Shown here: positions 1 through 64,000 of the stretch, piece by piece | Layout: each line of letters begins with the position of its first letter | Numbering within the stretch: position 1 is the first letter of the stretch | NCBI RefSeq assembly: GCF_018446385.1 | Contig: NC_055996.1 | Location: 127,520,532 to 127,584,531 of the forward strand | Direction: 5' to 3' | DNA length: 64,000 bases | DNA from: Zingiber officinale | Lineage: Eukaryota > Streptophyta > Magnoliopsida > Zingiberales > Zingiberaceae | Notes under the pieces: generated by a model | Told to the model about the DNA's origin: nothing | The model's input: the letters and a program-made list of their open reading frames with translations, nothing else | Database searches by the model: none | Program-made: the position numbers and the translations under genes

Positions 1-229
1 GAAGAGATGAAAGCAATTGAGAAGAATGAAACTTGTCATCTTACTACTTTGCCCGATGGTCACAAACCCATTGATGTGAAATGGGTTTATAAAGTAAAGA
101 AAAATGCTCAAGGAGAAATAGAAAAATACAAAGCGTGACTTGTGACAAAAGACTAGAAACAAAAGACCAGCATTGACTACGAAGAAGTGTTTGCTCCTGT
201 TGCCCGAATAGAGACTATAAGGTTGATAA
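1..229 (+). mobile_element. Ty1/copia fossil, left part of split reverse-transcriptase region
   Basis: Translation shows the start of a copia reverse-transcriptase domain, with motifs such as VKWVYKVKKNAQGEIEKYKA and YEEVFAPVARIET, typical of the Tork-like branch (family knowledge). The fragment begins before the window. It is cut at 229 by the insertion of the next element, and its right part resumes at 13819 after the duplicated target GATAA. It is a decayed fossil with several breaks. No LTR of this outer element is visible in the window. Confidence 0.85.
225..229. repeat. Target-site duplication GATAA (left)
   Basis: GATAA lies immediately outside the left LTR, and the same five bases lie immediately outside the right LTR at 13819-13823. 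Five base pairs is the usual copia target duplication, so this fixes both element ends. Confidence 0.9.
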
Positions 230-454
230 TATTAGGAAATAATTATTATAAGTAAATAGTTATTTATTTCCTAGTTGTTAGGGAATAATTATTATTAGAA
301 AATAATTATTTATTTCCTAGTTATTAGAGAATAAATATTATTAGGAAATATTTATTATTTTCCTAATTTATGTATTTTCCTATTTTCACTTGTAATGGTA
401 TTTATATATACCATATGTTATTATTAATAATATGTGTGAATTCTATCGTCAATA
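230..454 (+). repeat. 5' LTR of the Ale-like copia element
   Basis: A 225-bp AT-rich LTR beginning TATTAGGAAA and ending GTCAATA. It aligns end to end with 13594-13818. Its terminal bases are TATT...AATA rather than the usual TG...CA. It contains several alternating copies of TTAGGAAATAA-like and TTATTTCCTA-like motifs that can fold back on each other. Confidence 0.92.
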
Positions 455-465
455 TGGTATCAGAG
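455..465 (+). other. Primer-binding site (initiator Met tRNA type)
   Basis: TGGTATCAGAG directly follows the 5' LTR. This is the usual copia primer-binding site, complementary to the 3' end of initiator methionine tRNA. Confidence 0.9.
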
Positions 466-3055
466 TTCTAAGCTTAACAACAACCCTTTTTTCATCTTTT
501 TCTTTCTTTCTTTTCTCCATAATACCTACCAGCCGCCTTCTATAATGATTGCCACTGACGACATCAACCGCTGGCTCCAACTGCCTTTTATAATGATTGC
601 CGCCGATGACATCACCCACCAACTATCTCTCACAAATACTCCTGATTCTCCTGCCTCTCTTGTGGTTCTCAACGTCAATGCTCAAGCACAGTTGAAACTT
701 ACCACCTCCAATTATTTTGCCTAGCGTTTGCTGTTCACGTATTTTCTATTTGGATATGACTTACTGGATTTTGTTGATGGCTCATGTCCCTACCCCCTGC
801 ATAGATAACATCTATAGATGTCATGCTCCCTCAGGCGAATCTTGATCATTTTCTCTGGCTCTGCCAGGATCAACTTCTCCTCAACGCTATTATAGGTTCG
901 ATGTCTCCTACTCTTGTGCAATTTATTTCTTCATCAACTTTATCTAGAGACGCATGACAGACACTAGAGAGAACCTACGTCGCTCCCTCACGTGGTAGGA
1001 TTATGACTCATCGTCAAAATCTCGTCAGCCCTCAACAAGGTAACAGGTCTCTCACTGATTATATGCAGGACATCAAAAGAAATATTGACGCTCTTACGCT
1101 TATGAATGTCAAAGTTGACTTTGATGAACTCTCTATTCGTGTCCTGAATTGTCTTAGCCAAGATTACTGCAATATCTCACATGCTCTACAAGTTCGTGAC
1201 ACCCTATTACCTTTGATGAGCTATTCGAGCAGCTCCTCAGCTATGAAGCCTAGTTAAAAGTCTCAACATCATCTCCATCTTTGATGCCAATGACTGATCT
1301 TGTGGCTATAACAGGGAATTCTCGTAATCGGTATTCAAACTATCGTGGTGGTCGCCAGCAGGTTCTGCCTATATCCCATCAGCCATGCATGTCTACTCCT
1401 AGGCTATCTGCGCGTCCTCCTGTACATTCAACTGTGTCCAGTCCCAATCGTTATCTTGGGTGCTGTCAAATTTGTGGTGTCCAAGGTCACTCTGCTCGCC
1501 AGTGCGGTCATATGACTGCCTTGATGCTTGCTCTACTTCCGTCGGCTCCTTCGCGTGCTTTGCGTCCCATGTATAGTGCGCCGTTTGTGCACACTGCCGT
1601 TCATTATACACCTCGGCTGATTCTCGGGAATGGGTTGTTGACTCTGGCACCTCTCATCATGTCACCACTGATCTCGCTACTCTCTCATTGCATGAGCCTT
1701 ACTCTGAGAATGATAGCATCATCATTGGTGATGGTTCTAGACTACCTATTACACACACTGGTTCTTTCTCTTTCTCTACTCCATCTTTCCATTTAGTTTT
1801 CTCCAATATTTTATTTGTGCCATCTATGTCAAAATATTTGATTTCTATTGCAGCACTTTGTGCTACTAATCCTGTTATATTTCTTTTCTTTGATTCCTAT
1901 TTTCAGATGTTGGATCGTCATACGAGAGCGACACTGGTCAGTGAAGTCCATAAAAATGATGTCTATTACTGGCCAAAATTTATGTCTACGCTATCATCGC
2001 CTTCCGCCTTTTCTATGTCTGTCTCGTCATCTATTTCCTTATGGCATAGTCGTTTAGGTCATTCATCATTAGATGTTTTGCAACATTTTTTTTATCCTTA
2101 GGTCTTTCATTTCTTGCAAATACTTTGTCTAATTTTTCATGCACTTTGTGCAATATTAATAAGAGTCATAAATTGCCCTTTCATAAATCTAGTATTTCGT
2201 CTCGTGTTCCTTTGGATATTATCTTTTCTGATGTTTAGACATCTCCTATATCATCATTTGATGGACTCAAATATTATGTTATCTTTGTTGATCATTTTAT
2301 AAAGTATATATGACTTTATCCTTTACGCAATAAATTAGATGTATACTCTACCTTTATTGCATTCAAAACTCTTTTTGAAAATTGGTTCTCGATGACTATC
2401 AAAATACTATTCACTGATAATGGAGGTGAATTCTTAGTCCTTCGCTCCTTTCTTACTAATCATGGTATTAGTCATCTTATCACTCCTTCACACACTCCTG
2501 AACACAATAGATACTCTGAATGTCATTATTGCCATATAGTCGAAATTGGTCTCACCTTATTGCACAAAGCATCTATTCCACTTACTTTATGGTCTTATGC
2601 CTTTGTTGCGGCAGTCTATTTGATTAACCGCATGCGTAAGGTTGGTCTCTCCCATATGTCCTCTTTTGAAAATTTGTTCACCACCGTTCCTGATCTTTCT
2701 AAGCTTCGAGTTTTCGGGTGTCTATATTTTCCGTGGTTGCGCCCCTACTCTCACCACAAGCTTGATCCCAAGTCAATCTCTTGTTTCTTCCTTGACTATT
2801 CTCTCACCCAGAGTGTCTTCCTGTGCTATGATGTAGCTCTCAAAAGAGTCTTTGTATCTCGTCATCTTAAGTTTGTGGAGCATATTTTTCTATTTGTCAT
2901 CACCTTCTCCTTGGATTCCACAATAATAGACACAGACTCTGAGCTCTCTGCCGCATCAGTTCTCTCTGAGCTCTCTGCTGCACCGGTTCTCTCGTGGGTC
3001 CCTCCGGACCGATGCCGCAACCTACCACTAACCGTAGTCGTCCGCAAGTGACTTC

Positions 3056-4196
3056 TGTTGGTGCGGTTAGTACTAACGATCTAACTCAAGTTTTGATGAA
3101 TGACAAATTAGGTTAAGTTAGGTTTGTCGCTATCTAACACTCTGATCGAGTGTACAGGCTAAGTCTAGACAGGTCGATGGGCTAATTGGATGTCTGGCAC
3201 GAAGTCCAAGCAGGTCAACGGGCTGACCGGACGCTTGGCACGAAGTCCAAATGGGTCGACGGGCTGACCACACATTTGGCACGAAGTCCAAGCGGGTCGA
3301 CGGGCTGACCAGACATTTGGCACGAAGTCCAAGCGGGTCGACGGACTGACCAGACGCTTAGCACGAAGTCCAGCTAGGTTGACAGGCTGACCGGATAGCT
3401 GGCGAGAAGTCCAGACGGGTTGAAGGGTTGACCGGATGTCTGGCAGGTGAGTAAAGGAAACTCACTGGAAGGGAGTGACTGTGAGGACGCGTTTCCGGGA
3501 ATGGAACATTAGGCGTCGATCCGGCTTAGATCCATTTCGGATATCTAAGTCGAGATCGTGACTAGATTCTAGTCTCGAAAAGACGGAATCTAAGTCATAC
3601 TCTTGATATTGAATTTATAAACTGTGCTAACACTTTGTTTTGCAGGATACATATTATATATTTGCCTCGGACTAACCTTGTCTTGCAAGAGAAGGAATTT
3701 CTGGAGAAAGGTAGTCCGGGCGCCCGGAAGGCAATTTCTATCCTGATCGCGTCGTCGCCAAGTGGAACACGCTGGTTGGACCTGCTACGTCATACCAGGG
3801 TGCCCTGACCGTCCTATAGAAGGAGGGTTAGAGGTGGAGCCTAACAACAACTGACAAGAAAATCTTCTACTGCTTGCTCTGCTGCTCTGCGCTCCTGCGA
3901 CGCTAACGAAGCTCCGACAATGCACTTTTTCCTTTTCGGTTTATTCCTTTGTCGGTATTGCTTTTATTTTCATCAGCATTTTAACACTTAGTTTGTAATA
4001 ATTTTCGAACTGCTACTGATTGCCCACCGAAAGCACTCAACGAGTGCGGGCCTTGGAGTAGGAGTCGACATAGGCTCCGAACCAAGTAAAATTGGTCTGT
4101 GTTAGCATTGCTTACTTTTTCCGCTGCGCTTAACTCTTTTCGAAAGAATTTTCGTAATCGATATTCACCCCCCTATCGAAACATCACGATCCAACA
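3056..4196 (+). repeat. 5' LTR of the non-autonomous element (1141 bp)
   Basis: Begins TGTTGGTGCGG, ends GATCCAACA. It carries the hairpin array at 3163-3443. The 81-bp length difference from the right LTR is explained by one fewer 41-bp unit and a shorter GC-rich stretch near 3716-3740. Confidence 0.92.
3163..3443 (+). repeat. Tandem array of seven 41-bp hairpin units (left LTR)
   Basis: Seven units of about 41 bp. Each has a left arm such as CCAAATG, an inner GGTC...GACC pair, and a right arm such as CATTTGG. Arms seen in order: CTAGACA/TGTCTGG, CCAAGCA/CGCTTGG, CCAAATG/CATTTGG, CCAAGCG/CATTTGG, CCAAGCG/CGCTTAG, CCAGCTA/TAGCTGG, CCAGACG/TGTCTGG. Units 3 and 6 pair fully and the others have one or two imperfect positions. 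Unit 4 looks like a junction of two unit types. Confidence 0.9.
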
Positions 4197-4198
4197 AG

Positions 4199-4210
4199 TG
4201 GTATCAAAGC
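4199..4210 (+). other. Primer-binding site of the non-autonomous element
   Basis: TGGTATCAAAGC lies two bases after the 5' LTR and matches the initiator-Met type used by copia elements. Confidence 0.85.
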
Positions 4211-4616
4211 AAGTACCACTTTGATTTGGTGCAACCACCAATCAGGCAAAGGGGGTGTTTTTTTTAAAGAAAAATTAGATATTGTTTGTCTTTAAAATAA
4301 AACTTTACGTCTTTCGTTTTTTCCCTCCAAAACTACTTTTGAAAAATACATCGCCGTCTTTTCACCATTAATTAGTATCGACAAAATATTACATTTTCAA
4401 AAATTTGAGATAATATTTTTTATTAATATTTTATTATTTAAAAAAATAGTGAAAAATTATATATATATATTTTTTCTCCAACACTGCTAATCCAAGACCA
4501 AGTCTTGGGAATTTTTCTCTGTTTCCATGTGTGCAAGACCAATGCCTCTCTAAGAAGGATGGAACCCCAACGAACCACCACCGTACGATCAAGATTTCAA
4601 CTACTGGAGGCGAAGA

Positions 4617-5633
4617 GTGGAATGTTTCTTAGGAAGTCTAAACTTTGATTATTGGCTGATATTGAGAAAACCTTCTCAGAACTCAGAACTAAACACAAAT
4701 GTAAGTAAAATTATTTGTAATGGTTTACCTAACAATGTTTTATGCATACTAGAAAAGTACAAAGATGCACATGAGCTTTGGACCCAGTTGATCAAACTTC
4801 ACGAGGAGCCGATGGAGCTTGAGGATCAAGTAAAAATTGAATCTAAACTCGGGTTAGATCCAATCGAAAAGCCTACTGAATTAGAGGATGCGGTTAAGGT
4901 GAGTAATATTTACCAAAATATTCCTGCTAATAGTAGTTTAAAGAATATACATGTTAATTTGGATATTTCTGAAAATATCTGTGAAAATAGTGTAGCTGGC
5001 AATACTTACAAAAATACCCCTAGGATATTTTCTGATAAAATAAATCTAATTAATTTAGAAAATTTAGAAAATCTGAAAATAATTAATAACCCTAAAAATT
5101 CAAATATAAACCTAAACAGATCTGAAAGCTCAAATAATAATGATGATAATGTCAATATTAATCTAGACAATATCAATCTGGAAAATCCTATCCAAACCCA
5201 AGATAATTTAATTAACAAAAAATTAAATTTTAAAGATAAGACTTATTTAATAAATTCCACTAATTATATCAACTCAAAAGGTAAAGAAAATATAAAGATA
5301 AAATCAAACACTCTGATAAAATCAAAAATAAATTTAACAAACTTAAAATTAAATGTTAAAGATAACATATTAAACAAAGATAATCTAGAAAATTCAAAAT
5401 TAATAGTTAATAAAAGGTTAAAAGATAAATCTTTAAAGAAATATAATTTAAACAATTTGATTAATTCAAACTCAAAAATTAATAAAAACTCAATTATTAA
5501 CGATAATATATTAAATAAAGACAATTTAATTAACTTAATAAAATTAAAATTGAAAGAAAATTCAAATATTAAATACACTCTCTTAAAGAAGGATAATTTA
5601 ACCAATTTAATTAATTCAAAATTAAAAACTTAA
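4617..5633 (+). CDS. gag-like protein of the non-autonomous element
   Basis: An uninterrupted 338-residue frame. The first 75 or so residues resemble the copia gag (UBN2/DUF4219-type) domain: FLGSLNFDYWLIL near the start and a later ELWTQLIKLHEEP segment matching the usual W..L...HEG block. After about residue 95 it becomes an Asn/Lys/Leu/Ile-rich low-complexity tail (repeated NLIN, LKLK and KDNL motifs) that follows the AT-rich composition of the element and has no recognisable fold. No zinc knuckle is seen. The reading frame probably extends upstream of the first Met, since PF14223-like residues (YDQDFNYWRRRVE-like) are encoded at 4585-4620. It is a fossil gene and no function beyond gag-like can be claimed. 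Confidence 0.7.
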   Translation: MECFLGSLNFDYWLILRKPSQNSELNTNVSKIICNGLPNNVLCILEKYKDAHELWTQLIKLHEEPMELEDQVKIESKLGLDPIEKPTELEDAVKVSNIYQNIPANSSLKNIHVNLDISENICENSVAGNTYKNTPRIFSDKINLINLENLENLKIINNPKNSNINLNRSESSNNNDDNVNINLDNINLENPIQTQDNLINKKLNFKDKTYLINSTNYINSKGKENIKIKSNTLIKSKINLTNLKLNVKDNILNKDNLENSKLIVNKRLKDKSLKKYNLNNLINSNSKINKNSIINDNILNKDNLINLIKLKLKENSNIKYTLLKKDNLTNLINSKLKT

Positions 5634-6434
5634 ATTATAAATTAAACATTAAGACTAAATTGTATAAAAAATCATAAAAAAAAAATCAATAATTTAGAAG
5701 GAGGCTCCAGAATAGCTGGCACCTCCAAAAATAATTTATCCTACAGGATAACCAAAATCAATCTACCCGGCAGGGTAATTAGGACTAGAGTAAAAGGACA
5801 AGATTTAACTTGACCTATGGTACTGTGAAGTTTTGGATGATAGTACGTTAGGGAAGCTTAGTCTATGTATGTCTAGGAAGATATGACTTCGACCTGGTGC
5901 ATTTGGCTAAATGAAACTAACCGAAGCTACCCTTACGGATCATAACTAGTTAGACCAAGGTTTTATATTAAGTTCCGTGGATAGGACTATTCGGAAAACC
6001 TCGAAGGCTTGGTTACTCTAATGATGTCCAGGTGACTCACCATAGCCCAGAAGTTTATCCGAAAAATGCCTATTTGTTGAGCCCAAAGTTAAACCTGAAT
6101 TTAACATAAAGTTAAACCAACCCCTATAATTGAATCTAACTCATCTCACAAAATTATAGGATTCCCTGATTGATAATTTAGATCGAGTGAGATGAATAAG
6201 GAAATAAAATAATTTTTTTATAAAATTACATAAATTAAAAATTAAATTAAATTTTGATTTAATTTAAAATCAAAATTAAATTAAATTAAAATTTGAATTA
6301 ATTTTAAATTCAAATTAAATTAAAATTTTAATTGAATTAAATTACTGTTTAAATTAAACTAAATTTTGAAATAAATTAATTAAATTTTTAAATAATTTCG
6401 AACTAAATTAAATTAAATAAAAATAAAAAAATAA
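5634..6434. other. Non-coding interior of the non-autonomous element
   Basis: AT-rich sequence following the gag-like frame. A patch at 5700-6130 is less AT-rich and might be a remnant of former coding sequence, but no domain is recognisable in any frame. Confidence 0.6.
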
Positions 6435-8400
6435 CTTAAAATTATTTTTAAAATCCTTCAAACTTAAAATTATTTTAAAAATTTGTTAAAAACTATTTTA
6501 AAAATTCTTTAAAAACTACTTTAAAAACTATTTTAAAAATTCTTTAAAAAAATTATTTTAAAAATACTTTAAAAACTATTTTAAAATTTTCATTAAAAAC
6601 AATTTTAAAAATTCTTTAAAAACAATTTTAAAAATTCTTTAAAAAACTATTTTAAAAATTCTTTAAAATTATTTTTAAAATTCTTTAAAAACTATTTTAA
6701 AAATTCTTTAAAAAATTATTTTAAAAATTCTTTAAAAACTATTTTAAAAAAATTCTTTAAAAACTATTTTAAATTTTTTTAAAAAAAATTTATTTTAAAA
6801 ACTATTTAAAAAATTTCTTTAAAAACTATTTTAAAAAATTCTTCAAAAATTATTTTAAAAATTCTTTAAAAAACTATTTTAAAAATTCTTTAAAAAATTC
6901 TTTAAAAACTATTTTAAAAAATTACTTTAAAAATTATTTTAAAAATTCTTTAAAAACTATTTTAAAAAAATTACTTTAAAAATTATTTTAAAAATTTGTT
7001 AAAAACTATTTTAAAAATTATTTAAAAATAATTTTAAAAATTCTTTAAAAACTATTTTAAAAATTCTTTAAAAAACTATTTTAAAAATTCTTTAAAAACT
7101 ATTTTTAAAAATTACTTAAAAATTTATTTTAAAAATTCTTTAAAAACTATTTTAAAAAAATTACTTTAAAAATTTTTTAAAAAATTTGTTAAAAACTATT
7201 TTAAAAATTATTTTAAAACTATTTTAAAAATAATTTTAAAAATTCTTTTAAAACTATTTTAAAAAATTACTTTAAAAAGTATTTTAAAAATTCTTTAAAA
7301 AACTATTTTAAAATTTCTTTAAAAATTATTTTAAAAATTCTTTAAAAACTATTTTAAAAAATTACTTTGAAATTTATTTTAAAAACTATTTTAAAAATTC
7401 TTTAAAAGCTATTTTAAAAATTACTTTAAAAATTATTTTAAAATTTCTTTAAAAATTATTTTAAAAATTCTTTCAAAACTATTTTAAAAAATTACTTTAT
7501 AAATTATTTTAAAAATTCTTTAAAAACTATTTTAAAAATTCTTTAAAAAACTATTTTAAAAATTCTTTAAAAAACTATTTTAAAAATTCTTTAAAAAAAA
7601 TATTTTAAAAACTATTTTATAAATTTCTTTAAAAACTATTTTAAAAATTCTTTCAAAAAAATATTTTAAAAATACTTGAAAAACTATTATAAAAATTTCT
7701 TTAAAAACTATTTTAAAAATTCTTTAAAAAAACTATTTTAGAAATTCTTTTAAAATTCTTTTAAAAATTCTTTTAAAACTATTTTAAAAATTCTTTAAAA
7801 AACTATTTTAAAAATACTTTAAAAATATTTTCAAAATTACTTAAAAAAAACTATTTTAAAAATTCTTTAAAAACTATTTTAAAAATTCTTTAAAAATTCT
7901 TATAAAAATTGTTTAAAAACTATTTTAAAAATTCTTTAAAAATTATTTTCAAACTCTTTAAAAATTATTTTAAAAATTCTTTAATAACTATTTTAAAAAT
8001 TCTTTAAAATATTATTTTAAAAATTCATTTAAAAAACTATTTGAAAAATTCTTTAAAAACTATTTTCAAAATTACTTTAAAAAATTATTTTAAAAATTCT
8101 TTAAAAACTATTTTAAAAATTCTATAAAAAACTATTTTAAAAATTCTTTAAAAAACTATTTTGAAAATTCTTTAAAAAACTATTTTGAAAATTCTTTAAA
8201 AATTACATTAAAAATTCTTAAAATTTTTTTTTTAAAAATTATTTTAAAAATTCTTTAAAGACTATTTTAAAAATTCTTTAAATTATTTTTAAAATTCTTT
8301 AAAAACCTATTCTAAAAATTATTTTAAATTCTTTAAAAGTATTTTAAAAACATTTAAAAATTCATTTAAAAAAAATTATGTAAAAAAAAATCCTTTTAAA
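6435..8400. repeat. Degenerate AT-rich tandem array, about 22-24 bp period
   Basis: Roughly 2 kb made almost entirely of variants of AAAAACTATTTTAAAAATTCTTT, with the ACTATTTTAAAAA and TTCTTTAAAA halves alternating. Units vary by small insertions, deletions and substitutions. The array lies wholly inside the non-autonomous LTR element, where the pol genes would sit in a complete copia element. Confidence 0.9.
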
Positions 8401-10600
8401 AAAATTCTTTTAATCATTAAAAATCATTTTAAAGTCATTTTAAAATTAAGACACTTAAGCTAATTAAAACTTTAAAACTTAAACTAAAAACTTTAAAATT
8501 AAAGTTAAAACTTAATTTTAAATTAAATTAAAACCTAAGATTAAAGTTAAACTTAATTTAAATTTAAAACTTAAAATTTAAACTTAATTTAAAATTTATA
8601 ATTAAAATTAAAATTAAAATTAAATCATTTAAAATAAATTATATTTAAAATCCTTTTTACTTAAAAAAAATTATTATTTTTAACTTAAATCTTTTAACTT
8701 AAAAACTAAGTTTTTCTTAAAAATTAGTTTAAAAAGTCATTGTAATTAAAAAAAGCAAACTTAATGATAAAATAAAATAAAATAAAATTATATAATAATA
8801 AACCCTAAACCCTAAATTCAAATTACATTAAAATATTTGAACTAAATCTAAACTCTAATGACATTATTAACAAATAATTAAAATTTAATTAATTTAAGGT
8901 CATAAATTTAATAATGGAAGTACGGACTTCAAAAATTAACTGTGTTCTAAATTAGATGTGACCTTATATTAAACAGCTAATTAATGCTTAACCTTAATTT
9001 AACTCAATAAATCTTAATGTTATTGTTAATCAAAATATAATTAAATCATAATTTATCATTATTAACGATTGATTCAAACTGAACTTTAACTATGTTTAAT
9101 AACTTTAATTACTTTAAAATCGAATTAATGCTAACTTTAAACTAAGTTAATTCTACTTAAAAGGAAGTAAATGAATAGTTAAAACTATAACTAGTACTTT
9201 CATTAAATCAACTCAATCAATTAATATGAAATTTAGATTATTTTAAGAAGTATTAAATTATTGAATCAGGTAAAATTTAATCGATAAATTATTGATAATG
9301 ATAAATTGTTATTGAATTAATAACAAGTTATCTTATTTAATCTTAGACCAGAGTTTAAGGACTTGAATTTGAAATTAATTAATTTTAGAATAATTAATTA
9401 ATTTAACTTAAATAAACAATCATACCATTAATATCATAAGTATATAGAGATACTTATGTAAATAAAAAGGTGTTAAGGCTTTGAACATTAAGATACTCAA
9501 ACCTTAGTGTTAACTTAATAGGGAGAAATAAATTAAGAAGAGTAATAAAGTCAAGGGGAGTATCAAATTCAGGGGAGGTTTATTTTTTTAATCTCCTTAA
9601 GTATTATTTTTTCTTTAAAATCTCTTTAGAAAATTCTACCTCAATTTAATTTAAAAAAAAATACTTTGAAAATCTTATATTAAATATTCTTAGCAAATAT
9701 TTTCAAAAGCTTTATTTTAAATATCAGGTTTAGGGGGATGATTAAATCAACCTATTTTCATACTTAGTACCAAAATTATTTTCTCCGCTTTAAAAGTAAT
9801 GACTCATCTTAAAAACTTTTTAAATCTGATCCTTGGAAATCTAATAAAATCTATTTTTTTTTAAAAAAATCTAGCTTTTATAAAACTAAGCTTTTACAAT
9901 TGGATTTTATAAAATAAGTTTTTAACAATTGAATCTTTTGCAAACTTAGTTTTAATTAGCTTTGAAAAGTAGATTTTTCATACCTAGTTTTGAAATTTTA
10001 GTTTTGAAAACTCATGTTTGTAAAGTGTTTCAAAGTTAAAATTTATTTTGAAAATTTAAAAAAAAAATTATCTTGAAATTTGGAACTTAAACACTTATAT
10101 TTGAAAATTAGACTATCTAAACTTAGCTTTCCTAAACTTATACTCGAAAATTAACTTTTAAATTTTTTTAAAAAAAATTCTCTTTGAGTTTGCAAATTCA
10201 TTTAATTTTACAAAAATTATCTTTAAAAATTACTCAAAATGTACTAAGTTATGTTGCTAAACTAGCTATTTTCAAAACTTAGTTATTTTACAAAAGATAA
10301 GAAATAAAAGCTAAATTACTATGTGTTAAAATTTAAACTTCCCCGAGTCAACTTGACATCATTTCTTACAACTTATAAGTTTTACTCTGTCTGAATTCTA
10401 TTGGTTACTTACTTATGTCCTTATTTGATGAATGCCAAAGGGGGAGGGATAAGTGGTTAAGTTAGAGCAACTAAATGCAAAATTAGTTAGAGCAACTAAA
10501 TGCAAAATTGAGAAACTAACTTAAAACCTTAAAAACCTCAAAAATCATGCTTGATTTTTTCATATCTTTTCACCAACTTAATCGGGTTGTCATTCCATTA
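8401..10600. other. AT-rich non-coding interior (3' part)
   Basis: AT-rich sequence without reading frames or known domains. It contains two tandem CCCTAAA telomere-like heptamers near 8803-8817 and an extra purine tract AAAGGGGGAGGGA at 10437-10449. Some stretches (9440-9760, 10320-10460) have more balanced composition and may be decayed pol or leader sequence. Confidence 0.6.
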
Positions 10601-10612
10601 AAAAGGGGGAGA
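10601..10612 (+). other. Polypurine tract of the non-autonomous element
   Basis: AAAAGGGGGAGA sits immediately before the 3' LTR start (TGTTGG at 10614) and matches the plus-strand primer of LTR elements. Confidence 0.88.
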
Positions 10613-10719
10613 TTGTTGGTGCGGTTAGCACTAACGATCTAACTCAGGTTTTGATGAATGACAATCAGGTTAAGTTAGGTTTGTCATTATCTAACACTCT
10701 GATCGAGTGTACAGGCTAA

Positions 10720-11041
10720 GTCCAGACAGGTCGACGGGCTGACCGGATGTTTGGCACGAAGTCCAAGCGAGTCGACGGGCTGACCGGACGCTTGGCACGA
10801 AGTCCAAATGGGTCGACGGACTGATCGGACATTTGGCACGAAGTCCAAGCGGGTCGACGGGCTGACCTGACGCTTGGCACGAAGTCCAAATGGGTCGACG
10901 GGCTGACCGGACATTTGGCACGAAGTCCAAGCGGGTCAACGGGCTGACCAGACGCTTGGCACGAAGTCCAGTTAGGTCGACGGGCTAACCGGATAGCTTG
11001 CGAGAAGTCCAGACGGGTCGAAGGGCTGACCGGATGTCTGG
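10720..11041 (+). repeat. Tandem array of eight 41-bp hairpin units (right LTR)
   Basis: Arms in order: CCAGACA/TGTTTGG, CCAAGCG/CGCTTGG, CCAAATG/CATTTGG, CCAAGCG/CGCTTGG, CCAAATG/CATTTGG, CCAAGCG/CGCTTGG, CCAGTTA/TAGCTTG, CCAGACG/TGTCTGG. Five of the eight pair perfectly over seven bases although the arm sequence alternates, two have a single G-T wobble, and unit 7 has one mismatch plus one wobble. The arms enclose a near-constant GGTCGACGGGCTGACC core whose ends also pair (GGTC/GACC). Confidence 0.92.
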
Positions 11042-11451
11042 CAGGTGAGTAAAGGTAACTCACTGGAAGGGAGTGACTGTGAGGACGCGTTCCCGGGAAG
11101 GGAACATTAGGCGTCGATCCGGCTTAGATCTATTTCGGATATCTAAGTCGAGATCGTGACTAGATTTCGGTCTCGAAAAGACGAAATCTAAGTCATACTC
11201 TTGATATTAAATTTATAAACTGTGCTAACACTTTGTTTTGCAGGATATATATTATATATTTGCATCGGACTAATCTTGTCTTGCAAGAGAAGGAATTTCT
11301 GGAGAAAGGTGGTCCGGGTGCCCGGAGGGGATTCGGGCGCTCGGAAGGTAATTTCTATCCTGATCGCGTCGTCGCCACGTGGAACACACTGGTTGGACCT
11401 GCTACGTCACACCAGGGTGCCCGGAAGGGATCCGGGGCGCCCCGACCATCC

Positions 11452-11458
11452 TATAAAA
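11452..11458 (+). promoter_or_regulatory. TATA box in the 3' LTR
   Basis: TATAAAA within CCTATAAAAGGAGGG, about 380 bp before the LTR end. The left LTR has a changed version (TATAGAA). Confidence 0.6.
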
Positions 11459-13583
11459 GGAGGGTTAGAGGTGGAGCCTAACAACAACTGACAAGAAGAT
11501 CTTCTACTGCTTGCTCTACTGCTCTGCGCTCCTGCGACGCTAACGAAGCTCCGACAACGCACTTTTACCTTTTCGGTTTATTCCTTTGTCGGTATTGCTT
11601 TTATTTTCATCAGCATTTCAACACTTAGTTTGTAATAATTTTTGAACTGCTAGTGATTGCCCACCGAAAGCACTCAACGAGTGCGGGCCTTGGAGTAGAA
11701 GTCGACACAAGCTTCGAACCAAGTAAAATTGGTCTGTGTTAGCATTGCTTACTTTTTCCGGTGCGCTTAACTCTTTTCGAAAGAATTTTGGTAATCGATA
11801 TTCACCCCCCTCTATCGAAACATCACTATCCAACAACTTCTTCACCGCTGTCATCATTGCCACCATCATCTTCGCCATCATCACCTCTTGTGTGGGGTCA
11901 TCCACGCTGTCTAGTGGCAATCGACCCTCTAGCCCACCAACTCTTTCTCTCTCTCGCTTCTCTAAACTAACATCCCATGCAAACTCGCTCCAAAAATGTC
12001 ATCTATAAACCCAATCCAAAGTATCTTCTTCATACTAGTCTTCCACAACCTTGTGAACCCTCCTCTGCCACGCAGGCGCTCAAAGATCCGAATTGGGTAC
12101 AGGCCATGCATGAAGAGTATGATGCTCTTCTCTGTAATCAGACTTGGATTCTTGTTCCACCTTCGCCAGACCAAAATCTTGTAGGTAATAAGTGAGTGTT
12201 TTGCATTAAGCGTAATTTTGATGACTCAATTGATCAGTATAAGGCTCGTCTTGTTGCCAAGGATTTTCATCAGCACCCTAATGTTGACTTTCATGATACA
12301 TTCAGCTCTGCTATTAATCCAATAACAATGCGCATTGTTCTTAGTTTGGCTGTGAATCGGAGGTGGTGTCTTCGCCAACTTAATGTAAGCAATGAGTTTC
12401 TTAATGGTCATCTTGTAGAGGAGATTTATATGGTGCAACCTTCGGGTATGCGTAGTGCTGAGTTTCCGGATCATGTGTGTCATTTGCATAAGGCGCTTTA
12501 TGGCCTGAAGCAGGCTTCGCGCACTTGGTATTTGGAGTTTCGCGCTTTCTTGTTCTCTCTTGGCTTTATCGCATCCCGAGCTAATACCTCCTTATTTGTT
12601 TATTCTCGGGATGATAGTGTTATCTATTTCCTTATATATATTGATGATCTAATCATTACAGAGAGTGATGTTTCTTCTGTTGACGTTATAGTATGTAAAC
12701 TTCATGTAAAATTTACGATTAAGGATCTTGGGGCTCTTTCCCTCTTCTGTGGTATTGAAGTTCGCCCAACCTCCAATGGTCTTCTCTTGTCTCAGCAAAA
12801 GTATGTCACTGATCTTCTCTCCAAACACAACATGCTTGATTCCAAGCCGGTCTCCACTCCTATTGTTGTTGGCCCTCATCTTACTTTGCATGATGGGTCT
12901 TCATCTTTTGATACAACTAAGTTCCGATAAGTGGTTGGAGGCTTACAACATCTCCGTATGACTCATCCTGATATTTCCTTTGTGGCCAACAAGCTTTCAC
13001 AGTTTATGCATGCTCCTTCAGAGACGCATTGGGGTGTTGTGAAGTGTCTACTTCGGTATCTCAATGGTACTAAGGATCTTGGCATTCGTCTTCTTGCGGA
13101 TGCACCTTTTACTCTTCATGGTTTCTCCGATGCAGACTGGGCAGGAGATCCAGATGATCGATGTTCTACGGGTGCATTTATTATTTTTCTAGGTGCTAAT
13201 CCGATTTCTTGGAAATCTACCAAACAACGCAGGGTTGCACGCTCTTCGATTGAGAATATCGTGTCATTGCCTCTGCAGCAACTAAGATCTAATGGATTAA
13301 GTCACTTTTGACAGATCTACTTCTTTCGGTTACCACGCCTGCCGTGCTTTTTACTGATAATTTGGATGTCACGTATCTTTCAGCTAATCCTATTTTTCAC
13401 TCTCGGATGAAGCATCTAACTATTGACTATCACTTTGTTCGTGATCTGGTGCAGACCTCCGAACTACGAGTTACTCATATTTCTGCTGAGGATCAGTTGA
13501 GTGATGCGCTTACAAAGTCGCTTTCTTGACCACGATTGTTTGCTATTTGCAGCAAGATTGATGTCATTTCTGGGGCACCATCT

Positions 13584-13593
13584 TGAGAGGGCG
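13584..13593 (+). other. Polypurine tract of the Ale-like element
   Basis: The purine-rich stretch TTGAGAGGGCG immediately precedes the 3' LTR, as in copia elements. Confidence 0.75.
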
Positions 13594-13818
13594 TATTAGG
13601 AAATAATTATTATAAGTAAATAGTTATTTATTTCCTAATTATTAGGGAATAATTATTATTAGAAAATAGTTATTTGTTTCCTAGTTACTAGAGAATAATT
13701 ATTATTAGGAAATACTTATTGTTTTCCTAATTTATGCATTTTCCTATTTTCACTTGTAATGATATTTATATATACCATATGCTATCATTAATAATATGTG
13801 TGAATTCTATCGTCAATA
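13594..13818 (+). repeat. 3' LTR of the Ale-like copia element
   Basis: 225 bp, same length and ends as 230-454, followed directly by the GATAA target duplication (13819-13823). Confidence 0.92.
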
Positions 13819-14310
13819 GATAATCTCTTTAGCCACTCAACTAAAGTGGCAAATATTTTAGCTTAATGTCAAATCGGAATTTCTTAATGGCTACTTAGAA
13901 GAAGAAGTCTATGTTGCACAATCGACTGACTGCATCAAGTGGGAGCAAGAAAGAAAGGTGTTGAAGTTGAAGAAAGCTCTCTATGGCTTGAAGCAAGCAC
14001 CGAGAGCATGGGATTCAAGAATTGATGCATACTTCAAAGAAAATGACTTTATGCAATGCCCTTATAGGCATGTTCTTAATTAAGAGCAGATAATGATAAA
14101 TCTTATTGGTATCCTAATATGTAGATGATCTAATCTTGACAAGAAGTTTATCTCAAATGATAAAACCTTTTAAGAAAGTTATGGCAAAAGTATTTGATAT
14201 GACCGATATGGGACTTATGTCCTACTTTCTCGGTTTGGAGATGAAACAAGGAGTTGATGACATATTTATGACTCAAGAATAATATGCAAAGGAGGTCCTC
14301 AAGAAAAATG
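13819..14310 (+). mobile_element. Ty1/copia fossil, right part of split reverse-transcriptase region
   Basis: Continues the protein similarity that stops at 229: motifs [28 protein letters not shown] and FLGLEMKQG of a Tork-like copia reverse transcriptase. Similarity fades near 14310 without RNase H or LTR, so the outer fossil is truncated. It is decayed with multiple breaks. Confidence 0.85.
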
Positions 14311-16430
14311 AGATTTGTTGTTGGTTAACTGAAAAATAAAAAAAGTAAGGAAAGAAAGAGGACCGTTGCTCTTAAGAAAAGGAAGAAGAAATGAGATTTG
14401 CTGTTGAAGAAGAAGAAGAAGAAGAAGAGAATAAGATACAGTTGAGAAGAAAAAAATTAAGAAGGAAGGAGAATATAAGAAAAGTAAGTCGGTGTGTAGA
14501 GGCTTGCACGCGAGGAGGTAGGAATGAAGTTGCATTGTGGAAGAAAATAAAAAGAAAAGAGGGGAGAAATTTTTTTTCAAAAATTCCTTAACTCGTTTTA
14601 ACCGATTCAATCGATTTAATCCAAATCAACTTAGTTCAGTTAAAATTTAACTAATTCAAATCTAAATAACCCTAATTATAACCAATATAATCCTTATTTT
14701 TTGACCTTTGTTTGACACAATCCAATTTTAAATCAACACATTCACTTCACTTCATCTTTAATAATTCAATTTATTTGTTTATCTATTTTATTTTTTTAAA
14801 AAAATCAATACTTAAATGTATGACCCAGTGTATAGGGATATACATTAGTATTGAACCACTTTAGGGTTGAGCTAAACCTAAGACTGTCCCTATGTGGCTC
14901 TGTCTCTTTACTTGTAGTTGATATTGTTAGGACCAAAAGAATTCATATATCTCTATAATGATATGATATTATTCACTTTGGGTCTAAGTCTTCATGAATT
15001 TATTTTTTAGCTCTATCTAAAAAGTCTCGTACCAATAGAAATATCTTCTATCTTTTAAATCCATGATTTTTTTTTCATGTATTTTTAATATGAAATTTTG
15101 ATTGTAGTCTCAAGAGATATCACCATATATCAAATAAATGAGTATAGATGAATGTTGCAAATACAACTCAATTAACTCTAGCAATTCAAAAATATCCTAA
15201 ATACTCTTATTGATGAAGATTATCATCCACAATTATCGTTAGAGCCTTAAAATCATCCAATATGTAATAGAAAATATAGACGACCCTCGTGAGTTGACGC
15301 GGTTAGTATCTACATAAGTATTAGCTTCAAGAGGTTTTGAGATTAATTTTTAACGGATATAAAATGTTTCGTTGAGTGTCTGATCTCTCTGTACAAAGGC
15401 CGCTTGAGATGAACAATATCATTCCAATAGAAAACAAAAATGATTCTCAAGACACTAACGATGTAAGTATTTCATCGAGTAATGAACTTAAATGCATCGA
15501 TCATTGGTCATGAATGTTAAGGATCTCTTACTCATGAAACTTCTTGTTGGTCTACACTCCCATAAGTCCTTCAATGCTCCATCGATATAAACATTGGAGG
15601 ATTGAAAGTGTTATCGGTCTAGAAGAAGTGGGCTCCTTCCAACCGACACCATATTGGCCAAGATTGCGAGTCAGCTCATGCGCCCCCAATGACAAATTAC
15701 TTACTATTAGATAAATATTAGACAGGTTTAAGATTTTTTTTAAAATTTTCATGAAATAAAATGACCAATTTAAATCTTATTGTGAATATCTTAATATTGT
15801 TTACTTTTACAGTGATAAAAAAAATTCCTAATGAAATGTTTGGACAAACAACTCATAGTTAAACAAGAGATTGCAGAGGATCAGGATTAGAATTTAAATT
15901 TCACTATAGACAAATATTTCGAAGGACAGCCCTTGAATGTATAAGTTATGATTCAGAAAGAAGGTCATTTATCTTTAGGATTAGTCAGCTCCAACACTTA
16001 TTATCAAAAATAAAAATTTAGGGATCATGTGGAGACATAGTGATATTTCAAATGCCTCTTTTATATATACATAAAAAAATCATCATTATGAAAAGTTGTG
16101 CTCCTATTTTATATGAGTAAGCTTAATAGACTAATCGTCAAACTTGTCTTAGTTGTTTTTGCAGTCAAACCCATATATAATTAAAGAGGAGGCTGTTGAT
16201 TGCTTTTCTTTTGAGCTCAGCAGTGACCTTTCCATCTTTTTTAAACAACGAAAGACATGATCCAGACAAAATTAGTTGAATACATAATGTGGTTGGGTGG
16301 GTCATCTCTGTTCCAAGCTCGAACAAACCGATACAAAATACTTTTCAAAAGTTTTGGATGAAGTCGCTGCATCATTAATTTGCCTGTTTGGACCACTAAT
16401 CAAAAAAACACAAAAGTTGTTGATGTTGCC
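14311..16430. other. Intergenic, no gene seen
   Basis: AT-rich sequence with a (GAA)n run at 14406-14429. No reading frame with recognisable protein similarity, no RNA gene and no terminal repeats found. Confidence 0.6.
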
Positions 16431-16434
16431 TCCG

Positions 16435-16625
16435 GGACAATAGTACCGTCCTCCTCTAGCGGTAAAAGACAGGGCGGTTAACCCCTATGCAACGAGGATT
16501 CGACTCTCTCTCGTATGACATATCATAGTCTACAGTGCTCAAAGCAGTCGCTATGTCAAAACACTCTTGTGTTTTTAGATTTATCTGATGATAAGGGAAA
16601 GGCCGTCCGCCTTAAAAATTAATTG
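16435..16625 (+). mobile_element. Possible tRNA-derived SINE
   Basis: CTCTAGCGGTAAAAGACAGG resembles a pol III A box, and GAGGATTCGACTCTC about 40 bp later resembles a B box. A tRNA-unrelated tail follows. I could not find a target duplication, so this is a tentative call; it could also be a decayed tRNA pseudogene. Confidence 0.4.
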
Positions 16626-16629
16626 GACC

Positions 16630-17382
16630 GAAAGTTTAAATAGATGATTACAAAAAACAACAAAAAAAAAAAACACTTGTTACACTCCTGTTTGTTTGTT
16701 TCGGCAATTAACCATTGAAGGTGGACCTTCAATATAGCAACTGCTGTGAGGTTCTGAGAGAGCATGGCCACACGGACGAGGGAGACACTGCCGGATGGTA
16801 GACATGGCCTCTACTTGCCAGTGAAAAAAGACATTGAGCTTACTCACTGTACAAGAGAGTGGAGCATACAGTTTACCAAATATGCCTTTGCTGTTAATCA
16901 GAATAGAATCGCTCACTGAAATCACAGTATGAGAAGTACGAGTTTGACAGACGTGATGTAGAATTGCTGTTGCTCGTCCTAACGGGCACATCTTGGCAGA
17001 AGAGAACATGACTTAGGGTCCAAGGTATAAATATATAACCCAAAACATTAAATCAGATAAAAGACACCAAGAAAATGAGGGGGAAAAAAATATCGTAAGA
17101 TTCACATATCAGAATTTCTCATTTTAACATGTTTGTGGCCTAATGTCCATCGTGATGGAAAAGAGAATTTCATATCATCAGCTAATCTAACACCTCAGCC
17201 AAGAAAAATTCATACCCTTCCATCAACAAAAACAACTAATAGAACATTGTAAGTGCTCCGTCGTCAATCAACTAAAGCAAATATATACTTACAGAGCAAA
17301 ACATGTTGCAACAAGACCCAAAACCCCTTGTGATCCTAGACATCAATAGACTTCCCTTGTGAGGACCGAATACACATCGCCG
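16630..17382. other. Intergenic / 3' flank of the U2B'' gene
   Basis: No gene recognised. About 17230-17382 probably holds the 3' untranslated region of the minus-strand U2B'' gene. A 109-residue minus-strand frame at 16680-17009 has no recognisable similarity. Confidence 0.5.
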
Positions 17383-20300
17383 TCATTTCTTTGCATAGGT
17401 GATGGCCATAGGGTTTTGGGGAGTGATCTTGAAACCTTGGAGAGCTTGCATTGCGATGGAGGACTGCACGTCATCAGAAAACTCCACAAAGGCAATACCA
17501 GGCTTGGCTTCGATCATCCGAACTTCAGTGAAACCTGGGTACTGCTGGAAAAGGATCTCGAGCACCATCTTTGTTGTTTCGTGTGGCAAATTCTGGATGA
17601 AAAGGATGTTGTTTGGAGCAGCAGCAGGCTCCTGAGAACCGGGCTTGGCTTGACGGGGAACTTGAGAACACTGCAACAATAAGATAATTATCGTTTAGAA
17701 AGTGAACCACCCATGGTGAATATCCCTCTAGCTTCAGAAGGCTATATATTCAGAAGAATGCTTTCAAATTTTAATTGGTGCAAGATGTGCTGCCATTATG
17801 CACAAAAGTTATTTTTTAGATGAAAGATGGATTCAGAAATAGAATAATAACAAAAAAAAAAACATGCACAATACAAACAGCAAAAAAAAAAGAACAATTT
17901 AGTCAACCATGAAATCTCAACTTGGTGTTACGTGTTATCACTTTAGAGCATGCCAGTTGGGAAGAAAGAACAATGAGGGAGAAGAAAGATAAGAGAGAAA
18001 AGGAGGATTTCCCTTGTTTAAGAATGGAATTGACAAGGTAAGAGAACAGATATTCGTAGGTGATGAAATAAAATGCAAATAGAACATGAATAAGCAGTTT
18101 AATTTGATTGAAACAATAACTGCTTGCAAGTCAAAATGCAGGCAGTCCTTTATTGGCATCCAGACAAGAAATATACTCTCTATCAATATCCATTCTTCCG
18201 ACAGCTTTCTTCTCTCCTTTCCCTTACTAAAAAACTTTCAAAGAGATGGGAGTTTGAAACATGTTTCTTTTAATTGTCAACATAAAGGAGATCAAAGTGC
18301 ATGAAAATAATTAGAGTGACAGGCTCATGTTAACTCTGAAAATAAGCAGGAAAGCAACTTTCACTCAGTTGGATGGCTAATGGAAATAATAAAATTGAAC
18401 AAAAATTAATATTAAATATGATCATCAAAGTAATAGAAATAGATTATTGTCTATTTGAAAGACAGATTAAACTTTTTGACTTTCTATCAAATCATTTTAA
18501 TATTTCAGTCTTCAACCGTGATTAACTTTACACTCCACTTCAAGTCTTTATATGCATTTCTTCTTGTGAATATATATCAAACAATTTAGGTTGTTCCAGT
18601 TCCAGCTTCCTTTTTTTCTCTGCTTTCTAGAATTGACTGGTAAAAGTTTCTGTATCAATCAAGAAAGAAGATCCAGCTTGACTATGATGGGATGCAAAAT
18701 CATGAAGAATAATTGTATTCATAGCTTATCCATCACATATACTTCTGGGATAATAATTTTCTTTTGTTCTTATAGGCAGCAAAATGTGAAACCGTTGCCT
18801 CAGCGACCCCCTCAGGTAGCCCCCGCTGTCTAAAATGGAGGTAAATCACGGAGGACTTCGTCCAACAACAGTAGTGCATGCAAGGAGGGGTTGAGGCAAC
18901 CCGTGGAGCATTCCGCACCTGCTCGGAATCGACCCGGGCTTATTAGCAATAACACCCTTGCATGAACTGCGCTAGCCCGTGGGGCCTTCTTTCGTTCTTA
19001 TAGATATAGTGGTGAGTGATTTTTTTCTGTTATTTTTAGTTTAATTTTATGCCTTAAAGAGGAGTCTAGGGAATCTAATTTTGTTTATAAATATTTGGTT
19101 GGATAGATTAATTATGTCAAGAAAGTTGGATTGTAATAATTTACTTACCCGCTAAATGCACCAAATCCATGGTGATGGGATACATAATCGATCACAATCT
19201 TAAAGATGCAGTACACAGGTCTTGGTCATCGCGTGTACAATGCAGACTAAGAAACAGCTAGGAGTAGAAAAGTATAGTCATATGACAACGATCAGATTAC
19301 CATATAGCATAATTACAAAACTAAACAATATATTCCTATGGTACACGCTTTTCTTATATGTTTTTTTGTTGTTGTGGTGGTGGTGGTGGTGAAAATACAG
19401 TATTTTTTTAAGAAAAAAATGAATTTAATAAATAAAATTGAACTTACAGGCATCCCTCCATTAGTTTGTGCAGATTGTTGTGCCTCCTCAGCTCGACGTT
19501 TCTTTTCAGCGGCTAAAGAATGAAATGATATATTATGTTCATGACACAAAACTAATAATGCTATCAGAAAGATTTCCAACAAAGCTGAATCTTGAAAAAC
19601 AATAATCATTAAAATATTTAGTAAATCCAAAATTATTAGGTGGCAAGCTTTAATTTATTAGACATGCAACATATTAACATAATGCCCCAACTATGTGAGA
19701 TCAGTGTCATTAGAAAACCTGATGCCCATAATAGGGCTAAAGAAGAGAAGAATAGTTTTAAGCTACCATATCAGGGATGCAACCATAACTACAAGGAGTT
19801 ACAACACTTGGATGTTAAGTGGGATCTGGTGGCGACTATGTAACCAAGAATTCAGGCATATGTAAAATGATAGCTGTCTAGTGATCATATATAAACTTTA
19901 AACCTTGGGAAATTTATCAAATGCTCATACTATTTAATTGATGAAAATTATGCTAATAAATTCCAGCTATATATAAATCAATGAGTAGAGATGGCAATGG
20001 GTCAGGTAGTCACAATGTGCTTTACTAACTGAACCTGCAACTATTTAACTAATCGAGTACATGACCTATGAAATTCTCTCATTAAATCATAAAATCGAAA
20101 CTCATGTCCACCTATTTAACTAAATGAGCATGCCAGAAATCCAAACCCGCCATAAAATGAGTAGGTAGTTACCTAGACATCAAATATCATAAATACAATT
20201 AATAAAAAGAAAGACCAATATAAGTTATTAATAATATGAACAACATTGAATAATGCCCACAAATAAGATAAGTATAATTTTAATATGACAAATATTATCA

Positions 20301-23300
20301 CATATTAACAATTTATACGTTAAACTTACTATTAACAATTCAAATAAATAAATATTACATGTATTTCTATTTGTAGGTACTTGCAGGTACCTAAATACGC
20401 CCAACTATCAGTAAATACCCACTACATTAACACCCAAACTCAATCCGTCATGATAAACAGATACCCAAAAGTAGACGCATTTTACTTGGGTACCTACGGA
20501 TACCCAATTCAATGGGTACCCATTGTCATCCCTATCAATGAGAGACTACACTTTAAATCATTGTAGCTTTGATGAGGATAGGATCATCTAATAATCTTCA
20601 TTTAGCAAAGACATAACGTCCAATAGGCATAAGATATGTGCCCATTAATAAAGGACAACAAGGTGAACACTCCCCAAGGCATATTACTTCTCTCTCAACC
20701 TTATTTTTTTTAACTTTGCTCAAAGTGGGACTCATCTGTAACCAGCGGCCAACCATTATACAGGATAGGATCCTCAGTTCGGTCACTATCCTAAAGACCT
20801 CTTCCAGAACATTTGGAACAAGAAGAGCGCCCTGGAGTTGTTCCTACACAATCTGATCAATTCACCCATAAGGAACATTTCAACTGGGGCTTACAACCCA
20901 TCATTTAGTGTTCATTGTTTAATATATCAATCAACAAGTTTGAGATTGTCAAACCTCAGATAAATATATATATTATTTATCAACTTGTTTCTGGATATTC
21001 AAGTCCTGTCAGTCTAAAAACTTACTTATTTATCACAAATCTCATGAATTGAGTCTGTGTTATATATCAACCTTGTTGCCCAGTTTATCATGTCCATCGC
21101 AGATAAGTTCTTTTGATGCTTCACGTGGCACCAAAGATATCATCAAACATGATGATCTTTGATCATCTCTAATGTCGAATTTAAATTCTTATTAACATCA
21201 CACTCATTTTCTCACCTCCCGTTCCCTCATTTATAGCCTCACTCTCTATTTATCATTAACAACATGCCACACTTTTACATGCTAAATAAGTTACATTGTC
21301 AATGAGAACCTAAGAAATAGTTATATTTGGTCTGCAATGCATAGTCCACACTCCACAGGACATCAAATTTTCACAATAACTAAAGAGAGGGTCTACCTTT
21401 TTCCTCTTGCTTCTTCTTCTTTTCTCTTGGAACAAATGTTCCGTCCTCTTTTGCAACACAATCAGATTTTGATTTTGCATATTGAATTCTCTGCGCCAAA
21501 TATTATTAGTGAATATCTATTAATCAAATTCTTCATGGCTAATTGTTGAATATATCACATACTTTGCTGTTTTAACAAAGCTATCACGAACATTTAAAAT
21601 TAACTAATTTATCACATTCTTTGTTAAAGCATAATGAACTTATCACGCATTTAGAAATCTGTCAATCAATTATTAGCCTCAAAGACTTTTTATTTAGAAA
21701 TCACTAATTAGATGAGTCAACTTATCTAATCATCAATTTATCCTTCCTTCAAAGCATGCTCAGGCTCTTTTTAGCTTTTCTTCAATAGTTGTTCTTGTCA
21801 GATAGCTTGCTTCCAACTCTTCTACTCTATTAAAACCAAACATTGACATTTTTTATTTAAAGAATAAATAAACATGAATTTGAATTATAAAATGATCTTG
21901 GCGCCTTGGCGCAACGGTAAAGTTGTTGCCATGTGACCAAAAGGTCACGGGTTCGAATCCTGGAAACAGCCTCTTGCAAAAAGCGGGTAAGGCTGCGTAC
22001 AATGGATCCTTCCCCGGGACCCCGCATGACGGGAGCTTCGTGCACCGGACTACCCTTTTTGAATTAGAAAATGATCTTGAAGTGGAATGATTTAACAACC
22101 ACTGATTTTTTTGGCTAGGTTGTCAACTTCCTCTTCTGCAATCCTCATAACCACTCTTTCTGCAAGCAACCTCCCTCTCAAGAGTCCATACTCCTCATAC
22201 CATCATCCTCTGTTTTCTCTACAGCAAAATCTCTATTAATAATTACCAATGTTGCATTCTACTCTAATGAAAGGATTTGGTCGTTCGTATTCCCGTTGCG
22301 CGATCCAATTTAGATGAAATGAGCGGTATGCTCTAGAGGAAACTTTGATAGAAAAACCTAAACATGGAGGTACGACCAAAAGGAAGAAAAAGAAACACAT
22401 AGGAGAATGATTAATGAAAGTTGCAAGTGGTTTCTCGGTTCCTTTTTTGGCTCTAAGTTGTTGCGCGGTTTGGTTTATAATGCAGTTGTTCTTCTAGCTT
22501 CTTCAATCTGCGACAACTACAAGACGTAGAGGTGAAGAATGTCGCAGTAGTGTTGCTTATGAAAGAGGATCATTTTAGGATAGCTATTTGTATGGAATCA
22601 AAAAGCTTCATTAAAAAAAGCTGGTGATAAAAAAGATCCATGAGGCTACATTGACACTGCCTTGGTTGGCCCTGTGGGTGGCCAAGAGAAGCGTGCAAGG
22701 TGCTCAACTACGAGTTGCCAATGGGGATGAGGCCTGAGGGTGTTGAACAAAGTGTGGGCTCCAGGGAGGGACTAGTACTATCAAGGTGACAATGATGAAG
22801 GCAAGTTAGGGTGTCAAAGACAAAGACGAATGGCAAGGAAGAGGTACCATACGCGATGAGGAGGTGATGTTAAAGGTCATGTGGTATCTACATTGGATAA
22901 GATGATGTAACGGTAAGTAGATATACCATCAAATAATAGAACTTTCAAACCACGTGATAAATTTGTTACATTTAAATAAAGTACATGATATATTTTTAAA
23001 TTTTAATAGTTCGTGATAGATTTGTTAAAACACAAAGTATGTGATAGATTGATTACAACACGTAAAGTACATGATAGGTTCAGCAATCAACCCAATTCTT
23101 AATTTTTAAAATGTACATGACAGTACCAAACAAGACTAGTACACAATTAAATCACCGACATGATAATATCACAAAGTATTCTCTTATCTAAGAGACTAAA
23201 AAAATCCTACTTTGGAAACAAAAATAGCAACATAAATTTCCAAAAACTCACCATTGGTTTATCATAGAATGGGAATCTTTGCATTTGTCGTACCGCATTA

Positions 23301-24147
23301 CTAGCAGCTGTGACTTCAGCAAAGACCACCCATGCCTGGCCTCTAAGCTTTGGTGTCTTCAAGGCTACAACATCCAAAATTCTTCCATATTGTGAAAATA
23401 AAGCATAGAGAGACCGTTTCAATTCTGTACCACAGAAAACCAGGACAATCCAGTAAGGAAGAATATAATCAAATTCCTTAATTACTCCCAAATTCACAAA
23501 TCCAAGCAATGGAGTTGCACCTATGAACTAGAAGTTTTGTTTGATTTTAATTCTTATATTTTCCTATGAAATTACCTGATACAGGAAATGAATACAGAAA
23601 ATAACAAGTTAGTGTATACATTCAACGTACATTCATCCATATCATCACAACTGAATAGATCTGTGAAACACAGCTAGTGTACATATGACTGACAAACTAC
23701 AGATCTCCAGAACTATTCTATCCATGGCATGTCATTTTGGTTCCTCAAGCCTACCAATATTAAATACAATTAAACTCCAAGTGAAAAAGTACACTACAAC
23801 GATAATATATTCATAGCCAACTTTTCCTTCATTACTTTCTTCAATGCGAAGCAGACAAAATTTTAGATTCAACTTTATTCCCTAAATAGATATGAAATAC
23901 TAATCCTCTCGAAAAACATAAAAAAAAGGCCATTACATGATGCAATTTAGGTCAGAGATTATTAAGGCCCAACAGAGTTCTGTTTCCCAAAAGACAGAAG
24001 AATTTCATAAACTTCCACCAGCAAAACAAAACCCCAAACCGAAGAACTTATACGTTGTCGATGCACGAACTAACCTTCTTTCTTGACCTTCTCATTCAGA
24101 TTGTTGATGTAAATAGTTTGATTAGGGGGGATATCGCCTGAAAGCAT
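17383..24147 (-). CDS. U2B'': U2 small nuclear ribonucleoprotein B'' (five coding exons)
   Basis: Coding exons, in minus-strand order: 24075-24147, 23252-23424, 21397-21490, 19448-19512, 17383-17670; all introns are GT-AG and the phases join, giving 230 residues, the usual plant length (about 230). The start [20 protein letters not shown] is the canonical family N-terminus. RRM1 (about residues 10-88) has RNP2 IYINNL and RNP1 RGQAWVVF. A Lys/Glu-rich linker ([23 protein letters not shown]) follows, then RRM2 (about 155-230) with RNP2 LFIQNL and RNP1 GIAFVEF, ending AITYAKK. The protein binds stem-loop IV of U2 snRNA with U2A' in the nucleus and acts in branch-site recognition. The close relative U1A is less likely because plant U1A is longer in the linker. 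No break is seen. The introns have been enlarged by transposons (see the elements at 18776, 19986 and 21536). Confidence 0.93.
18776..18993 (-). mobile_element. tRNA-derived SINE (not the Au family)
   Basis: Flanked by a perfect 10-bp duplication GTTCTTATAG (18766-18775 and 18994-19003). Read on the minus strand it has an A-box-like GGCTAGCGCAGTT and a B-box-like GGGTCGATTCC about 38 bp later, followed by a tRNA-unrelated body. It lies in intron 4 of the U2B'' gene, in the same orientation as the gene. Confidence 0.82.
19369..19391. repeat. (GTG)n microsatellite
   Basis: A short run of GTG/GTT triplets in U2B'' intron 4, 57 bp from exon 4. Confidence 0.8.
19986..20534. mobile_element. hAT-type MITE (549 bp)
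   Basis: Flanked by a perfect 8-bp target duplication TCAATGAG (19978-19985 and 20535-20542). Terminal inverted repeats are TAGAGATGGCAATGGGT on the left and, read inward from the right end, TAGGGATGACAATGGGT. 8-bp duplications with TA(G)-starting inverted repeats mark hAT non-autonomous elements. There is no coding sequence. It lies in intron 3 of U2B''. Confidence 0.88.
21536..23093. mobile_element. MULE-like non-autonomous element (1558 bp)
   Basis: Ends are TGGCTAATTGTTGAA and, read inward from the right, GGGTTGATTGCTGAA. The flanks carry a 9-bp near-duplication, AATTCTTCA (21527-21535) and AATTCTTAA (23094-23102). The inverted similarity continues for over 100 bp through TATCACATACTTTG-type and GTTTTAACAAA-type motifs, which are also repeated within each end. 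9-bp duplications and longer inverted ends point to the Mutator superfamily, but no transposase is present. It sits in U2B'' intron 2, with its left edge only 45 bp from the 3' splice site of exon 3, and holds an Au SINE. Confidence 0.7.
21901..22058 (+). mobile_element. Au-type SINE, copy 1
   Basis: Begins GCGCCTTGGCGCAACGGTAA (A box), has B box GGGTTCGAATCC, then the Au body with TCTTGCAAAAAGCGGGTAAGG and GGGAGCTTCGTGCACCGG, ending in a T run. Flanked by a 21-bp target duplication (21880-21900 and 22059-22079) matching at 20 of 21 positions, so it is relatively young. It is nested inside the MULE-like element. Confidence 0.93.
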
Positions 24148-24480
24148 CGCCGCAATCGCAAGAGCGAGACAAAGTGTCGGTGGTGCCCTATCGACTCACA
24201 TAAAACCTCCTTGATGATGTACAAGATGTCCTTGACCGTTCGTTACAGTGGGGCCTTTACATGAACGGCCACGATCGACCCTTAGTCGTAAACAATACAG
24301 ATAGAGCAACTCGAGAGCTGCCTCTCCTCGCGATTCTTTCTCCCATGGCGATTCGAATCATCGCATTCCAGTTATGATCAGGAGCAGAACAAAACCAGAC
24401 GCGGAAACACAATCCATCCGCAAAAAGAGTCTTTTGTTCAAATTGTGGGGGTCGATGATCATGCATCAGTTAATATTGTG
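24148..24480 (-). promoter_or_regulatory. Probable 5' leader and promoter of U2B''
   Basis: The GC-balanced segment upstream of the start codon presumably contains the leader and promoter. No clear TATA box was identified. Assigned by position only. Confidence 0.4.
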
Positions 24481-25270
24481 ATAAAAGAATCAGTTAATAT
24501 TGTGATAAAAAAAGAATATGTTCGCCCCAACGTTCTTGTCAGAGGAGATAAATTATGAGCGACTACTGATCGTATTTGGAATAATGCCTAATATATAAGG
24601 GAGATATTAACCTTGATTTTATCGAGATTCAAACCCCATATCTAATTATGACAATATCTCATGCGTTAATTACTAGATTCATCCGAGGAGACGAATTCCT
24701 TATTGTGGGAGTTGTATTATCTGTGAGATGATTGGAGATCGAACTCATCCTCTTGAATCATGTTTTTTCTGATTGATTCACGACCACTTGTTCTTAAGTT
24801 TGGTTTCTCTGCAGAACTGATTCTTTTAATTGAATAAAAAATTGAGTGTAAAAATTGACTTGCAAGTAAAAAAAAAAAAACTGAGATCTAACAAGTTGCT
24901 TTCCCATTAAATGATATTGCACTTGTCAGATTATTTTATAGCCTCCCAATTGCGCATGCATGCTCACATGCTGATACTACAGAGATTATAGAACATTAAC
25001 CATGTTAGGTGGAATCTGCAGCCATCTCATCATATTTCTTGGATCTGTCTTGGACTCTTGAGTCCTTTTTTTTCCCTTGGTTCATGTTCTTGTATCCTTG
25101 TTCTTCCAAGATAATATTCTTCTTCTTCCAGTTTGTAGGGCAGAAAAAAGTTTCGACCTTGAAGCTTCCACTAAACCAAATTCCATTTGTCATCATGTGC
25201 AACTAGAGTGTGATGAAAGAGACAGTAGAGCGAGATTGCGATAACAGAGACAAGGACAAAGATCAAAACT
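24481..25270. other. Intergenic between U2B'' and the DUF688-type gene
   Basis: AT-rich, no gene seen. The part next to 25270 likely holds the 3' untranslated region of the minus-strand gene at 25478-26053. Confidence 0.5.
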
Positions 25271-25477
25271 TCACAAAAAGGACTCGAGACAGCGAGCTAT
25301 GAAACGCAGACCAACAAAATCTGATTTTATTCTTAAATACTTTCACAAACACGCCATCGTTACTATTACACTCACAATTTCTCTTCTTTGGCAGATGAGA
25401 GCCAAGAGATGCCTTTTCCCCCAAATCTTGTAAGCGCTTAGCGGAGATCACAAGCTGTTGATCTCCGATCGCCAACT

Positions 25478-26053
25478 CTAGTGGACACCGCCGCGAGTAG
25501 ATCCACGTCTGACCATCGCGAGCAAGGCATTCTTCACCGGGACGTCGGGGCGGCGCCCGCCGATGGAGAAGCACAGGTTCGAGGAGGGCGGCACGCCGTA
25601 CTCGTCGTCGGAGTCCGGGTGAGAGAAATAGGACGGCGTCATAGGATTGCTAGAGCGTCCGGCGGAGGAATGCGAGGAGGAAGATGCGGAGGAGGATAGG
25701 GAGGAGGAAGGAGAAATGTGGGCCTTACGGAAGCTGAGCTTGGGGAGTACGGCGTGGATGAATCTGGACTTGGACGGCTTCTCATCGACGAGCTTGCTCC
25801 CGGTGCGGTTGAAGTAGGAAGGGGGAGGAGTGAGGGGAGGGAGGGCGGCGGCGGAGCTGGTGTGCTTGGGGGTTCCGGGCTGGGACTCCCATAGGAAGGG
25901 GACGGCCCCGGAGGCGACGCCGTAGTAAAGAACTCGGAAGGAAGGGTTTCCGGCCGAGTCGTGCTTGGAGAGGAGCCTGGAGCAGAGATCGTCGTCATGG
26001 ATCTTGATTTGGAGGCGTGAAGCGGGGAGATCTGAGCCGCCGCCGGAGAGCAT
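25478..26053 (-). CDS. DUF688-type plant protein of unknown function
   Basis: A single-exon frame of 191 residues in a GC-rich island (with a strongly GC-biased third position unlike its flanks). The key block AVPFLWESQPGTPK at about residues 51-64 matches the VPF.WE..PG.PK signature of plant DUF688 proteins. An N-terminal block (SRLQIKIHDDDLCSRLL) precedes it. A Ser-rich stretch (about 115-135) and a C-terminal block PVKNALLAMVRR complete the pattern. No signal peptide, membrane segment or catalytic motif is seen. The Met at 26053 is the first in a frame that fits the conserved N-terminus; an overlapping frame starting at 26073 is a Pro/Ser-rich shadow. Biochemical function is unknown. Confidence 0.8.
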   Translation of the reverse strand: MLSGGGSDLPASRLQIKIHDDDLCSRLLSKHDSAGNPSFRVLYYGVASGAVPFLWESQPGTPKHTSSAAALPPLTPPPSYFNRTGSKLVDEKPSKSRFIHAVLPKLSFRKAHISPSSSLSSSASSSSHSSAGRSSNPMTPSYFSHPDSDDEYGVPPSSNLCFSIGGRRPDVPVKNALLAMVRRGSTRGGVH

Positions 26054-27977
26054 CTCTGGGAGTGGGAGAGCAAAACAGAGCGAGGTGGTGGAGAATGAAC
26101 TGAACGCAGTAGCAGCGTCGCCTTCTAAATGCCCTGAATTTGATAATAAACTAATAAAGGGATTCTCGTTATGATTTTTTATTCGTATATAATTAAGTCT
26201 GCATGGAATCTTCTTGCAAAGAAAATTGCATTTCAGCCCTAGATTTTTATTAAGGTTTTCTTAAAACACCATTATATTCTGAGAGACCTCGAAAATATGC
26301 TGTAGCACTTGCTTAGCACATGATCATTTTATAAACTAGTAATATAAGTATCTAACGAGGGGTTAATTAATAATCATTGTAACATTTAAAAGCTTTTGTA
26401 CATCACAACATTTTTTTAGTGTCAATTTTTTTTTATTAATCTCATTGATCTAAGTTTCATAAATCTCAACTACTGCTAGAAAGTGTCTAATTAACTAATA
26501 TCTAAGTAATTATATATTGTTAAAAAATATAGTGTCCTTTAATATATTCCAAAATTATACATACAGCTTCCCTCAACAATATGATATCATTGGCTTTCAC
26601 TTTAATTTCTTCCTGACTGACTTTGTAGGCATTTTAATTTGTTAGGTACACTCTGCAGCTCAATAGCATCCATGCTGTTGAAGTGACATTTTCAATTAGA
26701 AATAGATCGTCTTTTCTCTAATTCGTCTCTAAAATATTCGTATTTAAATTCTTCCTTTATAATCGAAATCATTCAATGAGTTAATTATTGGTGCCAAATT
26801 GAATGAATAGTATGATACAATCAATGCCACTTCACTGTTTTTAGCTTTCCATTCAGACAATCCCTCCCTTCCCTTCTTTAGACGCAGATTCAATTATGCG
26901 AGTCACCTTACGTACTACCACTTCCGACTTGAGAAAGATTCCACCTTTTTGCTACAACTTCCGACTTGAGAAAGAATTTGTTTTTCTGATCGCTAATTTA
27001 CACCTTACGACTTCTATGCGATTCGAGGCTTATGCGCTCGAAACATTTCCGAGTTTGGCGATGACTCAATTATAACACAAAAAAGCAGCAATTGAAGGAC
27101 TTATCTGAATTCAATTTTAGCACAGCGATCTTTTAAGGCAACAGTAGCAGGGTGTGTTTTTTTTTTTTTTGAATTATCAAAATGATATTCCATTTTGATT
27201 TTTTTTATCAAAAGGTTCGTGCACGATTAGCTAATTATCTTGTATTGTACAGTCGGACCTATTCACATTATTACCCCTATCTAATTTTTCCTTGGTGTAA
27301 CAGTTCGCAGTTACTATAACTATATATACATAGCAGCTACGGTCTACACCATGAAAATAAAATAAAATAAAATAAAATTATTTAGAGCATATTGATTTAA
27401 ACTATTTTTTCGAGTCAATCTAGTCATTATAGATTATACCAGTAACTATTTGTAGATATTTGAATAAATTTTGATTTAATATATTATGCCTCGCGTGGTT
27501 TAATTCGAGTTAAATATTATAATTTTTCAAAGTTTAAGGTTTAAGATTTATATTGTAACGATTATGAAATCATAACTGCTATAATTACATGATAGTTTAG
27601 TTGTAATAACTATGAAATCGTAGTTGGTACACACCCTAGCTAGATTTTGAAATGTTGTAATTTTTAACTCGTGTTGAACTCAAGATGCACGATATATCAA
27701 ATCGAAATTCGCTTAGATATCTACAATGAATTACGGGGTGAAACTCATAACAATTCGATTTCAAACTAAAAAAAAATCATTTAAATCTGTTTTGAAGGTT
27801 TCAAATAATTTTAATATTAATTTTTTTTATCTTGTAATAATTATGAAATCATAGTCATTACAACGTAGCTATGAAATCATAATAGTTATACAATTGTAAT
27901 AATTACATATTCATAATTGCTATAACATGCCGAAAAAATAGTAAAAAGACAATAATATGAATATAGTGGAGAATAAT
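26054..27977. other. Intergenic between the DUF688-type gene and the CACTA element
   Basis: AT-rich, with an (AAAAT)n run at 27354-27377 and several copies of a TGTAATAATTATGAAATCATAG-like motif between 27550 and 27920 in both orientations. These may be remnants of a small inverted-repeat element, but ends could not be defined. No gene seen. Confidence 0.5.
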
Positions 27978-29705
27978 CACTACAAGAATATATGCTTTTA
28001 ATGACATTTAAAAGTGTCATCATATACTATTTATACTGACACTTTTGATATAGTGACATTAAGTCAAAATATCCTCTATAGTGATGTCGTCTAAAGCCTT
28101 ATGACATTTCCTAGTGCCACTATAGTATAAAAATAGTCACACCACTAATGTCATGAATAATTGTTATAGTGACAAAAAAAATGTCACTATAAGATTTGTA
28201 ATGATATTTATGCATGTCTGGTTATTATAGTAATAATGATAAATTTATATGTCCTTTAAAATCATTTAGCAGGACAACTATAAGTGTCTTGTATTTTATT
28301 TATAGTGACAATAAAAAATGTCACTAATGATAGTTTATAAGGTTAATTTAAAATGTCTCATTATGTAATTTGTAGTGACACTTACAAATGTCTTCTACAT
28401 TAATCTATAAGGTCATTAAAATTATCATTAATAGTTATTTATGATGACTTTTTGAAATGTCTCCATGGTGTTTTACAATGACATTTTCTTGTACATGATT
28501 TGATGTTCTATTGTTACATAAAAAATGTCATATATTATAAAATATGTTATCCATTTTCAATATTTTCATAATAAAATATTCACGCATATAACAAATTAAC
28601 ATAAATACAAATAAAAAAGTTTAAAATAGAAGTTAAAGTGCTAATCAATAATTGTCATTAATTTTGTAATCCGCAAGGGTGATAAGTCTGTCACCTCAAA
28701 AAATAGATATCATATACCAATTACAACTATACCCAATGTATTTAGTTTAAGAACTAACAAAAAATTAAGTCTCGTAAAGAAAAATATAACCAAACTTGTG
28801 GTGCATCTTCATTCTTCAACCATCACATCTTAAACAAAATCCAATATTCTTCACCTACAATACAAATTCCTATATTTGTGTAAATAAAATAAAATTAAAG
28901 AAGCATAAAATAAAGAGATTAAAATTCAATTTGAACTAGTGAATATTTTACCAAATGATAAACTAGGGAAGCTCCACAACATCAAATATAATTGTTTTAA
29001 AAAGACACTAACATTTACCTTGCTATTGTGCCACAAAACTCCAAATGTACTTAGTGGAGAAGTCTTCTTCATTAACTGTCAATTGCAAATATAATTGATA
29101 TTAGTTTAAAAAAACACTAACATGATAGACATATACAATAAATAGTAATTAATTAAAAAGTTACATATCATACCAGATAACAAGGCCAAGCTATCATTCC
29201 TCCAAGTGCATCCTTAAACCTTTATAAAAGATCATATGGTCTAATCAAGCACTCTTCTCATTCTAGGACAACTAAAACTTGTATTTCACACCAATTTGGT
29301 CTCAACACCTGACTTCCTACTTCAATATTCTAGTCCATGCTACGAACAACCCCTTTTTCCACAATTTCCGTAGAATCAAATAGACTTTTTATCAAGATAA
29401 AACATCCAATCTGGCAATGCAAAAAGAGAAGGATGTAATGAAAACAAATATGGCGTACCATCAACAACAACAATTATGCTAAATAAGATTATACATTATC
29501 ACTCAATTTAACTGAATTCTCAACTTCTCACAATAAGCAGCAATACAAAGAATGAATTAATTGCAAGAACTCAAATGCATACAAGAAATCAATAAATGAC
29601 TAACTCAAGATAATTATAATCTCACACAAAACATAGCTCACAAGAAAGCAACTCCAACCTTTATGGCTGCAAAGTGCTTATGTTACATCCAATTAGAGCT
29701 ACAAT

Positions 29706-29707
<2 letters not shown>

Positions 29708-29749
<42 letters not shown>
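29708..29749. repeat. (AT)n microsatellite
   Basis: About 21 TA repeats inside the CACTA element. Confidence 0.95.
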
Positions 29750-29751
<2 letters not shown>

Positions 29752-30329
29752 AGCTACAAAGTGCTTTATATTTAAAATCTTAACATTGATAGTTGTGGAC
29801 GTGACACCACACCCATCCTTCTCTCTTCAAGAAATCTGACGTGCAAATGAAATATTAAAGGGATACAAACAAGTGAATTGGCAAAGGAGCAGAAGGAAAA
29901 TTTTGAATAAAATGAACAAGCTCAAAAAATCTCACCAAAAATGTAGCTTATAAGAAATCAATAAATGGCTAACTCAAGATAACTATAATCTCACAAAAAA
30001 CATAGCTTACAAGAAAGCAAACTCCAATTCATTATGGCACATCAAACAATAAATAATATCAAAATAAACAACGAAAAACCATTCATGCATCTAACTTTTA
30101 TTCTTAACCCAAAAAGACCATGCCGAATCAATAAAGTACTAACTCAATATAATAATAAAGTAATAAAATTAGAAAAAGGCTTTTCCCTTAGAGATAAACT
30201 AACGGGGTCATAAAGTAATGGACTACTAGATGTTGTGTGTTGTATTGCAAATCTTTGATTCTAACATTACAATGTCTTGGCCTTGCTTTCTAACTTGCTC
30301 ATCCATTTTTTTCTAACTTTGTCTTTTGC

Positions 30330-30865
30330 TCCATCACTATTCGGTTGCATGTACTATGACTTGGAACTTCTTCCCATAAATCAGATGGGTTTATACCATC
30401 ACCAAACATACGTACTCGGTCTGGTCTATTTGGTCCAATGATTTGACAAATATGTCTTTTTGACCAACTTGATCGTCCTCATCTTCAGGAAATTGATTTT
30501 CTAGTTCTTTCATTGTAGCCTTTACCAAAAAATCAAAAGTCATAATTTATACATAGTGATTATGAAAGCAAATATCTTTGAAAGTAATATAGTTGAAGTT
30601 TATAATGCAACTTACCGATTTTTCTGCCACAATGTTGCTTGAGGGGCTTCGATTAGCATGAGTGAAGCAAACATGGAATAATTCAACTCGTGATGGAGAT
30701 TGCCCCTTTTCTTTTCTCTAAAATTACAATTGGTTAAAAGTTTGTAGATTCTAATGCATGTACAATTATAAGATTAATAAGATAAATTATCAATTTTTGT
30801 TGTACTTGAGCGAAAGATCTTCTTCTAGATGTCTGATTCATTATCTTATGCTTCCGAGCAATCTT
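30330..30865 (-). pseudogene. CACTA transposase (Transposase_24 / Ptta-En-Spm) remnant
   Basis: Minus-strand exon-like blocks: about 30806-30865 encodes KIARKHKIMNQTSRRRSFAQ; 30616-30717 encodes REKKRGQ-like then SPSRVELFHVCFTHAN with consistent GT and AG borders; about 30330-30535 encodes MKELENQFPED and then, in another frame, IIGPNRPDRVRMFGDGINP plus SDLW. These match the conserved blocks of the plant En/Spm transposase-associated family (N.A......GRKSFA; P.R.ELF..TH; GP.RPGRVRM.G.GV.PSDLW). The last block has a frame change between its two halves, and there is a stop upstream of the first block, so the gene is dead. Confidence 0.8.
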
Positions 30866-32709
30866 ATTTTTTTCACTTTATTCCTAATATATTAAATTCA
30901 AATTGATACACAATACAAAAGTCAAAATGAAAATTTTTCTAAACAAATAAAATATTATATAGATGAGATAGGTATTGTGATGAATGGGTATTATAGTTTA
31001 TGTGTTCATCTTAATATGGTTGGTGCAGGTATTGTTACATTTAGAAAAGTTATGCTACACATAAATGAGATAGAATAAGCACCAAAGAAATCATGGCAGC
31101 AAAATTTTCAGTTGTATATGCCAACACACACATATTATAATTAAAAATTACAAATACCATCATACAATAAATAAGAATTACATACAGTGATTACCATAAT
31201 TGCTTCACAAATCAGAGACAAAATAAGAAAAAGCCTGAGAAGCTTACTTGGGAAACTGCTATTGTATTGTTGCTGGTGAACTTTTGTGTCAATGAACCTT
31301 AAAGTAAAATCCACTCTTTCTTCAAAATCAAGAAAAACCTATATTTGATCACATAAATTGCTCAGACTACTTTAATATGCTAATCAGCAATGTTAGCACT
31401 CATTCATTATCAAGAAGGCAATAATGGAAATTTTATGTTTCTTTTTCTCTACAAATTGTAAGAACAAAGATTAAAATAAGTGTATATGATTAAGAACACT
31501 AAGTTGCATCAGACATTGTCCTAGTAAGATAAATATCGAGGAAGAACTCTCTCAAAAACACTTCCCTTTTAGTCTTCTTACAATCTCATGGTAAAGCACC
31601 CCTACCTAAACACACCCACAAATGACAATGAATAAGGTTCTTGTTCTCTGTCCCTCCCAACTGTTAAAAGAAAAAAATTTACTAACAAATATGACTAAGA
31701 ATTTAACAATAAAATAACTTGATCCAAAAAAAAAATAACTAAGACCGTAAATGTTTGGTTCATTTTAGCCCTATATGTGACTGATCTCATTAACATAGAG
31801 ATAAATTCCAACCACAGTTTCCACAAACAAATGGAAATGCAGTGAGAAATCGTAAAGTAGTTTTTTTGAACTCCTAGACACATGAATAATTATTTCAGTT
31901 CCTGTAATCTGCAAACTTGAGACGTGATACAGAATGTAAAGAGAAATGGCAAATGATAAGGATAAATGATTATGAACAATGACTTCATTAAAAGAGACAG
32001 AACGCGAGGAGGAGAAAGAGAACCTGGGAAGATGTCGAAGGGCACAAGGCTAGTGGGTGTTTGTTGCCTAAGGGACAAGGAGAGGACATGTGTATCGAAG
32101 CAAGATGGTTGTCCAGTGGAAAATAGTGGTTTCACAGAAATCACCAAAATCAACATGAAATCAACCTCTTTACCACTTGAAATCACATAAATCAACAAGA
32201 AAATCTTTAAAAGAAACAGAGCACACAGAAATTTGCAACCTAGGGCTTCCGATCACGAGACCGTGGAAGAGGAAAGAATAAGGACCTCGGCGTGACAAAC
32301 GACGGGGCAGGCAGTGGACAGACGGCGAGGCAGACGGAGGGACAGATGGCGGGGCAGACGGAGGGGCAGATGGCACTAGTGGGAGATGGTGCAAAAGGAT
32401 GTCGAGGGTGGGCGGAAGGTTGCGCATGGACGATCGACGATATTTGTTGAGGGAGAAAAGAAAAATTAGGGATGTAGAGGCGGGGCGAGTGATTTTATTG
32501 GAGAGAGTGAGGAAAAAAATTTGGTGCGAGTTGGAAAATTTATTATTTTTTATGACATTCATTAAAAATGTCATAATAATATATCTAATTAGATTTTTAT
32601 TTTATTATTTTTTGTATTTTTAATCAATGTCATGGTATGTATAAATCAATGACATTTTTAAACAAATGTCATTAAGAAAATGTCAGGAAAACTATTTTTT
32701 CTTGTAGTG

Positions 32710-33940
32710 AATAACTTATTCATATAATTCACATGTTTAACCACCTAGTTATTTATATAAAAGTAAATTAGAAAATCGTAAAAGAGAGTATTTAATTATG
32801 AAGGTCATTATAATCCAATTTAATTGAGTTGATGGATGATGCTAGTTAGACAAAGCGCAAATGTAAGTAGAATATGACCATCAAAGAGTCTCGACCATCA
32901 AAGAGTCTCTAGTTTGAATTATATTTTGTAAAATAATATACGAAAAATATTTTGTATTTGGACAACTTAAAATCTGTTGTCTATTCATATTTGTTTGAGT
33001 CCTTTCAAAATAGACAGTTCACTAGTATATAATAATATTATTATCATTAAATATGGTTATATGAGAGTTAAATTCGGACTAATAGGTGAGTATCTGTCCT
33101 CTCGACGTAATATTCAATCGTTCAAAACTAGTGACTATTCCTAATTTATCTTTTTAGTTGGGATGAATTGATAGAGATAAATGAGTCATCTATTACCAAC
33201 GTATTTAATTGAGACCCAAAAAAATATTTTAGCACATTATTTTTAGACTTGTAAGAATAAACTTGAGTAAAGTGTTTAAAAATTTAGCAAAAAGCCTTTA
33301 TGAAAATGATTTATTTATTTGTTTTTATCACGTGAGTATAAAAAATTGAAGTTTCTAAAACGAATTTTTCTAATCGGGAATTCAATTTGTCCTAACCGAT
33401 TAATTTGAGGACAATCCGACTCCACATTTCTCTCACCAACTTAATCTCAAAAGTATCGAAAATTCAATCACCATAAAATTGAATTTGATTATTTAAAAAT
33501 AAACTCAGCTTCCTATCACCGGTCTTCTATTCATACAACAATTTCAGTCCGTCTCCTTTCAATGATACGATAGTTAAAACATAAGACATTATTATACGAA
33601 ATTTTAAGATCGAAATTTAACATTTGAATATACTTTTCTCTATGTCTTAATCATCTACGTTAATAGTCACTAATAATTTATTTTTTTCATATTAATCTAA
33701 AATAGATTAATGTAAACACTAGGAGAACAAATTATTTTTTACCATGTAAAATAATTTCAGACCGATTACCGGCAACAGAATATCATGGTTAGTCCTAGAA
33801 TTCGAAATTCAGTTAGATGTATTGCGGAGGATTAACTAAAGGCTTAATTCCTGCTGCCACCTAAATAAAAAATAATAATAAAATAATAAAATAAAACCAT
33901 TTCTGACCCGCAGTGATCACCACCCGAATGTGTACTCGTA
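32710..33940. other. Intergenic upstream of the DRG gene
   Basis: AT-rich, no gene or repeat ends recognised. Confidence 0.5.
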
Positions 33941-34194
33941 CTGTGATTGCACACAACACGAAGGGCCCGAAGTGCAGCGGGTGCTCGACACATGTGCATC
34001 AGTCTGCAGACTTTTAAAAGAGATTACCCTTCGGTTCCCTACGTTTCCAAGTTTCCACTTGAGAGGCGGTTCGGGGCGGCAGCGGTCAACATCCATCTGT
34101 TGATTCCTCGCTACGCTCGGCCTCCGCCTACACATCCGGCGATCTCCTTCTAGGGTTTGTTGTCTTCTTTCATCTCCTTTTCTTTTTGCCTTTG
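33941..34194 (+). promoter_or_regulatory. DRG promoter edge and probable 5' leader exon
   Basis: A GC-richer island with a telo-box TAGGGTTT at 34151-34158, an element typical of promoters and leaders of translation-related plant genes. The sequence TTTTTGCCTTTG followed by GTATGT gives a good 5' splice site at 34195. A matching 3' splice site (TCTAGCAG) ends at 35536, 21 bp before the DRG start codon. I infer a non-coding first exon ending at 34194. Confidence 0.55.
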
Positions 34195-35557
34195 GTATGT
34201 AATTTTTCTTGTCATCTTCTGCCATTTCCATTTTGAGCCGATGTGCCCATCTGATGGGCATCCTGTCAAATTCTGGAACAACATGTCGTGGAATTCACAG
34301 GATAGTTTTTGATCTTGGTGTTGTGATTCTAAAATTCGGTCCATGCCTTTTGTTTTATGTCGAATTGTGGAACCTGTTAATTAGGAGAAAATGAAGCTTC
34401 AACTTTTTTGTGCTACCCTTGTAAGAGTGCATCTTGTAACATAAATGTATTTATTTATTTCTGATTGGATATCAATAATTATCAATTTGTTCAGATGTAG
34501 CGAATAGTTGGGTGGCTATCACCTGGGCAGATGATCCTTTCTCGAAGTGGACCAATTTTCTCTGTAAGAGAATGTCATGTGTCATGTAGTGAACTAGAGA
34601 TGAAGCTACGTGATTTGCATATGTTGGAGAATCGGATATAGCAGAGCTAAGATTAATATCATGTCATTAAATTATGCCAACTTCTCTATCATTCTGACTT
34701 CTGAGCACTACTACTGTGGCCAGCTGCTGCATTGTCATGTACAAAAAATTGGGATTTGTATATTCCATCATTGAGAGTTCAATAATTTAAATTAGTTGAA
34801 GGTGTTAGCTTGCTCAATTGGTCAGGGCTTTGGAAGTCATTGTTGATTTTGGAATCTCCTGTCATCTATGTATAACTATTGTTTTGTGGCTCTGGCTCTA
34901 ATTTCTCAGAAAATAGTTTAAATGGGCTTGTTTCCTGAATTTTTCCAGTGGAGTAGCTCTTGATTATAGCAGGAACCTATCCTCATTGTCAATCTTATTA
35001 GTTTATTGTTGTAAGTACTCAAATCTTCACCATTAAGACGCTCAATGCTCTAGAAGCTTGATAATAGTTACCTTAGCATTTCTGATAAGTCTAATAAAAA
35101 CAACCAAGGCTGGTGCCATGCCTTTATTTGTTGCTAGTGACATTCTTTTGTTCAAATGGTTCATTTCCTAAATTTTGAGCCTAAATTTTTTTTATTCTTA
35201 AGGACCTTTCTACCTCTTCTCAATTTTACTTTTTTTTTGCATTTCTATTTTCATTTTTCCCCAGTAGACAGGATCTACCTGATATTGTAGAGCAGTTAGA
35301 GACCGTTGGAGACATTCAAACTTACACACCTTTATTTTCATGATGAATTGAATGAAACAAGCTGTCATTTAAGGCATAATAATTCTTTGGAATGATCATT
35401 TCTGTGATTCTTTAGTTATGTGTCTGAGAAAGAGAGAGAGGATCAATCCTTTAATTGTTTCTTTTAATATCATCACATTGGATGCATTATATGCATATTC
35501 CCTGTTAATATCAATGATATTTCCTTTTCTAGCAGGTTTATTTGATATTCTATAGAG

Positions 35558-38500
35558 ATGGGTATTCTTGAGAGGATTAAGGAGATTGAGGCTGAGATGG
35601 CCCGAACTCAGAAAAATAAGGCTACAGGTTTGCTTTCAGTGCTTGTGCTTGTGATGTTCATTCTATATAAATCAGATCATGCTAAAGAAGATGCATCAGT
35701 GTAGGCTTATGATTAAAATACATTATTTCTTTTGTATTCTCACAATCATTTTATCTATTGGATTGACACACATTATTTTATATTCTGATTTGCATTACTC
35801 ATAACCACTTTATTTGGATTCATTCAGTGCCTCTTTAGAAACGGTTGCTGATATTATGTACCTTTAGACTTTAGATGCTTCAGCCTTGTATCTGCCCTGC
35901 ATTATTTTGATTCAACCAGTGTCTTCTATTACATAAAAATCTTCTTTGATTTTATTTTTCTTTCACTGTTCTTCATTCTAATACATTAACTTAACATAGT
36001 ATACTTGGTCACTTGTTTCTTCGATTCACATATGCTTTTTTAACATGAAATTTGGTATCCTCCACTTCCCTGCATATCATGAAATTTGGTCCCCACTAGA
36101 TGTCCAATTGGCTAGAGGATGACAGACTTGCTACAATGAGAGAAGGGATCAATTCCTGGCGGGCACATGTCCTTGGGGGAAAAAAACCTCTCCTACACCC
36201 CCAGCCAACTTGGCCACTCGCTATAAGTTAATCCCGTGATTTATCTCTCTTCACATAACCTGGGGATGACCTGTAAGGGGCATCTGGGGTGAGTGTAATG
36301 ACCTTTTTTTTTTTGCTACAAGTTATGTGTTTGCATTCCTCAAGGAGTCTGCATGAATCTGGCGGTCTGTATGTTTGGATACTAAATATCACATTTTCTG
36401 ATTAGCATATGAGTGAATTGGTCAATCCTTGATCCATCTCTTTATCTAGGAAAGGATGCAATTCTTTTTGTCTGCAATGTCTCGAAATAGTCATCGTTCT
36501 TGATCTATGCTTTGTTCTTTGAGTTAATATTGTTTAATTGTGCTGTAGGAAGATGTATCTGTTTTAACCAAATATTGTACTACTGCACTATGGTTTGAAT
36601 TTATTAATTGTGTAATTAGTTATGCTTCTGTTTAATTGTGTTGTCATCTCTGTAGAATATCATCTTGGACAACTGAAGGCAAAACTAGCAAAATTAAGAA
36701 CACAACTTTTAGAGCCTCCAAAGGTTTGTATATTTTCCAAACATTACTCTGATACCCTGAGTCCCTGACTTCTTATATTTTCTCTCCATGCCCATGTTAG
36801 CTACCTGACAACACTCCTATGCCAATGCCCCATTACTCACTATTGTTATAGAATGGGATGCTGAATGCTTAGATTCATGTTCATTTGTATCTGATCCAGA
36901 TTAAAATACTGTAATTTTTTTTGATGTTGATATGTCTACACTGTAATAGGATTTCAATGTCTAAGTAATTAGCTTCGTCTAAAGTCTCTTAACAAATTTT
37001 GTATAGGCCATAATTTGTCACCCAAATGTCAATTGCACCCTGTCTGGGAAGAATCAACAAAAATTAGCTAAAACATTGTATTCTTATTATTGAAATAGGA
37101 TTACAATGTATGTATTTATACAATTCAGAATAACTAACTAATTGAAGAACTAGGAAACTTGAGTAGGTAAATATAACAGTTAAGTCGTTTGTATATGTGT
37201 CGACACTCCCCCTTAACCTGGAGCAAAACGAGTTAAGTTGTTCATGTGCAAAACGAGTAGTAGTAAGAGGCTTGGTAAAGATGTCATTAATTTTGTTCTA
37301 CGGAAGAAATGCATTGCGTGCTAATTTTCTTAGACATCACTACATCCTTAATATCCGTAATGAAGTCACTGCCCACTTTAATGTGTTTTGTGCATTGGTG
37401 GAATACTCTCTAATTTGCTTCAACATAGAATGTGCTACCATATTTTTCAAGAATCCTAAACTAGATAACATTATTTACATCATAAAAGGCATTTAAATTT
37501 AGACGCCTATGCTTTTTAAACATTTTCTCAAAGACCCTTTAGTATATTGGTAGTTCCTTAACACTACCTACTAACACTTTGAACCTCTGCATGAACCGAC
37601 TTACAAGATCAACTAGAATTGATATATCTGGTCTGGTATTATGAGATAGACGAGTCCTACTAGCTTTCAAGGAGAGAAATCTCGAAGTCACCATCTGCTG
37701 ACCATAAATTATAATCCAGTATAATTGTTGTCTTTGTAAGTTTGCATCCACACATATCAACTTCTTGGAAAAGAGTCATCACATATTTTCTTGAGATGAG
37801 GATGTTACTTGAAAGTTATAAGTAACTTCTACTCTAAGAAAGTAGCATAGTCTTTCCAAATCTTTAATGACAAACTTGGCTTCAAAATATTTTTTTTTAT
37901 CATTATCATACCTTGCACATCATTTCTTGTTATAATACTATCATCAACACATGCCAAAGTTAGGATAATAGTAGTACCCACATACAAAGATTGTTTGATT
38001 TGCTTTCATACACTTGAGGCCAATTTGAGTAAATTTCTAAAAGAAGTTTTCAAAAAAGAATTTAGGAGTTTATGTTTTTTTTGGTCAAAATTTTAGGACT
38101 TTATTTATGATCATAAATTGCTTTATTAAATCCACATAGTTTAGTCTTCCTCTAAGCATAATAACCTTGTTGCATATGAACTTGAGAGATTTGGCCATAC
38201 AAAAAGTACATTTTTTATGATTGAAATATTTGCAAACTCTTATTTATTGTGAGGTTAGGAATTATATAGACTAGGATTTGCAACATGTGAGAATGTGTCA
38301 AAGTAGTCTACATTATAAGTCTCCTTTATTTAATTTTACTATATAAAAATCAATTTAATGGTTTGGAAGATATAAATTGTGAATACTCATCAATAAGATA
38401 TAGAGTTGCCAATTTAAGTTGAGCTCGTCGGGTTAGCTCACTCTGTCAAATAATCTAAGCAGATTGAGTTGAGATTTTATCAACCCATTTTAAAGTGGGT

Positions 38501-41500
38501 CTTGGCCCGTGGTGTGCTTGGGTTACACCGCGGGTTGAGAATTTTTTTTTCTAAAATTTTAAACTAAAGTGAAAAATTCAATGGGTTTGTTCGTTTGACT
38601 TGCCTAGTCTACAATCCAAATTTAAAATTTTCAATCTTTTCTATATATATTTTTGTTTTTTTTACTTTTTGACGGACTCATGGACTGACTAGTCTAACCC
38701 ACAACCTGCCTTGGGTTAGGTTGGGTTGGAGATTTCCTAACCCGCTGAGATGGCGGGCCTCCCCGTCCCGCTCCACCTCGCCCCGCCCCGCCCCGCCCCG
38801 CCCCGCCGACGAGTTTTTAGCAGGTCTGCTCGCCTCGCCACGGGTTGGCCCGCTTGACAACACTAATAAGATATAGGGTGTAAACCTACGAGATGATGTG
38901 TAAGTTCGTACGTTCCTTGTGATGAACTCCTTGTCTATAGTTTGTTTTCAATGTGGATATTCAAGAGCTTTATGATGTGTCTTAAGAATCTTTAGTTTTT
39001 CATAGACGACAACAACATCATACACTAGTAAAAAGTTAAGCTCAAGTTTTTGAAGGTAAAAAAATTTGCAATGAGATGTGTAGTCGTAATTCATTTACCT
39101 TTCTCGAGAGCAATAGGTAAGTGAATGTCTAATGGACAAGGATTCAATCTCTGAATTTGTTGATGATGTTAATGGTGGAGGTTGCGAATGTGAAGATATC
39201 TTAATACATTGGTGATATGATTATAGTGGAGAACTGATGGATGGTTTTAGTTGAAAGATAATGCAACTGGTGGCGGAAGTGGTACAACTTCAAAAGGTAT
39301 TGAGAACAATCCAAGAAATATGGTGTGGTTTTAAAAACATGACATTAGTAGAGGCATAAGGGCAACGAACTATATATCACAGCACATGTAGACCTTTTGG
39401 TGCAAGAGTAACCAAGAAAGATATAACGAGAAGCTATTAGGTAGAATTTGTCATAGTACTAAAACACAAATAAAGTATACCTAACAAAAAAGTTCATGAT
39501 AAAGAAAAGCAACGTGATTAGGTAAAGATAAGCATTGTCAATGCATAAAATTTCAACAAAAGTGGGAAAAATATGTCTGTTTTTTTTAATACATCAAGAA
39601 CCTCAAGACAAGCTTTAAACTAGTAAATCCATGTCCATACATGTGCAATCAGTAACAAAAAATACAAAATGATGCAATCCATTGTTATCATGTACAAGAT
39701 TTAGAATCCATATGTCAAAGTGAAGTATGATAAAAAAGAGATACGTTTATAAGTACTAGATGAAAATGATGCACAATAATGTTTACTAAACTAGAATACC
39801 TCACATTGGAGCTTAGTGAGTGAGGGCGGAATACATGGTTCACGATTTTATTCCATGTTGGTCAACACGAGCAAAACATTTCATTTTATCCGCGAACACA
39901 TGAAATAGCTTGATACCATGAACTTCGAACTAACCTTCTTGTATGGGCAAAAAGTGAAGTTGCACTCTATGAGTCATTTGTGCGCCCTTAGAGACCTTGC
40001 CTTAACATTCGGAACCCTTTGCAAGTCTTCCACAAGAAAAACAAAACAAAGTTCAAACTCTACAACTCTTCCACACAACGATGCAACATGAGTGATATGA
40101 CAAGAGAGACACAATGACAAAACCCTTAGTGTGACTTTTGTGAATCTTCTGCTACCTCATCTTCCTTCGCCTCATTGTCCCAAAATGAAGCACGTTATTC
40201 CTCCTCTCCTTCTACCTTTTCCTTCTATTATGATGTTTGGCACACTTCCGACATCAACACTTAACACTTGATATGTCTTGTGATGGTAGGGGATTGAAAC
40301 CATAGCGCGGTTTTAGATTTAAACCTTGGTGGGATATTACCGGAGTCTCTAATTTTCAAAAGATGATTAGGATGACAATAGACCCAATGTAAAGTTGCCA
40401 CCATGTGACCTTGAGGTCACGAGTTTGAGTCGCAGAAATAGCCTCTATAAAATGTAAGGTAAGGTTGCGTACAGGAGACCCAATGTAGTTCGACCCTTCC
40501 CCAAACCCTGCATTGGCGGGAGCTTCATGCACTGGTCTACCCTTTATAACTAGGGTGACAATGTCACTAGCATGGGGTTATCCTTGTGATGAGAAAGAAC
40601 GCTACTGACTAGTGGAGAATTAAATTCATCCAAGTAGAATACTCCATCCTGGATTCATGACCTACATAGACACAATTGAGTAGGATAAAAAGTTACACAT
40701 AATTTTAAATTTTGTCAAAGCTTAGTGATGAGGTAGGTAAATAACCTTGGCTTTTGATCGGTATGTGAGAATGATTAAGAATAGAAATATGTGGTACAGT
40801 AGATACAATGAGGGTAGCAAATAATTCATGTTTACTTGTCATATATATAAAGATGCATCCCATGAAATCTTAAAATTTTCATGCAAGTAGAATCAAAAGT
40901 GGAAGTAGTTATAGTTTGAGGAACTAGAAGTGTTTTAGAGTAAAGTCTTTAATTGTTAGTTGATAATCACTTTTGTGGATATTTCTGAGTAAACTTGAAA
41001 AATGAAGAGGTCACGGTGGCATATGTAGTAGTTTGCATGGTGGGTGGTTGTCATAGCTTATTCTAACAACATTTTGATAGATGGTTGATGCAACCACAGT
41101 GGACACATACATGTATGGAGGATCCCACGCCCTCATCCTTATTCACGGTCGTGTCTAGTAGTATAAGCCATAGTTTCGAATGAAAGAGGTAGTGCCACAA
41201 TAAAACTCAATGGTACAATTGCATTGATAAGTAACTTTAAGTGACCTGTGTTATTAGAATCATCAGATCACACATGAGTTTCGTCAATTGAAATTCTTCA
41301 TGTTGGTGATTCAAACTTTTGGGATTTGTGGAAATATGATTAAATATGATCAGTTTGTCCTACTTGCCTCAAAGAACAACCAAGTATCCTTGTATTGAGT
41401 TGCCATCTTAAATTAAAAATATATCTAATGTATGTGGGTGATAATTTACTCACATGAGTACATTGGCCGAAGAACATCCTAATTTCTTTGGAAGTAGAGA

Positions 41501-44500
41501 GAAGCATCACTAATGAGGTACTCACGTGAGTACATTGGCTGAAGAACATCCTAATTTCTTTGGAAGTAGAGAGAAGCATCACTAATGAGGTACTACTGTT
41601 AGTTCCATAATGTTGAGAAGTCATGTAAACATAGTAAGGTCCAACTCCGCCAAGCTAAAAAGATCTAATTTTCCTCATCTAAAGGTATAATAACTTTAAA
41701 TGCTCGGACTTAAATGAAGTTAGGATGCATCCCTTAGGGCTAATGAAGCTGACAATCAAGTTGTAATGCAGATAACCTTGAATGTTGAATGTCGTGTTTA
41801 ATGAGAGGATAAAACATATAGAGATTGCTTGCTACTTCATTAAAAAGAAAGTGTTATCCAAGGGGATCATCATTTCTTTAGTTCTGATGATTAGATCTGT
41901 TGACCAAATCATTAAGAGAGTCTATAGTTGAATATATTTGTAATAAGTTGAATTTCTACAATATATTCGAGGAACTTGGGAAAGCGGGGGTTGTATGTGT
42001 TGATTGGGGGCCCATTAGTAATGTGCAAAATATAGGGGTCTGCATATAATTTTTTTTATCCCTTAATAATATCATCTATGGGTAGAAAGGGCTTTCTAGG
42101 TGTCCCAAAATAATTTCCCCTAATCTCAAGTGCCCTTTTGAGCATGAATCTGGTTGCAAAGATACATGTAGCTCAAAAGGACTTGGGAACTTGATCTTAA
42201 AGAAATAAGAATGGATCTATTTACAAGACCATATGATTAATTCATCAAATTTCCTCTCCCTTTTGTTCGTCTATTTATGATTTTTTGCAGCCATAATTGT
42301 ATTTGCAATCAGGGTTCTAGTGGAGCTGGAGAGGGCTTTGAAGTAACAAAATTTGGCCATGGTCGTGTTGCTTTGATTGGTTTCCCAAGGTTTACTATTT
42401 TTCTCTCTTTTAAGTTTCAACTTATGTCTATATTTTTATTGGTAACTGTGCCATTTGTATAGAGCTCAACAATTCATGTGATTTAATTGGAAGATTACAG
42501 CTTTCTGTCTGTTGTTAGTATGAGAGTGCTAACTGAACAAATAAAGTAGTTACTCAATGGCTCCTCCAAGTGCCTTAACTTGGTCCCTTTTGGTGAGCAT
42601 GAGAACTAAGTTTTTTTTTTCCTGTATGTATACAAGTTTTGCAAGGACTTATTCTCCATCTTGGATGAATACTATGTGAGAGAGGCAAATAAAGTTCTAT
42701 TATTTTGAGATTCTTTTCAATGAGTTATACACTACTTTCATGCTTTTTCACTTTCTAATACATCAGTGTTCTTATTGGTGCATGGGAAATCACAAACCTT
42801 ATTTGTTTAAAATATTCTATTTGCCAAGGTATGTACACTGCATCCATTTGTTGGATATTATCTTCATCTTTTGGAAATTAATTATTAATAAAAGATGAAC
42901 ATAGTTCATGTTAGTATAATTGACTTATTTGGGGCATTAAATTGGTTTAGTTGTGTGTTGTGTGTGTGTGTGTGGGGTAGCTGCATGTGGGTGTTTGATT
43001 TGGCCTCCATTTAGCCGCGTTTGGATTAGAGCAAGGGTTGAACCAAATACAAATTTGGTCCAGTCCAAGGAAGAAACTTTGTTTAATTTTTAAGTTAGCG
43101 TTTTCCATTCAGATGATGAGTAGTTGTGCCAGCTGCCTTCTTATCCTGCTTGTGCAACCTTTCCCTTGGCTGAAACCCTCTCCTTGGTGGCACCCACCCC
43201 TCTCAATCTCTCCTCTACCTCACACAAAAGCTCTTCTCTTGCAAGCCTTCTCATCCCTAATGAGCTGGCAGTTCTTTTGAAGGCAGCGAGCATAGAGGAA
43301 CAATGACAATGAAGAGATTCTCCTCGTCAAATCAAGGTGAAACTACTTTCTCTTCCCTTCTTTATCAATTTTAAAGGTCTAGGTTATACTAATGGGTTTT
43401 TCTTCTCAAAGATAGGAAGATAGGATGTTATAGGTCTCAATTCCTATGTTGTTTGTTTGGGTGACCTTTGGTCCTTTTAGGTCAGCAGTAATTGGGGAGA
43501 TTTCAGCGGTTTCCTCCAAGTGCTGACACTCAATCGTCCTTGTGGTAAGGACTTTACTGCTGCAATAAGTAATACATGGTTTAGAAATTTTGATATTAGC
43601 AATGACCTTTTCTTGTAGATTTGGGCTTTAGTATTGTTCAAGAGTTGATCTTAGGGACTAATATTGCTATTTTTGAGGCACGTCACTAAGGTGAGTGCTT
43701 CTTCTACTTGGATTCTTTTTACAATATCTTGTGCATGAATAAAATTGTGTAACTATTAATTTTAAATAATTAAATTGTAACTCTTAATGTAGTGACTTTT
43801 TTTAATCCCTTTTCAAGATATAAGACAACATAATTATTCAAACCTAAGAGTTGCAACAATTTATTCATGCACTAGGATATTGTAAAAAGAATCCGAGTAG
43901 ACACAACACCCACCTTTGTGATGTACTTCCAAAATAACGCTATTGACCCCTAAGACCAACTCTTGAACCCTTCTAAACTCCAAATCTAAAAGACAAAGTC
44001 ATTGCTACATCAAAACATGGTTTCTAATCCATAAACTAATTATTGCAGCTATAAAGTCCTTACCACAAAGATGAATTTCATCTATGCCTGGAGTAAACCC
44101 CGAAATTCTCCTCAATAGCCAATGCCCTAAAAGGATCAAAGGCACCCAAGCAAAGGTGGTTAGACCTAGAAAATCCTATCTTGAAAAGCTGTAGGTGTAC
44201 CCTAGACCTTTAAAGTCCATAAAGGAGAGAGAAAGGAGTTTCACCTTAATTTGAAGAGGAGAATCTCATCATTATCACAGTTTTTCAATGCTTGCCATCA
44301 CCAAGTTGGTCGCTAGGTCCTTAGGGATGAGAAGAGGCTCACAAGAGGAGAAAAGAAGTATTCTTATGCGAGGAAGAGATTAAGAGAAGGAAGGATGAGA
44401 TGGAGGGTCTCAGACCAATGAGAGGGCTTCGTCAAGGGAAAGATCTCATGAGCAAGATAGGGAAATGGGTCAGCACCTCAACCTCTCATCTTAATGGGAA

Positions 44501-47500
44501 ACTCCTAGTTTAACAATTAAATCATCATTTGCTCAGACTGGGTCAAATTTACATGTCGGTCAACCTTGATTTAGTCCAAACAGAAAAATGGAGCCCTATT
44601 CAAAAGAAATTCAAGCCCAAATGCACTCCACTTAGACTCCCCCATTAGTGTTCCAATTGACTCCGTATTAAACCAAAACTCAAAATACACCGCAATCAAA
44701 TTAGATTTAGTTTTAATTAATAATTAATTTCAAAATATTAATGAGAAGATTAGGTAGAAACTTAAATGTTAGTAAAGCTTAAATGTCCTTGGTAATTGCA
44801 AAACTTGAAAGTGGTGAATGGACATTAAAATCTCAATAATGCCAATACTGGCAGTTTATGTACCTGGCTGATATACACCAAACTGACAAACTGTGGAATG
44901 CCATTTCTGGACTCATTTTTGATCCAATTTACTTTGTGTTGGATTTTTATAACAAACTCTTGCTGCTGTAAATTTTCTAATGCAATTTATTGAAAGGTCA
45001 CTTTACTACGGTAAGCTATTTTGATTGCTAGTTAGTTATTCGTTTAAATTTGATAGTGAACTCGTTTTGGTCCAAATTACTTTGTGTTGGATTTTAAAAG
45101 TCCATACAACATTTCACACTTTGCACATAATCAACAAACGTTTGATTATTTTTTAATACAAATTATTTACTGGACATTTTACTATGAGTAACTTATTTTG
45201 ATTTCTAATTAGTTATGCTTTGAAATCTGGCAGTGTAGGGAAGTCTACAATTCTAACAATGTTGACTGGAACACATTCAGAAGCTGCATCCTATGAGTTC
45301 ACAACTCTCACTTGCATACCAGGAATTATTCACTACAATGATACCAAAATCCAACTTCTAGATCTTCCAGGAATCATTGAAGGGGCTTCAGAAGGCAAGG
45401 GACGTGGGAGGCAGGTCTAGCTACTCTTTCTCTTAATGTCAATTCTAATTGTCTACCATTTGCATTCATTCCTTATTTTTTTCTCCCTCCCTTTTGTTAA
45501 AACTTACAAGTAGGGCTAGCCTTTCCAATTTTTCCTGAGGAGATTTTGAAGTCTGATATGTACTCTTGGGTTTGCTGTTGACTTTGGTTTCCGTCGAAAG
45601 ACAAGAGTGATCTGTGGTTGGTGATGGTTCCAGTTATTTCAAAGTATTGTGTTATGTAATGAACTATGTATTAAAAGACAAGAAAGCTGGGTACTATATA
45701 AATCTGTTTTGTCTTTTGACTAATAGTCATATTACTTTTGTCTTTTCCCATTAGTATAAAAGTAAATTAGTTAGCTAACACATGGTGATAAGTAGTTTTA
45801 AACCTAACATCTTCCATAAGCATTGTTCTAATCTTCGTGGAAGTACTTTCCATCTTGTTATCTAGCCTTCTTACAATAAAGGCTTTTCACTTTCACCTAG
45901 CATGTGAAACTGCAAAATGATTTTCCACTGATTAATCCTGTTAGAGTGTAAGATAGTTCAAAATTTCATCAAGGATCCCCATCTCATGGCATTTGGATTT
46001 GACCATATTCTTCTAGCACAATAGAACACTATGATATTCGTTATAGAATGCCTTAGTGCCAATTATTTGCCTTTCCATAAATTAGTATCTCACTAAGAAA
46101 GAATGGAATGAAGGGGAACTTTGCACAACAGGAAAGTTGCTCCCATGTGACCTTGAGGTTACGGGCTCAAGTCGCGGGAACAACCTCTCGCAAAAATGCA
46201 AGGTAAGGCTGCCGTACAATTGACCCAATATGATTTGACCCTTTTCCGGGACCTCGCACTGACGAGAGCTTCATGCACCTGGCTGCCCTTATTAAGAAAG
46301 CATGGAATGCTCCAATTACATAATGGCAACTGTAAATCTTGCTGATTGGCATGCTATTTCTAGGATAGTAACTGAAACAAACCGTAGAATGTTTTTATGA
46401 ATCCACGAACCATCTTAAGTTTTCCTACCATATATTTACACAATTGGTTTCTATGTAAGAGAGGGAGGAGATCAACTGCCATTTTCTTGGTCTTGGTTGC
46501 TCCTTTATACTTGATTTTCTCAAGCAGTAAACTGAGATGCTATTTCTATATAGAAAAGGTAACTTTCTTCTAACTTGGTCTTCTTTGTCTCCAGGTTATT
46601 GCTGTTTCCAAGTCCTCTGACATTGTGTTGATGGTCCTTGATGCTTCAAAAGTAAGTTTATGTTTTACTTTGGGCTGTTTGTTATTTCAATGCCCTTTTG
46701 GTCTGTATAGTATCATACCAGGTCATTGCTGTTTAAATCTTGATCTTATGTTGTATGTTAAATGAATTTCTTAAAATGACTAATTTAATTAATAAATCAT
46801 AATATAATTTTTATATGGTTATTTGGTTTATTTGTATGGTATGATACTACTGCGGTAGATGAAAACATATTCGTGACACATGATGTTATGCATTATTTCA
46901 GATACAATTTGTGTTGTTTTTATATGGAACACATAAGAGCCTCCATATACATTTACATACATAATGGTGACTCAATGGTGTACCTATTGCATATGCTTTA
47001 AAGACCACCTTGAGATGTTGGGCAGTTTCTGAGACCAGGATAATCTACCTGTCCAATTTACAGTTCACTTATATTTATGCATATCTTTGAAGGTTGTGGA
47101 AATTTTTGAACAATAGTAGTCAAATGCAATTTTCAGATAGTGATTTTCTACAATTTTTTTGTGCATATTTGTGATATACATAAACGAGTTTACTTCATTA
47201 GTTTCTTAGATCTTGATCATAACTGGGAATCCATGAAACAAATGTTTAGTAGTTGTGCATTCTGTTTTTGATAATTTCAGAGTGAGGGACATAGGCAAAT
47301 ATTAACAAAAGAACTGGAAGCTGTTGGCCTAAGATTAAACAAGAGGCCACCTCAGGTACTATTGTTTTTGCTTGGCATTTTCCCCAATAATTTATTCTTC
47401 CAACATTTTGACGTACATTTGGGAATTTACGATTGCAAGCTTGTGTATTGCTTCAGATGCCAGCTGCATTTTCATTATCAACTATTACTGCCATACATGT

Positions 47501-50500
47501 TAACATAAATTGGTTTTCAATCAGTCATTTGGGGTTTGATTCTCCTTTTTTTTTTTCAACTGTCAGTGCCATCATGTTCATTCATTTGAACAGTAGCAAA
47601 CCATGCTATAAAATTTTAGATAACATCATGGTTTTTGGTTGCTAGTTCGACTTGAAATTAAACTGTTTTAGAATGGTTCATTTGTGAAATTCCCGGGAAA
47701 CATGCCATGTTTTCTATTAAAATGACATGCCATGACTTCTGTTAATTGCATGCATCATGCTGTTAGCCAAAGTAAAATAAGATTGCCTCATGATTTCTTG
47801 GCTGAGATAAGCCCTTTTTTGTTTCTCCAGGAGTGTAGATATCTCTGTTTTTGTTCTTGATTTTTCAATTTTAATTGTCAATTCACTTTATAATGGAACA
47901 CTTGAGAATCCTCATTTCAAGAAAAATTTGAAATCTGATGTGACTTTCTTTCTTTTAAAGATATATTTCAAAAAGAAAAAGACTGGTGGCATTTCCTTCA
48001 ATAGTACATGTGCTTTAACTCATGTTGATGAGAAGCTTTGCTATCAAATTCTGCACGAGTACAAAATACACAATGCAGAGGTATTCCCCTTAATATAATC
48101 TTATTCTTTGAGCAAGTGATTTCTCATAATTCTTTTTTCCTTATATTTTATATGAAAGTTTATGGAATATTGTATGCTGTATCTTGTTACCCTTTAGACT
48201 CAGATTTCTGAAGTTGTGCTCCATTTTCTCTTCTATCTGCATTCTTGAAATCATGTTGTTTTTCACTGAGGATATGTTTCTATCTTGCTATTTTAGTAGT
48301 TAACAAAAATAAAGGTTACACATGGCGTAGCAATGTAAATCTGGTGTTCCAGTGAACACTAGTGAATAACTTCATAATAATTTATCTTCAATTCACTCAA
48401 CTTCCATAATTTTATCCGCATAATTTTTACTTTACAGAATATCTACTGTATTTTATTTAAAACTTTTCCAGTATACTGAATTTCAAAGCATGCTTTGCCT
48501 ACAAGCTAAAATCATACAAAAAACTACTGCTTTGGTTCTCCTATTTGCTTCTAATTGGAGCAGAAAATCAAACCAAACTCCAACTCTATATCGAATCTTT
48601 CAAACTGAACTGAAGTTACTTTTATTTTTTGGTCTGGATTCTGGAAACTGGACCCCAGATTGGTATTTCCATTTGAACAGGAGAGCCTTGACCTCAGATC
48701 AAGATAAAAGTTGGGATAAAACCCAATTTCCTTCCAAGTTCATCAATATACCTGCAGATTGTTTTCTTTTATGTAGTTCCACATCCTTTTGACATCATCA
48801 GCCCTTGAAAATGCATCTTCACCAGTGCCAAAAATTTTCTGAGATAATTGGAACCCCATGTGTATTACCCGCATGTGTAGCGTCCCAAACATGATAAGAT
48901 CAAATGAAACAAGAAATAAAATTGGATTTTTATTCTTAGTTTAGCCCCATAAAATTTATCATTTACTCTATTGCATCATTAAACATCGCATTTAACTTTC
49001 CTCCTTTTGCAAACAATATCTTTACTATCTCATATCATAACATATTTTAGTCATGCACATGCAAGAACACCCACCTAAAAAAGGAGTTATATTGTTATGG
49101 GCTCACCTTAAAAAACTCTAAACTCCTCAAACTAGTGATCGAACTAGTGGATCTACATGGATACATCATAAGAAACACATATCATGCACCAAAACATGAA
49201 ATCAACAATTAATAAAAGAAGTGACTAATACTCTAATTCTAACCTTCTATATGAATCACTTCAACTTACAGCTGGGTTACTCTCACACTCTAAAAAAAAA
49301 AAAAAGGTAGCCCGATGCATGAAGCTCCCGCTATGCGGGGTTCCGAGGAATGATCTATTGTACGTAGCCTTATCCTACTTTTTACAAGAGGTTGTTTTCA
49401 GGATTCGAACCCGTGACCTTTTGGTCATAAAGCAACAACTTTACCGTTGCGCCAAGGCTCCCCTTCGGGTTACTCTCACACTAGTACAATTTAATTGCTC
49501 ATGTGACAGAAAAAAAATACTTGAATCATGCCAACGAGATAGCAACATTCACATGACTCATTAAAAGGGTTTGATTCACCCTTTGTAACAAACGGACTAT
49601 AAAAGAGGCAAATACGCTGCTGCCCTAAAATAACAAATCAACCATAAAGATAGGATTTGAATACCCACAAAGACAAGCAGAAAAAACATTCATCAGCATG
49701 CCGTCAAATTGAGATAAGAGGCATGAACGTTTCCCCAATAGACATATCTCTCCAATCTACTCAGAACAAACCAAAGACAACTATTGCTGGCTGAGAACGC
49801 CTGCTGCCCAGGTTAAGTAGTAAGTTTATGACTATGAAGTCAGAATCCAAACATGAAATTGGAAAGGGAAAAAGCTCACTGGTCTAAGTGCAATCAAGGA
49901 GGGTTTTCCGGCTACCTCCTTTGATGGTGACAAAATGAGCTCGGTTTGGCTCGATACCCACAACCTAGCTCCATAGAAGTCGCCAACAGCGAAGAATCAC
50001 ACAGGGAGAAGACTCAAGGGAAGGCTCTACTGAATAGAAAAGGGCATTGAGGGAAATCTCAACATCGGAAGGATTCAGCAGCGAGAAATCTTAGTGAGGG
50101 GACTGCTATGGTTTGGGTTTGCAGGGGTTGGGAGCTTGCCTTCGGGCAGCAGAGTACCTTTGTTTAGGGTTGAGGAGACAACATGGTGGCTGAGATGTCA
50201 CGATGTGAGTGGGGAATCTGCTGGAAACTTTGCAGGAAGTCAAGCTCACAACTTCCTTGAGAAGCCAGAGGCAGATTGGTCATGATCTTGTGCCCATATC
50301 TATTGGTTGAATGCTTGTAAGATTAAGTTCATGAAGTAGAGGCTTAATTGGAATTGTCTTGCAAGTTGGGTGCTGTCGCTCTATATTCTACTTCTGCACT
50401 AGCTCAAGCTGCAACTCTTTGTTTTCTTGTTTTTCATGTTACTAGAAAATATTTCCATGTCGTTTGACCCCAGCATCAGAGAATGTCTCCATATTTAGAT

Positions 50501-53500
50501 ATCCATACTTATTTTGAAGTTATAAATAAGTGTTTTCCTAAAGATTCTTTAATGAACTATAAAATTCTTAACGTTGATGCCTAATAGCACATCTTAGACT
50601 TGTGCATGAACGGATTTACAGTATCAACAGTAAGAAAGTATATCTGACTCATGACCGTATAAAAATTCATGAACCTAAGTATAAAAAAGATTACTTCTAA
50701 CCAATTCATAGTTTTACTTATTTTATTTTGCATATGAATCTAAACGATACATTTCAATACATAATATATAGTGATTCATGTTGACCAACCTAGGTTGTCC
50801 GTATAAAGAATTACATGTTCATCTAATCAATGTATAGGATGTCTCTTTTAACTTGATTGAATTAAATCAATATTAACATGGACATGATTTGCAGTGTACT
50901 AGTTAGGACAATTTTGGCCTTCATAAATCTTATGTGGTCATTAGTGTATTCATGGAGTTTCATTCCATAAACATATGTTGCCACATTAAATTATTTAGTT
51001 ATTATAACCAAGGTTTAAAATTTCGATCCGTGCAGACGATACGGTTTTGGTATCGTATCGTGCCATACTGATATAGTTCGGTATTTTTTTTAAAAAAATT
51101 TAGATATAAATGTATATTAATTTTATTAATACTTGATTGTTAACCATATTTTATATTTTGAGATATTGAATTATATTTAAATATTTTCTCATAAGATAAT
51201 GCCTATTAAATTTTTATTAAAATATTTAAACATAAGTGATTCTTAAAATTTAAAACTAAATTTAAAATTATAAAATCATTTGAAAGACTAAAAATAATTA
51301 TAAAATTATTTGAAAATATTAAATTATTTTTATAATGTATTTGTAAATTTTAATTTTAAAAAATTTATTTGAAATGTTTAAGAATTATATTTTTATTTTT
51401 TTAGATTATTTTAAATTTTATTTAATTTTAATTTTTTTTAAAAAAATAAATTATTTTATAAAATATTGATTTAAATTTAAAATTATTTAAATATTTTGAA
51501 ATCATTTTTTTTATATTTTATAACTATTAATAATATTATTATCAATAAAAGTTTATTTATAAAAAAAAATAACTAAACCCCAAAAAAAAATTGCAGCTGT
51601 GGTGAACCGCGGAGGTTGTTGCAGCACCAAGGTCCTACGGAGGGTTTTAGGAATATATAAAATTTTATTAGAATTTTAAATAAATTTTTATATATTTGAA
51701 TGGGATGATTCACTTAGGATTTTAGTAAATATATTTGGTAGTCTATTTAAGTTAGGGGATTCATTAAAAAAATAATAACATAGCTAAGAAATAAATAAAT
51801 AAATAATTTATTACATATTTTTAGAATTAAAATAAATAAAATATATAATTAATTAGATAATTTTATTAGGGTTTAATTAAGTCTCTTTAGATTGTCCATA
51901 TCATAGCTAGGAGTTGATTGAGATAATTAACCTAAAGTTTAGTTTTAATTAAAAAAATCTACATTTTAATGAAAAAATCCCAGCGCGACTCTAGTGTCGC
52001 GGCTGTAGGGGTCACGCGACCCCTCCCCGTGGCTATTGGGGTCGCGTGACTCCTCTGCCGCTGCCGTTGGGGTTGCACTACTTGTCTAGCCATTGGTGCA
52101 CGACCATTCTGCGACGACCGGGTGGGTCATGACCCTCCTATGGCGCCCGAGGGGGTCACGCGACACCTCCCCAGCTGCCGCTGGATTGGGTCGGGTCGTG
52201 TTGATGTCGGTCGGTGAGTGGAACGAAATGTTTCGACCGACTCGACACAATATTTCAATTCCTGATTATGGTAGCATCTAAGATACAAACAAATGACTGT
52301 TTATAAGAGCATCCCCATCAACTTTCCTAAATACAGAATTTATTTTAAATTTTATATTTTTGTAAAAAAAACTTTTGCATGAACTACCCTATCCATTCTC
52401 TAAATTTAGATTTTGTGAATAGTACTTCTATAAATTTAGGGAATGAAATTCATTGCCTAAACATTAAAATATCATTTAATTTGGGAGAGAAAAAAATAAA
52501 GGGAAATAGACAATAGATTGGGTAATAAAAAATAGATATTACACAGGGAGAGAGAAAAAAATAATAAAATAAGTGGGAGAGAGAAGAAAACAATAAAAAA
52601 TAAAGATAATGGAAATATTAGGATAGCTGATGTAGTGTATAGTGAAAAATGATGGTTTAAATTTAATAATGTGGATGGTTTATCCCATTTGAGAGATATT
52701 ATAAAGAAACTGATGTGGATGTTCAAGAACCTTTTTTTTTCCTAAAAAAACTCTTTCTTGTTTCCCTCATATAATACAAGGATTCTAGCATGCGAAGCAA
52801 ACATGGATTATTTCACTATGTTCCTTCCTGTGATCATTGTATTGCATCCACCACTTCTAATATGATAATATCACTGTGTTTTGTCTTGCACATCTCTAAC
52901 AGTTTTCAAGTCATTTAGGATATTAAACGAGATTACGTTCTTTTACAGTTGAATTTTCTAGGATATAAGATTTGTATCTGTGACCTTGCGACAATTGTGA
53001 AATTTTCAAAATATGTAGTTGAAGCGTATCTAAATGCTGTTTTTCATTCATAGTCTCACTCTTTGTTTGCTTTTAGGTGCTATTCCGTGAGGATGCTACT
53101 GTGGATGACTTTATTGATGTCATTGAAGGGAACAGGAAATACATGAAGTGCGTATATGTTTATAACAAGATTGATGTTATAGGCATTGATGATGTTGACA
53201 GACTTGCCCGCCAACCAAATTCGGTTGTCATAAGCTGTAACTTAAAGGCAGGTTCAAATTCTGGTTTTGACCACAATTTTCTTCTTGTTTTCCTGGCTAG
53301 CCTAACCCAGCAACTACATGTTCACTCAACTTATATGGTGAATCATGCAAACTGTTCCATTTCTTTGCTAAAACTGTGGTTTTCTTTCCATATTTTCTGT
53401 TTGCAGCTTAATTTAGATAGATTATTAGCTAGGATGTGGGAGGAAATGGGTCTTGTAAGAGTGTACACAAAACCTCAAGGTCAACAGCCGGATTTTACTG

Positions 53501-54066
53501 ATCCTGTGGTCCTCTCTACTGTAAGTTGTTTTTTATTTTTTTTTATTATTATTTTTGTATTCTGAGTTTACGAATAGCATCGCAGTAGGAACTCATGTCC
53601 TGCTTCATCTTTCTATTAGGATAGAGGAGGATGTACAGTGGAAGATTTCTGTAATCATATACATCGAAGCTTAATCAAAGATGTGAAATATGTGCTTGTT
53701 TGGGGAATCAGTGCTCGGCATTATCCACAGCACTGTGGTCTTCAACACATTCTTCAAGATGAGGACGTAGTTCAAATAGTCAAGAAGAAGGTTTGTGTGG
53801 CCATATTTTACTTAACAGGGACTCTCATATTGTCAGTCCCTGCCATTCCAACAATCACTTTACCACTTTATTCAACCTGCAATGCTGACATATGAACATG
53901 CCCATCTTGCTTGAACGTGGTCAATTCATATCCAGATAATAGACTGATATCAACTTTTCTCGTCATTCAGGAAAAGGAAGAAGGGGGGAGAGGCCGGTTT
54001 AAATCGCACACGACTGGCCCAGCTCGAATATCTGACAGAGAAAAGAAGGCTCCTCTTAAAACATAA
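35558..54066 (+). CDS. DRG2: Developmentally regulated GTP-binding protein (DRG), eleven coding exons
   Basis: Exons: 35558-35627, 36656-36723, 42313-42389, 45234-45414, 46595-46651, 47281-47355, 47961-48080, 53077-53247, 53407-53520, 53620-53790, 53971-54066. They join in phase to 399 residues, the length of plant homologues. An N-terminal helix-turn-helix-like region starts [20 protein letters not shown]. The OBG/DRG GTPase domain has G1 GFPSVGKST (split by intron 3), the TTLTCIPG region, G3 DLPG, a KGRGRQVIAV block and G4 NKID. The C-terminal TGS domain ends in [13 protein letters not shown] and KAPLKT. It is orthologous to human DRG2; Arabidopsis naming (At1g17470, At1g72660) differs, so the symbol follows the human scheme. 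DRG proteins are cytosolic GTPases tied to translating ribosomes through a DFRP partner. No coding damage is seen despite introns of 5.6 kb (intron 2) and 5.0 kb (intron 7). Intron 8 appears to use a GC donor. Confidence 0.94.
36095..36314 (+). mobile_element. Possible SINE in DRG intron 1
   Basis: A GGCTAGAGGATGAC A-box-like sequence and a GGATCAATTCCTGG B-box-like sequence are followed by a GC-richer body and a terminal T run, the layout of several plant SINEs. No clear target duplication was found. Confidence 0.5.
37040..38392 (-). mobile_element. Ty1/copia fossil, 3' part, antisense in DRG intron 2
   Basis: Read on the minus strand it shows reverse-transcriptase pieces (about 37830-38270; [14 protein letters not shown]), a later reverse-transcriptase/RNase H link (37540-37760; NTRPDIS and LVSRFMQ), an RNase H end (INDIFTKPL near 37280), a purine tract AGGTTAAGGGGGAG (37206-37219) and an LTR beginning TGTCGACAC at 37205 and running down to about 37040. 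It is heavily decayed with many breaks. No second LTR was found. A hAT MITE interrupts it at 38401, and remnants may continue to about 40300, but similarity there is too weak to call. Confidence 0.8.
38401..38865. mobile_element. hAT-type MITE (465 bp) with CCCCG repeat
   Basis: Flanked by a perfect 8-bp duplication ATAAGATA (38393-38400 and 38866-38873). Ends are TAGAGTTGCCAA and, inward from the right, TAGTGTTGTCAA. The right third is GC-rich and carries five CCCCG units (38781-38805) plus GGGTTGG-type motifs. No coding sequence. Confidence 0.87.
38874..40379. other. DRG intron 2, unassigned sequence
   Basis: No reading frame with clear similarity. It may be further decayed copia sequence, since it continues the flank of the copia fossil beyond the MITE. 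Confidence 0.4.
40380..40551 (+). mobile_element. Au-type SINE, copy 2
   Basis: Has CATGTGACCTTGAGGTCACG, a B-box-like GAGTTTGAGTCGC, and the Au tail GGCGGGAGCTTCATGCACTGG. Flanked by AGGATGACAAT (40369-40379) and AGGGTGACAAT (40552-40562), 10 of 11 identical. The 5' A-box region is degraded, so this copy is older than copy 1. In DRG intron 2. Confidence 0.85.
41449..41592. repeat. 72-bp tandem duplication
   Basis: 41449-41520 and 41521-41592 are nearly identical (two differences seen). On the minus strand a 94-residue open frame runs through both copies, but the protein is not recognised. In DRG intron 2. Confidence 0.93.
42952..42974. repeat. (TG)n microsatellite at the edge of the long inverted repeat
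   Basis: A TG run immediately left of the inverted-repeat arm in DRG intron 3. Confidence 0.85.
42980..44625. repeat. Long inverted repeat, about 0.8-kb arms
   Basis: The left arm (about 42980-43775) and right arm (about 43825-44625) are reverse complements with many small differences. Anchor pairs share a common centre near 43800: CCATTTAGCCGCGTTTGG at 43008 with CCAAACAGAAAAATGG at 44576; CTACTTGGATTCTTTTTACA at 43704 with its complement ending at 43900; GAGATTCTCCTCGTCAAATC at 43316 with its complement near 44260. The spacer is about 50 bp. The transcript of the DRG gene would contain this foldback in intron 3. It could be a foldback or MULE-type element with long terminal repeats; no target duplication was established. 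Confidence 0.85.
46111..46293 (+). mobile_element. Au-type SINE, copy 3
   Basis: Flanked by AAGAAAGAATGGAATG (46095-46110) and AAGAAAGCATGGAATG (46294-46309), 15 of 16 identical. Contains CATGTGACCTTGAGGTTACG, the GGTAAGGCTGC block and the GAGCTTCATGCACCTGG tail. In DRG intron 4. Confidence 0.9.
49290..49466 (-). mobile_element. Au-type SINE, copy 4
   Basis: Flanked by a perfect 16-bp duplication GGGTTACTCTCACACT (49274-49289 and 49467-49482). On the minus strand it runs from GCCTTGGCGCAACGGTAA through GGGTTCGAATCC to the GGGAGCTTCATGCATCGG tail and a T tract (an A tract on the plus strand). In DRG intron 7, antisense to the gene. Confidence 0.93.
49500..50980. other. DRG intron 7, unassigned sequence
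   Basis: No recognisable genes. The patch 49700-50300 is less AT-rich than its surroundings and may be old transposon sequence, but no ends or domains were found. Confidence 0.4.
50995..52275. mobile_element. Possible non-autonomous element with AT-rich core and GC-rich end
   Basis: The left end (AACCAAGGTTTAAAATTTCG) and right end (inward AATCAGGAATTGAAATATTG) are loosely inverted copies. The core is very AT-rich (51080-51960). The right part (51980-52240) is GC-rich with three copies of GGGGTCRCGYGACNCCT at 52008, 52038 and 52152. Target duplication not established, so this is tentative. Confidence 0.35.
52307..52724. mobile_element. Small inverted-repeat MITE (418 bp)
   Basis: Ends GAGCATCCCCATCAACTTTCC and, inward from the right, GAACATCCACATCAGTTTCTT match at about 16 of 21 positions. 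AT-rich core without coding sequence. Superfamily not determined because no target duplication is clear. Confidence 0.6.
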
Positions 54067-55385
54067 AGCTGTTTTCATCTGTAGACAACAGTTGATCGGG
54101 TTTCCGTCTAGGCATGGAATTGAAATTCCATTATGAAAGCATGCAGCATGTAGTAGAGGCTCTTGAACCTCAGCTGAGAATTATCAGGGAGCTGTTATCA
54201 GAAGCATCTATATTTAGCAGTGCCCTTGTTACGTCTTCAGACCTACCTATTTTGATGTAATATTAGGAGAATGCTTTTTTTATTATTAAAAAAAAGCGTG
54301 AACTCTATTTTCCCAATAATTTGCTACTGTATTGGGAGGATTTCTCAACTTTTTTTCTTTTTTCTTTTTGACCTGAATAATTAGGATTTCACTGTTTAAC
54401 AATAATCCTTCATGATACTCAACTCTGTTATTTGATCCTTCGTGCTCAATTATTCGAGCTTATGCCATGCAATCCATATTTTACTGGGTTCGTTTGTTGA
54501 CCTTGAAATCGTTGGGATTTTTTTTTAATTTATGAAAAAATTACTATTATAGTCTTCATATTTGGTAAACGCGAGTTTTAAACTCAAAACTTTAGAGATA
54601 ATTTTCAAGGTCTTACCAAGTAAATTAGTTGGTGCCCTCATTTGACGATCTTCAGACTTTTCAATTGTATTGTGATAGTTGGGAATAGAATTATTTTTTC
54701 ATATCATAAAGGGAATTAATATTTATAGATATAAAAAATAATTATGCCTAGTAATGACCAGGCAAAGTTAGTAATTTAAAATTAATTTTCTTAAATATTT
54801 AATAATTAAAGTTTGCCGACTCCACTTAATCATAAGATTTGGTTGTTATTGCACTTAATAATTAAAGTTTATTATTTCTCATATTTCCTCGAAAACTGGT
54901 GTAAATATCTTTCATGTGTAACTTATTACATGAAAACAAAAATCGAATATTGAATAGTGTAAAAATGCTGATATTAATGCTTGTTATTTGTTGTGCAGAA
55001 GTGTGACATGCTAATGAAGTATTTAGGGTTTAATGAAATTTTTAAATGTGAAATTAAAAATTCTGAAATAATAATAATAATCATAATAATAATGGTGAAA
55101 TCTGCTTAAGAAACAATCTTTCAAACCAGAATCAGGTTAAAAGAAACTAACCAAACCAACAGCAAAGACCAGAATGATATTATCATATAACGTTTTGATT
55201 TTTCCAAACTGACATTTTCTATCAAAACACAGACTCATCAAATTTTTCCTACTGTTAAACAAGATTTCTTATACTGTTATACATACCCCGAAAGACAAAC
55301 AAGAGAGTATTGTACTCCACCCTGAATTTTCGGAAGGACTCTGGACATTGCATGATAATCATAATAGAAAGGATACCCATCAAGA
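54067..55385. other. Convergent intergenic region between DRG and the NET4-type gene
   Basis: About 54067-54300 likely holds the DRG 3' untranslated region and about 55140-55385 that of the NET4-type gene. AT-rich between, with no gene seen. Confidence 0.55.
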
Positions 55386-57263
55386 TCAGCACCTTACTGC
55401 TATGGCCGATCGCTTATGCCCCTTCAGCAATTCCCTGAGTTGAATGTAACCATCACGGTAATGCTCCAGTGAGAAGCAAAGTTGCCTTATTGCCTCCCTT
55501 TTGCCCTCGGCACCGTCCCAAATTATGACCTTCTGTCTCTCCACTTCGTCCTCAAGCTCCTTTAATCTTGCTTTCAAATTTGAACTGGCTTCTGTGGTTT
55601 CCTCAATCTGAATCATTAGCTTTGCATTCTCTAGGTGCAATTGCCGATTGTGGTCATCGTAGCTTTTGATGTCATTGAGAAGAGAATCCACCTTGGAAGA
55701 AACCTCATCTTTCTTGGCTGTCAGCATATCAAATTTGAGCTTGAGATCATCTAGATTTCCATTTAATGCAGTGATGAGCTTCTGTTTCTCATCACATTCT
55801 CTAAGTCTTTCAGCTTCAAGCTGTCTCGTTTGGTTGTCAAGTTTGATTACTTTAGCTTCCAGGAGTGTGTGCGACTGAGAGAGAGTTGAGAGTTCATCTT
55901 CAAGTGCTGACTTCTCCTTAGAGATTCTGTCAACGGAAAGAGTGTTCGAGGCATTCAGCTCCTGAATTCTATTTTCTAGCTCGGAAACACAGGCTTTGAG
56001 TAACAAATTTTCCTGCACTATCTTTTCTACTTCGGCTCTTAGTTCAACGTTAACACCTTCAAGGTCTGATATTGCAGCTTCAAGGACAGACTTCTCCTGG
56101 CCAAAAATTTCAGAAGCATTGACTAGTTCAATTTTGAATTCTTCAATGATGAAATCACGACTCAGTAATTCTGCTTCGAATTGCTTAGCAGAAGATTCTG
56201 CTAAGCCTTTTAGAATCTCAGTTTCATTCTTGAGAACTAATATTTGTTCTTGTAGCTTCAAGGCGTCTTCCTCCAAATCAGAAACCTTCTTCTTTTCCAA
56301 ATTGAACTCTATGATCTTAGTATCTACAGAAGCACTGGTGTCCTCAAGTGTTTTCTTAAGGACTGAGATATCAGTTTCCGCAGAGTGAAGTTTCTCATTT
56401 GCAGCTGATAAATGTTCCTCCAAAGATTCAATTTTAAGTTTACACTGGTCATGATAATTCTTCTGCTCTTCTGCATTGAGCTTCTCTCTCACCTCCCGGA
56501 GCTCATTTTCAAGTTCCTGAATCCTCTGCTGCAGGATAGAGGAAATGCTATCTCCATTTTCCTCATTTATATCATCAAGGTCAGGCTCCAAATCAGATTC
56601 AGAGGACGAAAATGAACCATCACTGTCTTTCCTGGAAAGATCAGAGCTACCACCAGATGCGAGAAAGAAATCAAACCCAGGAGCCTTGGGATGGGTCTTG
56701 GGTTGCTGCAACTTCGAGTCAGGAGTGAGTTCTGAAGAGTTCCCAGACGAAGGAGAAGGTGGGTCTGAAACAAGATCAGATCCATTGCCTGAAATTTGAG
56801 ATTTTAATTCTGATTCCACATTCTTGCGAAGGTCACCAGTTACTTGGTCATAACGTTCAGCTAGGGCACGATACATGCGATAGAACTCCTCAACATGCGA
56901 TATCAACGAAGGACGTTTCTCATAATACATCTCAGCTTTCTCTGCAAAAGAATCTCCTTCCTCTTCAATCAACTTTAGCATCTCTTTGACACCGAGGTCC
57001 ATCTCTGCAGGAAAAGATGTGTACCAATTTTCTCAAGTTAGAGACTTCAAAAGCATTCATTAATATCTAATAATCAGAGAGAAGACAATAAAATGAATCA
57101 AGATCAAACTCAAATATGAAAACAACCAAAGAAACAGAAGCAAGCTACAATATGCTTCTGTTCTCTTACTTTCAAGATTGTCTGCGAGCCATTTGGAGTT
57201 TTTGCGGCTAATATGGCTGTCCCACCACCATGAGTGAGACTTTTTCGACAGCATCCTCTTCAT
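55386..57263 (-). CDS. NET4: NETWORKED 4-type actin-binding (NAB domain) protein
   Basis: Two coding exons, 57170-57263 and 55386-57004, joined by a GT-AG intron in phase, encode 570 residues, close to the usual NET4 length. The N-terminal NAB domain (about residues 8-88) has the signature [10 protein letters not shown] and then [24 protein letters not shown] and [14 protein letters not shown] Ser/Asp/Glu-rich linker (about 95-185) follows, then a long coiled coil (about 190-530) and a C-terminal block [18 protein letters not shown] typical of NET4. In Arabidopsis, NET4 proteins link actin filaments to the vacuolar membrane. The start [14 protein letters not shown] follows a probable leader splice site (TTGCAG just above 57309), so a non-coding exon likely lies upstream. 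The gene is convergent with DRG. The A/B assignment within NET4 is not possible here. Confidence 0.92.
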
Positions 57264-57309
57264 CCTTTACCAAGTGGAATGCAGTTAATATCTTACCGTA
57301 TGAGCAATC

Positions 57310-59900
57310 CTGCAATAAATGAGAACAATAGAATATATGATAAGAAAAAAAAATACAAAGTCTCTGATCCTGTATATCTTTGAATCAATAGATTAGGCCA
57401 TTGATAACTGATAAATTTAGTGATGATATAATTATGTAGCTTCATTTTTACAAAAGTTAATATTACAAGCGAATTGATAATCAACACAGATCAAAGAAAT
57501 TGAGATATAGAACCTACAGGAAAAGGAACACAGGAAAATTTCAATGTCAGAAACAATGAAGCAAATGATGTGTTGTTGAGCCAGGTTAAAGATTCAATAG
57601 TACAGTTTTCATTTCAACTCCAAGAAATAAACGGATGATATTTACAATCCAAATAACTTTAAAACCGTAACAAATTACAACAAAAACGTTACACATTTAA
57701 ATCAAACTAATATTGGTAAGTGAGTTTGCAAATTCACCATTATTTCTGCAAATTGTGCATATCAAAGGCCTTTAGAAATGAGGCACACTAATCATCCGCA
57801 TCTTTCAACCAACAAGTTGGCCAACTGTACAACCCAGAAATTCTCTTTTTTTTTCTTACAAGAAAACTAGATAAATAAACATACAAAAGGTTCATACAAA
57901 GCACAAGTCTTCAAGACCACTATAAGAAAAGAGTAGACTAACAGATACAAAGGAGCCCTGATGAACTGCTAGTGCTAATATGTAAATGGGTCGCCTATGC
58001 AACACAAGCACAAAATCATATTACTGCTTGCTTAGAGAGTATAGACAGAGAAAGATAGTGTATTGAGATTATTCTCTAACAAAGCCTAACACTTGACCGA
58101 GTTCTAGATGTCTATGACACAAGAAAGCAACGAAAAGATATTTAGCTTCAAACACAATTTAATGAAGAGTAGTTATGGATAGATAAAATGGATTTGACAA
58201 AAATTTCCTGCAAAGGCAACAAAGGGGTGCAAGGAGAGACAGGAATTTATGGAACAACAAAAGAAACGCATAGACCTCTCGAGTATGAATTCCAACAAAT
58301 GAAACAGAAGAGTAGGCAGAATCAGCCAGATGGCACCACAAACTGATGGGATAATGAAAAGCAAATCCGGCAGTTAGCAAAAAGAAATATGAAATTCCAA
58401 CCTTTCTAATCGAATGGATGAAACTCCATTTTCTTAGGTGAGATAGATCAGCTCTAGGTCAATGCATAGTTGATATCACTGATCTCATGAAATGAACAAG
58501 GAAACATGGGTTAGCCCACTTGATGGTTGCAAATTCTTTTTATTTACTTGGAAATTTATAAAGTTAACTTGATTCATGAAAACATTTTGTAAATTATAAA
58601 GGTCGCGTACCATTGGGCCACGGTCAATTGCAACTTGTCATTTTCTTTCCAGCCTTTCTGATCATTACCACCACCTTAAAACCCTTTTCATACTGAAGTA
58701 CATGTTTTACCTTTAATAAATGGCTGAAAAATTTTAAAATAGCAAATGTACTCATACTACCACATATCCACATGGTTCCCGGTTGTGGGCAGAAGACAAA
58801 CACATTAAACAAATGCAAGCTACCAAGCATTAAATAGCAACAGTTCGAAGTAACTGTTGGCTATCATCCCTTGTCATTGATAGCAAAGCGTCTTTCTTTA
58901 TGGGACTATGAACCTCAAGTTTTTTATTATCTTGCGCAATCTGCGTGACTTTCCATCATCACCAGCATCCATTGCCCTTTGTCAAAGCCATGAAACTGAC
59001 AGGCACAGTAGGAAAATTCCCACTTTGCCCCTTAAATGGTCAAAAGTGACAGAGAACACATCCGACACATGAATCGCGTTTGACAGTGGACCTCAAGTTC
59101 ATTATCATTTTGCCCAATGCCCCAATCTGCGTGACTTTCCACCATCCTCAAAGTCCAATCCCTTCTGTTAAGACCATTAAACTGGAAGTACGAAAAACTC
59201 CCATTTTTCCTCTCAAAAGTCAAAAAAGTAACAAAAACACATCCAAAAGCACATGAATCTCTAGTTTGAACCAAATGGTAATCAAATATGAAATGCTACC
59301 GCAAACAATCGATTCATCAAATCATCAGACGGATGATTTTTTAAACCATTGACTAATTACGGGCGTTATAAAAGCGAAATTAAGACTGTATTAGAGAGTC
59401 GGTCCAGTAAATTCCAAGATCCACGGGTTGCCCGTAAAATATTACCTCGAAGAAGGTATTAAATCGGGGATAACAGTGATAAGAGGCGAGTAGAATCGTA
59501 CTCAAAATAAGAACTTGAAGTCGAAAATCCAAATGACCACTCACTTACAAACAAAGACAGAGTTCTAAGTGAACAAAATTGAAGGAAATCACAAAGAACT
59601 GGATAGTCTGGATGAGCAATACCTCTCGGATCAGTGCTTCCTGGAGGGAAACAAGTTTCGATCCTTCTTTCCTTTTGGAAAACACCACCCACCAGAAATC
59701 GATCTGCAGAAGCGCCTAGAAAGAGATCAAAGGATCCGCGCAGGAGCGAGTGGAGCAGGCGCCTCTTCTCCTCGCCCGTCTTTTATGAAGCTAGTCGAGG
59801 CGTCAATCTCAAGAAAATCGTGATCGATTGACTAAACTGCCCTTGGCCACGAACGTTCTGGCTTAGATTGAAGGGTGAAGATCGTACGATTTAATACGTG
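57310..59900. other. Probable 5' leader intron and upstream region of the NET4-type gene
   Basis: The 3' splice site TTGCAG at 57310-57315 implies a leader intron. A plausible first exon lies near 59610-59720, where the minus strand reads GATCCGAGAG followed by GTATTG. No coding exon was recognised. Includes a diverged tandem duplication at 58905-59270. Confidence 0.5.
58905..59270. repeat. Diverged tandem duplication, about 180 bp
   Basis: The block CCTCAAGT...AATCTGCGTGACTTTCC...CATGAATC appears at 58913-59085 and again at 59091-59270, in the same order and orientation, with many substitutions and small gaps. Confidence 0.85.
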
Positions 59901-60300
59901 GCTATATCTCATTTGTTTCAGGCATTCAAGGGGTGAGTGGTATTACCAGCTCACAGCTGGGACCGTGTGGGCCCAGAGTCGGACGGCATCCTTCTGCGGC
60001 GAGAGGCGCGGGCTTTAATTCAAACAAACTCAGGGAGGCGCGAGGAGAACGAGGCCGTAGGGCTGATGTCATTAGACACGTAGGCACGTGGCCAGACTGG
60101 ACTACCTGCCATTACAGCAAATGCCCGAGGAGTCCTTAAGTTAATAATGCACATGGGGCCCAACATGCGGGCTCAACTGGGCTAGTAGATCTAAAGCAGA
60201 TTGAGCCGACAGGCCCACTTTCATGGCATGGTCCAATTACGAGCCCGATGTACATGTAACTTCTCACCTCAAATGACAAATCGCTTTGTGCTGTATGCCC
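59901..60300 (-). promoter_or_regulatory. Candidate promoter of the NET4-type gene
   Basis: A GC-richer segment with a G-box-like CACGTGG near 60084 and several GGGCCCA/TGGGCC site-II-like motifs (near 59967, 60155 and 60210). Positional inference only. Confidence 0.35.
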
Positions 60301-60770
60301 TCTAACTACTTGCTCATTTAATTCTCCTCTAAATTTCTTTATTATTATTATTATTATATAATTTTTAACTTTCTCAAATTTTTTTCACTCTTTCATACGA
60401 GTATATCAATTATGATGTGGTGTTGGAGCCTTAGAAAGCTAAGGCTCCAATGCGTTCTATGTTTCTACTATAATCTTGTGATTCATAAATCTAACTTTAC
60501 ATTATAGGTCATGTGCCCTAATACACGACTGGGAACATGTTCTTGGATTCACTTTCGCAAGTAGTCATGAGTTTTATACCTCTTCATCTTTATCTCTATC
60601 AGTCCAAGATGCTAAACCATCAAAAGTATTGGACAATCTTGCGTGAGAGTTGCTTGAGTTTGGATGATACTCTGAATTTAAATTACAGAAAATAAGTCTC
60701 AATCAGTCCTTGGAGACAATTTTTTTTGAAGTTTTAATATATTTTTTTTAAGTTAAATATTAGTTTTTAA

Positions 60771-60817
<47 letters not shown>

Positions 60818-61500
60818 ATATATATATTATATCTTAGATGCAAAGTTAATAATTATGTTTTCATTTTCAAATTTTGATAATAATTTTTTAATTAATAAAA
60901 TTACTAAATTATTTAATATTTTTTGAGATATTATTGAGCATAAATAGGATTTTATTAATTTTGAATTTTTTTATTAGTAGTATTCTACAAGTTACTCACG
61001 CATTGGAAAAAAACAATTTTTTTATAAGATTTAGTATCTCAAGTCTTGTTTTTAATTATGAATTTATTATTTCTTTTAAAAATTTTTATTTTGAAAATAG
61101 ATATAAACCATCAATAATTAATATTTTTTTAAAAAATTCAGTTTCACCTCATTAGTTTCATTATCATCAAACTAGTTGTTCCTTTTAATTACATATTGTA
61201 AGATTGAATAAGTTTTTCTATTTTTTTTCTTAACTTTTGCATATCTAGAATCATATTTTCTAGTAGATATATTTATACTCAAATAATAAAAAAGAAAATA
61301 TAGGTCTCTAATATTTTATGAAAATAAAAAAGGTTAAAATTAAACAAATAATACATATTTATGCCATGTATTTTTAATTTAATGACACTGAAAGTTTGGT
61401 ACTACATAAATATAATAAAATAGCAAACAAATACTAAAATTATTTAGAATAATTAGAATGAGCATTGATACGGATATGCTTTGACGACTGATGGCAAAGT
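60301..61500. other. AT-rich intergenic region
   Basis: No gene seen. Contains an (AT)n microsatellite at 60776-60832. Confidence 0.6.
60776..60832. repeat. (AT)n microsatellite
   Basis: A long run of AT dinucleotides broken by two short TTA interruptions. Confidence 0.95.
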
Positions 61501-61563
61501 AATAATTAGGAGAGGGAGGAGGGGCAATTTTGTCATTCCATTGTGTAAGGTTTTAAGGTGAGG

Positions 61564-61653
61564 GGAGGGAGCTTTTCTGCTTCGTGCGTGCACCGCGCCG
61601 TCATCGGGGGAGGGAGCTTTTCTGCTTCGTGCGTGCACCGCGCCGTCATCGGG
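61564..61653. repeat. Perfect 45-bp tandem duplication
   Basis: 61564-61608 and 61609-61653 are identical (GGAGGGAGCTTTTCTGCTTC... to ...CGTCATCGGG). The length is a multiple of three, so open frames across it stay open. Confidence 0.93.
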
Positions 61654-63021
61654 GGGTTCGTGGGTGGTGGGGAGCCGCCGCCAACAGGAACCAAAGGGAG
61701 GTCTTCTTCCTCCCTCTCACACGCCTCTTCAATGAGGACGTCGATCGCCGGCTACTACCCTCCCTTCTTTCCTCCAGCACCACTTCTTCTCTTCTCTCTC
61801 TCGCTTATGCGCCTCTTCCACCACCAAAGAAGGAGGGAGCCAACTTCTCTCCCTCGTGCTCAACTCCTCGCCAGCGTCGGTTGTCGTTCTGCCCCTCTCT
61901 TCCTCCTCGCGACGCCATCGCCGGACTAGCCACTGCTCTTCTTCTTCTTCCTCCCCGCGATGCCGTCGCCGGATAGCCTCGCAACACCGCTCCTCTACTG
62001 CTCCTCCAAAGTCGGCTGCCTCCAAGGCCGACCACCCCCTTTCTCCATCTCGAACGCTGCCTTCATCTGTAGCTCCGTGCAAGTCGTCTTCTCGGGTTGC
62101 CACCAGAGTCGCCGGAGTCGACAGCCCACTGCCCTCCTCTTCCTCTCTTCCCGTTGCCGGCACCGCAGTCCACCGCCATAGCTGCTTTTTCCCCATTTTT
62201 GCACACCTCGTCCATTCCTTCTCAGTGGTCGCAACCCTTATCGCCGGTGGGGCATGCCACCGACCATCCTTGCATTTTCCAGCATCGTTATCCGCTCTAT
62301 AACCCACAACGAGCAATTCTTAGTCGTTGGCGTCGTTGCCGGCATCGCAGATCTGTCGGTCCATTTTTCTGGCTCTCGATCCGTATTGTTGTATGTTTTC
62401 GCCATCGATCGGGCCTCCGGGCCACTATCGCCATTATGCTCCGATCTGACTTGTCTCTAGCTTTTGAGCTACGATTGTGTTTTAAACTGTGTTTTGTGTC
62501 TAGTGTTCTTGTTGTTGTTATTTCCTGATCTGCGTGCCGAGATCCTATCCCAGCCTACGTGCTGCTATTAGTAGCCCGGCCTGCGTGCCGCTATTATTTC
62601 TCGACCTGCAGTTTGTCTTCCGGATCCAGACCGCGTTCGGCTCTGTGCCTCCAAGCCTAGTCCTTCATCCGGCTCAGAGTCATCTACTCTTCCGGGTCAC
62701 GACAACTCGAGCAGCTTCCCATCCGAGGGCGCCCCCTGGGCCAAGGTACGTTCTCTGTACTCGTCCTTTATTTATTTCATTGTTATATTATTAGTCTGTT
62801 ACTCATATATTCGTTGGATCCGCCTCGAGCCTCGGGGTACCAGGGACCGGGGGGGACCCGGTCATTAGCTGCAGGTAGCGTTGACCAGAGGACTTTTGAC
62901 GACTTGGCCAACACAGAAGCCATCTCAGCACACCCCTCCTCTGGGACATCGTGACTCTGTCAACATTCTCGCCACCTTATCCGGCGGTCCATCTGACTTA
63001 AATTTCGGACAGGATCAAATT

Positions 63022-63036
63022 TGGCGCCGTCTGTGG
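63022..63036 (+). other. Gypsy-type primer-binding site
   Basis: TGGCGCCGTCTGTGG. The first ten bases fit the 3' end of tRNA-Asp, as used by several plant gypsy lineages. Confidence 0.5.
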
Positions 63037-63139
63037 CAATCTCCTTCACCTGTTCTGGAACGTGAAGATGGACGACGTCAGGAGGTTCTCTGCCATTATC
63101 ACAGTCCGGATGATCCCGACAGACATATTATCTTCTACC

Positions 63140-63900
63140 CACACTCTACGGGTATTCGAGAGTTGAGGGATCGAGTGAAGCTTCAGCTGGCCGACAGGTT
63201 AGTTTTTCCATTATGTTTTTTCCTAACTCCACGGGTATTCGAGAGTCAAGGAACGGAGACAAATCCTTAGTCGATTGGCATGACTCCCCGATCAGGTAGG
63301 TTACAAGCTCTACTCCCTTTTTACGGTTATAGGAGTTGCTATAGCTCCCTGATAAGAGAGTAGGATCCTAGTTCCTTTATCAAAGACTAGGGTTTTCGAT
63401 TTTTGATTGGACTCTAGGGGCCCAGCTCCCCGCTCATACACTAGGGACACAACTCCCCGATCATTGACTCGCAGCATGACTTCCCGATCAGGATCTAGGG
63501 GTCTCACTCTTTGATTACAGGCTAGGGACCTTACTCTCCAATCAGGGACTAGGGGCCCAACTCCTCGATCAGGTGTGCTACATGCTCTGCACCCTTTACC
63601 ATAGGGCTCTGCATCCTCTTACTGTTATAGGCGCTTCACTCTATTGCTATCATATGTTCTACATTCTCCACCTATTTTGCGTCCTCTTACATCTACAGGT
63701 TTTGCTCCCTTTACCCATGGTGCTCTGCTTCCTTCTATGACTATGGATTCTGCTCCTGTATATTGGCTTCACTCCCTTTGACGGTCAAGACTCAGATTAT
63801 TATCTTCTCCCCTCACCACGGGTATTCGGGAGTTGAGGAGCTGAGACAGATCCTCAGTCGGTCGACATCACTCCGCGATCAGGTATGATAAAGGCTTTGC
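63140..63900. repeat. Degenerate interspersed short repeats
   Basis: CACGGGTATTCGAGAGT-like sequences occur at about 63146, 63228 and 63816, the last two followed by related GGAGACAAATCCTTAGTCG blocks. ACTCCCCGATCAGG-like motifs recur at least eight times from 63280 to 63890, often preceded by AGGGAC or CTAGGGGCC. No coding function recognised. Confidence 0.7.
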
Positions 63901-64000
63901 TCTCTCATGTTGCTACGGGCTCCGCTTCTACGGACTTCAGGACTTATCTCCCCCATTCGAGGTTGAGCAGTTTTCATTGGTCTTGGACCAGCTTATTGGC

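Follow-up and report, generated by a model that had tools for sequence, protein, structure and literature searches.

The 41-bp hairpin arrays studied here come from a window of 64,000 nucleotides of Zingiber officinale (ginger). They are probably palindrome-rich cis-regions of U3 in the LTRs of a Ty1/copia element of Sirevirus type that is very abundant in ginger. A palindrome array is itself a known Sirevirus feature; what is new is a 41-bp unit with several arm classes, together with their frequent alternation. Each unit is built of a 7-nt arm, GGTC, an 8-nt loop, GACC, a 3-nt bulge, a second 7-nt arm and an 8-nt spacer. Around the nearly constant core of GGTC, 8-nt loop and GACC, the inner four arm pairs (4-7) would have diverged into at least six classes with complementarity kept.

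The array, its coordinates and its 41-bp period were confirmed by TRF and by unit-by-unit reading. The 3' LTR carries eight units on the + strand (10722-11041) in the class order D A B A B A C E, and the 5' LTR carries seven (3165-3443, +) in the order D A B, an A|B chimera, A C E, with a G-T pair in the E unit of both. TRF returned period 41 at 10718-11034 and 3195-3433, and for 10718-11034 an 82-bp period scored higher. The chimera, unit 4 of the 5' LTR (3288-3320, +), joins the class A left arm CCAAGCG to the class B right arm CATTTGG, leaving one mismatch and one G-T between the arms. An earlier note on this DNA had described the arms as reverse-complementary in most units, which stands if G-T pairs are allowed (11 of the 15 units in both LTRs), while strictly perfect arms occur in only 7 of 15. 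Perfect Watson-Crick arms are seen in five of the eight units of the 3' LTR (seven with G-T) and in two of the seven in the 5' LTR (four with G-T); those that fail to pair throughout even so are number 7 of the 3' LTR (CCAGTTA/TAGCTTG) and numbers 2, 4 and 5 of the 5' LTR. The arm pair CCAGACG/TGTCTGG, given in that note as an example, exists but is the rarer form, with 3 of 406 family units against 21 of 406 for CCAGACG/CGTCTGG. Its main point, that arm differences between units compensate each other, holds in both LTRs and across the family.

The host element and related Sirevirus palindromes

The retroelement carrying the arrays spans 3056-11835 (+) and is bordered by a 5-bp TSD, ACTTC, at 3051-3055 and 11836-11840. 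Its 5' LTR (3056-4196, +, TG...CA) and 3' LTR (10614-11835, +) differ by a K2P of 0.059, or about 2.3 My at a substitution rate of 1.3e-8 per site and year. The element is nested in another copia element, whose flanking ORFs contain an SH3-like retroviral domain (2392-3048) and RVT_2 (12196-12927), and two copies of a 46-bp tandem repeat (230-365 and 13594-13732) that flank the nested elements possibly belong to the LTRs of the outer copia element. A gag-like ORF at 4617-5633 had no Pfam match at E up to 0.01, and no ORF of 80 aa or more was found on the + strand of 5634-10613; both make our assignment less secure. The second half of the gag-like ORF is a repetitive N/K-rich low-complexity stretch, and an AT-rich tandem repeat of about 1.9 kb (6466-8372; periods of 12, 23 and 47 bp) fills much of the internal region.

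The assignment to a Sirevirus-type Ty1/copia element follows from non-coding hallmarks, namely the polypurine tract, the junction, the poly-C run, the inverted repeat and the position of the TATA-like box, which we compared with those set out in PMC2829016. The primer binding site TATCAAAGC (4202-4210, +) comes after CA/AGTGG and differs by one mismatch from the Sirevirus TATCAGAGC, in agreement with the Sirevirus-type junction of CA/A(T or G)TGG followed by TATCAGAGC. The polypurine tract AGGGGGAG (10604-10611, +) starts 10 bp before the 3' LTR, as is typical of Sireviruses, and is followed by AT/TG, the LTR TG lying at 10614. Two copies of the tract precede the 3' LTR (10439 and 10604), a weak match to the Sirevirus habit of multiple copies, of which that paper gives an average of four. 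An inverted repeat borders the tract (left arm 10572-10603, +; right arm 10649-10680), its right arm about 35 bp inside the 3' LTR, and a poly-C run (C6) of the Sirevirus integrase-signal type sits near the LTR end (11805-11810, +; also 4168); both agree with Sireviruses. Downstream of the array lies the TATA-like box CTATAAAAGG (11451-11460, +), of which TATAAAAG is exact in 33 of 64 LTR stretches, with conservation no higher than that of its surroundings. SIRE elements are reported as prevalent in Amomum, a related genus, in PMC11066291.

The earlier statement that no named LTR structure of this kind is known was mistaken, as Sirevirus LTRs have been described with repeated motifs of palindromic form ahead of their TATA box (Bousios et al. 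2010, PMC2829016). Like these RM boxes, the ginger units are palindromes repeated many times in the LTR's upstream half, ahead of the TATA box; the 3' LTR, with eight, has the minimum of eight used to define RM boxes, and the 5' LTR has seven. Several RM motifs given there contain GGTC/GACC, namely CGGTCTGACCG (Osr10), CGGTCAGACCG (Osr8) and CGGTCGACCG (Vitis). However, the RM consensus in that text is 10-20 bp long with one per element, whereas in ginger units of strictly 41 bp follow one another in tandem, each with an inner stem, a 3-nt bulge and an outer stem, and the outer stems within one LTR fall into several classes. Nor is the CGG-CCG signature of published RM motifs the symmetric core here, that place being taken by GGTC/GACC, next to which the pair is G-C or A-T according to class; the same text gives a Tnd-1 motif that likewise lacks the signature. 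RM clusters are also expected to define a CpG island; here the CpG observed/expected ratio is 1.16 in the array and 1.12 in the 3' LTR as a whole, so that the array does not stand out, although its G+C is 0.61 against 0.50. The missing CGG-CCG core and unremarkable CpG ratio speak against the reading that we favour, and the array is therefore not a plain RM member.

In maize, palindromes in the LTRs of Sireviruses have been described as hot spots of small RNAs (Bousios et al. 2016, as presented in PMC10760457 and PMC5311732). Those palindromes share with the ginger array their clustering in an LTR cis-region, a predicted secondary structure and a variable, rapidly evolving sequence, but the maize motif is CACCGGACNNNGTCCGGTG, which differs from the ginger array. 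Sirevirus LTR palindromes are thought to be both the control region of the element and the handle by which the host silences it. Our literature search, over part of the matching papers, found no report on the ginger 41-bp array.

Closer to the published Sirevirus motifs than the 41-bp array is a second cluster of short palindromes and near-palindromes directly upstream of the TATA-like box (11314-11444, +), with CCGGGTGCCCGG at 11314, CAGGGTGCCCGG at 11413 and CGGGGCGCCCCG at 11433 and 5' LTR counterparts at 3716 and 3796 (3716-3807). These are short and GC-rich, of the CCGGGCGCCCGG type, and differ from the array in lacking a 41-bp tandem arrangement. Between the array and this cluster, CAG/GTGAGT (11042-11050, GTGAGT at 11045) and, about 190 bp on, TTTTGCAG/G (11236-11244) resemble splice sites, and a spliced leader was considered and set aside; the two sites are not specially conserved, 34% and 21% of same-length windows in the 64 LTR stretches being at least as conserved.

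Matched arm classes and their decay

The exact 19-bp core with set end letters occurs at 39,303 places in the Zingiber officinale genome that we searched (3.09 Gb, 211 contigs), and two samples of units were drawn. The first, chosen by similarity to the window, draws on 64 LTR sources, made up of both LTRs of the window and 62 further loci, and holds 406 units after six doubly fetched loci were dropped before counting; one locus (L059) contains two arrays. Up to five substitutions were allowed in the 19-bp core and units with core indels were missed, and the units are not independent because several sources are both LTRs of one element or close neighbours. The second sample, free of selection by similarity to the window, has 177 units from 38 consecutive loci on contig C1, detected by an exact core with nearly free arms.

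Complementarity between the arms is far above chance. Perfect arms were found in 223 of the 406 units, whereas 1000 within-array shuffles gave 61 on average and never more than 79; in the second sample 116 of the 177 units have them. All five of the commonest arm pairs among the 406 units are perfect: CCAAGCG/CGCTTGG (68), CCAGCTA/TAGCTGG (65), CCAAATG/CATTTGG (37), CCAGACA/TGTCTGG (31) and CCAGACG/CGTCTGG (21). Covariation was scored as an APC-corrected G statistic over 465 column pairs, and ranks 1-4 went to arm pairs 5, 4, 7 and 6 in the first sample and to pairs 5, 7, 4 and 6 in the second. Pairs 1, 2 and 3 ranked 166, 94 and 247 in the first and 109, 53 and 10 in the second, so that the covariation expected at all seven outer positions was borne out for pairs 4-7 and not confirmed for pairs 1-3.

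Among perfect-arm units of one source, differences between classes amount to 0.70 per site in pairs 4-7 and 0 in the outer arm pairs, values that partly follow from selecting perfect-arm units. Between-class against within-class differences per site are 0.05 against 0.06 in the inner stem, 0.10 against 0.06 in the loop, 0.15 against 0.15 in the bulge and 0.29 against 0.14 in the spacer. The core GGTC...GACC had also been said to pair; this inner stem is indeed nearly constant, but gives no evidence for pairing because its between-class differences are no greater than those within classes. Something has changed both arms of a fixed frame together; the cause may have been templated repair, the use of different dimer sites, or selection that favoured pairing.

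Is the pairing kept now? After 27 class-discordant units of the 406 had been dropped, the 379 class-assigned units showed 96 changes in the left arm only, 93 in the right arm only and 5 in both, and three pairs restored within classes against 5.15 expected. One-sided changes gave G-T in 75 cases, A-C in 85 and others in 29; with G-T no more favoured than A-C, selection on an RNA strand was rejected. Rare left-arm letters outside the five main classes were matched 195, 222, 195 and 205 times genome-wide at positions 4, 7, 6 and 5, some places being counted at two positions, and among the 400 matches listed, which include at least six places twice, two were strictly compensated as judged by eye. 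In one of these rare-letter searches most listed matches were CCAGTTA/TAGCTGG, a G-T wobble that was not scored as compensated. Decay in the sampled copies consists mostly of C-to-T and G-to-A changes. Recent mutations show no sign of a pairing constraint: the sampled copies drift, and the visible pattern is the inheritance of old matched classes. The proposal that pairing is maintained today is thus not supported, given arms that mutate independently within classes, the lack of a G-T preference and two compensated among 400 listed matches. The objection foreseen in the earlier note, that the pairs were all inherited by copying of ancestral sequence, agrees with nearly every unit sampled, though not with the origin of the classes.

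A sixth compensated class, CTAGCTA/TAGCTAG, occupies array positions 3 and 4 in all five fetched loci of a sister subfamily, which were chosen for having two neighbouring units of this kind listed, and is by these fixed positions an inherited class. Its count alone proves little, because C-to-T decay on both strands favours the same outcome: double changes at pair 2 occur at 221 places, and 58 of the 100 matches listed are CTAGCTA/TAGCTAG by eye. Double changes at pair 3 were found at three places, with the position paired in all three; one of these places was fetched, and its unit stands alone. The six inherited arm classes are all perfectly complementary, and linking them takes eight or more paired changes. 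A core variant, GGTCGAAGGGCTGACCGGA, is present at 4,441 places, mostly with CCAGACG/CGTCTGG-like arms among 100 matches listed.

A right arm with a bulged A gave 550 matches to a pattern requiring core and tail, of which 84 of the 100 listed are exactly CGCTTAGG by eye; it is present in 5 of the 38 consecutive loci and still leaves seven pairs possible. A compensating 8-bp left arm opposite CGCTTAGG was sought and rejected, the adjoining left arm being CCAAGCG in three of four matches listed and CTAAGCG in the other, and the bulged A is mostly uncompensated. The five loci (L075, L090, L091, L096 and L112) have an inherited array type, with a class A unit with the bulged-A right arm followed by 42-bp spacing.

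Recombination yields mismatched chimeras, one of them in the window. If only those are counted in which the classes of the two arms are at least two pairs apart, chimeras make up 16 of the 406 and 3 of the 177 units. Five loci have a C|A unit at the same index, which we considered as a possible amplified chimera and dropped, as in no case did the four closest relatives of a locus, judged by the neighbouring LTR sequence, include another of the five (for L017 that sequence was not comparable); from this comparison, recurrence appears likelier than inheritance for the shared unit.

Explanations for the matched arms

On the reading that we favour, the classes would have arisen in active master elements in which dyad symmetry mattered or templated repair restored it, and the matched classes would then have been spread by retrotransposition. 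Recombination or slippage would add or remove one or two units of an array. For the LTR promoter the array may work in cis much like an enhancer, and transcripts that read through it or derive from the 3' U3 might fold and give rise to small RNAs, as has been suggested for Sireviruses in maize. It is also possible, though on the less likely side, that selection was never involved and pairing is a by-product of hairpin (quasi-palindrome) template switching, in which a mutation in one arm is copied into the other. This is a known mutational process (PMC7202029) and would suit the concentration of class differences at paired sites. Against it, pair restoration is no higher than chance in both the within-class test and the rare-letter matches listed, and the right arm CGCTTAGG has spread uncorrected; these data come mostly from genomic copies and so leave room for repair during reverse transcription. 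Rather unlikely, in our estimation, is that the dyad is bound as DNA by transcription factors acting as dimers or pairs, with different factors for the classes, and that pairing in RNA or single strands never mattered. The location upstream of a TATA-like box would agree with this, as would the lack of a G-T over A-C bias, which implies no RNA-strand asymmetry, and PMC2829016 discusses its motifs as possible factor sites. However, a single dimer would hardly account for six arms around a nearly unchanged core, and with 19 bp between the half-sites several factors would presumably be required.

Quite unlikely, to our mind, is a neutral, satellite-like repeat, in which palindromes that arose by chance, few in number, became fixed as master elements multiplied and have no bearing on function. 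Neutral-looking recent decay, the chimeras in both samples and the widely varying array length are all in its favour; what it explains poorly are six inherited classes that are all perfect in spite of at least eight paired changes, the fact that the sole clearly inherited uncompensated form seen, the bulged A, keeps all seven pairs possible, and the recurrence of dyad motifs at the same LTR place in other Sireviruses (PMC2829016). Packaging or dimerisation of genomic RNA, a role suggested in the earlier note, we regard as very improbable. Packaging signals usually lie in the 5' leader. The array, being upstream of the TATA-like box, is in U3 and hence near the 3' end of the genomic RNA, not in the 5' leader, and the lack of a G-T preference is a further point against. 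Isolated window units do fold more stably than shuffles (10 of 15 with z of -2.1 or lower; 2 of 15 near zero), as this role would have it, but folds of the whole array, with RNA z of -2.67 (+ strand) and -3.43 (- strand) and DNA z of -2.92, disfavour separate hairpins, the best RNA fold being other than a row of eight. Mean in-register pairing probability of the inner arms in the whole-array RNA fold is only 0.25 (+) and 0.40 (-) across 367 units from 58 sources with units 41 bp apart, which also weighs against the cis-region reading, and Rfam gave no match at gathering score in 3050-11845. With 39,303 core places in several inherited classes, the family offers a natural means of testing whether the element keeps pairing as such or the sequence of the arms, and whether small RNAs follow pairing, with chimeric and bulged units as built-in controls.

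Array length and unit order

Classes are inherited by array position, and the class strings seen include DABABACE, DABACE, DACACACE, DACACE and DACE. Together with the 82-bp TRF period these strings suggest two-unit blocks. Within units, the unit's own inner arms are fully paired, G-T allowed, in 79% of the 406. Across junctions, the right arm of one unit is fully paired with the left arm of the next in 5.8% of 342 cases against 14.3% in shuffled order, with a minimum of 8.5% in 1000 order shuffles. Differing neighbour arms might thus act as an orthogonality code that makes each unit pair with itself and not across the 8-nt spacer; if so, compensation and alternation alike would result from selection that keeps hairpins or cruciforms separate. 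We consider this improbable, since copying of two-unit blocks accounts for the alternation without selection, and arms two units apart are fully paired in 23.7% of 278 cases. Its odds are lowered further by the sister subfamily, in which the same class stands side by side in all five fetched loci.

Steps of 82 bp as the main mode of length change were dropped as an idea, 31 of the 64 sources having five or seven units. Arrays hold 2 to 8 units: seven in 22 sources, a size favoured by the similarity query, which itself has seven units, six in 21, five in nine, eight in seven and four in two, with one source each having 12 (two arrays of six), three and two units.
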